Origin: Arthrobacter sp. KBS0703
Lineage (GTDB): Bacteria; Actinomycetota; Actinomycetes; Actinomycetales; Micrococcaceae
Assembly: GCF_002008315.2 (NCBI RefSeq)
Contig: NZ_MVDG02000002.1
Location: 283,232 to 347,231 of the forward strand
Reading direction: 5' to 3'
Length of the DNA: 64,000 nucleotides
The notes under the pieces are model-generated. The model was not told where the DNA came from, searched no databases, and saw only the letters and a list, made by a program, of their open reading frames with translations. The position numbers were made by a program, and so were the translations under genes. Positions 1 to 64,000 of this stretch are shown piece after piece (the stretch's first letter is position 1; every line of letters starts with the position of its first letter).

Positions 1-198
1 TTTGATTCGGGCAGGCGCGGACGGAGCAGCCCACGCCGCGCCGGGGCCCTGTTACTCCTTGCCGACACGGCAGCCTTCGCGGCGTTCGTGGCGGCGTTCG
101 TCTCTGGCCGAGGCCGGCCACCCCCAGGCACCAGCAGCCCAGGCACTGTTCCTTTTGTGATTCGACATTTGTCAGCGAGAACTTGGTCGGTAGCGTGA
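1..198 (+). other. open frame entering from the window edge, unassigned
   Basis: Frame 1 is open from the first base to a TGA at 196-198. Its translation has a hydrophobic alanine/leucine-rich stretch (about residues 15-34) that could be one membrane segment. It could be the end or a broken start of a gene of the polysaccharide cluster that follows. No family is recognisable. Bases 199-332 are more AT-rich, hold no gene I can support, and probably carry the promoter of the next gene. Confidence 0.2.
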
Positions 199-332
199 AA
201 TTGGTCGGCAATGTCCTCCGACATCTTGCGGCGGACATTTATGAGAATTCTTTAATGATTCCCTGATTCCCGAACAAGCCTTGTCTTTTGGCTTGCACAT
301 CAAGAGTTATTCCGGTGAGAGTCCGGCAGGCT

Positions 333-1559
333 ATGGGGCCCACCTTGGAACACATACGAATTGTTCTTTATTCACACGACTCCCTCGGTCTGGGGCACGT
401 GCGCCGCAATCTGGCCCTCGCCCATGCCCTGACCAACCAACTTCCCGGACTGATCGGGCGTGAGGTGACCGGGGTCCTGGTTTCCGGCACGACGCTCGCC
501 CCGGGATTCGAGCTTCCCCCCGCCTGGGACTGGGTGATCCTGCCGGGCGTGGAAAAGGGCCGCGGCGGCTACCGTCCCAGGAGCCTCGACGTTCCCATGC
601 CGGACCTGGTGTCACTGCGGGCTTCCCTGCTGGAATCGGTCCTGGGCAGTTTCCGCCCCGATCTGGTGGTGGTGGACCGGCATGCGACCGGGATTCACCG
701 CGAACTGGAAGTGGCCCTGCGCCGGGCCCGCGCCGCCGGGCCGGTGCGGATGGTGCTGGGCCTGCGCGAAGTCCTGGATTCGCCGGAAGCGGCCATTGCA
801 GAGTGGGACCGCGAGGGCGGCGAAGGGCTCGTGACATCCCTGTTTGACGCCATCTGGGTTTACGGCGATCCTGCCGTCCACGATCCGGTTGCCGCGGGCG
901 AAATTCCGCACTCCTTCCGCAAACTGATCCACTACACCGGATATCTGGCGGCCGGGCGGCCGCAGGGTTCCGGGCAGCTGAGCATGCGGCGCCCCTACTT
1001 CATGACGACGGTGGGCGGCGGCGCCGACGGCCACGCCCTGGCGAAAATGGCGTCCGACGCCGCCCTGCCGCCGGGAGTGGGCCACCTGATCGTGGCCGGG
1101 CCACAAATGCCGGCGCAACAGCTCAACGACCTCCGGCTGCGCGCCAAGGCGGGCTTCAAAATCGTGGACACCCTGGACGACATGGTGCTCCACATGCGGC
1201 GCGCCGAGGCAATCGTTTCCATGGGCGGCTACAACACGGTCTGCGAGATCCTGGCAACCAGGGTCCCGGCGCTCGTTGTGCCGCGGACCGAGTCACGCTC
1301 CGAGCAGCGGATCCGCGCCGAATCCCTCGCCGCCGCGGGCTACCTGGAACACCGCGACATCGGCATGCTGACGCCCGCCGTCCTCGCCGACTGGCTCGTC
1401 AAGCAGCTCGGCACCAAGGTGGACCGCCGGCGAGCACAGCTCAACGGACTGGTCCGGGTGCCCCAGCTGGCCGCCGGCCTCCTGCTGCCCGTGCTGGAAT
1501 CCATTGGCACCCGTCCGCTGGACCATATCCGGGAGGGCGCCGCGCATGTTGCCATCTGA
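333..1559 (+). CDS. predicted glycosyltransferase, GT28/COG4671-like
   Basis: This 408-residue protein resembles the predicted glycosyltransferases with a GT-B fold. The N-terminal motif HDSLGLGHVRRNLALA is the glycine-rich acceptor-side loop. The C-terminal half carries SMGGYNTVCEIL followed by PALVVPR, the usual nucleotide-sugar binding segment of this group. An in-frame TTG at 288 is possible, but ATG 333 is preferred because the recognisable domain begins directly after it. No strong ribosome site is visible. The gene opens a chain of seven overlapping genes and overlaps the next by 14 bases, so co-translation is likely. Sugar donor and acceptor are unknown. Confidence 0.75.
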   Translation: MGPTLEHIRIVLYSHDSLGLGHVRRNLALAHALTNQLPGLIGREVTGVLVSGTTLAPGFELPPAWDWVILPGVEKGRGGYRPRSLDVPMPDLVSLRASLLESVLGSFRPDLVVVDRHATGIHRELEVALRRARAAGPVRMVLGLREVLDSPEAAIAEWDREGGEGLVTSLFDAIWVYGDPAVHDPVAAGEIPHSFRKLIHYTGYLAAGRPQGSGQLSMRRPYFMTTVGGGADGHALAKMASDAALPPGVGHLIVAGPQMPAQQLNDLRLRAKAGFKIVDTLDDMVLHMRRAEAIVSMGGYNTVCEILATRVPALVVPRTESRSEQRIRAESLAAAGYLEHRDIGMLTPAVLADWLVKQLGTKVDRRRAQLNGLVRVPQLAAGLLLPVLESIGTRPLDHIREGAAHVAI

Positions 1560-2763
1560 ACCGGGCACCGCCTACATCCTGAAAATGTACCCGCGGTTCT
1601 CCGAGACGTTCATCGTCTCCGAGATCCTGGCGCGCGAGGCCGCCGGGGACAGGATTGAGATCTTCTCACTCCGTCCGCCCAACGACCCCCGGTTCCATCC
1701 TGAACTGGCACGCGTCAAGGCGCCGGTGACGTACATCGCCCGGCCGAAGAGCGCCGAGCGCGTGTGGGAGACGTTCCGTGCCGCTGAAGCCGCCGGCCTC
1801 GCCCCGGCGGTGTCACGGGTTTTCACGGAACTGGCCACCATGGACACGAATGATGCGCTCCAGGCCATCAACCTCGCCGTCGCCCTGCAGAACCGCAACA
1901 TCAGGCACCTGCACGTTCACTTCGCGTCGATCCCCACGACCGTTGCGAGGCTCGCCTCGGCCATCACCGGCATTCCCTATTCCTTCACGGCCCACGCCGT
2001 GGACATCTTTGTTGAGACCGCCGACGACGATCTCCGGACCAAGTTTGCCCAGGCCCACCATGCGGTGACCATCAGCGCCTACAACCTGCGGTTCCTGCGC
2101 CGCCGCTTCCCGGACGTCACCTCCCGCCTGCACCTGGTGCGCAACGGCCTGGAGCTCGACCGCTTTCCGTACCGCGACCCCCGGCCCATCGGTGCCACGG
2201 TGCGCGTGGCCGCCGTCGGACGGCTCGTGGAAAAGAAGGGGTTCCAGCACCTTGTGCCGGCCGCCGCCGAGCTCGTGGCCCAAGGCGTCCCCCTGGACCT
2301 GAGAATCGCCGGAACAGGAGTGCTGGCCGCACAACTGCAGTCCGCCGTCGAACAGCTGGGACTGGCGGACCACGTCAGGCTGCTGGGGCCGCAGACCCAG
2401 GACCAGGTCCATGAGCTGCTGGATTCCAGCGACGTCTTCATTGCTCCCTGCGTGGTGGCGGCGGACGGCAACGCAGACGGCATGCCCACGGTGCTACTGG
2501 AGGCCATGGCCACCGGCGCTCCGTGCATCTCCACCGCGGTCACCGGGATTCCCGAGGTGGTGCACAACGGGCGCACGGGAATCCTGACCAGGCCCGGCGA
2601 TCCGCACGTCCTCGCCCAGGCCATCCGCCGCATCAGTGCGCCGTCAACGGACAGGGCGTCCCTGGCGCGCAATGCCCGCGCCCTGATCGAACGGGACTAC
2701 GACGTGCGGCACCAGGCGGAGATGCTCCGCGCCCTGTCGCTCGAGGCAAGGAAGGTGGCGTGA
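1546..2763 (+). CDS. glycosyltransferase family 4
   Basis: This 405-residue GT-B enzyme starts at ATG 1546 inside the end of the preceding gene. The opening YILKMYPRFSETFIVSEI is typical of GT4 enzymes of the colanic-acid/exopolysaccharide type. VAAVGRLVEKKGFQHL marks the start of the donor domain. The EAMATGAPCISTAVTGIPE stretch carries the E-x7-E retaining motif. It probably adds one sugar in the cytoplasm to a lipid- or protein-linked acceptor. The stop codon overlaps the next start as TGATG. Specificity cannot be read from the sequence. Confidence 0.85.
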   Translation: MLPSEPGTAYILKMYPRFSETFIVSEILAREAAGDRIEIFSLRPPNDPRFHPELARVKAPVTYIARPKSAERVWETFRAAEAAGLAPAVSRVFTELATMDTNDALQAINLAVALQNRNIRHLHVHFASIPTTVARLASAITGIPYSFTAHAVDIFVETADDDLRTKFAQAHHAVTISAYNLRFLRRRFPDVTSRLHLVRNGLELDRFPYRDPRPIGATVRVAAVGRLVEKKGFQHLVPAAAELVAQGVPLDLRIAGTGVLAAQLQSAVEQLGLADHVRLLGPQTQDQVHELLDSSDVFIAPCVVAADGNADGMPTVLLEAMATGAPCISTAVTGIPEVVHNGRTGILTRPGDPHVLAQAIRRISAPSTDRASLARNARALIERDYDVRHQAEMLRALSLEARKVA

Positions 2764-3979
2764 TGCGCGTCGCCTACATATGCGCCGATCCCGGCGTCCC
2801 CGTCTTCGGCACCAAAGGATCCTCCGTCCATGTCCAGGAGATGGTGCGCGCCTGGCGCAGGGCCGGGGCCGACGTCACGGTGTACTGCGTCCGCGCCGGA
2901 AACGACAAGCCGGCCGACCTCGGCGGGCTCGACGTCGTCGAGCGGCCGCCCCGCAAGGCAGAGCCTGCCGGGCGGGAGCGCGCGGTCGAAGAGGCGGCGT
3001 ACTCGCTCGGTGACACTGCCCTGCGCGACGGCTGCGACGTGGCCTACGAACGTTATTCGCTGTTCAGCCCTGCTCTGTCCTTGGTGGCCGGCACGCTGGG
3101 GGTCCCGGCCGTCCTGGAGGTCAACGCTCCGCTGATCGAGGAGCAGCAGCGGTACCGCCAGCTTTTTGATGTTGGCCTCGCCGAGTCGATGCTCCGCCGG
3201 AACGCCCTGGCTGCCGACGCCGTGGCCTGCGTCTCGGAGCCCGTGCTCCGGTGGGTGAAGCAACGTGTTCCCGAGGCCAGGACCGTGCTGGCGCCGAACG
3301 GCGTCAACACCGACCGGATCACCGCCCGGCCGTGGGAGCGGCCGGGCGGGCGCCCCGGGCGGCCTGGTTCCGGGCGTTTCGTGGTGGCGTTCACCGGCAC
3401 CCTCAAGCCGTGGCACGGCGTCCCGGACCTGCTCGAGGCGGTGGCCCGGGCCAACGCTGACCCGGACAGAGCGGGCCTGTGGACGGTACGGATCATCGGC
3501 GACGGGCCGGGCCGGCCGGACCTCGAACGGCTCGCCGCCCGGCTGGGCGTGGAGGCCGAGTTCACAGGAGCGGTGCTGCCAGAGTCCGTGCCGCGCCTGC
3601 TGCACGAGTGCGACGCCGCCGCGGCACCGTATCCGCAGCCGGAGCCGGGCCAGGACCACTACTTTTCGCCGCTGAAGGTATACGAATACCTGGCAGCGGG
3701 CATGCCGGTGATCGCCACGGCCGTGGGCCAGATTCCCGCCGTCATCGAGCACGGCCGCACCGGGCTAATGGTCGCCGCCGGCGATCCGGCGGCGTTCGCC
3801 GCCGCCCTGAAACGTCTGGCGTCAGACGCCGCGCTCCGGGAACGGCTGGGCACCCAGGCCCGGGCCGCCGCCTGTCTCTTATACACATCTAGATGTGTAT
3901 AAGAGACAGCAGCTGGGACGGCGTGCTTTCGCTGATCACCGCGGCGCTGGCATCCCGGCAGGAGGTGGCCCGATCATGA
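2763..3979 (+). CDS. glycosyltransferase family 4, interrupted by adaptor sequence
   Basis: A second GT4 enzyme starts at ATG 2763 with MRVAYICADPGVPVFGTKGS. It carries the donor-domain markers FTGTLKPWHGVPDLLEA and EYLAAGMPVIATAVGQIP. The frame is broken at 3872 by 38 bases of Nextera adaptor. Removing exactly 3872-3909 leaves 1179 bases, an exact number of codons. The frame then reads on as SWDGVLSLITAALASRQ to a TGA at 3977-3979, giving 392 residues. The Ser-Trp-Asp-Gly-Val ending is usual for this family. The stop overlaps the ABC exporter start as ATGA. The gene is therefore almost certainly intact in the organism. Confidence 0.85.
3872..3909. other. Nextera mate-pair junction adaptor (artefact)
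   Basis: CTGTCTCTTATACACATCT (3872-3890) is followed directly by its reverse complement AGATGTGTATAAGAGACAG (3891-3909). This is two Tn5 mosaic ends back to back, as left by circularised Nextera mate-pair libraries. There is no payload and no 9-base target duplication, so it is not a transposon. It splits a glycosyltransferase gene whose frame is restored by its removal. Confidence 0.97.
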
Positions 3980-5885
3980 CCGCGCACGCCCACCGAGCGC
4001 AGCCGTCAGGGCAGCAAGAGGCCGTCGCGCGGAAGCCGTGGCGGCCGCCCCGACTCGGGCGGAACCCCTCCCGGCCGCCCAAGCCGGAGTCCGGGCTTCG
4101 GCGCACACTGCGCTGCGTGCGCCCGCATCTCCAGGGCCACCGCCTCCTCATGGTGGGCGGATTCGCCGGCTTGGCATTCGACGTCGCTTTCCGCCTGGTG
4201 GAACCGTGGCCCCTCAAGCTGGTGGTGGACGCCGTGTCCCGCTCGCTGGGCGCCACGCTGCACAGACCCGGTCCCACCCTGGACGCTAGTGTGCAGACCC
4301 TCATCCTGTGCGGGGCAGCGGTGGTGGCCATCAGCATCGGGCGCGCCATCTCCAATTACTGGTCCTCCATCTGCTTCGCCCTCATCGGGTCAAGGGTCGC
4401 TGCGGACCTGAGGGCGCGGGCCTTCCGCCACGTGCAGAGCCTGTCCATGCGCCACCACACGAAGGCGTCCACCGGGGACACCGTGCAGCGCCTGGTAGGC
4501 GATGTGTCCCGGCTGCAGGACGTGGCAATCACCGCAGGGCTCCCGCTCATGGGCAACATGGCCACCCTGGTGGCGATGATCGGCATCCTGCTCTGGCTGG
4601 ATCCCCTGCTTTCTTTGGTGGTGATTGTGGCCGGCGGGGTCTTCGTCCTCCTATCCCGCGCCAGTTCAGGCCCGATCACGGCGGCGGCCGGCAACTCCCG
4701 CAAGGGCGAGGGTCACCTGGCCACGACGGCGGCGCAGACTTTGGGAGCCATCCGGGAGGTCCAGGCCTACGGCCTGGAGGACACCATCAGTTCCGGCTTC
4801 CGCAGCAGCAACCAGGCCACCCTGGGAACGGGCGTTGCGGCGCTGCGGCTGGCCGCCGGCCTTGAGCGGCGCACCGACGTGCTGCTGTCTCTGCGACGGC
4901 GGTTGTGCTGGCTGGCGGCGGCTGGCGGGCCATGGAGCACGTGATCACGCCGGGTGACCTGGTGATCTTCCTGATGTACCTCAAGACGGGCATGAAACCC
5001 CTGAAGGACGTGGCGAAACAGATTGGCCGGCTCGCCCGGGCCACGGCCTCCGGCGAGCGCGTGGCGGACCTGCTGGAAGCCCAGACGGACCTGCCCGAAT
5101 CCGCCCATGCCCGCCGACTGGACAGCAAGAACCCGGACATCGTGATGGATGACGTATACGCGGGCCACGGCGAAGGAATGGTGCTGCACGGGATCAACCT
5201 GACCATTCCGGCCGGCGAGCATCTGGCCATCCTGGGCCCGTCCGGCGCCGGAAAGTCCACGCTGGCCAGCCTCATCCTGCGCATGATCGATCCCGCCACC
5301 GGATCGGTCAGGGTGGGCGGTGAGGACCTGCGGGACCTCAAGATCGCGTCCGTGCGGTCGCATGTGTCCATCCTGCTGCAGGACTCCGTGCTGTTCGGCA
5401 CTTCCGTCCGGGACAACATCCGGTTCGGCCGGCTCGACGCCACGGACCAGGAAATCGAGGAGGCTGCTGCCCTGGCCCAGGCCGACACCTTCATCCGAAC
5501 CCTTCCGGACGGCTACGACACGGTGCTGGGCGAAGCGGCGAAGGACCTCTCCGGCGGCCAGCGGCAGCGGATCGCGATTGCCCGCGCCATCCTCAGGCGG
5601 GCGCCGATCGTCATCCTCGACGAGGCGACGGCCGGCCTGGACGCAGCTTCCCGGGATTCCGTACTGCAGGCCCTCGCCGCCCTGACGCGCGAACGGACCT
5701 CCATCACCATCACCCACGATGTCCACTCCGCCCGTTCGTGCGACCGCATCGTCTGGCTCGAAAACGGCAGGATCGTGGAGGAGGGACGCCCGGAAGTGCT
5801 GCTGCGGGATCCCGGAACCCGGTTCGCCCGCTGGATGGATGACGAGGACCCCAGCCGGCCCGAAGAGAAGCTGGAAGTGCCATGA
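3976..5885 (+). CDS. ABC exporter, fused membrane and ATPase domains (frameshifted)
   Basis: This is a single-chain half-transporter of the MsbA/type IV exporter kind, about 636 residues if one base is restored. The membrane domain lies at about residues 50-340, starting with the hydrophobic LLMVGGFAGLAFDVAFRLVE. The ATPase domain has Walker A (GPSGAGKST), the signature LSGGQRQR, Walker B (IVILDEATAGLD) and the switch His (THD). The frame changes at about 4885-4893: upstream reads to LERRTDVL, then TAVVLAGGGWRAM resumes one base off. This is consistent with one lost base and probably a sequence error. It overlaps both neighbours as ATGA. Its place among glycosyltransferases suggests it flips or exports their product. 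Confidence 0.85.
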
Positions 5886-7183
5886 CCGGTGCGCAGGCCT
5901 CGTTCAAAAATCCGGACTGCTCCCTGGCCAGCCGCGATGATGCGCTGCCCGGCCTGCCCTACCTGCTGGACAGTTCCCGGCTGTCTTCGCTGCTCGGCGA
6001 AACCGTCCGCGTCACGCGGGTCCGCTACAAGCCGCGCACCTCGTTGCTGGTGGCATTCCGCCGTATCCGCAACGGTGCCTTCGACTACGGCTGGGCTATG
6101 ACCCGGACGCGCGCCGGCAACGCCAAGCTCCTTCGGCGCGAGCTCACCTCCCGGTCCCGCGGTGGAGACATCCGGGTCCTGCGGCCCGATCCGCGGCAGG
6201 ACGACAACCTGGTGGCGGTGGGCGGCGTCGAGGACGACTGGGTTCTCTACGGGAACCTGCTCTGGCTGCGCGAACACGGCATGGAACGGCTCGGCCTCCC
6301 GCAACAGCCCGGCAGCGTGCTGGCCGGCACAGGCAGCGTGCTGCGGTACAAGCCTGAACGCCGCCTAGTCCTCTTCGTCCAGAACTCCGGTGCCCCGGTG
6401 GTCATCAAGGCCGCCGCAACGCCGGCCGGGCGCCGAGCAGCAGGCCCATTTCCTGGAGCGGCTGAACCTGCACGGGGTTCCGCACCTCCCCCAACTGGGG
6501 ACGCCGAATGCCTCGAGCACGGCATCAGCGCCTGCGCGGCCTGGGGCGGCGGCGACCTTGCCGGGCTCGACGACGACTCCGGAGCCGTCAGCGCGGGGGA
6601 AGCCCTGGCCAGGCTACACGGCATCCCCCCTCGGCGGTTTCCCGGCGGGGCCGGACGTCTGGCGGGACGACATCGCCGCGCAGCTGCAGGCAACGCGGTC
6701 CATGGTTGCGTCCCTGCTCCCCGCACTGGAGGAACCGGCCCGGCGGGTCGAAGCCGAGCTGCGCGCCCGGCTGCTGAAGGACGGCGCCGCGTCCGAGTAC
6801 GTCCTGGTGCACGGCGACTTCTCCGCGGACCAGGTGCTGGTGGGAGGTTCGGAGGTGCGACTCATCGATTTTGACCGGGCGCGCATCGGCGCGGCCGAGG
6901 CCGACCTGGGATCGTTCGCTGCGGCGGAGGAAGCGGTGCGCGCCGCCGCCTCCAGGGAACCCGCCGGGCCGCCCGGCGCGCTAGGGGCGCCGGGGGTCCG
7001 AAGACCGCCCGGCTCAGCGAGGGCTACGCCGCGGCGGGCGGCCGGTTCACCGAGGCGGGCTTGGACGCCTGGGCAGCCTTCCGGCTCTTCAACAGCAGCG
7101 TTGACCCCTTCCGGGACCGGTCCCCGGAATGGGCCGCCGACATGTCCTGGCACCTGCGCCGGGCCGAGGAGCTGATCTCATGA
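5882..7183 (+). CDS. APH-fold phosphotransferase (four compensating frameshifts)
   Basis: This is a kinase of the aminoglycoside phosphotransferase fold. The catalytic loop LVHGDFSADQVLV and the metal-binding LIDFDRARIGAAEADLG are clear. Total length is an exact 433 codons plus stop, yet the coding frame moves by one base at about 6428, back by about 6490, off again at the C6 run 6625-6630, and back at about 6980. Pieces such as FLERLNLHGVPHLPQL, GEALARLHGI, and LDAWAAFRLFNSSVDPF read well only when these shifts are followed. Paired indels in G/C-rich runs point to sequencing error rather than decay. The substrate is unknown; the context suggests a sugar or lipid intermediate. It overlaps both neighbours as ATGA. 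Confidence 0.7.
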
Positions 7184-8367
7184 ACTGGCATCCTCCCGTA
7201 CCGCGCCGCGTCACCGACCCCGCAGGAAATGAGTGGCTGGTGGGCCGCGCGTGGCCCGGCGTCTCGGCAGGCCGGTATGTCCTCGAGGTTCACTCACCCG
7301 GCTATCCCGGGGTGCTGGGCGGGTTCTTCCGCGAAGGCCGGTTTGTCCCGGTGTCCGCGGACGACTCCAAGCTGCCCGCCCTCGCACGGGAGTCGCCCAA
7401 GGGCGAAACAGTGGTCCACCGCGCCCACAAGCGTGCAGTCCTCCGTGCCGGCGACACGTACATCAAGGTGTTCCGGCCTGAACAGGCGCCTGCGGCGGCC
7501 ACAAATCACGTGTTGGCCACGGCACCCCTGGCCGGCGGCCGCTTCAGGACACCGGTCATGACCGCAACCCGGCCGGACGTCCTGGCGTTCAGCCGCGTGG
7601 CCGGCCGGTCCTACTACGAGCTCGGCCAGGACCAGGCCACCGTCAGTGACGGCTTCTTTGCCGGCATGTGGGGTGGCTGGTCGCGGGCGTGGACGGAAAC
7701 TGTTGCCCGCGCCAACAGCTCCGCTTTCCGCGGCAATCTGGAGCAGCTTCCGCTGCGCGATGCCGAAGAAGAACTGGCCAAAGTGCGGCGGTGGATGGAT
7801 CGCTGGCTGCTCCACAGCGAAGGGATCCCCGAGGCCGCACCGGGACGCGCTGCACTCATGGCACAGGTCGATGCCGTAAAGGCCGGTCTTTTGGCCGGGC
7901 CCCCCGATCCCCTCGGGTGGTCGCACGGAGACCTGCACGACAAGCAAATACTGGGCACGGATAGCGCCGGAATGGGCATCGACAACACCGGAGCGCCGGG
8001 CCTGCTGGACTTCGATGAAGCGTGCAGGGCCGAGGCCGCCCTGGACCTGGCGAACCTGGACGTGCACCTGGAACTGCGGCGGAGGCAGAACCTGCTTACA
8101 GCACGGCGGTTTGCGGCGGCCCACGCGAGTATCGTGTCCGCGGCAAGCCGCCTGCACGTCAGCCCGGAACGGTTCGAGGCGTATGCCGCCTCCGCGCGGC
8201 TCCGGCTGGCCTGCATTTACTCCTTCCGCCCGCCGTGGGGATCCTGGGCGGTGAGATACCTGACATCCATGGACCTGGTTTCGCCGGAGCTGCGCCGATC
8301 CCCCGGACGCCGAGCAGCCGGGCGCGAACCTGTCCCGCTCTTGAGCACAGAACGAAGCCTGACATGA
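7180..8367 (+). CDS. second APH-fold phosphotransferase
   Basis: This 395-residue protein starts at ATG 7180 in an ATGA overlap. The catalytic loop WSHGDLHDKQIL gives the Asp of the HGD motif and the downstream Gln. GLLDFDEACRAEAALDLANL gives the DFD metal site and the usual following helix. The N-terminal part is diverged from classical antibiotic kinases. Two such kinases side by side with glycosyltransferases and an exporter suggest phosphorylation of a carbohydrate or lipid intermediate rather than drug resistance. That role is inference. It overlaps the dehydrogenase gene as ATGA. Confidence 0.75.
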   Translation: MNWHPPVPRRVTDPAGNEWLVGRAWPGVSAGRYVLEVHSPGYPGVLGGFFREGRFVPVSADDSKLPALARESPKGETVVHRAHKRAVLRAGDTYIKVFRPEQAPAAATNHVLATAPLAGGRFRTPVMTATRPDVLAFSRVAGRSYYELGQDQATVSDGFFAGMWGGWSRAWTETVARANSSAFRGNLEQLPLRDAEEELAKVRRWMDRWLLHSEGIPEAAPGRAALMAQVDAVKAGLLAGPPDPLGWSHGDLHDKQILGTDSAGMGIDNTGAPGLLDFDEACRAEAALDLANLDVHLELRRRQNLLTARRFAAAHASIVSAASRLHVSPERFEAYAASARLRLACIYSFRPPWGSWAVRYLTSMDLVSPELRRSPGRRAAGREPVPLLSTERSLT

Positions 8368-9977
8368 GCAATTCCGCATGGGGAGATTACGTCGCCCCGT
8401 CCGTCCCGCCGTCGTCCGTTCCCCCCGCCCCTGCTGACGTGACCGCCACCGCCGCCGGCCCGTCCGGAAACGGCAGCGGGCCGTCAGGGAACGGTACCGG
8501 CCCGTCCGCAAACGGGGCCCATCCGTCCTCCAACGGCAGCGGGCCGTCAGGGAATGGTACCGGGCCCGCGGGAAACGGCACGGCCCCCGCCGGCCTTTCC
8601 CTGTCCGTCATCGGGACCGGGTATCTGGGCACCACGCATGCCGTGTGCATGGCGCTCCTGGGCCACCGTGTGGTGGGAATCGACGTCGACGAGGCCAAGG
8701 TCGCGGCGCTTTCGCGCGGCAAGCCGCCGTTTTTCGAACCGGGCCTCAAGAAGCTCCTGCGGATCATGCTGGAAAGCGGCAGGCTGACGTTTACCAGCGA
8801 TTTCTCCGCGGCCCGCGGCGCCGACATTCACTTCGTGTGCGTCGGCACCCCGCAGGAGGCAGACTCCCCGGCGGCCGACCTCCGCTTCGTGGACGCGGCG
8901 CTCGCCCGGCTGGCCCCGCACCTGGACCGGCACTGCCTGGTCGCGGGAAAGTCCACCGTCCCGATCGGCACGGCGGAACGGCTCACGGAGTTCGTCCGCG
9001 CCAGCTCCCCCGCGGGCAGGCTCGCGGAGCTGGCCTGGAACCCGGAGTTCCTGCGCGAAGGGCATGCGGTGGAGGACACCCTGCACCCGGACCGGCTGGT
9101 GTTCGGTGTTGCATCCGAGTGGGCACGGGACCGGCTCGCGGTCTGCTACGCGCCGATCATCGCGCAGGAGACTCCGGTGGTGGTCACGGACCTCGCCACG
9201 GCCGAGCTGGTCAAGGCCGCCGCAAATTCCTTCCTGGCCACCAAGATCTCCTACATCAACGCGATGGCGGAGGTGTGCGAGGCGACGGGCGCCGACGTCA
9301 ACGACCTGGCCAGGGCGCTCTCCTACGACACCCGCATCGGCGGCCGGTTCCTCAAGCCGGGCCTGGGCTTCGGCGGCGGCTGCCTCCCGAAGGACATCCG
9401 CGCCTTCACCCACCGGGCCAGGGAACTCGGCGTCGGGCAGGCTGTGGGGTTCCTGCGGGAGGTGGATGCCATCAACCAGCGGCGGCGCCAGCGCACGGTG
9501 GATCTCATCACCGAGATGGCCTGCGGGGACCTGGCCGGCGTGCGGGTCACCGTCCTGGGCGCCGCCTTCAAGCCCGACTCGGACGACATCCGCGACGCTC
9601 CCGCCCTGGATGTTGCCCGCATGCTCCATCAGGCCGGGGCCAGGGTGACCGTGTACGACCCCAAGGCCATGGACAACGCCCGCCGGAGCTACCCGGACCT
9701 GGCCTATGCCGGCTCGCTGGAGGCCGCTGTGACGGGCGCCGAGATCGTGGCGCTCCTGACGGAATGGGACGTGTTCCGGCGTGCCGATCCGGCCGCGCTG
9801 GGCGAACTGGTGCAGCTGCGGAACATCGTGGACGGCCGGCACGCGCTGGACGCCGACGCCTACCGGGCCGCCGGCTGGGACTACCGCGCCCTCGGAGCTC
9901 CCACCCGCCTGCCGGCGCGGACGCAGGCATCCCGGCGGCTTGAACCGGCGCCAAGGGACGCGTCACTGGGTGTTTAG
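8364..9977 (+). CDS. UDP-glucose 6-dehydrogenase family protein with repeat N-terminus
   Basis: The enzyme would make UDP-glucuronate (or a related uronate) from the UDP-hexose with two NAD. The Rossmann motif SVIGTGYLGTTHAVCMALLG begins near residue 78. The catalytic Cys lies in FGGGCLPKDIRAF, and the C-terminal UDP-binding part has VTVLGAAFKPDSDDIRDAPA. The 537-residue length exceeds the usual 430-460 because of an N-terminal extension with six seven-residue repeats of the Gly-Pro-Ser-Gly-Asn-Gly type (residues 32-73). The ATGA start overlap ties it to the exporter operon. It probably supplies an acidic sugar donor to the three transferases. Confidence 0.88.
   Translation: MSNSAWGDYVAPSVPPSSVPPAPADVTATAAGPSGNGSGPSGNGTGPSANGAHPSSNGSGPSGNGTGPAGNGTAPAGLSLSVIGTGYLGTTHAVCMALLGHRVVGIDVDEAKVAALSRGKPPFFEPGLKKLLRIMLESGRLTFTSDFSAARGADIHFVCVGTPQEADSPAADLRFVDAALARLAPHLDRHCLVAGKSTVPIGTAERLTEFVRASSPAGRLAELAWNPEFLREGHAVEDTLHPDRLVFGVASEWARDRLAVCYAPIIAQETPVVVTDLATAELVKAAANSFLATKISYINAMAEVCEATGADVNDLARALSYDTRIGGRFLKPGLGFGGGCLPKDIRAFTHRARELGVGQAVGFLREVDAINQRRRQRTVDLITEMACGDLAGVRVTVLGAAFKPDSDDIRDAPALDVARMLHQAGARVTVYDPKAMDNARRSYPDLAYAGSLEAAVTGAEIVALLTEWDVFRRADPAALGELVQLRNIVDGRHALDADAYRAAGWDYRALGAPTRLPARTQASRRLEPAPRDASLGV
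8457..8582 (+). repeat. six in-frame 21-bp repeats in the dehydrogenase gene
   Basis: Six consecutive 21-base units (8457, 8478, 8499, 8520, 8541, 8562) encode GPSGNGS, GPSGNGT, GPSANGA, HPSSNGS, GPSGNGT and GPAGNGT. Units 2 and 5 are almost identical in DNA. The array forms a flexible, Asn- and Ser-rich linker ahead of the Rossmann domain. Confidence 0.9.
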
Positions 9978-10672
9978 GGGTTTCTGGGTTAGCCGTGATG
10001 TGGATGGTGTGTCGTGATCTGGGGGCAGAGGGCCCGTTGTCAGGAAATGCCTGTCAGAGCGCCGGGTCAGGTGCTCCGGCGGGCTTGGTGCGGGTTTGCG
10101 TCAGGTGCAGCTGCAGTTTCGCTTCTGCTTCCCGCCGACGCCGAGCCTGCTCGCGCAGTTGCCGTGTTGCCTCGGAGCCTTCGGGATGGAACATTCCGGC
10201 TGATCGATTGCGGGGAGCGCCACCGCCGGAGGGTGCCGCCGCCATCAGTTCTTCGCTCATGCCCCATGGTCACACGCACATGTTCACGCGGGAAGATCTC
10301 CGGGCGTAGCGTGACCGGATCGGAATCTTGCGGCAATCGTGCCGCGATCATAAGGGCCGGCGGCGCTTGGGAAGGCACCTGGGGCGAATACAGATCACTC
10401 GCCAGGCTCTTGCCGTCGGCCCCACATCAATTCTAGGAAAGAATCCGCCGCCGAGACAGTGCTTTGGGGAGCCAGCATCCTTTACATCAAATGAGCTTTC
10501 GTTGCCTTCGCGTCCACGTTCTTCGTTCGAGCCAGCCGGAGGACATGAGATCGAACAGGCGTGCGGTGCCCGGGCCAACGCCGCCCTGCTGCGCAGCGGG
10601 TGAGGACGCCGACACCCTCCGACGTGAGTGACGGTGTGACCCCTGAGAGTGCAGGCAGAATAGGATGGGCAG
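9978..10672. other. intergenic region without a convincing gene
   Basis: These 695 bases separate the exporter operon from lacI. GC drops towards the right end. Apart from a weak short frame on the - strand (10054-10260) I see no gene, tRNA or clear terminator. The end near 10660 carries the ribosome site of lacI (AGGATGGGCAG). Confidence 0.5.
10054..10260 (-). CDS. possible small hypothetical protein, 68 residues
   Basis: The frame encodes a hydrophilic, Arg- and Gln-rich peptide with a helical middle (REQARRRREAEAKLQLHL). It starts at ATG 10260 but has no good ribosome site. No family is recognised. In GC-rich DNA a frame of this size can arise by chance, so the call is weak. Confidence 0.25.
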   Translation of the reverse strand: MSEELMAAAPSGGGAPRNRSAGMFHPEGSEATRQLREQARRRREAEAKLQLHLTQTRTKPAGAPDPAL

Positions 10673-11728
10673 GTGACGGAACGCGTTGGCCGCAGGGGCC
10701 GGAAGGACAACCAGCCGGTAACGCTCAGTCTTATTGCGGAGCAGGTCGGGACGACTGCGGCGACTGTCTCCCGGGTTCTGGCCCGGCCGGAAGCCCAGGC
10801 GAAGACAGCCCTCGCAAAGCGGGTCTGGGTGACAGCCAAGGAGCTAAACTACCGGCCCAACACCCTTGCCGCCAGCTTGCGAACCAAACGCAGCAACGTA
10901 ATCGGTGTGACGATTCCCCGAATGCGCGATGAAGTACTTGCCCTGATGTACGAAGGCATCGAAAGCGTGTTGGCTGAAAGCGGCTATCAGACCCTTGCAG
11001 TGACTACCAATGACGATCCTGTTCAGCAAAAGGAGAAAATTGAACTTCTCATCCGCCGCCAGGTGGATGGTCTTCTCATAGGTGACGCACTGGTTGGCGG
11101 AGCGGCGCTGGCCGACGTTCGCAGGTCAGGGACCCCCAATGTTCTCTATAACCGACGCGCCAGTGGCTACACATCCGTCACTTGCAATGACTACATTGGC
11201 GGGCAGTTGGCGGCCGAGCACCTGCTGGGAATCACCACGGGTCCCTTGGCGGTGTACGCGGGCATGGACTACGCCACGAACCTGCAGGACCGGGCCCGGG
11301 GATTCATGGAAAGGGTTGGTGTGGCTGGCCGCACACTCAGCAACAATTCTGTGATCAATGGTTCGATTTATGCGGAGGCCGGCGAGGAAGCAGCAGCACG
11401 GCTGCTGTTGTCGCCTCCTTTTCCCGAGGGCGTCTTCCTCGTCAACGACATGGCAGCGATCGGGTTCATGGGCGAATGCTCCAGACGGGGGTTCTCCGTG
11501 GGAAAGGACATCAAAGTTGTGGGGTTCAACGATGTCTCCGTTTCTGGGATCACCGTTCCCAGCTTGACCACAATACGCAGCCCCATGAATGACATTGGCA
11601 GACTGGCGGCTCTGACTCTGCTGAATAAGATCGCGGGGAAGCGTGTGAGCTCTGCGCAACTGAGCCCGTCTCTCATTGTTCGCAGCTCCACCGACAGCGG
11701 GCTCGGGTCCAAGGCCGGACACAAATAG
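10673..11728 (+). CDS. LacI-family transcriptional regulator
   Basis: This 351-residue protein has an N-terminal helix-turn-helix (SLIAEQVGTTAATVSRVLA), the hinge-helix region LNYRPNTLAASLRTKRS, and a periplasmic-binding-protein-like sensor domain ending at SLIVRSS. The GTG start at 10673 follows AGGATGGGCAG. It lies just upstream of a transporter-amidase pair whose promoter region has two palindromes of the LacI type, so it probably represses that pair until a ligand is present. The ligand is unknown. Codon use is less GC-biased than in neighbouring operons, suggesting the three genes arrived together. Confidence 0.9.
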   Translation: MTERVGRRGRKDNQPVTLSLIAEQVGTTAATVSRVLARPEAQAKTALAKRVWVTAKELNYRPNTLAASLRTKRSNVIGVTIPRMRDEVLALMYEGIESVLAESGYQTLAVTTNDDPVQQKEKIELLIRRQVDGLLIGDALVGGAALADVRRSGTPNVLYNRRASGYTSVTCNDYIGGQLAAEHLLGITTGPLAVYAGMDYATNLQDRARGFMERVGVAGRTLSNNSVINGSIYAEAGEEAAARLLLSPPFPEGVFLVNDMAAIGFMGECSRRGFSVGKDIKVVGFNDVSVSGITVPSLTTIRSPMNDIGRLAALTLLNKIAGKRVSSAQLSPSLIVRSSTDSGLGSKAGHK

Positions 11729-11849
11729 TTCGAGCGGTTTAGCACCACGATGATCGCAGCCCTCCCCGCGGGCTCAACTGAAGCACCAAAGACAGCGGCC
11801 AGAAGACGCATCCACCCCTAGATGGAACGGACGCCATAGGCGTGAGCGT

Positions 11850-11885
11850 GTAATCGATTACGCATGTCATGTGTAATCGATTACA
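11850..11885. promoter_or_regulatory. twin LacI-type operators
   Basis: Two near-identical palindromes occur: GTAATCGATTAC at 11850-11861 and TGTAATCGATTACA at 11872-11885. Their centres are 23 bases apart, about two helix turns. The central CG and AT-rich arms are typical of LacI-family operators. They lie directly upstream of the -35 box of the transporter gene and downstream of lacI, so the LacI protein is the obvious candidate to bind. Confidence 0.8.
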
Positions 11886-11892
11886 AAAACTG

Positions 11893-11921
11893 TTGACCTG
11901 TGATGGGAGTCACCCTTACTG
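11893..11921 (+). promoter_or_regulatory. candidate promoter of the transporter-amidase operon
   Basis: A -35 box TTGACC (11893-11898) is followed after 17 bases by TTACTG (11916-11921). Transcription from it would begin at about 11928-11929, the A of the ATG, so the messenger could be leaderless. There is no ribosome site at normal distance. The -10 match is only moderate. Confidence 0.45.
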
Positions 11922-11928
11922 TTGTGGC

Positions 11929-13278
11929 ATGTCGAACAGAGTCGGCCTGACGGAACAGGTCAAAACAGTCACCCGAGCGACGAGATTCCGTTATCTCGTG
12001 CTCCTTGGCATCGTGGTAATTACCGTCGTGAATTATGTTGACCGCGGCGCGATCGCTTATGCGGCCAGCGGGATTATTGGTGAGTACAGGCTGGACCCCG
12101 TCGCCTGGGGGCAGATTCTCGGCTTCTTTGGCTACGGATACATGTTCGGGGCTCTGGCCGGGGGGTTCCTGGCTGACAGGAAGGGCCCCAAATGGACAAT
12201 GACGGCCGCCTGCGCGGCATGGTCGGTCCTTGTCGTTGCAGTCGTCATCGCGGGCGACATTGGTCTGCAGTTGTTCGGCTCCGCCCTTGTGGGCTTCGCG
12301 ATATTCCGAATTGGATTCGGGTTCGCAGAGGGGCCGACGTACGCCACCATCAATCGGACTGTCGCGAACTGGTCCACGGTCAAAGAACGCGGTTTCATGT
12401 CCGCATTTGGCCTGCTGGGGACACCCCTCGGAGCATTGCTGTCAGCGCCCGTCGCCGTTGGCCTGATCACGCTGACCGGGGGCTGGCGCTGGATGTTCGT
12501 CGTCCTGGGCGTCCTTGGGCTGGTCTGGCTTTTGTGGTGGCAGCTTCTTTTCACCAACAAGCCAGAAGAAAACCCGCGCGTCAATTCCCAGGAGCTGGCG
12601 CGGATTCAGACAGCTGATGTGACCGGGTGGAATGCGGACGGCTTCGCCGGCGGTGCGAATGCCAAATGGTACGAGTTCTTCCTCAGCAGGACTCTGATCT
12701 TCAACGCTCTTGGCTACTTTTCTTTCATGTACGTCAACTTCATGATTCTCAGCTGGACTCCCAGGTACTTGGAATCCGAGTTCGGCTTCAAGCTCGGGTC
12801 GTTGTGGTACTTGGGCATGGTGCCCTGGATCGGCGCCTGCTTCACTGTTGTACTCGGCGGAAAAATCTCCGACTGGCTACGTCAGAAGACGGGGAGCCTG
12901 TGGATCGCCAGAAGCGGATTTGCGATGTTGTCGTTGGCCCTGACCACAATCTGCTTCTGCTTCATTCCCACCCTGGACAACCCGACAGCCGTGCTTCTCG
13001 TCATGGCGCTCGGGAATGCCCTCAACTCCCTGCCTAACGCTGTCTATTGGACAGTTCTGATTGACACCGTGCCGGCCAAATCGGCCAGTTTCGCAGGAAT
13101 GACCCACTTCTTTGCCAACATTGCGACAGTCGTAGCCCCGACGCTCACCGGTTTCCTGGTCGCGGCGCACGGATTCGACTCCATGTTTATTGCAACCGCT
13201 GTAGCAACCTGCATCGGCGTTGTAGCCATGGCCTTCGTTCAGCCTGGTCGGTTCCGACGTAGCAAGGTGAGCGCGTGA
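11929..13278 (+). CDS. MFS transporter, anion:cation symporter type
   Basis: This 449-residue permease has about twelve membrane segments. NYVDRGAIAYAASGI in segment 1 and GGFLADRKGPKW between segments 2 and 3 fit the ACS family (hexuronate, tartrate, phthalate-type organic anions). ATG 11929 is chosen over an upstream ATG at 11869 because the upstream one lies inside the operator palindromes. It is followed by an amidase in a GTGA overlap and controlled by the LacI operators. It probably imports an organic acid or amide that the amidase then cleaves. The substrate is not known. Confidence 0.88.
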   Translation: MSNRVGLTEQVKTVTRATRFRYLVLLGIVVITVVNYVDRGAIAYAASGIIGEYRLDPVAWGQILGFFGYGYMFGALAGGFLADRKGPKWTMTAACAAWSVLVVAVVIAGDIGLQLFGSALVGFAIFRIGFGFAEGPTYATINRTVANWSTVKERGFMSAFGLLGTPLGALLSAPVAVGLITLTGGWRWMFVVLGVLGLVWLLWWQLLFTNKPEENPRVNSQELARIQTADVTGWNADGFAGGANAKWYEFFLSRTLIFNALGYFSFMYVNFMILSWTPRYLESEFGFKLGSLWYLGMVPWIGACFTVVLGGKISDWLRQKTGSLWIARSGFAMLSLALTTICFCFIPTLDNPTAVLLVMALGNALNSLPNAVYWTVLIDTVPAKSASFAGMTHFFANIATVVAPTLTGFLVAAHGFDSMFIATAVATCIGVVAMAFVQPGRFRRSKVSA

Positions 13279-14657
13279 CTACGTCTGTAAGACAAATAGC
13301 TGATGAGATACGTTCCGCTTCGACGACGGCTTCCGCTGTCACACTCCAAGCGGCGAACGGAGTCGCCGCTTCCAACAAGCATCTAAATGCCTGGCTTACG
13401 ATGAACGGCGAAGCCGAGAGTGATGCACAAAGAATCGATCACGAACGCTCACTGGTCAACAAAGGAGGCGTGCTGTCGGGGGTGCCTTGTGGCATCAAAG
13501 ACCTCATTGATGCGGCCGGTATGCCCACCACCGCGGGGTCAAACTTCCCACACCAAATCGCCACGGAGGACGCTGGCGTCGTCAAATTGCTCCGAGCCGC
13601 CGGCGCGGTCATCCTCGGCAAAACCGCCACCCACGAGTTCGCGTTCGGACCCACCGGAGACATTGCCGCCACTGGTCCAACCTTCAACCCGCATGACCTG
13701 ACAAAGATGTCCGGCGGCTCCAGCAGCGGTTCCGGTGCAGCCGTAGCTGCTGGCCACGTTCCTTTCGCATTAGGTACGGATACGGGTGGTTCCGTCAGAA
13801 TCCCTGCGGCACTGTGCGGAACTGTTGGCCTGCGCCCCACTTCCGGAACGGTGGACGCTACCGGTGTCATACCGCTCGCGCCGACCCTGGACACCGTCGG
13901 CATTCTTGCTTCGGATGTCGATGGCGTGTCCCGCGTCTGGGGCGTGATTTCGGAGACTGCCTCGGACGCGGTCATGGCGGTTCCCGGGGCGGTAAAGGTT
14001 GGGCTGATAACCGATGGGTTTTACTCGAAGGTAAGTACTGAAGTCGCGGATTCCATGACGAACGCTGTACGTGCCCTGCGTAACGCCGGAGTTATCGTCA
14101 GCGACGTTACTCTCGGGTGGTTAGAGGAATCGATCTCGGTGTACGACCATATTCAAAGCGCCGAAGCCGTGGCAACCCACCGCCAGCGACTTCTGGAACA
14201 CCCGGAGCTTTTTCAGGACGAAGTGCGGACGAGGCTTCAAGGAGCCCAGAGGGTGCAGGAGAGGGAGTATCGCTCGGCGCTCACTCGAAGGAGCCAGTGG
14301 CAGGCTCGCGTCGACGAATATTTCGGGGATTGCGATGTGCTGATTTGCCCTACAGCTCCGATCACTGCACCCCTGATCGGGCAGCGGTCCGGTTTCGATG
14401 CCGGATGGACAAACGCCAAAGAGGCCCTGCTAAATTTCACTAGTCCTTGGAGTGTCCTTGGCGTTCCGGCCCTCGCACTGCCCATGGGAAAGGGCTCTGA
14501 CGGGATGCCGACTTCCGTTCAGCTCATTGGCAGGCCGAAATGTGAACAAACGGTGTTCTCAGTTGCCCTGCTTCTCGAGGAGCTCGTTAGGGCAAAGAAC
14601 TCTCCGTTGGCGCATTCGCATGCGGAGAGCGCACGGGTGATAACGGCCATCTGTTAG
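13275..14657 (+). CDS. amidase signature family hydrolase
   Basis: This 460-residue enzyme has the full Ser-cisSer-Lys triad: Lys in VPCGIKDLIDAAG, the cis-Ser in GGSSSGSGAAVAAG, and the nucleophile Ser in GTDTGGSVRIPAALCG. It would hydrolyse an amide to acid and ammonia in the cytoplasm. It starts at GTG 13275, overlapping the permease stop as GTGA. GatA is unlikely because gatB/gatC are absent and the operon has its own LacI control. The natural substrate cannot be told. Confidence 0.9.
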   Translation: MTTSVRQIADEIRSASTTASAVTLQAANGVAASNKHLNAWLTMNGEAESDAQRIDHERSLVNKGGVLSGVPCGIKDLIDAAGMPTTAGSNFPHQIATEDAGVVKLLRAAGAVILGKTATHEFAFGPTGDIAATGPTFNPHDLTKMSGGSSSGSGAAVAAGHVPFALGTDTGGSVRIPAALCGTVGLRPTSGTVDATGVIPLAPTLDTVGILASDVDGVSRVWGVISETASDAVMAVPGAVKVGLITDGFYSKVSTEVADSMTNAVRALRNAGVIVSDVTLGWLEESISVYDHIQSAEAVATHRQRLLEHPELFQDEVRTRLQGAQRVQEREYRSALTRRSQWQARVDEYFGDCDVLICPTAPITAPLIGQRSGFDAGWTNAKEALLNFTSPWSVLGVPALALPMGKGSDGMPTSVQLIGRPKCEQTVFSVALLLEELVRAKNSPLAHSHAESARVITAIC

Positions 14658-14749
14658 CGGCAAGTGTTGGCCCCTAGTCGACCCGTCCAAGGCCAAGACC
14701 CAACCCCTCCCAAGGAACCCACCGAAGACTGAGCTGTTGCATCGTTGTT

Positions 14750-14787
14750 CATGAGTGGCCGTCACACGATAGTGACGGCCACTCATG
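14750..14787. terminator. perfect 16-bp inverted repeat after the amidase gene
   Basis: CATGAGTGGCCGTCAC (14750-14765) pairs perfectly with 14772-14787 around a six-base loop. No T-run follows. It sits about 90 bases past the amidase stop and is the likely terminator of the LacI-controlled operon. Apart from it and the promoter that follows, the 324-base gap 14658-14981 holds nothing recognisable. Confidence 0.7.
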
Positions 14788-14856
14788 TGTCTGCAGGCAC
14801 CATCGGCCTGGCCCGGCCCAGGCGGAGTGTCTTGGACCTCCTTAAGCACCACCCCC

Positions 14857-14885
14857 TTGACTCCCACTCGCGCCTTCCCTAAACT
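14857..14885 (+). promoter_or_regulatory. promoter of the glyoxylate operon
   Basis: TTGACT (14857-14862) and TAAACT (14880-14885) are separated by exactly 17 bases, a good vegetative promoter. Transcription would start near 14892, about 90 bases upstream of hyi. Confidence 0.7.
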
Positions 14886-14891
14886 TTTCAT

Positions 14892-14924
14892 AAAGCAGAA
14901 TCTAAATTCCACAAAGCGGAATCT
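14892..14924. promoter_or_regulatory. operator-like repeats at the hyi transcription start
   Basis: AAAGCAGAATCT (14892) and AAAGCGGAATCT (14913) are direct repeats 21 bases apart. They overlap the inverted repeats GAAT-N4-ATTC (14898-14909) and TTCC-N7-GGAA (14907-14921). Lying just downstream of the -10 box, they are well placed for a repressor that senses glyoxylate or allantoin. The protein that binds is not identified. Confidence 0.55.
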
Positions 14925-14981
14925 CGAAAGAGCCAAGTTAGCGGGAAGATAGATCAAAGCCCCTCCTCGGAAGGACCTACG

Positions 14982-15782
14982 ATGACGTACACAGTGAACT
15001 GCTCCATCCTCCTGGCGGAGCTGCCCTTGCTCGAGCGCCCCGCTGCCGCGAAGGCGGCCGGTTTTGACGCCGTCGAGTTCTGGTGGCCCTTCGAATCGTC
15101 CGTCCCCACCGACGCCGAGACCACCGCCTTCGAACGCGCAATCACCGACGCCGGCGTCCAGCTCTCCGGCCTGAACTTCAATGCCGGCAACATGCCCGGT
15201 GGCGACCGCGGCCTCACGTCGTGGCCCGCACGCTCCACCGAATTCCGCGACAACATCGATGTCGTCGCAGGCATCGGCGAGCGCCTGGGATGCAAGGCAT
15301 TCAACGCCCTCTACGGCAACCGCGTCGACGGCGAATCCGCGGAGAAGCAGGACGCCGTCGGCGCCGAAAACCTCGCGGCGGCGGCTGCCGGAGTGGCCCG
15401 CATCGGCGGCACCGTCCTCCTCGAACCCGTCAGCGGCGCACCCAGGTACCCGCTCCTCACGGCTGCCGACGCCCTGAAGGTCATCGCCCGGGTCAGGGAA
15501 GAATCCGGCGCCGGCAACGTCAAGCTCCTCGCCGACTTCTACCACCTGGCGGTCAACGGGGACGACGTCGCCGCCGTCATCGAGAACCACGCCAAGGACT
15601 TCGGCCACATCCAGATCGCCGACAACCCCGGCCGCGGGGCACCCGGAACCGGGCAGCTTCCCCTCGGCGAGTGGATCGCCCGCAGCCGCGAACTCGGCTA
15701 CGACGGCTACATCGGCCTCGAGTACAAGGAACCGGCGGACACGGCCTTCAGCTGGGCCATCCGCGCACACGCTTCTAACTAG
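14982..15782 (+). CDS. hyi: hydroxypyruvate isomerase
   Basis: This 266-residue TIM-barrel enzyme of the AP-endonuclease-2/Hyi group interconverts hydroxypyruvate and tartronate semialdehyde. The metal-binding pattern is visible as VEFWWPFE, LLEPVSG, LLADFYHLA and IGLEYKEP. A ribosome site AGGA precedes ATG 14982. It is first in the operon hyi-glxR-gcl-glycerate kinase-allB, the route from allantoin-derived glyoxylate to glycerate. The spacing to glxR (55 bases) contains the dispersed-looking stretch GGTTTCGACAAGCTCAACC. Confidence 0.92.
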   Translation: MTYTVNCSILLAELPLLERPAAAKAAGFDAVEFWWPFESSVPTDAETTAFERAITDAGVQLSGLNFNAGNMPGGDRGLTSWPARSTEFRDNIDVVAGIGERLGCKAFNALYGNRVDGESAEKQDAVGAENLAAAAAGVARIGGTVLLEPVSGAPRYPLLTAADALKVIARVREESGAGNVKLLADFYHLAVNGDDVAAVIENHAKDFGHIQIADNPGRGAPGTGQLPLGEWIARSRELGYDGYIGLEYKEPADTAFSWAIRAHASN

Positions 15783-15837
15783 CGGTTTCGACAAGCTCAA
15801 CCAGCGAATTACCCACAGACTTCAGTAAGGATCAATC

Positions 15838-16716
15838 ATGAGCAACGTTTCAGTCATCGGACTCGGCATCATGGGACTGCCCATGGCCATCAACCTCGTC
15901 AAGGCCGGGCACACCGTCACCGGCTTCAACCGCAGCCAGGACAAGATCGACAAACTCGTCTCCGAAGGCGGCAAGGGCGCCACGAGCATCGCTGACGCCG
16001 TCAAGGACGCCGACGTCGTCATCACCATGGTGCCGGACTCCCCCGATGTTGAGGGCGTCGTCAGCGGCGCCGACGGCATCTTCGCCAACGCGAAGCAGGG
16101 CACCCTCTGGATCGACGCCAGCAGCATCCGCCCGGACGTCGCCAAGCGCCTCTCCGACGACGCCCGCGCAGCAGGCATCCGCCCCCTCGACGCACCGGTC
16201 TCCGGCGGCGAACAGGGCGCCATCGACGCAGCCCTCTCCATCATGGTGGGCGGCGACGCGGCCGACTTTGAGGCCGCACAGGACGTCCTCAACGCCGTCG
16301 GCAAGACCATCGTCCACGTCGGCCCGTCGGGCTCCGGCCAGACCGTCAAGGCCGCCAACCAGCTGATCGTCGCGGTCAACATCGAGGTCCTCGGCGAGGC
16401 CATCGCGTTCCTCGAGGCCTACGGCGTGGACACCGACGCCGCCCTCAAGGTCCTGGGCGGCGGCCTGGCCGGCTCCAAGGTCCTGGACCAGAAGGGCCAG
16501 AAGATGCTCGACCGCAACTTCGACCCTGGCTTCCGCCTGGCCCTCCACCACAAGGACCTGGGCATCGTCACCTCCGCCGCCCGCGAAGCCAACGTCGCCC
16601 TCCCGCTCGGCGCCGTCGCCGCACAGCTTGTGGCCGCCACCGTCAACCAGGGCGACGGCGGCCTGGACCACTCGGGCCTCTTCAAGCAGGTCCTCCAGCT
16701 CTCTGGCCGGAAGTAA
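15838..16716 (+). CDS. glxR: tartronate semialdehyde reductase
   Basis: This 292-residue enzyme of the beta-hydroxyacid dehydrogenase family reduces tartronate semialdehyde to D-glycerate with NAD(P)H. The Rossmann start VIGLGIMGLPMAINLVKAGH, the substrate loop DAPVSGGEQGA and the catalytic Lys in GQTVKAANQLIVAVN are all present. AGTAAGGATC before ATG 15838 is the ribosome site. It takes the product of gcl, encoded next. Confidence 0.94.
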   Translation: MSNVSVIGLGIMGLPMAINLVKAGHTVTGFNRSQDKIDKLVSEGGKGATSIADAVKDADVVITMVPDSPDVEGVVSGADGIFANAKQGTLWIDASSIRPDVAKRLSDDARAAGIRPLDAPVSGGEQGAIDAALSIMVGGDAADFEAAQDVLNAVGKTIVHVGPSGSGQTVKAANQLIVAVNIEVLGEAIAFLEAYGVDTDAALKVLGGGLAGSKVLDQKGQKMLDRNFDPGFRLALHHKDLGIVTSAAREANVALPLGAVAAQLVAATVNQGDGGLDHSGLFKQVLQLSGRK

Positions 16717-16773
16717 CCCGGGCGGAAGTAAAGCACCTCCGGCAGTAGCCGGACAACAAGCAAAACCGGAGAT

Positions 16774-16799
16774 CCGCCGTCGTACATGAACGACGGCGG
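16774..16799 (+). other. hairpin between glxR and gcl
   Basis: CCGCCGTCGT (16774-16783) pairs perfectly with ACGACGGCGG (16790-16799) around a six-base loop, inside the 158-base gap before gcl. With no T-run it may be an attenuator or an RNA-processing/stability element that sets the ratio of the two enzymes. Confidence 0.6.
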
Positions 16800-16874
16800 C
16801 TCCCCCGGTACACCCAAAAACATACCCAAAATTCAGCCCGTAAAGGGCACCCCAAAGCTTTCAAGGAGCACACC

Positions 16875-18653
<1,779 letters not shown>

Positions 18654-18687
18654 TCTGCAGCGCTCAGCACTAAAGACAGGCACTGCA

Positions 18688-19905
18688 ATGCGCATTGTGA
18701 TCGCGCCGGACAAGTTCAAGGGCTCGCTCTCCGCCCCGGACGTCGCCCGGCACCTTGAGGAGGGGCTGCACGCCGGCTTCCGCACCGCGGGGCCGGGCCC
18801 CCTTGAGGTCCTGCGGATTCCCGTGGCCGACGGCGGTGAAGGCACCCTGGATGCCGCCGTCGGCTCCGGCTTCACCCGCCGCAGCGCCGTGGTCAGCGGC
18901 CCCACCGGGCGGCCGCTGACGGCGGAGTTTGCGGTCCGCGGGCGGGAGGCGGTCATTGAGATGGCCGCGGCCTCCGGGCTCGCGGTCCTGCCCGGCGCCG
19001 GCGGGACCGGCGGACCGGACTCCGCTACCGCGAAGGCGGCCACGAGCCTGGGCACCGGCGAACTGATCCGGGCCGCGCTCGACGCCGGCTGCCGGCAGAT
19101 CATCCTGGGCGTCGGCGGCAGTGCCAACACCGACGGCGGCGCGGGAGTCCTGCAGGGCCTCGGCGCCATCCTGTTCGACGCCGCCGGCAACGAACTGCCG
19201 CCCGGCGGCGCCGCCCTGGCCGACCTGGCCAGCATCGACTTCTCCGGCTTCGACTCCCGCCTGGACGAGACCCGTTTCATCCTCGCTAGCGACGTCGACA
19301 ACCCGCTGCTCGGCCCCGAAGGCGCCGCCGCCATCTTCGGCCCGCAGAAGGGCGCCACCCCGGCGGACGTGGCAGCCCTGGACGGCGCTTTGGCCAACTT
19401 CGTGCACGTCCTCGCGGACGAAATCGGGCCGCGGGCACTGAGAGCCGCGGACGCTCCCGGCGCGGGAGCCGCCGGCGGCGTCGGTTTCGCAGCCATCGCC
19501 GTACTGGCCGCGACCCGCCGTCCGGGCATCGACGTCGTGCTGGAATTCACCGAGCTGGCGGACCGGCTGGCCGGCGCCGACCTGGTGATCACCGGCGAAG
19601 GCAGCCTCGACGAGCAGAGCCTGCTGGGCAAGACGCCCATGGGCGTGGCCCGCGCGGCGGCGCTGGCCGGGGTCGCCGTGATGGCCGTCTGCGGCCGCAC
19701 CACGCTCACGCCCGAACAGCAAAAGATGTGTATAAGAGACAGGGTCTACCCGCTGACCGCGCTGGAGGCCAAGGTAGATATATGTATAGCCGAAGCGGCG
19801 TCCCTGCTTGAACAACTGGGAAAGAACATCGGCCTGGAGCTGGCGGAGACGGCCAACGCCGCCCCAGCCAACAGTGCCCGCACAAAGGAGCCCCTGAATG
19901 TCTGA
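18688..19905 (+). CDS. glxK: glycerate kinase (damaged by adaptor near the C-terminus)
   Basis: This is a GK1-type kinase making phosphoglycerate from glycerate. [37 protein letters not shown] and [12 protein letters not shown] are family motifs. After [11 protein letters not shown] the frame reads KMCIRDR, the translation of a single Nextera mosaic end (19724-19742), before VYPLTALEA. The frame is kept, so about six or seven native residues were replaced. The next bases (19771-19790) are unusually AT-rich for this gene and may also be wrong. The 3' end overlaps allB by eight bases. Confidence 0.9.
19724..19742. other. single Nextera mosaic end (artefact)
   Basis: AGATGTGTATAAGAGACAG, one 19-base mosaic end, lies inside the glycerate kinase gene. 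Unlike the other four sites there is only one copy, so this looks like an untrimmed read end used to close a gap. Confidence 0.95.
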
Positions 19906-21241
19906 AGAAACCTTTGACCTGGTCATCCGGGGCCGGCGCATCCTCACCACCGCCGGCATCGCGGCGCGTGAAGTGGGCGTGCGCGGCGGCAAGATCGTCG
20001 CGATCGAACCGCTCGGCAACGGCCTCTCCGGCGCCGAAGTGATCGAGCTCGCCGACGACGAGATGCTCCTCCCCGGCCTCGTGGACACCCACGTCCACGT
20101 CAACGAGCCCGGCCGCACCGAGTGGGAGGGCTTCGCATCCGCCACCCGCGCCGCCGCAGCCGGCGGCGTCACCACCATCATCGACATGCCGCTGAACTCC
20201 ATCCCGCCCACCACCACGGTGGAAGGGCTCAAGCTCAAGCGCGAGGTGGCTGAGGACCAGGCGTACGTGGACGTCGGGTTCTGGGGCGGCGCCGTGCCCG
20301 GCAACAAGGCGGACCTCCGCCCGCTGCACGACGAAGGCGTGTTCGGCTTCAAGTGCTTCCTGCTGCACTCCGGCGTGGACGAGTTCCCGCACCTGGAAGC
20401 GGACGAGATGGAGGAGGACATGGCCGAGCTCAAGTCCTTCGACTCGCTCATGATCGTCCACGCCGAGGACTCGCACGCGATCGACCACGCGCCCCATCCG
20501 GGCGGGGACAAGTACGCGACGTTCCTGGCCTCCCGCCCCCGCGGCGCCGAAAACAAGGCCATCGCCGAGGTCATTGAGCGGGCCCGCTGGACCGGCGCCC
20601 GCGCCCACATCCTGCACCTGTCCTCCTCGGACGCGCTGCCCATGATCGCCTCGGCCAAGCGCGACGGCGTCCACCTCACCGTGGAGACGTGCCCGCACTA
20701 CCTCACGCTCATGGCCGAGGAAATCCCCAACGGCGCCACCGCCTACAAGTGCTGCCCGCCCATCCGCGAGGCCTCCAACCGCGAGCTCCTGTGGCAGGGC
20801 CTGCAGGACGGCACCATCGACTGCATCGTCTCGGACCACTCGCCGTCGACGCTTGACCTTAAGGACCTGGAAAACGGCGACTTCGCCGTGGCGTGGGGCG
20901 GCGTCTCCTCGCTCCAGCTGGGCCTGTCGCTGATCTGGACCGAGGCCCGGCACCGCGGCATTCCGCTGGAGCAGGTCGTGTCGTGGATGGCCGAGAAGCC
21001 CGCAGCCCTGGCCCGCCTCTCCAACAAGGGGCAGCTCGCGCTCGGGTACGACGCCGACTTCTCCGTCTTCGCGCCGGACGAGGCCTTCGTGGTGGACGTC
21101 TCCAAGCTCAAGCACAAGAACCCCATCACCCCGTACGACGGCAAGGCCCTCTCCGGCGTCGTCCGCCGCACCTACCTGCGCGGCAACGTGGTGGACGGCC
21201 AGACCCCCGGCGGCAAACTGATCCGCCGCGGCGGCGTCTGA
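19898..21241 (+). CDS. allB: allantoinase, amidohydrolase type
   Basis: This 447-residue cyclic amidohydrolase opens allantoin to allantoate. Metal ligands are in [17 protein letters not shown], the carboxylated Lys is in [18 protein letters not shown], later His ligands are in HAEDSHA and [12 protein letters not shown], and the catalytic Asp is in SDHSPSTLD. The long insertion and LHSGVDEFP favour allantoinase over dihydroorotase. It overlaps the kinase gene, so one messenger links allantoin breakdown with glyoxylate use. Confidence 0.92.
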
Positions 21242-21252
21242 GGCGCACCGCC

Positions 21253-22056
21253 ATGGCTGTCCACGCCCATACGCCCGCCCCGAGGATGCGGTGCGCGCCG
21301 GCTCCGGGGGTGGCTCGGAGTGCGCCGTCGCGTCAGGCGCCGTCGTTGAAAGCGCCGTCGTTGAAAGCGCCGTCGTTGAAAGCCCGGGGCCTGGCCGTTT
21401 GGGTAAACCTCGGGGCAGGGCAGGAACTCGATGAAGCCGTACTGGCCCGCGCCGCCGAACTCGTGCTGGCGCGCGCCCTGAAGATTGCTCCGGAGGCGGA
21501 AGTCCACTGGCCTGCCGCCGGAGCTGCAACGTCCGACGTCGGGATGTCACCGGCCGGCACGCCCCCTGGGGAGGGGGCACCGGCCGGTCCCGGCGGCGGC
21601 ACTCCCGCGCCGTCGTCGTCCTCCACGGAGGACCCCCCGCACACGGACGACGACCTGTCTCTTATACACATCTAGATGTGTATAAGAGACAGCCGTCGCC
21701 CGGGCCGGTAAGCCGGGTGGCCGTCGACCTCGCCGCGGGCGAGGTGCTGCTGGACGGCGGGCGCGTGCCGCTGACCGGCGTCGAGTTCAAGCTGCTGCGC
21801 TACCTCGTGGAAAACTGCTCGCGCGCCATCGGCCGGGAAGAGCTGCGGCTGTTCCTGGAATCGTTCGACAGCCCGGGCGCGGCCACCCGTTCCATCGACG
21901 TCTACGTGGGCCGGGTGCGGCGGAAGCCTGTCTCTTATACACATCTAGATGTGTATAAGAGACAGGCACGCGATCGCCACCGTGCGCGGCGGCGGCTACC
22001 AGTTCATCCCCGGCCCGGCGGCAACAGTGCGCGGCCCGGCGGAATACAGCATCTAG
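21253..22056 (+). CDS. winged-helix DNA-binding regulator with two adaptor insertions
   Basis: The C-terminal half is an OmpR/PhoB-type winged helix: LTGVEFKLLRYLVEN, SIDVYVGRVRRK and ATVRGGGYQFIPGP. The N-terminal half is Ala/Pro-rich without a receiver Asp, so this is not a standard response regulator. Two 38-base adaptors interrupt it. The first (21655) falls exactly between codons and its removal leaves the frame intact. The second (21928) replaces some bases: after removal the frame is off by one, so 3n+1 bases are missing between VRRK and the HAIATVRGG segment. The stop is TAG 22054-22056. Role unknown. Confidence 0.75.
21337..21381 (+). repeat. three tandem 15-bp repeats
   Basis: GCGCCGTCGTTGAAA occurs three times without change (21337, 21352, 21367), encoding Ala-Pro-Ser-Leu-Lys three times in the linker of the winged-helix regulator. 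Perfect identity suggests recent slippage or an assembly fault. Confidence 0.9.
21655..21692. other. Nextera mate-pair junction adaptor (artefact)
   Basis: Two mosaic ends lie back to back (21655-21673 and 21674-21692). They sit between codons of the winged-helix regulator; cutting them out joins Asp-Asp-Asp to Pro-Ser-Pro in frame. Confidence 0.97.
21928..21965. other. Nextera mate-pair junction adaptor (artefact)
   Basis: Two mosaic ends lie back to back, only 235 bases after the previous copy. The small piece between them is bounded by adaptors on both sides, as expected for a short read fragment patched into a gap. Some native bases of the regulator gene are missing here. Confidence 0.97.
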
Positions 22057-22115
22057 GCCGGCTGTTATCAAGTTCAGCCCTAATTTGTTCGACTGAGTCC
22101 TTATTCGACGTGCAT

Positions 22116-22160
22116 TTTTTGCCTGACAAGTTTTTGTCTGACATGTTTTTGTTTGACCCA
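22116..22160 (+). repeat. three tandem 15-bp T-rich repeats before bcp
   Basis: TTTTTGCCTGACAAG, TTTTTGTCTGACATG and TTTTTGTTTGACCCA follow each other directly at 22116, 22131 and 22146. They end about 20 bases before the bcp start, in an unusually AT-rich leader. They could be part of the promoter or a regulator binding array. Confidence 0.85.
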
Positions 22161-22180
22161 GATCCATCCGAAGGAATGCC

Positions 22181-22660
22181 ATGAGCCCCAACCTGACCAA
22201 CAAGCTCCAGCCTGGAACCCAGGCGCCGGACTTCACCCTGCGGGACGCCGAAGGCAAGCAGACCTCGCTGGCCGACTACCGCGGCAAGAACGTCATCGTG
22301 TACTTCTACCCCGAGGCCGCCACCCCCGGCTGCACCACCGAGGCCTGCGATTTCCGCGACAACCTGGCCACGTTCCAGGGCTCCGGCTACGAGGTCCTGG
22401 GCGTCTCCCCCGACGCCCCGGAGAAGCTGGCGCACTTCACCGGCGACTTCGCGCTGACCTTCCCGCTGCTCGCCGACGAGGACCACGCCGTGGCGCTGGC
22501 CTACGGCGCCTGGGGCGAGAAGCTCGTGGACGGCGAGGTCCGCGAGGGCATCGTCCGCTCCACCGTGGTGCTGGATCCCGACGGCAAGGTCCGCCTGGCC
22601 CGGTACCAGGTCAAGGCCCAAGGCCACGTCCAGGCTCTGAAGGAAGAGCTCGGCGTCTAA
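22181..22660 (+). CDS. bcp: thioredoxin-dependent thiol peroxidase (Bcp/PrxQ)
   Basis: This 159-residue peroxiredoxin reduces peroxides in the cytoplasm. The peroxidatic Cys51 and resolving Cys56 are in TPGCTTEACDFRD. PDFTLRDAEGK and VSPDAPEKLAHF fit the family, and the length is normal. GAAGGAATGCC precedes the ATG. The upstream spacer contains three T-rich repeats. A strong terminator follows. Confidence 0.95.
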   Translation: MSPNLTNKLQPGTQAPDFTLRDAEGKQTSLADYRGKNVIVYFYPEAATPGCTTEACDFRDNLATFQGSGYEVLGVSPDAPEKLAHFTGDFALTFPLLADEDHAVALAYGAWGEKLVDGEVREGIVRSTVVLDPDGKVRLARYQVKAQGHVQALKEELGV

Positions 22661-22681
22661 CGCTCGCGCATCTTTCGCGAC

Positions 22682-22728
22682 AAAAACCGGAATGCTCCCT
22701 CACATGGTGAGGGAGCATTCCGGTTTTT
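22682..22728. terminator. bidirectional intrinsic terminator
   Basis: A 22-base arm (22682-22703) pairs perfectly with 22707-22728 around a three-base loop, with A-run and T-run on the two sides. It serves both bcp (+) and the convergent deacetylase gene (-). Confidence 0.95.
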
Positions 22729-22763
22729 TGTGTAACTAGTGAGAGCGATGCCTTGGGGCGGGA

Positions 22764-23738
22764 TCAGAGCTGCCCGGCGGCCAGCTCTGACTGCCGGACC
22801 TGCGTCTGGGAGATGCGGGACGGAGTGAAGCGGGCGCCGGCGTCGGGGAAGGCCGGAACCTCGATGCGGGCGTGGCTGTGGACTTCGGCCACGGTGTCCC
22901 GGGTGTGCTCGGCGACTTTGGCCAGCGTGGTCACCCACATCCCGTCCATGGCCTTGACCCGGCTGATCAGCTGTTCCAGCGCCACCGCCTTGGAGGGCCT
23001 GCCGGAGATGAACGGGTGGTTCGTCAGCACGAAGCAGCTCCCGGCCGCATGGTGTGCCTCTGCCTCGAGCGTCCACATCTCCAGCACCTTGGCGGGGCTT
23101 TCAATGACGCCGCTGCCGGTCACGCCGGGATAGAAGGCGTACTGCTCCCAGTCGTCCAGTGCCCAGTCGACCGGGATTTCGACCAGGTCCCGAGGGTCGC
23201 CGTCAGCGACGCTGAAGCGGTAGGGGGCGTCGCCGTCGAGCAGGCTTGAATCGTAGAGGAAGCCCCGGTCCGCGAGCAGGGCCGGCGAGTGCCAGTTCAG
23301 TTCCCACCAGGGGGCGCGGTAGCCCACAGGCCGGACGCCCGCCACCTTGGCCAGCGCCTCCAGCCCCCGGTCGATGTACCGTGCCTCGGTGGCGGCGTCG
23401 ATGCCCTGCATGGGTTCGTGCAGGTAGCCGTGGTGGGCGATCTCATGGCCGCCGTCCACGATCCGGCGGACGACGTCGGGGTAGCTTTCCGCGGTGAAGC
23501 CCGGGATGAAGAACGTGGCCCGGATGTCCTGCCGCTCGAGGATCTGCAGCAGCCTGGGGACCGCGACCTTGGGGCCATAGGACTGGTGCGTCATGAGGGA
23601 CATCCGGCGGGTGCTGGCGGGGTCATGGGCGATGGTGCATGACTCGGCGTCAACGTCGAACGTGAAGGAGGCGGCTGCCCCGTACCCTTCGGGCCAGGTG
23701 ATGGGATGGGCGGAGTCTGCGAAGGCGGGGAATTCCAT
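22764..23738 (-). CDS. NodB-fold polysaccharide deacetylase family protein, PuuE-like
   Basis: This 324-residue protein has the NodB fold: SFTFDVDAES for the first metal Asp, GHEIAHHGYLHEPM for the His pair, and GYRAPWWELN for the Arg/Trp groove. There is no signal peptide, so it acts in the cytoplasm. Cofactor-free PuuE allantoinases belong to this family, and the neighbours are a purine-type NCS1 permease, a PucR regulator and allB. An allantoinase or related ring-opening role is therefore plausible but not proven. It lies 13 bases downstream of the permease in the same operon. Confidence 0.75.
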   Translation of the reverse strand: MEFPAFADSAHPITWPEGYGAAASFTFDVDAESCTIAHDPASTRRMSLMTHQSYGPKVAVPRLLQILERQDIRATFFIPGFTAESYPDVVRRIVDGGHEIAHHGYLHEPMQGIDAATEARYIDRGLEALAKVAGVRPVGYRAPWWELNWHSPALLADRGFLYDSSLLDGDAPYRFSVADGDPRDLVEIPVDWALDDWEQYAFYPGVTGSGVIESPAKVLEMWTLEAEAHHAAGSCFVLTNHPFISGRPSKAVALEQLISRVKAMDGMWVTTLAKVAEHTRDTVAEVHSHARIEVPAFPDAGARFTPSRISQTQVRQSELAAGQL

Positions 23739-23751
23739 GGTCCGTTCCTCT

Positions 23752-25275
23752 CTAGAGGGCGGCAGTGGTTGTGGACGGCAGTGCTACTGCCTCGGAAACG
23801 GCTGCAGGGACGGGCTGCGATCCGGTGCCGGCCAGAAACCTGCGGTGCACCCGGGGCCCAAGGACCGCGTAGCAGGCGGCGCTGCTGAGGCCGCCAGCGA
23901 GCCAGGACAGGTCCCAGCCGCCCAGGGCCACGGCGATGGGGCCCTGCATCACCGGGACCAGCCCGTACATGAACAGCCAGGTGGCGAAAATGCCGACCAG
24001 CAGGGAGACGACGCCGGCCCAGTTGACGCCGGGGAGGCGCTTGGTGCCCACGGGGTCGAACAGCCGTGCGGGCTCGCCCGGCCAGCGCTTCTCGATCCAG
24101 AAGTAGTGCACCAGCATGACGCCGCCCCACGCTGCCACCCAGGCCACGAGGCCGATCAGCCACGCGTCCAGGACGGCGGCGAAGTCCTCCTGAAAGATGA
24201 AGAAGACGACGGCGGCGAGCGAGAAGACTCCGACGAACAGGTTCAGCTTGCGCCGGCTGATGGTGATGTCGAGGGCCTGGGTGGCGACGGAGAAGGTGTA
24301 GATGTTCAGGATGTTGGTGGCGATGGGGCCGTGCAGGACCAGGAGGAGCACCGGCAGGGCCATGACGCCGAAGTTCTGCACGATGAGCTTTCCGGGATCG
24401 ATCTCGCCGCTGTTCGTGGCCAGGCTGGCGCCGAGAATGCCGAGCCAGACGACTGGGATGAACTGGCCCAGGACCGAGGCCAGGTAGACCTTGCGCTTGG
24501 GCACTTCGGTGCTGACGAAGCGTGAGTAGTCGGCGGCGTAGGTGAACCACGTGATGCCCCAGCCGATGCCGATCGCGGTCATGACGGCGCTCATGGCGGC
24601 GATCCGTTCGGAGCCCTCGAGGATGTTGCCGGCGGGCCCGGCGTAGCCCCAGTCGATCTTGATTCCGAACCAGGCGACTGCGGACATGACCGCGAGGATG
24701 ATGATGGTCGGCGGCACGGTCCACTTTTCGAAGGCGGCAATGGCCTTGTAGCCGAACCACGCGATGGCCACCTGGGCCGCCATGATGGTGGTGGCGACGC
24801 CGATCTTCCAGCCGTAGTTGTGGGCCGTGGGGTCAACCCATCCGAGGGTTCCGAACAGGGCCATGACCAGGTCCAGGATGATCCAGGTGTTGACGGCGCA
24901 CCAGCCGATCACCAGCAGCGCCTGGATGGCGGCCGGCAGGTAGTTTCCGCGACGCCCGAAGGCTGCGCGGGCCAGGACCATGCCGGTGGCGCCGGTCTTC
25001 TGGCCGAGCAGGACAAAGCAGCCGAACAGCAGCATCCCGATCAGGTTGCCCAGGACGAGGACAGTGACGGTGTCGGCGAAGCCGAGCCCGAGGTGGATGC
25101 CGAGGGCGCCGAGGACCCAGTTGATGGGCGCCAGGTTGGCGCCGGCCCAGATCCAGAACTGTCCGGAGACTTTCCTGGTCCGCTGGGATTCCGGGATGGG
25201 CTGTAGCCAGGCTTCGACGTCATTGTCGGCTGACGGCACTGTGCCGGCGGGGGCTGCAGTGGAGTGGGTGTGCAT
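23752..25275 (-). CDS. NCS1 family nucleobase/allantoin-type permease
   Basis: This 507-residue permease has about twelve membrane segments. WIWAGANLAPINWVLGALG near residue 42, LLVIGWCAVNTWIILDLVMA and WGITWFTYAADYSRFV are typical of the cytosine/purine/hydantoin/allantoin symporters. It would import a nucleobase or hydantoin-like compound with H+ or Na+. It is divergent from the PucR regulator; the 108-base gap contains both promoters and the near palindrome GATGTGTACATC. It is followed by the PuuE-like gene. Confidence 0.9.
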   Translation of the reverse strand: MHTHSTAAPAGTVPSADNDVEAWLQPIPESQRTRKVSGQFWIWAGANLAPINWVLGALGIHLGLGFADTVTVLVLGNLIGMLLFGCFVLLGQKTGATGMVLARAAFGRRGNYLPAAIQALLVIGWCAVNTWIILDLVMALFGTLGWVDPTAHNYGWKIGVATTIMAAQVAIAWFGYKAIAAFEKWTVPPTIIILAVMSAVAWFGIKIDWGYAGPAGNILEGSERIAAMSAVMTAIGIGWGITWFTYAADYSRFVSTEVPKRKVYLASVLGQFIPVVWLGILGASLATNSGEIDPGKLIVQNFGVMALPVLLLVLHGPIATNILNIYTFSVATQALDITISRRKLNLFVGVFSLAAVVFFIFQEDFAAVLDAWLIGLVAWVAAWGGVMLVHYFWIEKRWPGEPARLFDPVGTKRLPGVNWAGVVSLLVGIFATWLFMYGLVPVMQGPIAVALGGWDLSWLAGGLSSAACYAVLGPRVHRRFLAGTGSQPVPAAVSEAVALPSTTTAAL

Positions 25276-25383
25276 GGGGGCCTCCGTAGGGGGAAGGGGG
25301 ATACCGCCAGATTATGTGTCCCAGGCCACATCCAACAAGATACGATGTGTACATCAAAACAGCCATTTGCATTACGGAGCGTC

Positions 25384-26964
25384 ATGCCAATACTGCTCAC
25401 TGAGGTGCTGAAACATCCCACCCTCACCGCCGCCGATCCCGTGATCCGTGCAGGGGCGGCCGCAGCCGAGGATACGCAGCTGCGGTGGGTCCATTCGAGT
25501 GAGGTCCTGGACATTGCGCCGTTGCTCAGCGGCGGGGAACTCCTCCTCACCGGCGGCGATGCCCTGGTTTCGGCTTCGGACGCGCGCCGCGTGGACTACG
25601 TCCGCCAGCTAGCCGAGCGGGGCGTCGGCGCCCTGGCCGTGGAAACCGGGCAGACCCTGGCCTCACTTCCGTCGTCGATGATCCAGGCCGCGGAGGAAGC
25701 GGGGCTGCCCCTCATTGAGCTCCGAAAAGTGGCGCCCTTCGTGGGCATCATGCAGGCCATCAATTCAGTGCTGGTCAGCGAATCGGTGGCGCACCTGCGC
25801 CGCGCCGACGAGGCCAGCCACGCCATGGCGGTGGAACTGGCCCATGGCAGCAGCCTGGACCAGATTCTTGCCGTGCTGGCCGGGATCCTTGACGCCGGGC
25901 TCGAGCTCTCCACGGTGTCCGGTGTGACGCTGGGCAGCGCGTCGCCGGCCGGGGACAATTCCCTTCAGCCGGCGGGGCCCGGATCCGAAGACGGGCCGGC
26001 TGCCGGGCCGGAACCCGCCGGCACGGTACCTGCCGGCGCGGTGATTAACATCGATGTCCCGGTACGCGGCGTGCCCTCGGCGAGGCTGGCCATCAGCGTG
26101 CCCCCGCGGGGCGACGTGAACCTGGCGCGCGTTGCGGGCGGACGATGCGTTGACATCCTGTCGCTGGCGCTGCTGCAGCGGATGCCGCCCGGGCTGAAGG
26201 AGGTGGCCGGCACCGCCCTGCTGCGCGCGGTCAGCTCCGGCACCCAGCCCTGGCGGCTCCAGCAGCTCGCTCCCGCCGCCGGGATTCCAGCCTCGGCAAC
26301 GCTGGTAACGGTGGTCATCCGGACCTCCACGTCGCAGCCGTTGCGGGCCGCGATGGACAAGGTCCTGAAGAGGTCGGCCCAGCAGAGCGCCAGCTACGTG
26401 GACAATTCGGAACTGCTCGCCCTCGCCGTTCTTCCTGCGGACCGGGAAGCCTCGGCACGCGCCGAGCTGGTCGCGGCCCTCCGCGATCTGCCGGTCGAGC
26501 CCGGAACCATGACCGCGGTGGGACCCCTTGCCGCCGGGATCGAGAACGCACCGTGGTCGCTCACCGAGGCCAGGTGTGCCCTGGACCTCGCCGGGCACGG
26601 ATCGGCCCGGGCGGCGCAACGGCCGGCGTCGGACGCGGCCGGCGTGGTGGTCGATGTCGAAGAGCTCGCCGTGGAGCGGTTGGCCGCGCAGCACCTGGAC
26701 CAGGGGGCACGGCGGGATTACGTCCGCCAGCAGCTGGGCGCAGTGCTGGAGCACGACGAGCGGCGGAACTCCCAGCTGCTGACGACGCTGGCAACCTGGC
26801 TCGACTCCGGCTGCAACACGGCGCAGGCCGCCAGGGAGCTGCATGTGGAGCGGCAGTCGATGCATCACCGGCTGCAGCGGATTTTTGAGTTGTGCGGCGG
26901 AGATCCGCGCGGCACGGGCCGGCTCGCGGCGCTGCACCTGGCCACCCGGCTGGCCGCCCTGTAG
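25384..26964 (+). CDS. PucR-family transcriptional regulator
   Basis: This is a 526-residue protein from ATG 25384, preceded by ACGGAG. The N-terminal PucR domain (about residues 10-125) includes SGGELLLTGGDAL and RGVGALAVETG. The C-terminal PucR helix-turn-helix is LATWLDSGCNTAQAARELHV followed by ERQSMHHRLQRI. The family controls purine use in Bacillus and actinobacteria. Its divergent position suggests control of the NCS1 permease-deacetylase operon and perhaps allB. An upstream in-frame extension exists but overlaps the intergenic promoter area. Confidence 0.9.
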   Translation: MPILLTEVLKHPTLTAADPVIRAGAAAAEDTQLRWVHSSEVLDIAPLLSGGELLLTGGDALVSASDARRVDYVRQLAERGVGALAVETGQTLASLPSSMIQAAEEAGLPLIELRKVAPFVGIMQAINSVLVSESVAHLRRADEASHAMAVELAHGSSLDQILAVLAGILDAGLELSTVSGVTLGSASPAGDNSLQPAGPGSEDGPAAGPEPAGTVPAGAVINIDVPVRGVPSARLAISVPPRGDVNLARVAGGRCVDILSLALLQRMPPGLKEVAGTALLRAVSSGTQPWRLQQLAPAAGIPASATLVTVVIRTSTSQPLRAAMDKVLKRSAQQSASYVDNSELLALAVLPADREASARAELVAALRDLPVEPGTMTAVGPLAAGIENAPWSLTEARCALDLAGHGSARAAQRPASDAAGVVVDVEELAVERLAAQHLDQGARRDYVRQQLGAVLEHDERRNSQLLTTLATWLDSGCNTAQAARELHVERQSMHHRLQRIFELCGGDPRGTGRLAALHLATRLAAL

Positions 26965-26990
26965 CCCAGAGCCCCGTAGCCCTGAGGGAA

Positions 26991-27033
26991 GGGACGCTCT
27001 CCCGCTTCCCCCAAGGAGGTGAGAGAGCGTCCC
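26991..27033. terminator. inverted repeat between convergent genes
   Basis: GGGACGCTCTC (26991-27001) pairs with GAGAGCGTCCC (27023-27033). It lies between the ends of pucR (+) and purU (-) and probably terminates both. Confidence 0.75.
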
Positions 27034-27044
27034 GGCACAAGGGG

Positions 27045-27944
27045 TTAGCGGAGCACCACTGTCCGGTTGCCGCGCAGGATCACCCGGCCCTCGCAGTGCC
27101 AGCGCACGGCGTTGCTGAGGGCCTTGCACTCGGTGTCGCGGCCGGCGGCCACGAGGTCTTCCGGGCCGTAGGTGTGGTCCACCTCCACCACCTGCTGGGC
27201 GATGATGGGCCCCTCGTCCAGCTCACCGTTGACGTAGTGTGCGGTGGCGCCCACCGTCTTCACACCGCGGGCGTAGGCCTGGTGGTACGGCTTGGCGCCC
27301 TTGAAGCTGGGCAGGAACGAGTGGTGGATGTTGATGGCGCGGCCGTCCAGCTTGCGGGTCAGCCCGTCGCTGAGGACCTGCATGTAGCGGGCCAGCACCA
27401 CGAGTTCGACGTCGAACTCGTCCACCAGTTCCAGCAGCCGGGCCTCGGCCTCGGGCTTGGTGGCGGCGGTGACGGGCACGTGGAAGAACGGGATGCCGTG
27501 CCATTCCACGAGCGCCTGGTGGTCCGTGTGGTTGGAGACCACGGCCACCACGTCCACCGGCAGTTCGCCGATCCTGGCGCGGAACAGCAGGTCGTTCAGG
27601 CAGTGGCCGAACTTCGACACCATGATCAGCACGCGGCGCTTGGAGCCGTGCGGCTCCAGCCGCCAGCTCATCCCGAAGCGGTCCGCCACCGGGCCGAAAG
27701 CGGCCCGCAGGGTGTCCGCGGTGGAGGCATCGCCGTCGGACGCAAAGTGCACGCGCATGAAGAAGTGCCCTTCGGAGCGTTCGCCGAACTGCTGGTTGTC
27801 GATGATGTCGCAGCCGTGTTCCAGCAGGAAGCCGGAGACGGCGTGGACGATGCCCGGTGACTCCCGGCAGTCCAAAGTGAGGACATGCTCCACGGTGGTC
27901 GCCGGCTGCGGAAGGGACGAGGTTTCAGTCTCGATGGCAGTCAT
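27045..27944 (-). CDS. purU: formyltetrahydrofolate deformylase
   Basis: This 299-residue enzyme hydrolyses 10-formyl-THF to formate and THF. An N-terminal ACT domain (LTLDCRESPGIVHAVSGFL) precedes the formyltransferase-like catalytic domain. The latter has MVSKFGHCLNDLLFR, INIHHSFLPSFKGAKPYHQA and ATAHYVNGELDEGPII, which contain the catalytic Asn-His-Asp set. It is the last gene of the sarcosine operon, three bases after sdaA. Its job is to return THF when methyl groups from sarcosine overload the folate pool. A paralogue lies at 48217. Confidence 0.95.
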   Translation of the reverse strand: MTAIETETSSLPQPATTVEHVLTLDCRESPGIVHAVSGFLLEHGCDIIDNQQFGERSEGHFFMRVHFASDGDASTADTLRAAFGPVADRFGMSWRLEPHGSKRRVLIMVSKFGHCLNDLLFRARIGELPVDVVAVVSNHTDHQALVEWHGIPFFHVPVTAATKPEAEARLLELVDEFDVELVVLARYMQVLSDGLTRKLDGRAINIHHSFLPSFKGAKPYHQAYARGVKTVGATAHYVNGELDEGPIIAQQVVEVDHTYGPEDLVAAGRDTECKALSNAVRWHCEGRVILRGNRTVVLR

Positions 27945-27947
27945 GGC

Positions 27948-29321
27948 TCAGCACTCAATCACGTTCACGGCGAGGCCCCCGCGGGAGGTCTCCTTGTACT
28001 TGGTCTTCATGTCCGCTCCTGTCTCACGCATGGTTTTGATGGCTTTGTCCAGCGACACCTTGTGGCTCCCGTCGCCGTGCAGCGCCAGCCGCGCGGCGTT
28101 GATGGCCTTGACGCTGGCGATCGCGTTCCGTTCGATGCAGGGGATCTGCACCAGGCCGCCCACGGGATCGCAGGTCAGCCCAAGGTTGTGTTCGATCCCC
28201 ACCTCGGCGGCGTTCTCCACCTGTTCGGGGGTGCCGCCCATGACCTCGCACAGCCCGGCGGCCGCCATGGAGCAGGCGGAACCGACCTCGCCCTGGCAGC
28301 CCACTTCCGCGCCGGAGATGGAGGCGTTGATCTTGAAGAGGATTCCGACGGCGGCTGCCGCCAGCAGGAAGCGGACCACACCGTCGTCGTTGGCGCCGGG
28401 CACGAACTTGACGTAGTAGTGCAGCACGGCCGGGACGATGCCGGCCGCACCGTTGGTGGGGGCGGTGACGATGCGTCCGCCGGCGGCGTTTTCCTCGTTG
28501 ACGGCGAGCGCGAAGAGGTTGACCCATTCCATGGCCCGGAGCGGGTCGGTGACGCCGGTGTTCGCGGTCAGGGTGCGGAACAACGACGGCGCCCGGCGCC
28601 TCACGTTGAGGCCACCGGGCAGGATCCCTTCCGCGGCGCAGCCGTTGTCCACGCATTCGCGCATGACGGCCCAGAGTTTCAGCAGCTCTTCCCGGAGTTC
28701 GGCTTCGCTGCGCCACACGAGTTCGTTGGCGAGCATGACGTCCGAGATGGACATCCCTTCGCGGCGGCAGATGGCCAGCATTTCGTCGGCGGTGGTGAAC
28801 GGGTAGGGCAGGACGGTGGCGTCTGCCACCACCCGGTCGCCGCCGTCGGCATCGCCGTCGACAACGAAGCCGCCCCCGATCGAGTAGAAGCTCCGTTCGC
28901 TGAGCACGGCGCCGGCGTGGTCCAGGGCCCGGAAGGTCATGCCGTTGGGGTGGGCGGGCAGGGACTTGCGGCGGTGCAGCACCACGTCCTCGTCCCAGTT
29001 GAAGTCCACCCGGTGGTGCCCGCCGATCCGGAGTTCGGCGTCGAGCGCGGCCGCGGCCACCTGGTCGTCGGCGGTGGAGGTGTCCACCGTTTCGGGGTCC
29101 AGGCCCTGCAGGCCCAGGACCACGGCCTTGTCGGAGCCGTGGCCGCGGCCGGTGGCTCCGAGAGATCCGAACAGTTCGGCCTGGACCCGCGCGGTTGAGC
29201 TCAGGTGGCCGTCACCTTTGAGCCCGTCGGCGAACAGCTTCGCTGCCCGCATCGGGCCGACCGTGTGCGACGACGACGGCCCGATGCCAACGGAGAACAG
29301 GTCCAGCGCGCTGAGCGCCAT
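27948..29321 (-). CDS. sdaA: L-serine dehydratase, iron-sulphur, single chain
   Basis: This 457-residue enzyme makes pyruvate and ammonia from serine. The 4Fe-4S ligand cysteines are in [13 protein letters not shown] and [14 protein letters not shown]. The start [20 protein letters not shown] is the beta-domain signature, fused with the alpha domain in one chain. It overlaps soxG by one base (TGATG). In this operon it drains serine made by GlyA from the glycine that sarcosine oxidation yields. Confidence 0.95.
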
Positions 29322-29956
29322 CAGGGCACCTCGGGGGAAGCGAACTCCCTCATGGCGTCCAGGAGCCAGCGCCCCAGGAAGTCCGCGAACGAGGCGCGGG
29401 GGAAGAGCCGGTAGCTTTCGTCACCGGTCTTCCAGAGGACCACGGGGATGTTGCCGACCTCCGTGGTCAGGGCCGTCCCCGGCGTGAAGCTGCGCGGGTG
29501 CAGGTCCAGGGCGCAGCCCTTTTCCAGCACGGCGCGGGCCCGCGGGCCGGAGAGGTCGAACGTGGTGCGGTAGGCGGAGAGGTCCACCACCTGGCCCGGG
29601 GCGTCGCCCAGGGCGGCCGTGAGGGAGCCGATGAGGTCCCCGCCCAGGGAGTCGTGGGCCTCTTCCGGGGCCACCACCAGGAACTCGGACGGGCCCAGCC
29701 ACAGGACGCTCACGCCGTCCCTGCCGCTGACGTCGCCGCAGCGGGCCGGCAGGCCGCCGGCCACGGAGGCGATCCGGGCGCCTTCCTCGGATCGCGGGTC
29801 CACCCGGACCCCGGCCATGGTCTGGAATGCGCCCTCTTTCAGGACGACCGTCCCTGGCATGGAGCCGGCTTCGAGTGCCCGGGCCAGGTGGGAGGCCGGG
29901 CTGCGGCGGATTTCCCGGAGTCCATTGATGTCTGCGAATGCTGCGGTATTAGCCAT
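29321..29956 (-). CDS. soxG: sarcosine oxidase gamma subunit
   Basis: This 211-residue subunit belongs to heterotetrameric sarcosine oxidase. [33 protein letters not shown] and [10 protein letters not shown] are subunit signatures related to the T-protein fold. The start at ATG 29956 overlaps the soxA end by eight bases; an earlier in-frame ATG (30010) lies deeper in soxA and is less likely. It forms the folate-side interface of the complex with SoxA. Confidence 0.9.
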
Positions 29957-32912
29957 CTTTGCGGGTCCCTTCGGGGTCAAAAAGTACGGTTTCGGCGACG
30001 ACGACATCAACCAGCTGGTCGCCGGCGGCGGCCACGAGGGTCTCGCCGATGCGGTTGCGGCCGTTCTTGATCAGAGCCAGGGCGAAGGACCTGCCCAGGG
30101 CGGCGGAGTGGTAGCTGGAGGTCACAAAGCCCTCCATGGGAACGGGTCCGTAGGCGGAGTTCACAGGAATGCCCTTCTCCACCAGCTGGGTCCCTTCCGG
30201 CAGCCGGAGCGACCCGTCCACGGGCAGGACGCTGACCAGGTGCTTACGGTCCTCGCGCCGGGCGTCGGCGCGTGCGTAGGAGCGCTTGCCGACGAAGTCC
30301 TTGGCCTTCGAGACCACCCATTCCATCCCTGCGTCCTGCGGGGTGACCGTGCCGTCGGTGTCCTGCCCGACGATCGGGTAGCCCTTCTCGGCCCGGAGCA
30401 CGTGCATGGTTTCGGTGCCGTACGGGGTGATGTCGAACTCGGCCCCGGCGGCGGCCACGGCTTCCCAGGTGTTCAGCCCGTACCAAGCAGGCACGTTGAT
30501 CTCGTAGGCCAGTTCGCCGGAGAACGAGATCCGGCAGATCCGGGCTTTCACGCCGGAGGCGAGGGTGGTTTCGCGGAAGGTCATGAACGGGAACGCCTCG
30601 GCGTCGAGTCCGCCGTTGGCGGCGAGTTCGGGTGCCACCTTGGCGATCACCGCGCGGGATTTGGGCCCGACGACGGCAATCGTGGACCACTGTTCGGTCA
30701 CCGAGGTGCAGTGCACGTCCAGCTCGGGCCATTCGGTCTGCAGCCATTCCTCCAGCCAGTCCAGAACCTTCGCGGCGCCGCCGGTGGTGGTGGTCATGAA
30801 GAACCGGTCCTCATCGAGACGGAGGGTCACGCCGTCGTCGAAAATCATGCCGTCAGCCATGCACATGACGCCGTAGCGGGCAGAGCCCGGTGCGAGCTTC
30901 TTGAACGCGTTGGTGTAGATCCGGTTGAGGAATTCGCCGGCGTCCTTGCCCCGGATTTCGATCTTGCCGAGTGTGGTGGCGTCCATGAAGCCCACGGATT
31001 CGCGGACGGCGGCGCACTCGCGCAGCACGGCGGTGTCCATGTCCTCGCCGGACTGCGGGTAGTACCAGGGCCGCTTCCACTGCCCCACATCTTCGAACAG
31101 TGCGCCCTGTGCGACGTGCCACGGGTGGATGGACGTGACGCGGGCGGGATCGAACAGTTCGCCGCGCTGGCGTCCGGCGAGTGCCGCGAACGCCACGGGG
31201 GTGAACGGCGCCCGGTAGGTAGTGGTGCCGATGTCGCCGATGCCGCGGGACGCTTCGCCGGCCTGCCGGAGCGCGGCGGCGATGACGCCTATCGCGTTGA
31301 CGCCGGAGGTCTTGCCCTGATCGTTCGCGGTGCTGATGGAGGTGTAGCGCTTGATGTGCTCCACGGACCGCATCCCGGCCCCGGTGGACCGGAGGACGTC
31401 GGCCACGGACTGGTCGCGCTGGAAGTCGACGAAGTGGTGGTGCCAGTCATCCGGCGTGCCGGCCTGCCCGGGGACCAGCCACAGCTGGCGGGTGGGACCG
31501 GATGCTTTCGGCTCGCCGATCACGGCCGGCTCGACGGCGGATTCGAAGCCCGCGGCGATCGCAGCCGACGCTCCGGCGGAGATGCCTTCGGCGAGGCAAT
31601 CGTCGAGTTCGAAGCTGCCGCGGCCCGAGCCGACCACCTGCTGGTTCGGGACCACGGTGCTCGGCACGAAGGCCGCCAGGTCCTCGTCCCAGCGCAGCTT
31701 GCCCTGCCGCTGCGAGTGCAGGTGCACCAGCGGGCTCCAGCCGCCGGAGACTGCCAGCAGGTCGCAGGCGATCTCTTCGATGCCTGAGGTGAGTTCGCCG
31801 TCGTCGCTGATGCTGCGGACGGTGACGGAGCTCAGCCGGCCGGTGTTTGTTCCGGCCGCGCCGGACGCGGAGGCCGCGGTGTCGGCAACCGCGCTGCCGA
31901 TCAGCACGCGGGTGCCCGCTTCGACGGCGGCGGCAGCCACCGGGGTGAGGCGGGGACGGGCGTCGACGACGGCCGCGACCTTCACGCCGGCGGCGCGCAG
32001 GTCCGCGGCCAGGGCGTAGGCGGTGTCGTTGGTGGTGCCGATGACCACGCGCTGGCCGGCGGCGACGGCGTAGCGGTTGAGGTAGCTGCGGACGGCCGAG
32101 GCGAGCATGATGCCGGGGCGGTCGTTGTTCTCGAAGACCAGCGGGCGTTCGTGGGCGCCCGGAGCCAGGACAACCTGGTTGGCACGGATGTGCCAAATCC
32201 GCTGCCGGGAGACGCCGGGGGCTGCCGGGCTGGACAGGTGGTCGGTGCGGTTCTGGACGGCGATGACGTAGTTGGCGTCGTAGGCGCCGAAGGCCGTGGT
32301 GCGGTTCAGGACCGTGCATTCGGCCGCGGAGACGAGCTCGGCCTCGACGTCCGCCACCCACTCCAGGGCGGGCTTGCCCTCGATGGTCTCGGCCAGGCCG
32401 GGTGCCGTGGATCCGGAGAGGAGCGAGCCGCCCAGTTCGGGCTGGTCGTCCATGAGGATCACACGGGCTCCGGTGCGCACGGCCTCGCGGGCCGCGGCCA
32501 GGCCTGCGGGGCCGCCGCCGACCACCAGGACGTCCGTGTGGACGTATTTCTTGTCGTACTCGGCGCGGTCCTCCTCCGGGTCCAGCCGGCCCAGGCCGTT
32601 CAGCAGGCCTGCCTTCAGGCCGTCCACCAGGGTGACAGTGGTGGCGGGGAGCATGGATTCGGCGACGTGGCCGGGGAAGCGCGGCGCGATCCGGACCAGC
32701 GCGTTGGGTTCCTCCACGCCGGCGGCCAGGATGCCCCGGGGCCGGTCCTCGTAGAGGGAATTGCCGACGGCGATCCGGCCGTTGGCGAGCAGGGCCGAGG
32801 CGAGCGTGTCACCCGGGTGGCCGGTGTATTCCTGGCCGTCCACGGTGAAACGCCAGGAGATGGTGCGGTCGATGCGTCCGCCGGCGGCGAGGCGGGCGTT
32901 CTGGGAAGTCAC
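29949..32912 (-). CDS. soxA: sarcosine oxidase alpha subunit
   Basis: This is a 987-residue subunit starting at GTG 32912. The order is an N-terminal ferredoxin-like domain ([20 protein letters not shown]) without cluster cysteines, a NAD-binding Rossmann domain ([18 protein letters not shown]) and a C-terminal T-protein-like folate domain ([19 protein letters not shown]). The enzyme oxidises sarcosine to glycine and passes the methyl carbon to THF, or releases it as formaldehyde. The upstream frame is open without a stop into soxD, discussed under soxD. The gene overlaps soxG. Confidence 0.93.
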
Positions 32913-33383
32913 TTGGTTGCTCCTTCCGGGGCGGTGCTGGGGGCGGTGGTGCTGTCGGAGGCCGGTTGCTCTATCAGTTGTGGTTGCTTCCGGGCCCCGA
33001 TAGGGACACCAACTGATAGGGCATCGGGGGACGTGCTGGGGCGGCGGTGCCGGTGGTGGTGCTGTCGGCGGCGACGCTGGCGGTGCCGGCTTCGGGGCTG
33101 CCGGGACCGCCGCTGCCGGCCGCGGCGTGCCCATCGGGTAAACGGCCTGGATGTCGTACGTGACCGTGTCACGGAGCATGTTGAACCACTGGCGGCAGCC
33201 GGTGCTGTGCAGCCAGCGTTCGGCGAAGATGCCCTTGGTGTTCTCGCGGTAGAACAGGAACTCGGCCCATTCGCGATCATTCAGCTCGTTCGGGTTTTCC
33301 GGGTAGGGCACGTGGGCCTGGCCGCCGTAGTGGAACTCGGTCTCGTCGCGCGAGCCGCAGTTGGGGCATGAAATGAGGAGCAT
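32909..33383 (-). CDS. soxD: sarcosine oxidase delta subunit (probable frameshift)
   Basis: The first 85 residues are a clear Sox[21 protein letters not shown] begins the zinc-ribbon, and [19 protein letters not shown] completes the ligand set. A Pro/Ala-rich tail follows. Read in one frame, the tail runs without a stop straight into soxA. In another frame it ends as EGATK with a TGA at 32911-32909, overlapping the soxA GTG as GTGA, which is the usual arrangement. A one-base insertion error in the G/C-rich tail is the simplest explanation. The tail region also contains the inverted repeat at 32971-33019. Confidence 0.8.
32971..33019. repeat. inverted repeat of dispersed-element type in the soxD tail
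   Basis: CTATCAGTTG (32971-32980) pairs perfectly with CAACTGATAG (33010-33019) across 29 bases containing GGGCCC. The AT-containing arms stand out in GC-rich coding DNA. It has the look of a short palindromic repeat element that has landed in the variable end of soxD. Confidence 0.65.
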
Positions 33384-33397
33384 GTCCGGACTCTCTT

Positions 33398-34618
33398 CTA
33401 GTGGGCAACGGCGGCGGCGCCGTGTTCGTCGATCAGGGCTCCGGTTTCGAAGCGTTCCAGCGCAAACGGCTTGTTCAGCTTGTGCGGGGTGCCCGTGGCG
33501 ATGGTGTGTGCGAACGTGAGCCCGGCAGCCGGGGTGCCCTTGAACCCGCCGGTGCCCCAGCCGCAGTTCACGAACATGTTGTCCACCGGGGTCAGGCCCA
33601 CGATGGGTGAGGCGTCCAGCGTGGTGTCCACGATCCCGCCCCAGGTCCGCAGCACATGCGCCCGGGCGAAGATGGGGAACAGCTCGACGGCCGCTGCCAT
33701 CTGGTGCTCGATCACGTGGAAGGACCCGCGCTGGCCGTAGCCGTTGTAGGAGTCGACGCCGGCGCCCATGACCAGTTCGCCCTTGTGGGCCTGGGAAACG
33801 TAGACGTGCACGTGGTTGGACATGACCACCGTGGGGTGGACCGGCTCGTGCAGTTCGGAGACCAGCGCCTGGAGCGGGTGCGACTGGATGGGGAGCCGGA
33901 AGCCGGCCATTTCGGCCAGGACCGAGCTGTGCCCGGCGGCGCACAGGCCCACCTTTTCGGTGTTGATGGTGCCGCGGTTGGTCTTGACGCCCACCACGCG
34001 GTTGCCGTCCTTGACGAAGCCGGTGACTTCGCAGTTCTGGATGATGTCCACGCCGAGTTCGTCGCACTTGCGGGCGAATGCCCAGGCCACGTGGTCGTGC
34101 TTGGCGATGCCGGCGCGCGGCTGGTACGTGGCGCCCATGACGGGGTAGCGGATGTTGTCGCTGATGTTCAGGATGGGGCAGAGTTCCTTGACCTGGTCCG
34201 GGTCCAGCCACTCCGCGTCCACACCGTTGAGCTTGTTCGCTCCCACGCGCCGGATGCTCTCGCGCACATCGCCCAGCGTGTGGGCCAGGTTCATGACGCC
34301 GCGCTGGCTGAACAGGAAGTCGTATTCGAGCTCCTCCGGCAGGATTTCCCAGAGCTTCAGGGCGTGCTCGTAGATGGCCGCGCTCTCGTCCCAGAGGTAG
34401 TTGGAACGGATGATGGTGGTGTTCCGGGCCATGTTGCCGCCGGCCAGCCAGCCCTTTTCCAGGACGGCGATGTTGGTCATGCCGTGGTTCTTGGCCAGGA
34501 AGTAGGCGGTGGCCAGGCCGTGGCCGCCGCCACCAACGATGACTGCGTCATAGGAAGGCTTCGGGTCCGGGTTGTGCCAGAGGAATTCCGGGTGCTCCGG
34601 AAGCTGCTGGGTGCTCAC
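33398..34618 (-). CDS. soxB: sarcosine oxidase beta subunit
   Basis: This 406-residue flavoprotein subunit carries the sarcosine-oxidising site. The FAD Rossmann motif is [19 protein letters not shown]. The His in [16 protein letters not shown] lies where the family carries covalent [23 protein letters not shown] is the usual C-terminal signature. It starts at GTG 34618, overlapping the glyA stop as GTGA, and is followed by soxD after 14 bases. Confidence 0.94.
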
Positions 34619-35955
34619 TGGGCTGCTCCAATCATGTCTGCCTCGAAGGCGGCAATCTCGGTGCCGTCGTTCAGGTGCGGGTAGAGGGGGAATTGTTCGG
34701 CGAGCGCCGTGACCCGGGCGCCGAGTTCGACGGCGGTCGCGTCGCCGATGGTTCCGGTACCGGCGGCGGCGATGAGCGCCGTCGCGATGATGTCCGCGAC
34801 TTCGGTGAACTCCACGGGCCCGAAGCCGCGGGTGGCCAGGGCCGGTGTCCCGATGCGGAGTCCCGAGGAGACCATGGGCGGGCGCGGGTCGAACGGGACG
34901 GCGTTGCGGTTGACGGTGATGCCGATCCGGTGCAGGGCGTCCTCGGCCTGCTGGCCGTCCAGTTCCGAGTTCCGCAGGTCCACGAGGACCAGGTGGACGT
35001 CGGTGCCGCCGTTCACCACGGAGATGCCGGCCGCTGCCACGTCCTCCTGCAGGAGCCGCTCGGCCAGGAGCTTGGCTCCCTCGAGGACGCGCTCCTGGCG
35101 TTCCTTGAATTCCGGCGTGCCGGCCAGCTTGAAGGCGACGGCCTTGGCGGCGATGACGTGCTCCAGCGGGCCGCCCTGCTGGCCGGGGAACACGGCGCTG
35201 TTGATCTTGCGGGCGTATTCCTCCTTGGCGAGGATGACTCCGCCGCGCGGACCGCCGAGGGTCTTGTGCGTGGTGGTGGTGACGACGTCGGCGTACGGCA
35301 CCGGGTTGGGGTGCAGCCCTGCCGCCACCAGCCCGGCGAAGTGCGCCATGTCCACCATCAGGTAGGCGCCCACGAGGTCGGCAATGCGGCGGAACTCGGC
35401 GAAGTCAAGCTGACGGGAGTACGCGGACCAGCCGGCCACGATCAGGCGCGGGCGGTGCTGCAGGGCCAAGGCTTCGACCTCGGCCATGTCCACGCGGAAG
35501 TCGGATTCGCGCACGTGGTACGGGACCACGTTGTAGAGCTTGCCGGAGAAGTTGATGCGCATGCCGTGGGTCAGGTGGCCACCGTGTGCCAGATCCAGTC
35601 CCATGATGGTGTCGCCCGGGTTGAGGAGTGAGAACATGGCGGCGGCGTTGGCCTGGGCGCCGGAGTGCGGCTGGACGTTGGCGAACTCGGCGCCGAACAG
35701 GGCCTTGACCCGGTCGATGGCGAGCTGCTCGATGACGTCCACGTGCTCGCAGCCGCCGTAGTAGCGCTTCCCGGGGTAGCCCTCGGCGTACTTGTTGGTC
35801 AGGACCGAGCCCTGTGCCTCCATGACGGCCGCGGGAGCAAAGTTCTCCGACGCGATCATCTCGAGCGTGGACTGCTGGCGGACCAGCTCGCGGGCAACGG
35901 CCTGCTCGACCTCAGGATCGACTGCGGAAAGTCGCTCATTCAACTGCTCAACCAC
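34615..35955 (-). CDS. glyA: serine hydroxymethyltransferase of the sarcosine operon
   Basis: This 446-residue PLP enzyme converts glycine and methylene-THF to serine. The PLP Lys is in [30 protein letters not shown] and [14 protein letters not shown] are further active-site segments. As first gene of glyA-soxBDAG-sdaA-purU it uses both products of sarcosine oxidation. AGGAG lies before the ATG at 35955. Being operon-bound, it is probably a catabolic copy next to a housekeeping glyA elsewhere. Confidence 0.95.
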
Positions 35956-36000
35956 GGATGCTCCTTTGAAATACCACTTTGTCTCTAATTGATATATCAG

Positions 36001-36040
36001 TGTGATGACAATGGTATGATTGAGATCACATGAGAGTCAA
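36001..36040 (-). promoter_or_regulatory. promoter and operator of the sarcosine operon
   Basis: On the - strand, TTGACT (36040-36035) and TACCAT (36016-36011) are spaced by 18 bases. The inverted repeat TGTGAT-N18-ATCACA (36001-36030) covers the -10 box and spacer, so a bound repressor would block the promoter. The divergent GntR regulator at 36127 is the natural candidate. A second small palindrome GATATATC lies at 35991-35998. Confidence 0.6.
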
Positions 36041-36126
36041 TAGCCGGAAGCAAAGTGGAACCGGGCTTCCGTTTGAATCTCGGACCCAGTAGCCAAGAGG
36101 ACCCCACCGAAGAACGGAGCCGCGCC

Positions 36127-36798
36127 GTGAATGCACTTCCCGCATTGCCGCCCGCCGAGGACGAAACACTGTCCCAGGCGGAGGCGGTGTACAGGCAGTT
36201 GCGTGACAAGCTGATCATGCTGGAAATCCGGCCCGGCGAACCCATCAACGACGGGCAGCTGGCCGCCGAGCTCGGCTTCGGCCGGACACCCGTGCGCGAG
36301 GCGATCAAACGGCTGGAAGTGGACCACCTGGTGGTGTCCTATCCGCGGCGGGGCACCTTTGCCACGAATGTGGACTTCACCGAACTGGCCGACGTCTCGG
36401 AAATCCGGGAACTGCTGGAACCGTTGGCTGCGCGCCGTGCGGCCACGCGGGCCAGCGCCCCCATGCGCCGCGAATTACTGAGCGTCGCCAAAACAATTTC
36501 GGAACTGGATCCCAGCCCCGCGGAATCCCGCGAGCTCATGAAATACGACCTCACGGTGCACCGCCTGATCTACAAGGCCGCCGGGAACCCGCACCTCGAA
36601 GACACCCTGATCCGCTACGACAACCTGGCAACGCGCATCTGGTGCCTCGTCCTGGACAAGGTCCCGTCAGTGAGCGGCCACATCACCGAGCACGTGGAGC
36701 TGCTCAAGGCGGTGGCCGAGGGCGACGCCGACAAAGCCGGCGAACTCGCGTTGCACCACGTCACGAGCTTCGAAGAGACCATCCGCAAGGTCCTCTAG
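36127..36798 (+). CDS. GntR-family regulator, FCD type
   Basis: This is a 223-residue protein from GTG 36127 (GGAG 12 bases upstream); an in-frame GTG at 36055 would add 24 residues. The winged helix is LAAELGFGRTPVREAIKRLE, and the C-terminal FCD ligand domain has its metal-type residues around DLTVHRLIYKAAGNPHL and HITEHVELLKAV. It is transcribed away from glyA-sox and probably controls it in response to sarcosine, glycine or a related compound. Confidence 0.88.
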   Translation: MNALPALPPAEDETLSQAEAVYRQLRDKLIMLEIRPGEPINDGQLAAELGFGRTPVREAIKRLEVDHLVVSYPRRGTFATNVDFTELADVSEIRELLEPLAARRAATRASAPMRRELLSVAKTISELDPSPAESRELMKYDLTVHRLIYKAAGNPHLEDTLIRYDNLATRIWCLVLDKVPSVSGHITEHVELLKAVAEGDADKAGELALHHVTSFEETIRKVL

Positions 36799-36814
36799 GG
36801 AGCGTCGGGAACGG

Positions 36815-36847
36815 AGGAATCCCCCGGGACTTTCCCGGGGGATTCCT
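36815..36847. terminator. strong hairpin terminator after gntR
   Basis: A 15-base arm (36815-36829) pairs perfectly with 36833-36847 around a three-base loop. It lies between gntR (+) and a convergent gene (-) ending at 36898. Confidence 0.88.
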
Positions 36848-36897
36848 GTATTCGGCCGGCGCGGGATTCGGCTGGCGCGGGCCGGCTGCGCGGGAGC

Positions 36898-37440
36898 CTA
36901 GTGGCCGCCTCCGCCGATCACCCCCTTTTCAACCGCCTTCGTGACGGCATCGGCTTCGGCCCGGGTCAGCGTGCCGTCGGTGACGGCCGTGTCCAGCTTG
37001 GTCTTCAGGGCGGCCGCGCGCTCCGCCTGAGCGGCGGCACGGATCTCCGAGAGCGCCGTCGTGACCTTGGCTTCGTCGACGCCGAGTGCCGTCGCGAGGG
37101 ACTTGGCCATCGCCGCGTCCCTGGCGGTGCGGTCCGGCTTGGTGCCGTCGGCAGGCGGCGTGGCGGGCTTGTTGGCATCCCGGAACGCCTGGAGCGCTGC
37201 GGTCACCTTGGCCTCCTCGACGCCAAGCTTTGAGGCGAGGTCCGCAGCGATCTGGCCGCGGTCCCCCTTGTGGCCGCCCCGCATGCCGTCCGCGGGTGCG
37301 GTGCTGCCGGTGGACGCGCTGGCGCTGGCAGTGGGCGTTGGGGTGGTGGCTGCGGAGGCCATGCCCGTGACTCCCAGTCCGGCGCCCAGCGCCAAGGCTC
37401 CGGCCGCAACGCCGAGCGTGATTCTCTTGGTTCGTGACAT
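36898..37440 (-). CDS. secreted protein with a duplicated helical motif, unknown function
   Basis: This is a 180-residue protein with a clear signal peptide: basic start MSRTKR, hydrophobic LGVAAGALALGAGLGVTG, and cleavage likely after MASA. A Thr/Ser/Ala-rich linker follows. The mature part holds two related segments, ADLASKLGVEEAKVTAALQA and KSLATALGVDEAKVTTALSE, then a third helical part TRAEADAVTKAVEKGVIG. No enzymatic motif or membrane anchor is seen. Several actinobacterial secreted proteins have this build without known function. Confidence 0.75.
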   Translation of the reverse strand: MSRTKRITLGVAAGALALGAGLGVTGMASAATTPTPTASASASTGSTAPADGMRGGHKGDRGQIAADLASKLGVEEAKVTAALQAFRDANKPATPPADGTKPDRTARDAAMAKSLATALGVDEAKVTTALSEIRAAAQAERAAALKTKLDTAVTDGTLTRAEADAVTKAVEKGVIGGGGH

Positions 37441-37651
37441 GCTGTGTCTCCTCGATCCGCCGTGCGAAACGGCTTGTGGCTAAGGGCGTCGGGTTCAGCC
37501 CCCTTCATACAAAGATGCGGCAGCGGGATATGGCACCGCTGTTCGGAGACTGTCAGGAAGCTGTGAGTGTCACCGCGGCACCTAAGAGAGGGTCCCGCCG
37601 CCGTGGACACCGGCGGCATGGTCAGCGCAGCCTATATTTCCGAGGCCATGA

Positions 37652-37927
37652 GTGCGGAATCGCCGTTGGTCTCCCGTGCGACCGGACCATCCTGCCCACG
37701 AATTCATCCGACGCCGGGATGAGGAAATCATCAGTTCCGTGCGGGCGGAGCTTGACCTTGAAATCGCTGCGGGGCGTGTGGCGGCCGCCCTCAATCCGGC
37801 CGTTGGCGCCCGGCAAATCGCCGCGCTCATCGAAGGCATCCAGTTAGCGTGGCTCTACGACGACTACGTGGACATGGCCGCCCACCTGGAGGAGTTCATG
37901 CAGCTGATCAGGATTCCGCGGACGTAG
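37652..37927 (+). pseudogene. TetR-family regulator remnant (C-terminal domain only)
   Basis: The 91-residue frame ends in a typical TetR ligand-domain stretch (RAELDLEIAAGRV, ARQIAALIEGIQLAWL). A stop lies directly before it and no helix-turn-helix can be found upstream in any frame. The N-terminal half is missing, so this is a decayed or truncated gene. The remaining stretch 37441-37651 shows nothing else. Confidence 0.6.
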
Positions 37928-37938
37928 CCCTCACAGCG

Positions 37939-38043
37939 TCACTTCCGGCGTTTCGGCCATTTCACGTTCATCAGCAGTAATCCCAGCAGCAGGGAGTCCA
38001 CGGTCATGATGGCCGCTGCGAGGTAGGCCCAGCCGATCATCAT
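37939..38043 (-). CDS. 34-residue membrane microprotein
   Basis: From ATG 38043 the - strand encodes a 34-residue peptide: one hydrophobic helix (MIGWAYLAAAIMTVDSLLLG then LLLMN) and the basic end VKWPKRRK. Positive charge after the helix suggests an N-out, C-in orientation. Its start overlaps the stop of a shorter upstream frame as ATGA, so it would be translated by coupling. It resembles small single-helix regulators or subunits, but no family is recognised. Confidence 0.55.
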   Translation of the reverse strand: MMIGWAYLAAAIMTVDSLLLGLLLMNVKWPKRRK

Positions 38044-38099
38044 GAGTTGCTCACCGCCAGCCGAAAGCCTGAAGTGCGGGTGTGGAACAGACTGCTCAT
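38040..38099 (-). CDS. 19-residue leader peptide upstream of the microprotein
   Basis: ATG 38099, preceded by AGGAG at a good distance, opens a 19-codon frame (MSSLFHTRTSGFRLAVSNS) whose TGA overlaps the microprotein ATG. The ribosome site and overlap support translation; the peptide may only serve to couple the next frame. Confidence 0.4.
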   Translation of the reverse strand: MSSLFHTRTSGFRLAVSNS

Positions 38100-38196
38100 G
38101 ACAATCTCCTGACTTGGATCCCCCCAGCCATTCGATAGTTCACCCAAGTGTGGCACGACGCCGCCCCCCAGGGAACGGCTCTGCGCGCACGACGGT

Positions 38197-38252
38197 GGCT
38201 GCACCGGAACGGCGGCCGGAACCGGAGGGGCGGCTGCACCGGAACGGCGGCC
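38197..38252. repeat. 21-bp direct repeat pair beside the hxlA terminator
   Basis: A 21-base sequence starting GGCTGCACCGGAACGGCGG occurs at 38197-38217 and 38232-38252. The second copy merges into the terminator stem. It probably arose by local duplication. Confidence 0.8.
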
Positions 38253-38276
38253 CGCACCGGAAGGTGCGGGCCGCCG
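38245..38276 (-). terminator. GGAA-loop hairpin terminator after hxlA
   Basis: A 14-base perfect stem (38245-38258 with 38263-38276) closes on a GGAA tetraloop. It lies 41 bases downstream of the hxlA stop on the - strand. Confidence 0.85.
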
Positions 38277-38317
38277 TCGGCGTTTCCCGGGAGTTCCCGC
38301 AGGCGCCGGAGCGCCTG

Positions 38318-38941
38318 TTAGATGATTGCCGCGCGCAGCTCCTTCGCAGCAACGGCGGGGTCGTCTGCGCTGTAGATGGAGCCGCCGACGACGGCGACGT
38401 CCGCGCCGGCGCGCTGCACCGCTTCAATGGTGGAGATGTTCACTCCGCCGGCCACCGAGAAGGGAACCCGGGCTTCCTCGCCGGCGCTGAGGAGCACGTT
38501 GAGGTTGTAGCCGGGCTTGGCCTGCTCGTCCAAGCCCGCGTGGAATTCGATGAACTTGGCGCCGAGGGCGCGTGCTTCCTTGGCGCGGGCCACCTTGTCC
38601 CGGACTCCGATCAGGTCCACCACGACGCCCTTGTTGTGGGCCCTGGCGGCCTTTACTGCGCCGGCAATGGTGGAGTCGTCGGCGCTGCCCAGGACGGACA
38701 CGAGGTCCGCCCCGGCGTTGAAGGCGATCTCGGCCTCGAGCTCGCCGGCGTCCATGGTCTTCATGTCGGCGAACACGATCTTGTCCGGGTGCGCGGTCTT
38801 GACGGCGGTCACGGCGGCCAACCCTGCGTTCTTCACCAGCGGCGTCCCGAGTTCGATGATGTCAACGTATTCGGCCACCTTCCCGGCGAGATCGAGGGCG
38901 GCTTCGACGGTGAGGACATCCATGGCGACTTGCAGTTTCAT
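38318..38941 (-). CDS. hxlA: 3-hexulose-6-phosphate synthase
   Basis: This 207-residue TIM-barrel enzyme of the OMP decarboxylase superfamily condenses formaldehyde with ribulose 5-phosphate. LQVAMDVLTVEAALDLA, the Asp-Lys motif FADMKTMDAGE, and VAGGVN are signatures. It is the first step of the ribulose monophosphate route and here follows hxlB. With sarcosine and dimethylglycine oxidases nearby, it probably detoxifies or assimilates the formaldehyde they release. Confidence 0.93.
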   Translation of the reverse strand: MKLQVAMDVLTVEAALDLAGKVAEYVDIIELGTPLVKNAGLAAVTAVKTAHPDKIVFADMKTMDAGELEAEIAFNAGADLVSVLGSADDSTIAGAVKAARAHNKGVVVDLIGVRDKVARAKEARALGAKFIEFHAGLDEQAKPGYNLNVLLSAGEEARVPFSVAGGVNISTIEAVQRAGADVAVVGGSIYSADDPAVAAKELRAAII

Positions 38942-39020
38942 GTGGGGGTCTCTTTCCTGGGTTTTTTGGTTTGTTGGTTGGTTCGTGGTTCTTGGTGGTG
39001 ACGGGGATGAAATGAGGGGG

Positions 39021-39623
39021 CTATTCGAGGTTCGCGTGGCGAAGCCAGAGTTCCTCGGGGGCGGCGGCGTCCTCGTCCCAGAGGCCGTGGAAGACGGCCT
39101 CGGTGACGGCGAACAGCGCCTGCTCGAAGAGGCTGCCCGAATATTGGCGGGACACTCCGGAACGGTGGTCCGTCTTCTGCGCCGCCGGAATCAGTACGAC
39201 GGCGGAGGCCAGCTCCGCGAGCGGGGAACCGGCGTTGGTGGTGTAGGCGGCAACCCGGGCGCCTTGGGCGGCCGCGGTTTCCGCGGCCTTGACCACGCTT
39301 GCCGTAGTGCCGGATCCGGAGGCGGCGAGCAACAGGTCGCCGGAACGGATGGCCGGGGCCGTGGTCTCCCCGACCACGTGCACCGTCAGGCCAAGGTGCA
39401 TTAGCCGCATGGCCGCCATCTTCAGCACCAGGCCGCTGCGGCCTGCGCCCGTCACGAAAATCCTGCCGGCCAGCCGGAGTTCGGACGCCAGTCCAGCAAC
39501 CTGTTCCGGATCCACGCGGCCGGCGGCCTCTGCGATCTCGTCCTGGATGAGAAGTAGGTTCCGGCTAAAGGCCCGGGACGTGCCGGCCAGGGCGGCCGGA
39601 TCAGTTTCTGCGATGACGCTCAT
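39021..39623 (-). CDS. hxlB: 6-phospho-3-hexuloisomerase
   Basis: This 200-residue SIS-domain enzyme turns hexulose 6-phosphate into fructose 6-phosphate. RIFVTGAGRSGLVLKMAAMR and LLLAASGSGTTASVV are the sugar-phosphate binding loops. It starts at ATG 39623 with AGGAGG upstream, divergent from a LuxR-type regulator. A T/G-rich 79-base gap separates it from hxlA. Confidence 0.92.
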   Translation of the reverse strand: MSVIAETDPAALAGTSRAFSRNLLLIQDEIAEAAGRVDPEQVAGLASELRLAGRIFVTGAGRSGLVLKMAAMRLMHLGLTVHVVGETTAPAIRSGDLLLAASGSGTTASVVKAAETAAAQGARVAAYTTNAGSPLAELASAVVLIPAAQKTDHRSGVSRQYSGSLFEQALFAVTEAVFHGLWDEDAAAPEELWLRHANLE

Positions 39624-39665
39624 CGGCGCGTACCTCCTTCAGAAGTGGTTACCTCTTCATCCTGA

Positions 39666-39723
39666 CCTGCCCGAAGGGCAGGCAATACGCCATCATCGGA
39701 CGGTTCGTACTACCCGAAAGGGT
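39666..39723. promoter_or_regulatory. paired CCCGAA-GGG palindromes between hxlB and luxR
   Basis: CCTGCCC-GAA-GGGCAGG (39666-39682) and ACCC-GAAA-GGGT (39712-39723) share the core CCCGAARGG. They lie in the only region that can carry the promoters of both divergent genes. The LuxR-type protein encoded next is the likely binder. Confidence 0.55.
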
Positions 39724-39756
39724 GGGCAACCCGCTCGAACTCCGTAAACTGGGCGG

Positions 39757-41142
39757 GTGACCCGACCTGTCGAAACCGCGCCTGCAACCTCCGCTCCGCG
39801 GCCGCCCCATCCCGAGTTGATGCAGGCGGCCCGGCCTCTGCTGGAGGATGTCGCCGCCCTGTCCGCGGCACCGCTGGCCGACATCGCCCGGCGCCTGAGG
39901 GCGGCGCTCGTCCCCTACCTGGACAGCAGCGCCCTGGTGATCTTCACCGAGGACTGCACCGGCCGGCCGCAGAAGAAAGCCGGCGCCGAAGCCATCATCA
40001 GCCGGGTGTCCATCGCCGAACTGGACCACATCCGGGCATCGCTAGTTGGCCCGTCTCCGGCTGGCCCGTCGCTGCCCGGCGGCAACAGCTCCGGCTTCGA
40101 GGGTTCCGGCGTCGAACTGTGGGAGGGGGAGGCCGTGCTGGGCGGCGAGGAACGGCCGGTCCTCGCGTTGTCCTCGCCCAGCAATGCGCTGCTGGTCCTC
40201 GCCCATCCGCAGCCCCTGCCGGATCCCGCGGACCAGGCGGAAGCGCAGTGGGTGCTCCGCTACCTGTGGCAGCTCACGGCGGAGCGCATCAGGGAAAAGG
40301 TGGCCGATGCGCCGCCGTCGTACCTCATTGAATCCCGCGCGGCGTCGGCCGAGCGGGTACGGGTGACGGCCGAGCTCGTCGACCGCCACTCCACCACGCT
40401 CGAGACCCTCCTCGCCGCGCTGCGGTCGCCGGCCTTGAAGGACGACGCGGCGCGGAAGTCCGCCACCGACGTTGCCGCCAAAGCACTCGTGGGCCTGCGC
40501 ACGCTCAACGACCGCACCACCGACCTGGTGGAAGAACCGGTCAGCACGGCCTTCCAGCGCCTGCGGGACGACCTCCGGCCGCTCATGAATTTCAGCGGGA
40601 TCGACGTCCAGTTCATCGAACCGCCCGTCAACGGCCGAGCCCTGCCCGGAGAGGTGGCCCACGCCGCGCGGGCCATCGTCCGGGGCGTGGTGCTCGCCAT
40701 GGTGGACCAGCCGAAGGTCCGCCGCATCCGGACCCAGTGGGACTGCGACGGCGAGAACCTCCTCATCAACGTCCGCGACGACGGCCTCGGCGAGCTGTCC
40801 GCGGAAGCACCCAATATCGCGCGCCTGGTCCAGCGCGTGGAAGCCCTGGACGGCCGCATTTCGATCGAGGTGATGCCGGGCTGGGGCGCCGATGTCGCCG
40901 TCGACCTCCCCCTCGATCCGCCCGCGCGCCAGCTGGCCGATGTCTCGGAGTGGAAGCTCGGCGAGAGGGAACTGGAGGTGCTCCAGCTGCTCTCCGCCGG
41001 GCAGCGCAACCGCGCCATAGCGGGGAAGCTGCACATCAGCGAGAACACGGTGAAGTTCCATCTCCGGAACATCTTCCGCAAGATCGGGGCCTCGTCCCGG
41101 ACAGAGGCCATTGCGCTCGCCCACAGCAACGGCCTGCGCTAA
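39757..41142 (+). CDS. LuxR-type regulator fused to a degenerate histidine-kinase-like module
   Basis: This is a 461-residue protein starting at GTG 39757. Residues about 1-190 look like a GAF-type sensor. Next comes a helical stretch with a His ([20 protein letters not shown]), then an ATPase-like region ([13 protein letters not shown], then [15 protein letters not shown]) in which the G1 box is present but the usual N-box Asn is not. The end is a LuxR helix-turn-helix: [37 protein letters not shown]. This puts parts of a NarX-type sensor and a NarL-type output in one chain. Being divergent from hxlB, it probably senses a C1 or sugar-phosphate signal. Confidence 0.82.
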
Positions 41143-42841
41143 GCGTGCCCCTGGCTGGCGTGGGCAGATAAGAACTGTGCTCACGCTTGCTTTCCGGCTT
41201 TGGCTCTGGGGGCGCAACGCTCCGTCGCGCCGGCGACCCGCTCCTGCGGCGACGATACCCCCGCTGTGGCTTGGTCGGTTGCGCGGGTGGGGCTGGCTGT
41301 TCAGGTTGGCTGGACCCGGGCAAGGGAGGTGCCGTGGAACGGTAGTTTTGGCCGGTCGGGGTGCGGAGTTCGATGGCGTGCCGGGGGCCGGGCGCGGGTT
41401 GGGCTTTCCATCCGGGGAGTTCTTTGGTGTGATTGCAGGCCTCGCACAGCCCGGCCGCGTTTCCGAGACTGGTGGTTCCGCCCTTGTGCCACGGTACGAC
41501 GTGGTCGTGATGGCGGATGGGTGCGTCACAGTACGGGGTGCGGCAGGTGTCATCACGGGCCTCGATGAAGCGCCGCAGCCCGGCTGGGAACAGTCGTGCC
41601 CGTGAATCCATGGCGACGAGGTCGCCGGTCCCGGGTGCGGTGTACAGCCGGCGAAGCCAGGTCCTGAGCTCGTGATCGTCCTCCTTCCGGCCCTGCGCCC
41701 GGGTAAGCAGGTGGCGGGCCCAGCCGGCCGGGACGGTGCCGTACCCGGGTAGCCGGGCCGGCTCGCCATCGCCTTGGAAGAGGGTGCGGTCGGTCATGAC
41801 GAGCTGGATCTCCACGCCCGAGATTCCCCCGGGGGTGCCCGTAGTACGTTCAACCAGGGCGTCGGCCATGACCTGTCCACGTGTCCGGTCATCCCCTTCG
41901 GAGCGAAGGCTGTCGGCGTGCCGGCTGAGCGCGGCATGCACGGCGACGCCCTGCGCGACGGGCAGCAGGGCTGTCAGGTAGGTCATGGTGTCCGGTGCCG
42001 GGCGAAGGCTGACACACCGCTCCTCAGCGGCGCGACCGGCCCGTTGGGTGACGGAGCGGGGGTCCCGGCGGTAGGACGCGGCCCTAACCGCCGCGGTGAT
42101 GGCGCGGTCCCCGACCCCGGCGAAGGTCCCTGTGTCGGGAGCGAGTTCGTCGTCGACGGCGCACCGGTCGGCCGCGGACAGGCATGCTGTCTCCTTGACG
42201 ATCACGGTGGCACGCCATTCGTTGAGCTGCCCGCTGTCCAGGGCGGCCAGGGTGTGCGGCATCTCGGTCACGAGGGCCTTGGCGAGGCCAAGCTGGCGGC
42301 TGCCGCGGCTGGGCGATTCCCGGCGGGCGAGGGCGATCTGCGCGGCCACGCCCTGGCCCCGTTCCGCGACGGGGACCCCGGCCGTGGCCTGTCTCTTATA
42401 CACATCTAGATGTGTATAAGAGACAGCGGCAATCCTTGCCTGCAGGCCGGCGCCCACGCACTTCAGGACCTCCAAGCCAGCCAGCTGCTCGATCAGCCCG
42501 GCGCTGTCCGGGCTGATCTGCAGCGAACCCGCCGCAGCAATCAGGTCTTGAACACTGGCACAGGACCCAGCGGAGCTGGACGCATAGGTGTTCGAGGCGG
42601 CGTCATCGGCAAACGCGGCCTCGGGAAACGCAGGGCCCGAAAATGCGGCGTCGGGGAAAGGGTCCTCTGGAAAGGTGGGGTCTGAAAACACGATGTTCGG
42701 GTCAGAGTCATATGGATAGCTGTCATCCGGGAACGCGTCGAATGAAAACCCGCCGTCCGGAAAAGCGGCACCGGGAAGAGCGCCGCCTGGTGGCGGGGCT
42801 ACCAGTCTCAACTCCGACTCCCGAATGTTGTTCATAGACAC
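41036..42841 (-). CDS. DUF222/HNH endonuclease-like protein with adaptor insertion
   Basis: The central DUF222 region ([35 protein letters not shown]) and the C-terminal HNH nuclease ([34 protein letters not shown]) define a family abundant in actinobacteria. The start is GTG 42841 or ATG 42835. The first 85 residues are unusual, with repeated Phe-Pro-Asp/Glu units. At 42426-42389 a 38-base adaptor replaces what should be about 15 residues between ARIAA and [11 protein letters not shown]. The C-terminus runs on into antisense luxR; another frame ends as AKAGKQA at 41181, so a late frameshift is likely. Confidence 0.75.
42389..42426. other. Nextera mate-pair junction adaptor (artefact)
   Basis: Two mosaic ends back to back, translated as [11 protein letters not shown] on the - strand within the HNH protein. 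The frame stays open because native bases were lost with the insertion. Confidence 0.97.
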
Positions 42842-42961
42842 AGTCTTCCAAGGGGGTCTGACATTCTAGGGCCGTCGCGACACAGCGGGCGTAGTGCGGT
42901 TTCAACCGCTGCCCGCGAACTGCCCCTTGCAGGACCGGCAGGCCGGTGACAGGGTGGCGGC

Positions 42962-43534
42962 ATGGCGATCGAGATTCGTCCGGCGACGCAGTTCGAGGAC
43001 GTGAAAACGATGCTCGGACCCAAGCGGCCCGATGCGACCGTGTGCTGGTGCCTGAGCTACCGCATCCCCTCCAATCAGAACGTGCAGCTACACGGCCCGG
43101 AGCGAGGGGAACTGGTGGAGCAACTCGTGGGGCAGGCGCCGCCGCCGGGGGTGCTCGCATACGACGAGGATGAAGTGGTGGGCTGGGCGGCCGTCCATCC
43201 GCGCGCCGACACCAGCTTTGCCCGCAACCGCAGGATTCCGCACGTGGACGACCTCGACGTGTGGTCCGTGTGGTGCATTCGGGTGCGGCCTGGACATCGC
43301 CGCGAGGGAATCTCCCATCAGCTGCTGCAGGGTGCCGTCGATTTCGCCCGGCAGCACGGTGCGCCCGCCATCGAAGGCTACCCCGTGGACAACCGGGGCC
43401 AACGCGTTGACCTCACCATGGCCTACGTTGGCACCCGCAAACTCTTCGAACAGGCCGGGTTCGCCTGGGCTGCCGACACTGACTCAGTGATCAATGGCTT
43501 CCCCCGCGTGCTCATGCGCCGTGACCTGCGCTGA
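42962..43534 (+). CDS. GNAT family N-acetyltransferase
   Basis: This 190-residue protein has the acetyl-CoA binding motif WCIRVRPGHRREGISHQLLQ and the later strand TRKLFEQAGFAWA. The start MAIEIRPATQFEDVKTMLGP is typical. Two Cys-Trp pairs (VCWCLS and VWC) are a feature of one actinobacterial subgroup. The acetyl acceptor is unknown. It stands alone on the + strand. Confidence 0.85.
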   Translation: MAIEIRPATQFEDVKTMLGPKRPDATVCWCLSYRIPSNQNVQLHGPERGELVEQLVGQAPPPGVLAYDEDEVVGWAAVHPRADTSFARNRRIPHVDDLDVWSVWCIRVRPGHRREGISHQLLQGAVDFARQHGAPAIEGYPVDNRGQRVDLTMAYVGTRKLFEQAGFAWAADTDSVINGFPRVLMRRDLR

Positions 43535-43545
43535 TTCGCAGGCGC

Positions 43546-43566
43546 TGCGTTAACCCGCTTAACGCA
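43546..43566. promoter_or_regulatory. palindrome upstream of iclR
   Basis: TGCGTTAA (43546-43553) pairs perfectly with TTAACGCA (43559-43566) across five bases. The AT-rich arms and position between the GNAT stop and iclR suggest an operator, probably for IclR autocontrol, rather than a terminator. Confidence 0.5.
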
Positions 43567-43687
43567 ATGTCAGCTCCGTCACACCTCCGGGACTAGGATC
43601 GGAATGGTCGAACTAACCGAGAGGACGCTACAGGCGGCCTTGTGGCGGGTAAGCAAAAGCCGCAGAAACTACTTGAGAGTATGGATC

Positions 43688-44497
43688 ATGGCTTCGAACA
43701 GTGACCCTGAATCTGATATCGATGCTGAGGGTGGGCAGCACGGAGGTGTCCAGTCCGTAGACCGGGCGCTCGCAGTCCTGGAAATACTTGCCCGGGACGG
43801 CCATGCGGGCGTGAGCGAAATTGCCGAGGAGATGGGCATCCACAAGTCCACGGTTTCCCGCCTGCTGGGCTCCCTGGTCAGCCGGGAAATGGTCCACCAG
43901 AACAGCGAACGGGGAAAATACCAACTGGGGTTCGGCATCCTGCGGCTGGCAAGCTCCATCCCCGGCCGACTCAGCCTGGTCCGCGAGGCCCGGCCCGTGC
44001 TGGAAAGCCTGGCCGAGGAATTCAAGGAGACCGTCAACCTCGCCGTTCTGCGCTCCAATTACGCCGTTAATGTGGACCAGGCCATGGGACCGTCAACGCT
44101 GGCCACCTACGACTGGGTGGGCAGCCTGACGCCGCTTCACGCCACGTCCAGCGGAAAAGTCCTGCTCGCAGCCTTGTCCGCGGACGACCGCGACCGCATC
44201 CTGAAGGAGACGGGGCTCCCGGCCCGGACTCCCCGGACCATCACCAACCGGGCCAAGCTCGAAAACCAGCTTCTCGACGTCGCCCGCAACGGCTACGGCG
44301 TGGTCCGGGAAGAGTTCGAAATCGGGCTCAACTCGATGTCAGTGCCGGTGTACAACCATGTTGGGGCGGTGATCGGCGCGGTCAGCATTTCCGGCCCGGC
44401 CTTCCGCTTTGATCCCGAGGCGGCGCCGGGACTCCTCGAGGCGCTCAAACAGGCAGGCCTCCGGATCAGCGCGAACATGGGCTACACCCGGCGCTAG
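43688..44497 (+). CDS. IclR-family transcriptional regulator
   Basis: This is a 269-residue protein from ATG 43688; upstream in-frame codons exist but lack support. The helix-turn-helix is VSEIAEEMGIHKSTVSRLLG; the effector domain has LTPLHATSSGKVLLAAL and YGVVREEFEIGLNSMSVPV. It reads toward the Rieske-BCCT-purU-dmg operon, so it may control dimethylglycine/betaine use. Its stop codon TAG (44495-44497) lies inside the 6-base target duplication of an insertion sequence that now separates it from that operon. Confidence 0.9.
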   Translation: MASNSDPESDIDAEGGQHGGVQSVDRALAVLEILARDGHAGVSEIAEEMGIHKSTVSRLLGSLVSREMVHQNSERGKYQLGFGILRLASSIPGRLSLVREARPVLESLAEEFKETVNLAVLRSNYAVNVDQAMGPSTLATYDWVGSLTPLHATSSGKVLLAALSADDRDRILKETGLPARTPRTITNRAKLENQLLDVARNGYGVVREEFEIGLNSMSVPVYNHVGAVIGAVSISGPAFRFDPEAAPGLLEALKQAGLRISANMGYTRR

Positions 44498-45618
44498 TTG
44501 TACTGCCCAGGCAGGTTGGTTAAGCGGCTGATGGGCGGGTGGCCTCCGATTGCGGTGTGGGGCCTGTGGTGATTGTAATGGTGCAGCCATGCCGGGAGGG
44601 CGTTTCTGCGGGCTGATTCTGTGGCGTAGAAGCGTTGGAATGCCCAGCCGTCGGCCAGAGTGCGGTGGAACCGTTCGATCTTGCCGTGGTCTGCGGACGG
44701 TAGGGGCGGGTCTTCTTGGCCTTGACGTTCAGCTCCCGGCAGGTGTCCCCCTAGAGGTGGGATTTGTAGGCTGAGCCGTTATCAGACAGGACCCGCTCGA
44801 CGGTGACGCCGCGGGCGGCGAACCAGGACACGGCCCGTCGCAGCACTCCCACAGCGGTGACCGCTGTTTCGTCGCCGTGAATCTCGGCGTAGGCGACGCG
44901 GGAATGGTCGTCGATGACCGTGTGCACGTAGGCGGTGCCGATCAAAGGATTGTGATGCCTGTTGCGCGGCTTGTCAGAGGTCCCTATCCGGTTCCGCTTG
45001 CCGTCCTGCCGTCCGACGTAGCGCCAGCCGCCGCCGTCGGGGATGTTGCCGAGTTTTTTCACGTCGACATGGATCATCGCCCCCGGCGTGTCGTGCTCGT
45101 AGCGTCGGATGACTTCCCCGGTGCGTTTGTCCACGTGATGCAACCGGTTCAGCCGGCACCGCACCAGAACCGCGTGGACGGTCGAGGCGGGCGTGGACAG
45201 CTTCGCGCCGATCGCGACCGGCCCCAGCCGCTGCTTCCACCGCAGGTGCACGACCTTGCGGACCAGTTGCTGCGGGGTCCGGTTCACCACCCGGTGCGGA
45301 CGTGAGGATCTGTCAGGCATGCCCGCTTCGCCCATCGCGGCATACCGTTCAGCCCACCGTTTGGCTGTGGGCCAGGAACAATTGAACTGTTCGGCAGCCC
45401 GGGACACCGGCCAGCCGTGATCAACGACGAGACGCGCGAGGCGTAACCGTTGGCGTGGAGTCAAAGCGGCATTAGCGTGGGACATTGAGGACCTCCTGGT
45501 CGCCTCAGCGGTTGTCTAAGCAACTCCACTGTGCAACCGGAGGTCCTCACCCATGAGTCAACGACTCCAGCGAGTCATCACATTCACCCAACCAACGTCT
45601 CTGGGCAGTACAGCTAGT
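44493..45618. mobile_element. IS481-type insertion sequence with 6-bp target duplication
   Basis: The element spans 44499-45612 (1114 bases). Its ends are inverted repeats: TGTACTGCCCAGGCAGGTTG on the left, and TGTACTGCCCAGAGACGTTG read inward from the right. GCTAGT is duplicated at 44493-44498 and 45613-45618. TGT...ACA ends and one DDE transposase on the - strand fit the IS481 family. The perfect duplication indicates a recent insertion, exactly at the iclR stop codon. The codon survived in the duplicated copy. Confidence 0.9.
44494..45485 (-). pseudogene. IS481-family transposase, interrupted
   Basis: The N-terminal helix-turn-helix (LARLVVDHGWPVSRAAEQFN) and the catalytic core are present: MIHVDVKKLG for the first Asp, YVHTVIDDHSRVAYAE, and VLSDNGSAYKSHL for the second Asp. 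After SHL a TAG replaces the expected Trp codon. About 70 bases further one A is missing before the GKIERFHRTLADGWAF segment with the catalytic Glu. The rest reads on to LTNLPGQYN and a TAG at 44496-44494 lying in the target duplication. With one base restored it is about 330 residues. The lesions may be real or further sequence errors. Confidence 0.8.
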
Positions 45619-45896
45619 ACCGGCCTAGCGGGCATCCTTCGGTCCCGGCTTCGGTCTTGGTGCCGGGTAGCCGGTCATCAGCACGCCCGAGAGGACCCAG
45701 ATCAGGCCTATCCTGCCACGGCCAGTCCTCCGCCGAGACCGGTCTGCCGGCAGGACCGGGCCGCGCAATAGAGCAGAAAAGTCTTGACATCCCCTGTGAG
45801 CAACCCCACTCTGTTGCTTATTGCGATTGCTGTTGATCCCTGCGGAACAACGCCCGGCAGTTGCGCAGGATCCCCGAACGAAGAAGAGGTCCCTCC

Positions 45897-46248
45897 ATGC
45901 ACAAGGCATGCCCGCTCAGCGAACTGGCACCCGGGGAAGCGCTGCGGCTGAATACGTCGCCGCCCATCGCCGTCTTCCACACCGAAGAGGGCGAACTCTT
46001 TGCCATCGACGACACATGCACGCACCAAGACGCCTCCCTGGCCGACGGCTGGGTGGAGGACTGCTGGGTCGAATGCCCGCTGCACGCCTCCCGGTTCAAC
46101 CTGCGCACGGGAAGCGTTGACGCCCCGCCGGCCAAGCTGCCGGTCCGCTCCCACGAAGTCTCAGTGATCGACGGCGACATCATGATCACCGAATCCGACG
46201 AGGTTCCCAACCTCCCCCCCTGGCCTGACAATGGACGGCCACGTCTAG
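45897..46248 (+). CDS. Rieske 2Fe-2S ferredoxin (frameshift in a C7 run)
   Basis: This is a small soluble Rieske protein from ATG 45897, after AGAAGAGG. The cluster ligands are in CTHQDASLADG and CPLHASRFNL. The frame as given runs past the expected end and overlaps the BCCT gene. At the seven-C run 46214-46220, dropping one C gives NLPPGLTMDGHV and a TAG at 46246-46248, 116 residues, matching the family length. It probably passes electrons in betaine or dimethylglycine demethylation. No oxygenase subunit is present in the window. Confidence 0.8.
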
Positions 46249-46282
46249 CACCAGCCCATGAATCCGAACAAAGGACTCCCTC

Positions 46283-48193
46283 ATGGCATTGGACAGTGAC
46301 ATTGCTGCCCTCGATCCCACCCCGCCCGCACCCCTCCCGCCCGCAGCAGTCCTGGACACGGAGGACTGTGAGCAGCTCCTGCAGGAGCTGCGCCAGACCA
46401 AGACCGAGCGGGCCGTAACGGAACGCCGGAACCGCAAACTCACACTCGACAAGGCCACCTTCGGGATCACGGGCGCATGCGCCGTCGCCTTCGTCTTGTG
46501 GGGCTTCTTCGGACGGGACAGCCTCGCTGCCACATCGCAAAGCGTCCTCGACTGGGTCATGGAGTACACCGGCTGGCTCTTCATGGTCCTGGCGTCGCTC
46601 TTCGTGGTCTTTGTTCTGTGGCTGGCCCTCGGCAAGTTCGGCAACATCCCGCTGGGCAAGGACGGCGAGAAACCCGAATTCCGCACCATCTCCTGGGTAG
46701 CCATGATGTTTGCCGCCGGCATGGGCATCGGGCTCATGTTCTACGGCGTGGCCGAACCCCTCTACCACTACGTCTCGCCGCCGCCCGGAACCGTGGACGG
46801 ACGGACCCCCGCGGCCATCCAGACCGCCATGGCCACCTCTATCTTCCACTGGACCCTGCACCCCTGGGCCATGTATGCAGTGGTTGGCATCGCCATGGCC
46901 TACGGCACCTACCGACTGGGCCGCAAGCAGCTCATCTCCGCGGCCTTCACCTCGCTCTTTGGCATCAGGATGGTTGAAGGCCCGGTGGGCAAGTTCATTA
47001 ATATCCTGGCTATTTTCGCCACGCTGTTCGGCACCGCTGCCTCGCTGGGCCTGGGCGCCCTCCAGATCGGCAGCGGCCTGACGTCCAACGGCTGGGTGGG
47101 GGAAATCGGCACACCCGTGCTCGTGGTCATCGTCGCAATCCTGACGTCCTGTTTCGTGGCCTCCGCGGTCTCCGGCATCAGCCGCGGCATCCAGTGGCTG
47201 TCCAACATCAACATGGTCCTGGCCGTTGTCCTGGCCCTCATCGTGTTCGTGGCCGGGCCCACGCTCTTCATCCTGAACCTGATCCCGGCCGCCGTGGGGG
47301 ACTATGCCAGGGACCTGGCGGAAATGTCTTCCCGGACCGAGGCCGTGGGAGACGAGGCGCTGCGGAGCTGGATGTCCAGCTGGACCATCTTCTACTGGGC
47401 CTGGTGGCTGTCTTGGACACCGTTCGTTGGGATGTTCATCGCCCGTATCAGCCGGGGCCGTACCATCCGGCAGTTCGTCACCGGAGTCCTGCTGGTTCCC
47501 AGCCTTGTCAGCGTGATCTGGTTCGGCATCTTCGGCGGCACTGCCTTCGGCATCCAGCAGCAGGCCGACAAGACGGAGAACCCCGCCGACGGCCTCGTCA
47601 AAATGGTCGACGGCGCACCCTCCATCTCGTTCGACGGCGCCCTTTTCGACCTGATCAAGAACCTGAACATGCCTGCCTGGGCCACCGCCGCGGTCATCGT
47701 CCTGGCCATGGTCCTGGTGGCAATCTTCTTCATCACCGGAGCAGACTCCGCCTCCATCATCATGGCCTCCCTGAGTTCCAACGGAGCCAGCGAACCCCGC
47801 CGCGGGCTGGTGATCTTCTGGGGCCTGCTGACCGGCGGAGTGGCAGCCGTGATGCTCCTTGCCGGCGGAGACGAACCGTCCGAAGCGTTGTCCGGCCTGC
47901 AGCGGATCACGATCGTGGCCGCCCTGCCCTTCGTGGTGGTGATGCTCCTGCTCTGCCTCGCTCTGGCCCGCGACCTGCGCCGTGATCCGCTGGCGCTGCG
48001 GCAGCGGCTCGCCACCACGGTGGTCGAACGCGCCATCCGCACCGGAGTGGAACAGCACGGCGGCGTCCAGTTCGATCTCGTGACCAGGCATGAATGCGAC
48101 GGACGCTGTGCCGAGGGCACGCGCTGCCCGGGTGACACCACGTCCAGCGACGCCAAGACCAGCGACGCCACCGACGCCGTCGCCACCAACTAG
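46283..48193 (+). CDS. BCCT family betaine/carnitine/choline-type transporter
   Basis: This 636-residue transporter has about twelve membrane segments. The substrate-binding Trp region WAWWLSWTPFVGMFIARISR and the glycine-rich AAGMGIGLMFYGVAEPLYHY define the BCCT family. A long cytoplasmic N-terminus and an acidic C-terminus with two Cys (ECDGRCAEGTRC) are unusual. Lying before purU and dimethylglycine oxidase, it probably imports glycine betaine or dimethylglycine as carbon and nitrogen source, and possibly as osmolyte. Confidence 0.93.
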   Translation: MALDSDIAALDPTPPAPLPPAAVLDTEDCEQLLQELRQTKTERAVTERRNRKLTLDKATFGITGACAVAFVLWGFFGRDSLAATSQSVLDWVMEYTGWLFMVLASLFVVFVLWLALGKFGNIPLGKDGEKPEFRTISWVAMMFAAGMGIGLMFYGVAEPLYHYVSPPPGTVDGRTPAAIQTAMATSIFHWTLHPWAMYAVVGIAMAYGTYRLGRKQLISAAFTSLFGIRMVEGPVGKFINILAIFATLFGTAASLGLGALQIGSGLTSNGWVGEIGTPVLVVIVAILTSCFVASAVSGISRGIQWLSNINMVLAVVLALIVFVAGPTLFILNLIPAAVGDYARDLAEMSSRTEAVGDEALRSWMSSWTIFYWAWWLSWTPFVGMFIARISRGRTIRQFVTGVLLVPSLVSVIWFGIFGGTAFGIQQQADKTENPADGLVKMVDGAPSISFDGALFDLIKNLNMPAWATAAVIVLAMVLVAIFFITGADSASIIMASLSSNGASEPRRGLVIFWGLLTGGVAAVMLLAGGDEPSEALSGLQRITIVAALPFVVVMLLLCLALARDLRRDPLALRQRLATTVVERAIRTGVEQHGGVQFDLVTRHECDGRCAEGTRCPGDTTSSDAKTSDATDAVATN

Positions 48194-48216
48194 TCGCCAC
48201 CACCAAGGAGACAACC

Positions 48217-49206
48217 GTGACCACAGTTCTTGAAAGCCGCCCCGCCGGCGCTGCAACTACGGCCGCTGCAGCCGCAAGGGCCGAGGCCTCTAGCGCGGCT
48301 GCGCGTTCGGTGTCCGAGGCCCGGACGGCGGAATTCGTCCTGACCCTGGCCTGCCCCGAGCGGCCGGGCATCGTCCGGGCTGTCACCGCCTTCCTGGCCG
48401 ACCGCGGCTTCGACATCGTGGAGCACCAGCAGTTCGACGACCACGTCAGCGGCAACCTCTACCTGAGGACGGCCTTCACGGGAGGAGGCGCCGACCCCGG
48501 TTTCGACGAGCTCAACCACCGGGCAGCCGTCACGGCAGAAAGCCTCACCGCCGAATTCGCGGCGACGGCCGGGGAGTTCGGCATGAATTTCACCTTCCAT
48601 GACGGTCGGCCCCAGCGGCTGCTGGTCATGGTCTCGAAGTTCGGCCATTGCCTGAACGACCTGATTTTCCGCTGGCGCGCCGGCAGCCTGGGTGCGGAGA
48701 TCGCCGTCGTGGTTTCCAACCACGAGGAGCTGCGCGCGATGGCCGAAGGTGCCGGGCTGCCCTTCATCCACGTGCCCGTCACGGCCGCCACCAAGCCCGA
48801 GGCGGAGGCCCGTCTGCTGGAGCTCATCGCCGAATACGATGCCGACCTCGTGGTCCTGGCCCGCTACATGCAGGTGCTCTCCAACGATCTGTGCACCAGC
48901 CTGCGCGGCCGGGCCATCAACATCCACCATTCCTTCCTGCCCGGCTTCAAGGGCGCCAAGCCGTACCACCAGGCATACGACCGCGGCGTGAAACTCGTCG
49001 GGGCCACGGCGCACTACGTCACCCCGGAGCTGGACGAGGGCCCCATCATCGAGCAGGAAGTCTTCCGGGTGGACCACAGCCTTGATGCGGACGCCCTGGT
49101 GACGGTCGGCCGCGATGCCGAATCGCAGGCCCTGTCCCGGGCCGTGAAGTGGCATTGCCAGCACCGCGTCCTGCTCAACAACACCCGCACCGTCGTATTC
49201 CGCTAA
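48217..49206 (+). CDS. purU: formyltetrahydrofolate deformylase, second copy
   Basis: This 329-residue paralogue of the enzyme at 27045 has the same ACT domain (LTLACPERPGIVRAVTAFL) and catalytic motifs (MVSKFGHCLNDLIFRW, INIHHSFLPGFKGAKPYH). A 38-residue Ala-rich N-terminal extension is extra. It lies 23 bases after the BCCT gene and 21 before dmg. It would release formate from the folate-bound C1 units made by dimethylglycine oxidase, keeping THF free. Confidence 0.94.
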   Translation: MTTVLESRPAGAATTAAAAARAEASSAAARSVSEARTAEFVLTLACPERPGIVRAVTAFLADRGFDIVEHQQFDDHVSGNLYLRTAFTGGGADPGFDELNHRAAVTAESLTAEFAATAGEFGMNFTFHDGRPQRLLVMVSKFGHCLNDLIFRWRAGSLGAEIAVVVSNHEELRAMAEGAGLPFIHVPVTAATKPEAEARLLELIAEYDADLVVLARYMQVLSNDLCTSLRGRAINIHHSFLPGFKGAKPYHQAYDRGVKLVGATAHYVTPELDEGPIIEQEVFRVDHSLDADALVTVGRDAESQALSRAVKWHCQHRVLLNNTRTVVFR

Positions 49207-51735
<2,529 letters not shown>

Positions 51736-51757
51736 CGCGCTCCTCTCTGCCACACAT

Positions 51758-51796
51758 CGACGGCGACACTCCGGACTTACCGGGGTGTCGCCGTCG
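51758..51796 (+). terminator. terminator hairpin after dmg (copy 1)
   Basis: A 15-base stem (51758-51772 with 51782-51796, one G-T pair) closes on a nine-base loop, 22 bases after dmg. A near copy lies at 52280-52318. Confidence 0.8.
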
Positions 51797-51828
51797 TCGT
51801 GGGGTCCAACAGGGGTCAGCAGGCTCAG

Positions 51829-52149
51829 TCACACTGGGAGCGGGCGGCAGAGGTTTCGGAGGGCGGCATAGCTGGCCGCGGCCGCCTCTGTCTCGGCCTG
51901 AATCCGCTGCGTGAGCACCTCGACCTGTTCGGAGATCTGGAGGCTGACCGGGAGACGCTGGCCGGGCCAGGCGGATGCCTCACGGGAGTCGACCAGGGCC
52001 GCGGTCAATGCCTTGGAGAGGGCATGAACCTTCCACGAGTGCCGCACGCAGTGAACTGCCCGCCGTTTGAGTTCCGGGCCTTGGACCAGGAGCTCGCGGC
52101 TGCCCGACACCACTGCCAGCAGCGTCCGCCCGGCTTGAATTCTTCTCAT
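51829..52149 (-). CDS. hypothetical protein between duplicated terminators, 106 residues
   Basis: The - strand frame from ATG 52149 encodes a hydrophilic protein. Its C-terminal half is a likely helix (LQISEQVEVLTQRIQAETEA). A GGGGGA lies 10-15 bases upstream. No family is recognised. Position between the direct repeats suggests an accessory cargo gene or a chance frame. Confidence 0.35.
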   Translation of the reverse strand: MRRIQAGRTLLAVVSGSRELLVQGPELKRRAVHCVRHSWKVHALSKALTAALVDSREASAWPGQRLPVSLQISEQVEVLTQRIQAETEAAAASYAALRNLCRPLPV

Positions 52150-52279
52150 GCGTGCACATCCCCCAACACACCAATTTCGGAACCGTTTGTTCGAGTGTTG
52201 CGGAGGTGCCTCAACTTCCGGTCAAGGCGGTCCAAGGATTTGCCCAATTCCGCCGTCCTGACCCTTTTTGCCAAAAAAA

Positions 52280-52318
52280 CGACGGCGACACTCCGGACTT
52301 GCTGGGGTGTCGCCGTCG
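52280..52318. terminator. terminator-like hairpin (copy 2)
   Basis: This has the same stem as at 51758-51796 with two changes in the loop, preceded by a seven-A run at 52273-52279. The A-run would be a T-run on the - strand, so it would serve best for - strand transcripts. Confidence 0.75.
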
Positions 52319-52403
52319 TTCTGTGGTCAAACAGGGTCAGCAGGGCTGCGGCTGCCGAAATTTAGGTCTTCCCTTGGCTGAGTGTGCCATGTACCATTTC
52401 ACA

Positions 52404-52417
52404 TATCACGTGACATA
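52404..52417. promoter_or_regulatory. operator-like site upstream of the ABC genes
   Basis: TATCACGTGACATA has the core TCACGTGA. Its reverse complement matches AATGTCACATGGTA at 55547-55560 in 11 of 14 positions. It lies 46 bases before the ABC ATPase start. The GntR regulator at 58784 is the likely binder. Confidence 0.5.
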
Positions 52418-52462
52418 GCCCACATCGATCGACGGCTCTTGGCCCCCACATGGAAGATCGCT

Positions 52463-53248
52463 ATGACCCTTTCAGAAATCGCAGACGGTAAGCTCGCACC
52501 TCGTCTGGGTATCAAGCTAGACAACATTTCGAAGCGCTACGGCGAACACACCGTCCTCGACGACGTATCCCTGCACGTTGAACCGGGGACGGTCACGGCT
52601 CTCATCGGACCCTCAGGTGCCGGTAAAAGCACATTCCTAAGATGCATCAACCTGCTGGAGCGCCCCGATTCCGGCACCATCCAGGTAGACCAGCACACCA
52701 TCGAGCCCGGCAAGGATGTCACCAGCCGCGACCTTGCGGCCCTGCGGCGCACAGTGGGCATGGTGTTCCAGTCCTTCAACCTGTTTCCGCACATGTCCGC
52801 CTTGAAGAACATCAGCTTCCCCCAGCAGAAGGTCCTGGGACGCACCAAGGAAGAGGCCGACGCACGGTCGAGGCAGCTGCTGGAGAGGGTGGGCCTCAAG
52901 GAGAAGGCGGACCAGCATCCGGGGAAGTGCTCCGGCGGCCAGCAGCAGCGCATCGCCATCGCCCGAGCCCTTGCCCTCGATCCGGCCATCATGCTCTTCG
53001 ACGAGCCGACATCGGCCCTGGACCCCGAGGTGGGGCTCGAAGTCCTGGCCGTGATGCGCGAACTGGCCGCGGACGGTATGACGATGATCGTGGTCACCCA
53101 TGAAATGCAGTTCGCCCGGGACGTCTCGGACACGCTCGTCGTCATGGCCGATTGCAAGATCATCGAGCAGGGCGATCCGCGCGCCATCATGAGCGACCCC
53201 AAGGAAGCCCGCACCCGCCGCTTCCTCCGGGCCGTGCTGGAGCGCTGA
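52463..53248 (+). CDS. polar amino acid ABC transporter ATPase
   Basis: This 261-residue ATPase starts at ATG 52463. Walker A is GPSGAGKST, the signature is CSGGQQQRIAIARALAL, Walker B is IMLFDEPTSALDPE, and the switch is THEMQFA. FQSFNLFPHMSALKNI is the polar-amino-acid type Q-loop. With two permeases and a binding protein following, it forms an importer whose neighbours suggest hydroxyproline as substrate. Confidence 0.93.
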   Translation: MTLSEIADGKLAPRLGIKLDNISKRYGEHTVLDDVSLHVEPGTVTALIGPSGAGKSTFLRCINLLERPDSGTIQVDQHTIEPGKDVTSRDLAALRRTVGMVFQSFNLFPHMSALKNISFPQQKVLGRTKEEADARSRQLLERVGLKEKADQHPGKCSGGQQQRIAIARALALDPAIMLFDEPTSALDPEVGLEVLAVMRELAADGMTMIVVTHEMQFARDVSDTLVVMADCKIIEQGDPRAIMSDPKEARTRRFLRAVLER

Positions 53249-53249
53249 T

Positions 53250-53894
53250 ATGGACGCCCTTTCAGCAGTACTTCAGGGACTGCCTATGACGATCATGCTG
53301 ACGCTCTCAGCGTTCGCCATCGGCATCGTGGGCGCCGTTCCCCTGGCAGTGGGCTTGTCGTCGTCGAACCTTCTTGCGCGGCTGGTGTCGCGGCTCTTCG
53401 TGGACCTGGTCCGCGGAGTCCCGATCATCGTTTGGCTTTTCCTGCTCAAGTTCGGCATCCAGATCGGCACGTTCAAGTTCAACCCCGTCGGCGCCGCAAT
53501 AGTCGGCCTGGGCGTTGTCTCCATCGCCTATCTCGCCGAAATCTACCGCGGCGGGCTACAGTCCGTTCCGCGCGGCCAAGGCGAGGCAGCGCATGCCCTC
53601 GGACTGACCCGCGGGACCACGTTCTACGGCGTGATGGTCCCGCAGGCCTTCCGCATCATCTCCCCCTCGATCGCCACCTATCTGACCGGCCTGCTCAAGG
53701 ACTCCTCGATCGCGTCGACGATCATCGTCACCGAGATGGTCTTCCAGTCCCAGGCCTTCGCCCGGCAACACCCCACGGTGGAGGGGATCCTGCCCTACAT
53801 CATCGTGGGCGTCCTTTACATCGTGCTCAGCTTGCCGATCGCGTACTTGTCCCGTCGACTCGACTCCCGCATGAGGAAGGCCATCTACGCATGA
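53250..53894 (+). CDS. amino acid ABC transporter permease 1
   Basis: This 214-residue HisM/GlnP-type permease has about five membrane helices. LVRGVPIIVWLFLLKFGI and EIYRGGLQSVPRGQGEAAHALGL (coupling EAA loop) are typical. It starts one base after the ATPase stop and overlaps the second permease as ATGA. Confidence 0.92.
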   Translation: MDALSAVLQGLPMTIMLTLSAFAIGIVGAVPLAVGLSSSNLLARLVSRLFVDLVRGVPIIVWLFLLKFGIQIGTFKFNPVGAAIVGLGVVSIAYLAEIYRGGLQSVPRGQGEAAHALGLTRGTTFYGVMVPQAFRIISPSIATYLTGLLKDSSIASTIIVTEMVFQSQAFARQHPTVEGILPYIIVGVLYIVLSLPIAYLSRRLDSRMRKAIYA

Positions 53895-54544
53895 CCTGGC
53901 TAACAGAATGGGCGGGCTACCTCCCGCAGATGATGGCCGGCCTCGGTGTCAGCCTCCTGATCGCCGGCATCTCGATCTTCTTCGGCTATCCGTTGGGCCT
54001 GGTACTCAGCCTCATGGTCACCGCGAAGAACCTGGCCGTCCGCACGCTGGGACTCGCCGTCGTCGAAATTGGCCGCGGCGCACCGGCCCTGGTGATCCTC
54101 TACCTCTTCTACTATGGCTTGCCGAAGTTCGGGATCGCGTTCGAGAGCATCACTGCCGCCTGCCTCGCCCTCACGTGGAACTCAGCGGCGTACTCGAGCG
54201 AGATCATGCGGGCAGGGCTCCAATCGGTGGCCCGCGGACAGCTTGAGGCTTCCAATGCCCTTGGCTTGTCGCAGCGCGACACCTTCTTCCGGGTCGTCAT
54301 GCCGCAAGGCATGAGGTCGGCGATCCCCGGGCTCATGGGAGTCGCGATCCAGATGTTCCAAGGCACGTCCCTTGCATACGGAATCGCCGTCCCCGAGCTG
54401 ATGAAGACGGCGTACAACATCGGCAGCCAGGACTTCAACTATCTGCAGATCTTCACTCTCGCAGGCCTCTGCTACGCCGTCATTTCGATGCCGGCCACGT
54501 GGATCACCGTCTTCTTCGAGAAGCGCATGGCCCGCCACACCTGA
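53891..54544 (+). CDS. amino acid ABC transporter permease 2
   Basis: This 217-residue permease is of the same family: VEIGRGAPALVILYLFYYGL, and the EAA loop is MRAGLQSVARGQLEASNALG. The ATGA start overlap fixes ATG 53891. It pairs with permease 1 to form the membrane channel. Confidence 0.92.
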   Translation: MTWLTEWAGYLPQMMAGLGVSLLIAGISIFFGYPLGLVLSLMVTAKNLAVRTLGLAVVEIGRGAPALVILYLFYYGLPKFGIAFESITAACLALTWNSAAYSSEIMRAGLQSVARGQLEASNALGLSQRDTFFRVVMPQGMRSAIPGLMGVAIQMFQGTSLAYGIAVPELMKTAYNIGSQDFNYLQIFTLAGLCYAVISMPATWITVFFEKRMARHT

Positions 54545-54590
54545 CCGCTCCGCCACATCCTGCAGCACCCCCAACAACACAGGAGGAACC

Positions 54591-55463
54591 ATGAATACCC
54601 ACCGACTCAAAGGCGCCGGCATCCTGACTGCCAGCGCGATCGCCCTCAGCCTCGCCCTGACAGCCTGCGGCGGATCCTCGGACGCAAGCACCGCCTCATG
54701 CACTCCGAAGCACCCCGGCATCCAGACCGTCGCACCGGGCAAGCTCACGGTGGGCGTCATCGACATCCCGCCGTTCAGCAGCTACAACAGCGGCAAGCCC
54801 AACGGCATAGACATCGCGATCGTCAGCAATATTGCGAAGGACGAGTGCCTCGAACCCGCCTACCAGCAAGCCACCTACGCAGATGCCGTGCAGTCGATCT
54901 CGGGCGGCAACATCGACCTCGCGGTGGGCACCATCGACGCAACCGAGAAGCGCCTCAAGGCTGTCGACTTCTCCGCCTCCACCTACCTCGACGGCATGGG
55001 CATCGTTTCCAAGTCGGGCGCCACCACCGTTTCGGATCTTGAAAAGATGAACAAGGTCGGCACGATCGACGGCTACCTGTGGGTTGAGGACCTCAAGAAG
55101 ATCCTGGGCGACAGGCTCGTCACCTACCCCAGCAGCGTCGAGCTCAAGGCGGATTTCGACGCCGGCCGCCTGGACGCCGACGTCGACGCTTACGGCGTGC
55201 AGGTGCTTCAGTTCAAGGGCGCCGCCGGCGTCAAGGTTTCGCTCGCGAACGAGAAGCCGGACGCGCGCGTCGGGGCAATCGCCCACGCACCCGAAGCCGC
55301 GTTCCCGATGACCAAGGGCAACAAGAGCCTGCAGGAGGCACTCGACGCCGGCATCACCGCACAGCGCGCGGATGGCACCATCACCAAGCTCCTGACCGGC
55401 GCCGGGCTGTCCGAAGGACTCGGGAAGGTCGCCGAAAAGCAGTACGTAGTTCCCGCAAGCTAG
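54591..55463 (+). CDS. amino acid ABC transporter solute-binding lipoprotein
   Basis: This 290-residue family-3 binding protein has a lipoprotein signal: hydrophobic stretch then LALTACGGSS, with Cys as the lipid anchor. KLTVGVIDIPPFSSYNSGKP and AVGTIDATEKRLKAVDFSAS are ligand-domain signatures. AGGAGG precedes ATG 54591. It captures the substrate outside the membrane; the gene neighbours suggest hydroxyproline or a related imino acid. Confidence 0.92.
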   Translation: MNTHRLKGAGILTASAIALSLALTACGGSSDASTASCTPKHPGIQTVAPGKLTVGVIDIPPFSSYNSGKPNGIDIAIVSNIAKDECLEPAYQQATYADAVQSISGGNIDLAVGTIDATEKRLKAVDFSASTYLDGMGIVSKSGATTVSDLEKMNKVGTIDGYLWVEDLKKILGDRLVTYPSSVELKADFDAGRLDADVDAYGVQVLQFKGAAGVKVSLANEKPDARVGAIAHAPEAAFPMTKGNKSLQEALDAGITAQRADGTITKLLTGAGLSEGLGKVAEKQYVVPAS

Positions 55464-55503
55464 CCCGCCCTGCTCCTTCCAGCTGACGCAAGTCAGCAAC
55501 CCC

Positions 55504-55529
55504 GGGTGCCGGGCTGCGGCCCGGCACCC
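55504..55529 (+). terminator. hairpin after the binding-protein gene
   Basis: GGGTGCCGGGC (55504-55514) pairs perfectly with 55519-55529 around a four-base loop. It separates the importer genes from the enzyme operon that follows. Confidence 0.8.
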
Positions 55530-55546
55530 ATTCCAACCACCTGTGC

Positions 55547-55560
55547 AATGTCACATGGTA
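55547..55560. promoter_or_regulatory. operator-like site upstream of the hydroxyproline enzyme operon
   Basis: AATGTCACATGGTA matches the site at 52404-52417 read on the other strand. A further inverted pair GTGAG-N4-CTCAC follows at 55571-55584. The two shared sites suggest one regulator controls uptake and breakdown together. Confidence 0.5.
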
Positions 55561-55630
55561 GATTAGGCTGTGAGGTAGCTCACGGCAGCACAATGACGGC
55601 GCCGCGTGTGCCCCACCGAAAGGACCCACA

Positions 55631-56536
55631 ATGACTGAAACCCGCAAGGCCTGGCACGGCGTACTCGTCGCCACAGCGCTGCCGTTCAAGGACGATCTCA
55701 GCATCGACTACGACGCCTACGCTGAGCATGTCCGTTTCCTGGCCAACGCAGGCTGCGACGGCGTAGCCCCCAACGGCTCGCTGGGCGAGTACCAGACGCT
55801 GAGCGAAGAAGAGCGCGCCCGCGTGATCACGACTGCGGTCGAGGCCGCGCCTGAGGGCTTCACCGTCATGGCCGGCGTGGGCGCCTACGGCGGGCTGCAG
55901 ACGCAGAAGTGGGCAGAGCAGGCCGCCGAGGCCGGCGCCAAGGCGCTCATGCTGCTTCCCCCGAACGCCTACCGCGCCAACGACGACGAGGTGGTGGACC
56001 ACTTTCGCCGCGCGGCCGCCGTCGGGCTGCCGATCGTGGCCTACAACAACCCCATCGACACCAAAGTGGACCTGACTCCGCAGCTCATCGCCCGCCTCCA
56101 CGGTGAAGGCCTCATTGTCGGCGTCAAGGAGTTCACTGGTGACGTCCGCCGGGCCTACGAGATCAAAGAACTCGCTCCGGAGGTGGACCTCCTCATCGGA
56201 ACGGACGATACCGTCGTCGAAATGGGCCTGGCAGGTGCCGTCGGCTGGGTGGCGGGCTACCCGAACGCAATTCCTGAATCCACCCTCGAGCTCTACCGGC
56301 TCTCCACCTCCGGCGACGTCGCAGACCTTGAGCGGGCCCGGGAAATCTACCGCGACCTGCACTCCTTGCTTCGCTGGGACAGCAAGACGGAATTCGTCCA
56401 GTCCATCAAGCTGTCCATGGACGTCGTTGGCCTCCGTGGCGGCGCCTGCCGCCCGCCGCGCGGACCGCTCGCCCCAGACGTGCGGAACGCCGTCGTCCGC
56501 GACACCGAAGCAGCCCTCGCCAAGGGCTACAAGTAA
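55631..56536 (+). CDS. DapA-family aldolase/deaminase, probable pyrroline-4-hydroxy-2-carboxylate deaminase
   Basis: This is a 301-residue TIM-barrel lyase of the dihydrodipicolinate synthase family. The Schiff-base Lys is in LIVGVKEFTGDVRRAYE and the Tyr region is PIVAYNNPIDTK. NGSLGEYQTLSEEER replaces the Thr-Thr pair typical of true DapA. Among hydroxyproline-type genes it probably turns pyrroline-4-hydroxy-2-carboxylate into alpha-ketoglutarate semialdehyde and ammonia. The assignment rests largely on neighbours. Confidence 0.85.
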   Translation: MTETRKAWHGVLVATALPFKDDLSIDYDAYAEHVRFLANAGCDGVAPNGSLGEYQTLSEEERARVITTAVEAAPEGFTVMAGVGAYGGLQTQKWAEQAAEAGAKALMLLPPNAYRANDDEVVDHFRRAAAVGLPIVAYNNPIDTKVDLTPQLIARLHGEGLIVGVKEFTGDVRRAYEIKELAPEVDLLIGTDDTVVEMGLAGAVGWVAGYPNAIPESTLELYRLSTSGDVADLERAREIYRDLHSLLRWDSKTEFVQSIKLSMDVVGLRGGACRPPRGPLAPDVRNAVVRDTEAALAKGYK

Positions 56537-56574
56537 ACAAAAGGGTTGGTTACGGGCAGGCCGGATCCGAATCT

Positions 56575-56654
56575 GGACCTAAGCGTCCGGTGACAGACCC
56601 ACTAGACGGGCCGCGGACCTAAGCGGCCGGTGACAGACGCACAAGCCGGGCCGC
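56575..56654 (+). repeat. two tandem 40-bp repeats
   Basis: A 40-base unit beginning GGACCTAAGCG occurs at 56575-56614 and again at 56615-56654 with about five differences; a third copy starts with GGACCT at 56655 and breaks off. They fill the 290-base gap before the epimerase gene. No gene is seen in that gap. Confidence 0.8.
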
Positions 56655-56826
56655 GGACCTTCGGAAAGGAGCGCATCGCGGCCGACCGCGTCACGAAGGT
56701 CGCCCAGCGACCGAAGTGACGCCTGTCGGCTGTGTCTAAGCGACGCCGAAGGGCCGTTGCCCGGCGAAGCCCAGCGGAGCCGCCGAAATCCCGCCAAACC
56801 AGCCCCAACAAGAGGAGAAGGAAAGC

Positions 56827-57828
56827 ATGAGAACCAGCCGCATCTTCCACGCCGTGGACTCGCATACCGAAGGCATGCCCACGCGAGTCATCACCGGCGG
56901 CATCGGGACGATCCCCGGCGCCACCATGGCCGAGCGCCGCCTGTGGTTCATGGAGAACAGCGACTGGATCCGCACCTTACTCATGACCGAACCGCGCGGC
57001 CACGCGTCGATGAGCGGGGCGATCCTCCAGCCATCGACGCGGCCGGACGCGGACTTCGGGGTGCTCTTCATCGAGGTGTCCGGTCTCCTGCCAATGTGCG
57101 GCCACGGCGCCATCGGCGTCGCAACCGTCCTGGTGGAGACGGGCATGGTGGAGGTTGTTGAACCGGTTACCACCGTGCGGCTCGACACCCCCGCCGGCCT
57201 GGTGGTCGCGCAGGTCGCCGTCAAGGATGGTCATGCCGAGTCCGTGACCATCCGCAACGTCCCCTCCTTCGTGGACCGCTTCGATGCCAAGGTGGAAGTT
57301 CCTGGGTTCGGTGCCGTTCCGTACGATCTGGCATTCGGCGGGAACTTCTACGCGATCGTGGACCTGGACAGCCTTGATTTGCCGTTCGAGCGCGAGCGCA
57401 AGGACGACCTGCTCAAGGCCGGATTGGCGATCATGGAGGCGATCAATGCCACGGATGAGCCCGTCCACCCCGAGCGCGACGATATCCGTGGCTGCCACCA
57501 CGTCTATCTCAAGGCGCCCGGCTCGACGGCCGAGCACTCCCGGCACGCGATGGCCATCCACCCGGGTTGGTTCGACCGCTCCCCGTGCGGTACTGGCACG
57601 AGCGCCCGTATGGCGCAGTTGCACGGGCGCGGCGAACTGGCCCTGGGCACCGACTTCGTCAACGAGTCCTACATCGGTTCCCGTTTTACCGGCCGCTTGG
57701 TTGAGGAAACGGAGGTGGCTGGCCGCCCAGCTGTCGTCCCCACCGTCACCGGCCGGGCCTGGCTTACCGGCACCGCGCAATATTTCCTGGATCCCACCGA
57801 CCCGTTTCCCGCGGGGTTCCTGCTGTGA
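56827..57828 (+). CDS. proline racemase family, probable 4-hydroxyproline 2-epimerase
   Basis: This is a 333-residue enzyme with both catalytic cysteines: Cys91 in LLPMCGHGAIG and Cys254 in RSPCGTGTSARM. A Cys pair marks racemases/epimerases, whereas dehydratases of the family have Thr at the second site. HAVDSHTEGMPTRVI is the family start. It would convert trans-4-hydroxy-L-proline to the cis-D form that the FAD oxidase downstream uses. AGGAGAAGG precedes ATG 56827. Confidence 0.9.
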   Translation: MRTSRIFHAVDSHTEGMPTRVITGGIGTIPGATMAERRLWFMENSDWIRTLLMTEPRGHASMSGAILQPSTRPDADFGVLFIEVSGLLPMCGHGAIGVATVLVETGMVEVVEPVTTVRLDTPAGLVVAQVAVKDGHAESVTIRNVPSFVDRFDAKVEVPGFGAVPYDLAFGGNFYAIVDLDSLDLPFERERKDDLLKAGLAIMEAINATDEPVHPERDDIRGCHHVYLKAPGSTAEHSRHAMAIHPGWFDRSPCGTGTSARMAQLHGRGELALGTDFVNESYIGSRFTGRLVEETEVAGRPAVVPTVTGRAWLTGTAQYFLDPTDPFPAGFLL

Positions 57829-58787
57829 ACCTTCCCTACTTCGATTCGACGGCGGTGCGAGCCGCCGCCCCTTGGACGACGGCGATCGCGGCCCTTGAGC
57901 ACGCGCTCCTGAACGGCGTTGACCCCGAGGACGACAGTCCACGGTTGTTCAGCCCCGCACCGAACGGCGAGTTCCTGCTCATGCCCGCATCAGGCCAGCG
58001 CTACAGCGGTCTCAAGGCGCTCACCGTAGCCCCTGCCAACCCGGTACGGGGGCTCGAAAAGATCCAAGGGGTTTACATCCTCTTCGATTCGGACACGTTG
58101 GCGCCGCTGGCCACAATGGACGGCAACGAACTCACGGCCATCCGAACGCCGGCCACCACGCTACTGGCCGTCAAACACATCCTGGCTTCGGCCCCCGAGG
58201 GCGCTCCCCGAAGGCACGAAAGCACCGAAAGAAACCGCGTGCTCGTGTTCGGCACTGGCGTCCAAGCGCTCAACCACCTCCGCGCGGCGCACGCCGTGCT
58301 CCCGGAGGCGGGCTTCGCCGTCGTCGGCCGGCGCCCCGAGCGGGTGGCAGCGCTGATCGGGCAGCTGGCCGACGAGGGCATCGAAGTCCGCCCGGGCAAT
58401 CAAAGCGAGGTGCCCGACGCCGATGTGGTGATCTGCGCAACCTCCTCCCGTACGCCCCTGTTCGACGGCGGTTTGGTTGCCCCTGGTGCCGTGGTGGCCG
58501 CTGTAGGCCAGCACGGCTTGGACGCCCGTGAAGTCGACGCCGGCCTTGTGCTGCGCAGCGACGTCGTGGTGGAGGGACGCGCCTCGGCACTACGCGAGGC
58601 CGGGGACCTGATACCCGCACGCAGCGCGGAGGAATGGGAAGCGATCCGTCCCGCCAACCTCCTGGACCTGGTCAAAGGAGAGTTTGAGCGCTCCCCAGGC
58701 AAGCCCTGCCTGTACGCAGGCGTGGGCATGGCATGGGAAGACCTCGCGACCGCTGCCGTGGTGTATGAAGGAGGCACCCGAACATGA
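57825..58787 (+). CDS. ornithine cyclodeaminase/mu-crystallin family, probable pyrroline-2-carboxylate reductase
   Basis: This is a 320-residue NAD(P)-binding protein. LVFGTGVQALNHLRAAHAV is the dinucleotide motif, and the substrate residues lie around DGNELTAIRTPATTLLAVKH. It starts at GTG 57825, overlapping the epimerase stop as GTGA. In hydroxyproline clusters such proteins reduce pyrroline-2-carboxylate to proline, serving 3-hydroxyproline use. True ornithine cyclodeaminase is less likely in this context. Confidence 0.85.
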   Translation: MNLPYFDSTAVRAAAPWTTAIAALEHALLNGVDPEDDSPRLFSPAPNGEFLLMPASGQRYSGLKALTVAPANPVRGLEKIQGVYILFDSDTLAPLATMDGNELTAIRTPATTLLAVKHILASAPEGAPRRHESTERNRVLVFGTGVQALNHLRAAHAVLPEAGFAVVGRRPERVAALIGQLADEGIEVRPGNQSEVPDADVVICATSSRTPLFDGGLVAPGAVVAAVGQHGLDAREVDAGLVLRSDVVVEGRASALREAGDLIPARSAEEWEAIRPANLLDLVKGEFERSPGKPCLYAGVGMAWEDLATAAVVYEGGTRT

Positions 58788-59509
58788 AATCCGCACAAGG
58801 AGTGCTTAACGTGCCAACCAACAACCAGCTACCGATCGCGCCGCTCGGCCGCCAGCACAGTCTCCGCGAGTCCGTCACCGAGTCCCTGCGCGCAGCGATC
58901 ATCGCCGGCACGTTAACGGAAGGCACCCTGTATTCCGCCCCCGCACTTGCCGCGGCATTTGGCGTCTCGGCCACACCGGTCCGCGAGGCCATGATGGATC
59001 TGGCCCGTGAAGGCCTGGTGGAAACACTGAAGAACAAAGGCTTCCGCATCACCGCCATGAGCGACCGCGAACTGGACGAGCTCACGGAAATCCGCCTGCT
59101 CCTCGAGCCGCCTGTTGTTGGCGACGTGGCCGGGGCGGTCCCGCCGTCGGGTATCAAGGTGCTGCGCTCCATGGCGGACGACATCGTGGACGCCGCGCGG
59201 GAAGGCGACCTCACTGCCTACCTTGCCTCGGACCGCATATTCCACGCCGAGCTTTTGCGGTACGCCGGCAACAACCAGCTCGTTGAGTTGGCTACCAGCC
59301 TTCGTTCCCGTACCCGGATGTACGGCCTTAAGATCCTGAGCGACAGCAACCGCTTGGCCGATTCCGCCCAGGAACACCACGAATTGCTCGACCTCATCGA
59401 AGCCGGTGATGGGCCAGCGGCTCAGGAATTCATGCGCCGCCACATTGGCCACGCCCGCGGTCTCTGGGCCACGGGCGAGAACGAGAAACCACAGGAGCAA
59501 CAGACATGA
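58784..59509 (+). CDS. GntR-family regulator of the hydroxyproline genes
   Basis: This 241-residue regulator has the winged helix APALAAAFGVSATPVREAMM and an FCD effector domain (RIFHAELLRYAGNNQLVEL, QEHHELLDLIEAG). ATG 58784 overlaps the reductase stop as ATGA, and its own stop overlaps the oxidase start the same way. It probably binds the shared sites at 52404 and 55547. Confidence 0.9.
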   Translation: MKSAQGVLNVPTNNQLPIAPLGRQHSLRESVTESLRAAIIAGTLTEGTLYSAPALAAAFGVSATPVREAMMDLAREGLVETLKNKGFRITAMSDRELDELTEIRLLLEPPVVGDVAGAVPPSGIKVLRSMADDIVDAAREGDLTAYLASDRIFHAELLRYAGNNQLVELATSLRSRTRMYGLKILSDSNRLADSAQEHHELLDLIEAGDGPAAQEFMRRHIGHARGLWATGENEKPQEQQT

Positions 59510-60690
59510 ACCCAGCGAGCGATGTGCTCGTCATTGGCGCCGGGGTTATCGGCGCCGCCACTGCTTATTTCGCAACTCAGCAGGGTCTCACCGTCACTGT
59601 CCTGGACAAGGGGCTCCCCGCCAGCGGCACGTCTTCCGCCTGCGAAGGAAACATCCTTGTCTCGGACAAGGAACTCGGTCCCGAACTCGAACTAACCCGC
59701 TACTCCCTTGGCGTCTGGCACGGCGACCTCGCTGAGCATAAGCGGCTTTGGGAATTCGAGTCCAAGGGCGGCATTATCGTCGCCTCCCGGGAAAGCAGCC
59801 TGGCATCCCTCAACCGTGTGATGGCTGCGCAAGCCAGTTACGGCGTTGCGGTGGAGAAGCTGGACCCGGACGCCCTGCGGAACGCCGAACCGAACATCAC
59901 CCCTGACGCCTTGGGCGGGGCGAGCTACCCCGAAGACTGCCAGGTCCAACCAATGCTGGTCGCCGCACATCTGGTTCGGCTGGCAACCGACGCAGGGGCC
60001 CGTTTCGTCGCCGACACCCCCGTCACTGGCTTCGTCCGGAGCGGAGACCGCATCACGGGTGTGAGGACACCTCGCGGTGACTTCTCCGCCGGTTCTGTGG
60101 TGAACTGCACTGGTACGTGGGCCGGCGAACTCGCCGCGCTGGCCGGGGTCAACGTCCCGGTCCTCCCCCGCCGCGGCTTCGTCATGGTCACGGAACCACT
60201 ACCGCCCATGGTTCACCACAAGGTCTATGCAGCCGAATACATCGATAACGTCGGCAGTTCCGACGCCGGACTCCAGGCCTCGCCGGTCGTCGAGAGCACT
60301 CCCAGCGGCACTATTCTCATCGGCTCAACGCGCGAACGCGTCGGTTTCGACCGCACCGTGAGCACCAACGCCCTTAGGCTCCTGGCGGGCAACGCCGTCG
60401 CACTGTTCCCCTTCCTTGAGCACGTCAAGGCCATCCGCCACTACCACGGCTTCCGCCCGTACTGCCCGGACCACCTTCCGGTGATAGGCCACGACGATCG
60501 CGCCCCCGGGCTGTGGCATGCCGCCGGCCATGAGGGCGCCGGAATCGGCCTCTCCGCCGGGACGGGCAAGCTCCTTGCCCAGGCGCTCTCCGGCCAGGCC
60601 CCGGACCTTGACCTTTCACCCTTCGCGCCGGCCCGCTTCGGCGAGCGAAAGGAAAACAGCACAACTCACCGAGAGGAGGCCACAGCATGA
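59506..60690 (+). CDS. FAD-dependent D-hydroxyproline/D-amino acid oxidase-type subunit
   Basis: This 394-residue protein is of the DadA/glycine-oxidase family. The FAD motif is DVLVIGAGVIGAATAYFATQ; GFRPYCPDHLPVIGHDDRAP and GHEGAGIGLSAGTGKLLAQA are C-terminal signatures. It is followed by a 2Fe-2S subunit and the first codons of a third subunit. This is the order of heterotrimeric hydroxyproline oxidase/dehydrogenase complexes. It would oxidise cis-4-hydroxy-D-proline. Confidence 0.9.
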   Translation: MNPASDVLVIGAGVIGAATAYFATQQGLTVTVLDKGLPASGTSSACEGNILVSDKELGPELELTRYSLGVWHGDLAEHKRLWEFESKGGIIVASRESSLASLNRVMAAQASYGVAVEKLDPDALRNAEPNITPDALGGASYPEDCQVQPMLVAAHLVRLATDAGARFVADTPVTGFVRSGDRITGVRTPRGDFSAGSVVNCTGTWAGELAALAGVNVPVLPRRGFVMVTEPLPPMVHHKVYAAEYIDNVGSSDAGLQASPVVESTPSGTILIGSTRERVGFDRTVSTNALRLLAGNAVALFPFLEHVKAIRHYHGFRPYCPDHLPVIGHDDRAPGLWHAAGHEGAGIGLSAGTGKLLAQALSGQAPDLDLSPFAPARFGERKENSTTHREEATA

Positions 60691-60998
60691 GCACCCATTC
60701 ATCAGGAGAGACCTGGCCGGTCAACACGCCGGGTGCGGTCAACGTGAGCTTCGACGGCCGTCCACTGGCCGCGGTACCAGGACAAAACGTCGGCGCTGCC
60801 CTGGTCTCCAACGGCATCACCGCCTGGCGCAGCACGCGCAAGAACGCGCGTCCCCGCGGACTTTTCTGCGGCATCGGCGTCTGCTTCGACTGCCTCGTAA
60901 CGGTCGACGGCGAAGCGAATCAGCGTGCCTGCCTCGTCGAGGTGCAGGAGGGCATGGAGATCGAGGGTTCTTGCGCGGATCAGGGAGGACGAGCATGA
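60687..60998 (+). CDS. 2Fe-2S subunit of the hydroxyproline oxidase
   Basis: This 103-residue ferredoxin-like subunit has the cluster motif FCGIGVCFDCLVTV plus a later Cys in NQRACLVEV. VNVSFDGRPLAAVPGQNVGA is the beta-grasp start. It overlaps the FAD subunit gene as ATGA and likewise the next, truncated, gene. It would pass electrons between the two flavin subunits. Confidence 0.9.
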   Translation: MSTHSSGETWPVNTPGAVNVSFDGRPLAAVPGQNVGAALVSNGITAWRSTRKNARPRGLFCGIGVCFDCLVTVDGEANQRACLVEVQEGMEIEGSCADQGGRA

Positions 60999-61028
60999 CG
61001 CCCATCGTCAGCGCAGACGTCGCCGTCG
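60995..61028 (+). pseudogene. first codons of the oxidase alpha subunit, cut off
   Basis: ATG 60995 (ATGA overlap) opens MTPIVSADVAV, the usual start of the NAD/FAD-binding alpha subunit, which should go on with a GAGPAG loop. After codon 11 the sequence changes to unrelated DNA. The missing part, more than 400 residues, is not in the window. The open frame that continues into rimP is accidental. Confidence 0.7.
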
Positions 61029-61336
61029 GGTCCATTTTCGGCCGGGAGGACCAACGCCCTGGCCTGCGTAGTCAGCAACGTCACAGTCCGCGAGAAAAGC
61101 TGCCGCTGGGCACCGGAAGCGCCCTCGGCAAGTTCGTGGCCCGCGGCCCGCAGCCGCATGGTTTCAGCCAGCGCCGAGGCGCGCGCCTGCTCGGAAAAAG
61201 GCGGTACGGCGGGGGCCGGAGCTTCGCGCGGAATCAGCGCAAAACCGAGACTCAACACCAGGAACGCGGTGAAGCAAAGCAGGGCATAGCGGAAAAAGTT
61301 CCGCGGCCTGCTGTTTTCCCTGGTGTCGTCTTTCAC
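61029..61336 (-). pseudogene. membrane-anchored protein gene truncated at the same junction
   Basis: On the - strand, GTG 61336 (in frame with an upstream ATG at 61411) starts a protein with the membrane segment FFRYALLCFTAFLVLSLGF near its N-terminus. A helical part follows (SALAETMRLRAAGHELAEG, RTVTLLTTQARALVLP). The coding likeness stops near 61029, where hydroxyproline DNA begins. Its place divergent from rimP matches a DUF4439-type gene often found there; that identification is from memory and unverified. Confidence 0.55.
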
Positions 61337-61441
61337 AACAGACCATGTTGTCACGGCCGGAAGGAACTCGGTGCACCAAGCCCGTCGGAAAATGGCTACG
61401 CTAGTAGTCACAACATCATCTATCGGGAGGCGGCCGGCATC

Positions 61442-62059
61442 GTGAGCAATGCAGAAGCCACGGCTTCATCAGACCGGACCGACGCGGGAAGGGCTGAACC
61501 CGCGGCAGTCCACAATCCCGAGGCTGAACGCCTCCGGGCCTTGCTTGAGCCCGCGGTTTTGGCGAACCGGCTCTACCTGGAGGATGTTGCCATCAACATC
61601 GCAGGCTCCAACCGCGTGGTCAACGTGGTGGTGGACCTGCCGCAGGAAGAAACCGGCGGGGTCAGCCTTGATGTCATCGCAGACATCTCCAAGGAGCTCT
61701 CCGACATCCTGGACGGCGATCCCAGCACCGACAGCCGTCCGTACGACCTTGAAGTCTCCTCGCCCGGCGTGGGCCGCCCCCTGACCGAGCCGCGGCACTG
61801 GCACCGCGCCCGTGGACGCATGGTGAGCGTCAAGGTCATCCAGGGCGAGAACGTCACCGGACGGATCCAGTCCGTGGACGAATCCGGAGTGACCCTCGTC
61901 CCCGAAATTGCAGTGAAAAAAGGCATGAAGCCGAAACAGGGCGACCCCGTAAAACTTCCTTTCGACAAGATCCGCAGCGGAAAAGTCGAAATTGAGTTCA
62001 GCCACCTCGACGAGGCCGGTCTGGAAAATGAACACAATGGACCTTCTGAGGAGGCCTGA
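61442..62059 (+). CDS. rimP: ribosome maturation factor RimP
   Basis: This 205-residue protein starts at GTG 61442. [40 protein letters not shown] and [20 protein letters not shown] are the family core. It acts in 30S subunit assembly. Its stop overlaps the nusA start as TGATG. It is the first gene of the conserved rimP-nusA-ylxR-infB cluster. Confidence 0.93.
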
Positions 62060-63036
62060 TGGATATTGACATGAGCGCACTGAGACTCCTGGAGCGTGAG
62101 CGCGAAATCCCGCTGGATCTCCTCATCCCCACGATCGAGCAGGCGCTGCTGGTTGCCTACCACAAGTCGCCGGGAGCCTTCGAGAAGGCCCGCGCCGAGC
62201 TGGACCGCAAGAGCGGCCACGTGACCATCTGGGCCACCGAAATCGACGACGACGGTGCACCCATCGGCGAGTTCGAGGACACCCCCGCCGGTTTCGGCCG
62301 CATCGCAGCCAGCACCGCCCGCCAGATCATCCTCCAGCGCCTGCGCGACGTCGAGGATGACAACGTCCTGGGCGAGTTCAAGGGCCGCGAGGGCGAACTC
62401 GTTGCCGGCCTGATCCAGCAGGGCAACAACCCCCACATGATCCAGGTCAACCTCGGCACGGTGGAGGCGCTGCTTCCGCCGCCCGAGCAGGTGCCGGGGG
62501 AGAAGTACGTCCACGGGAACCGTCTGCGCGCGTTTGTGATTGACGTGCACCGCGGCACCAAGGGTCCGTCCATCACGCTGTCCCGGTCGCACCCGGGCCT
62601 CGTGCGGAAGCTCTTCGAGCTGGAGGTACCCGAGATCGCCGACCACTCCGTGGAGATCGTTGCCCTGGCGCGTGAGGCCGGCCACCGCACCAAGATCGCA
62701 GTGAAGGCCAATACGCCCGGCATCAACGCCAAGGGTGCCTGCATCGGAGAAATGGGTTCCCGCGTGCGGGCCGTCATGACCGAGTTGAACGACGAAAAGA
62801 TCGACATCGTGGACTTCAGCGAGGATCCGGCGACGTTTATCGCCAGCGCACTGTCGCCTTCACGTGTGAATTCAGTCACCATCACCGACGAAGCGACCCG
62901 CTCGGCGCGGGTAGTGGTGCCGGACTACCAGCTCTCCCTGGCCATCGGCAAGGAGGGCCAGAACGCCCGCCTCGCTGCGAAGCTGACCGGCTGGCGGATC
63001 GACATCGTTTCCGACGCCGCCGCTCCCCGCGGCTAA
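62059..63036 (+). CDS. nusA: transcription termination/antitermination factor NusA
   Basis: This is a 325-residue actinobacterial-length NusA: N-terminal polymerase-binding domain, S1 domain (about residues 110-180) and two KH domains ([40 protein letters not shown]). The C-terminal acidic repeats of the E. coli protein are absent, as usual in this phylum. It overlaps rimP by one base. Confidence 0.96.
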
Positions 63037-63074
63037 AAGGACTCCTCCCCGGCTCGGCGCCGCCCGGACCGGCA

Positions 63075-63109
63075 CCGAAACTGCCCGCGATTGCAGCGGG
63101 CAGTTTCGG
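63075..63109 (+). other. 14-bp hairpin between nusA and ylxR
   Basis: CCGAAACTGCCCGC (63075-63088) pairs perfectly with 63096-63109 around a seven-base loop, 39 bases after nusA. There is no T-run. In a conserved operon it may be a partial terminator or a NusA-responsive attenuator. Confidence 0.7.
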
Positions 63110-63254
63110 GTGACAGGCCCCTGAGGGGCTAGAATAGAACATGACCGCGCCTCGCAGCCGGCATCAGCGTGCTTGTGTGCGCCCGCAAATTTGCCTCACG
63201 GCAGCAGCGGGCCGCCGGGCAAGCAGTTATGTATAGGCAGGAAGATACTCGACA

Positions 63255-63596
63255 GTGGCACACGTGCAACACCTCGGGAATCAGCCGCAACGTACCTGCA
63301 TCGGATGCCGGAAAAAAGGATCGCGGTCTGAGTTACTCCGGCTTGTCTCCGGCGCCGGCGGTTCGTCCGCCGTCGTAGTGGATGAACGACGCCGGATGGC
63401 TGGCAGGGGTGCATGGCTGCACCCCAGCGAAGCGTGCCTCGCACTGGCGGTCAAACGTCGAGCGTTCGGACGCGCCCTCAACGGCGCGACCGGAACAGCC
63501 GATGTTGAACGCCGGATCACGGCAGGCACGCAAGCCGTGGACACTCCGGTGGCCGCAGCAACAACCGTCCAACCTGAAAGCGGGTCAGAAAACTGA
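63255..63596 (+). CDS. ylxR: YlxR/RnpM family RNA-binding protein
   Basis: This 113-residue protein has RTCIGCRKKGSRSELLRLV and the family motif GRGAWLHPSEACLALAVKR. Bacillus RnpM of this family binds RNase P. The start is GTG 63255. A long 218-base leader separates it from nusA and includes the hairpin at 63075. The C-terminal 40 residues are variable. Confidence 0.9.
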   Translation: MAHVQHLGNQPQRTCIGCRKKGSRSELLRLVSGAGGSSAVVVDERRRMAGRGAWLHPSEACLALAVKRRAFGRALNGATGTADVERRITAGTQAVDTPVAAATTVQPESGSEN

Positions 63597-63747
63597 TGGA
63601 AACCCGATGAGTTCCCAGCGATGAGTGCGCAACGATGACAACTTTGTTGCGCTCTGCAATGGGCCTTTCAGCTGCACTCGCGGCGGAGGCCCGCAGTAAG
63701 AAGTAGACGGTTCGTGCCTGGCTCGGTGCGGACCGAGACAGGAGAAA

Positions 63748-64000
63748 TGTGGCCAAGGTCCGCGTACATGAGCTTGCTAAAGAGCTCGGTATCACTTCCA
63801 AAGATGCAGTAACCAAACTGCAGGAACTGGGCGAATTTGTTCGCTCCGCCTCTTCCACCATTGAGGCCCCCGTTGTGCGGAAACTCCGTAACGCCTTCCC
63901 CGACGCGACTGCTTCGAAGTCCGAAGCACCCGCATCCGCGCCAAAAGCACCGGCCAAGGCGGCAGAATCACGTCCCGCCCCGGCTCCCGGTCCCGCCGCC
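63748..64000 (+). CDS. infB: translation initiation factor IF-2 (start only)
   Basis: GTG 63748 after ACAGGAGA opens a frame with [20 protein letters not shown], the conserved IF-2 N-terminal helix motif. An Ala/Pro-rich linker follows and runs off the window edge. The GTPase domains lie outside. The 151-base leader 63597-63747 contains a small hairpin (CTCGGT-GCGG-ACCGAG, 63721-63736). Confidence 0.95.

Follow-up and report, generated by a model that had tools for sequence, protein, structure and literature searches.

The join near position 61028 of the window, where the beginning of a D-hydroxyproline dehydrogenase gene runs into the rimP region, is almost certainly false: our sequence comparisons argue for an assembly error, with the alpha-subunit gene split between two contigs rather than lost. 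The window is the whole 64,000-nucleotide stretch of Arthrobacter sp. KBS0703 DNA that was analysed, and it corresponds to C2:283232-347231, the final 64 kb of contig C2 (347,231 bases), in an assembly of 37 contigs and 4,860,540 bases in which contig C1 accounts for 4,420,187 bases. Only 2,972 bases separate the join from the end of the contig. A sequence-only reading of this DNA had left two alternatives, either that the assembler had joined two distant regions or that a real deletion had brought an accessory cluster up against the core translation genes, with loss of the oxidase subunit. The first of these drew support from three sides: the tail behind the join is a duplicate, the rest of the alpha gene lies at the end of C1, and relatives are colinear across the gap. 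In the true chromosome, C2 (the window up to 61028) would then be followed by about 141 unassembled bases and by the right end of C1, read backwards.

The same reading had put the cut at 61028, which proved to be exactly the last base that the window has in common with its closest relatives and is where the genuine C2 sequence ends. As it had noticed, the alpha subunit halts after 11 codons, and it is there that the window departs from the sequence of these relatives. Its second observation, that a neighbour of rimP on the opposite strand is cut at the same place, was also borne out: this minus-strand gene tracks its C1 version down to 61021 and departs there. Identity to C1 thus has its left limit at 61021 and identity to the relative Soil736 its right limit at 61028, the two limits overlapping by the eight bases CGCCGTCG, across which the cluster side and the C1 side are identical and to both sides of which they differ. 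The description of the point as free of adaptor and repeat held as well. With up to two mismatches allowed, no adaptor was found at 61028, the nearest half-sites in the window lying at 42389-42426, and no direct or inverted repeat of at least 20 bases was found in 60500-61600. A mobile element or repeat at the cut was also considered and rejected: besides the lack of such repeats, no tRNA was found in the 64-kb window, and the only DNA matches of 60600-61450 in the strain's own genome were to itself and to C1.

Table 1. Features of the window on both sides of the join, with the basis of each assignment (positions are those of the window).
Feature	Position	Strand	Basis or remark
Ring adaptor sites	3872-3909, 19724-19742, 21655-21692, 21928-21965, 42389-42426		Inside genes, as judged by eye
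DHDPS-family deaminase-type gene	55631-56536	+	Pfam DHDPS; role from position in the cluster and the available portion of PMC6608401
Hydroxyproline 2-epimerase-type protein	56827-57828	+	Pfam Pro_racemase; NCBIfam NF010578 at 361 bits, below its cut-off of 376
Ornithine cyclodeaminase/mu-crystallin family reductase	57825-58787	+	Pfam OCD_Mu_crystall
GntR/FCD regulator	58784-59509	+	Pfam GntR, FCD
D-hydroxyproline dehydrogenase beta subunit, DAO-type FAD protein	59506-60690	+	Pfam DAO (PF01266)
D-hydroxyproline dehydrogenase gamma subunit, 2Fe-2S protein	60687-60998	+	Pfam Fer2_4 (PF13510)
Start of D-hydroxyproline dehydrogenase alpha subunit	60995-61028	+	ATG at 60995, 11 codons and 1 base
Hybrid ORF, first part of the rimP-neighbour gene running into alpha-subunit DNA	60980-61411	-	Comparison with the C1 version
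8-base overlap CGCCGTCG	61021-61028		Common to the alpha gene and to C1:2394734 downwards; probable site of the false join
Probable false tail: first part of the rimP neighbour, rimP, nusA, small ORF, first part of infB	61021-64000	+	Duplicate of C1:2391757-2394734 (minus)
rimP, second copy from C1	61442-62059	+	NCBIfam RimP models
nusA, second copy	62059-63036	+	TIGR01953, above its cut-off
Small ORF in the tail	63255-63596

In its predicted products, the cluster to the left of the cut (Table 1) matches the three-subunit D-hydroxyproline dehydrogenase operon of Streptomyces coelicolor, as described in the available portion of PMC6608401. All three subunits show the expected domains, with a DAO-type beta subunit, a 2Fe-2S gamma subunit and an alpha subunit carrying Pyr_redox_2 (PF07992) and Fer2_BFD (PF04324), which Pfam finds both in the alpha part at the C1 end and in a full-length homologue (P0001). 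As far as that portion goes, S. coelicolor SCO6289-6293 and Pseudomonas aeruginosa LhpB/LhpE/LhpF show the same set of beta (DAO), gamma (Fer2_4) and soxA-like alpha (Fer2_BFD) subunits, which are likewise adjoined by an epimerase, a DHDPS-family deaminase and a GntR regulator. The arrangement differs in that the deaminase, epimerase and regulator come first here and that an aldehyde dehydrogenase gene follows alpha, whereas the same portion of PMC6608401 places the semialdehyde dehydrogenase gene of S. coelicolor away from the operon. No cluster protein attained the cut-off of any of the NCBIfam families listed, so their roles are assigned from Pfam domains and the order of the genes.

A repeat forming a very strong hairpin was seen in the same neighbourhood, at 51758-51823 and 52235-52347 of the window and at C1:4417075-4417185 (minus), with a z-score of -10.3 for 52252-52347. 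In the strain's own genome it was found only around the hydroxyproline cluster, with two copies on one side and one on the other; the long copies are 96% identical and point in the same direction when C2 and C1 are placed in the proposed order. This repeat may act as a terminator or mark the border of a segment that has moved.

The sequence-only reading had suggested searching the rest of the assembly for a contig beginning with the remainder of the alpha subunit, and this remainder was found at the end of C1. Using as query the 475-residue alpha subunit of a relative whose cluster is whole (G005), we found that residues 55-474 match, with 80% identity, C1:4418892-4420154 (minus), which lies 33 bases short of the end of that contig. 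BLASTP of the part encoded at the C1 end against the same protein gave an alignment from residue 57 to the end with 78% identity. The last 37 bases of C1 are 37 of the 38 bases of a ring adaptor, and the alpha gene begins immediately behind them, where it is followed by the aldehyde dehydrogenase gene; a similar ORF occupies the same place in G005. The existence of a contig end with the alpha remainder decides for the false join and against the deletion. Some 47 codons from the early part of the strain's own alpha gene are absent from the assembly: a search of the 37 contigs for the 141 missing bases gave nothing beyond related genes and short stretches of similarity (40 of 145 candidates scored).

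Neither of the two closest named relatives has the junction, and both run colinear with the order proposed here. Arthrobacter sp. Soil736 (L065) and ISL-5 (L064), with 96.6% and 96.9% identity to the window, each match it as far as 61028 precisely and pick up again in the end of C1, 141 bases of each being found in neither contig. When a 341-base piece of Soil736 was compared with the genome of KBS0703, bases 1-100 fell on C2, ending at window position 61028, and bases 247-341 on C1; its other matches in that genome had E values of 4e-4 or worse and lay at related genes (40 of 145 candidates scored). For two more distant loci (L098 and L066), the local matches end at 60975-60976 and resume in the same end of C1. 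Among the best 80 of 99 loci, all named, 71 have an unbroken stretch that codes for at least 90% of alpha, while seven of the remaining nine end with the fetched record and two (L121 and L129) give partial alignments in long loci; one of the 80 (L091) has an alpha subunit identical to that of G005. Neither rimP nor nusA was found in any of these 80 loci within the stretch fetched.

On the right side of the join, the window carries a second copy of sequence that is continuous elsewhere in the assembly. Over 2980 bases, the alignment of 61021-64000 with C1:2391757-2394734 shows no substitution and four single-base indels, all in homopolymer runs. C1 itself passes unbroken through the rimP locus, and a query made of rimP and its neighbour gene, run on 23 genomes including the strain's own, gave colinear matches flanking the break point on either side in all 15 other genomes of the same genus, several of the outer matches being short and weak (down to E 6e-4). 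The rimP product scored at best 147.6 bits with the NCBIfam RimP models, slightly below the cut-off of 150, and its stretch is identical in C1. In C1, the neighbour gene has the same start and continues into a 405-residue ORF whose later part matches DUF4439; one stretch of this ORF appears out of frame, so C1 may have errors there too.

Two points stand against a false join: no adaptor is present at 61028, and the two copies are not letter-identical, nusA keeping its frame in the C2 tail (open for 325 residues) while the C1 copy breaks after 159 residues through one missing base. The differing copies can be read as two real ones, yet the single-base homopolymer indels look like consensus error, and we read the nusA frameshift in C1 as such an error in C1. 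Near the start of infB, C1 has one extra base compared to the C2 copy; this and the nusA frameshift lie in C1 locus L003, around 7900-9300. C1 seems to carry consensus errors in essential genes.

The ring adaptor is frequent in this assembly. Exact half-sites occur 681 times (342 forward and 339 reverse; none for the reversed control) and the complete 38-bp adaptor in 251 places, four complete copies and one lone half-site lying in the window, while the 20 kb surrounding rimP in C1 showed none. Thirty-seven of 38 other genomes have no adaptor. The exception, a genome of the same genus (G014), has seven half-sites, five of which stand at the first base of a contig, on contigs C73, C118, C140, C172, C175 and C196. 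We take the 38-base sequence to be the Nextera mate-pair kit adaptor. An identical 38-letter sequence appears, in the available portion of PMC7357533, as the ring adaptor of a circularised library of about 4 kb. This mate-pair junction adaptor is thus present here exactly, and minus one base it caps the end of C1; the difference is its place, which is the end of the partner contig and, for a half-site, close to the opposite end of C2, rather than 61028. The translated adaptor motif was not found in the literature searched, although such contamination may nonetheless be published.

From these features, we infer that the assembly took in mate-pair reads still bearing the 38-bp ring adaptor and could not bridge the first portion of the alpha gene, where the C1 end would have been capped with adaptor. 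By way of the shared eight-base word CGCCGTCG, the end of C2 would then have been extended into C1 sequence situated about 2.03 Mb away from the end of that contig. It is possible, if less probable, that the error arose in the library instead, fragments having been ligated or template-switched through the eight shared bases at circularisation or PCR and the assembler having followed the chimera; this is a variant of the false-join explanation and compatible with it. The short overlap of eight bases at the join fits such an origin, although a lone chimeric molecule would rarely beat the true coverage except at a gap. Ring-adaptor libraries do circularise fragments by ligation, according to the available portion of PMC7357533.

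The other end of C2 is similarly affected, and both ends of this contig bear false extensions. C2:1-981, in the locus of the C2 start (L007), duplicates C2:3616 onwards, from which it differs by one substitution and four single-base indels. Behind it come half an adaptor (982-1000) and then a DNA polymerase family A gene that seems cut in its first part. This polymerase gene and the gene at the start of C1 are divergent and less than 2 kb apart in six of six complete relatives; with this neighbourhood, C1 and C2 are together consistent with a single circle. The gene at the start of C1 is presumably TadZ; it has no Pfam match, while its neighbour matches T2SSE. A separate plasmid was considered as a cause of the cut and rejected: the C2 end finds its continuation at one end of C1, and in the six complete relatives the gene from the C2 start adjoins that from the C1 start.

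A real second copy is very improbable. It would require at least 2.98 kb to have been inserted in the alpha gene with the loss of about 141 bases, the contigs stopping inside or beside the copy. It would fit with C2 reading into the copy and C1 ending on the far side of the same gap, and a single assembly leaves room for an insertion between these two ends. However, C1 is unbroken through the rimP locus and its end bears an adaptor cap in place of rimP or infB sequence. A similar false duplicate linked to adaptor stands at the opposite end of C2, no insert is present in the two closest named relatives, and the edge shows no repeat of at least 20 bases. We consider it equally improbable that the strain, or part of the culture, holds a very young real copy of rimP, nusA and the start of infB inside the alpha gene, at which the assembler broke on both sides. 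As for a real deletion that would have cost the strain its alpha subunit and placed the accessory cluster directly beside the core translation genes, it has practically no chance of being correct and can be regarded as refuted: only the junction as written in the window speaks for it, while the C1 end still carries the alpha remainder with the downstream aldehyde dehydrogenase gene, and in C1 the rimP locus runs through the break point, so that the DNA of both sides is still there and, of what would have been deleted, only about 141 alpha bases were not found.

The false join thus remains the reading that we retain, and the fused genes are no biological feature: this is an ordinary assembly error that holds no new biology. 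Taken at face value, the window would describe a strain that has lost a subunit of its D-hydroxyproline dehydrogenase and has two copies of rimP and nusA, neither of which is likely. Because of the 251 complete ring adaptors in the assembly and the frameshifted nusA in C1, calls of gene loss, pseudogenes or duplications made from this assembly need care.
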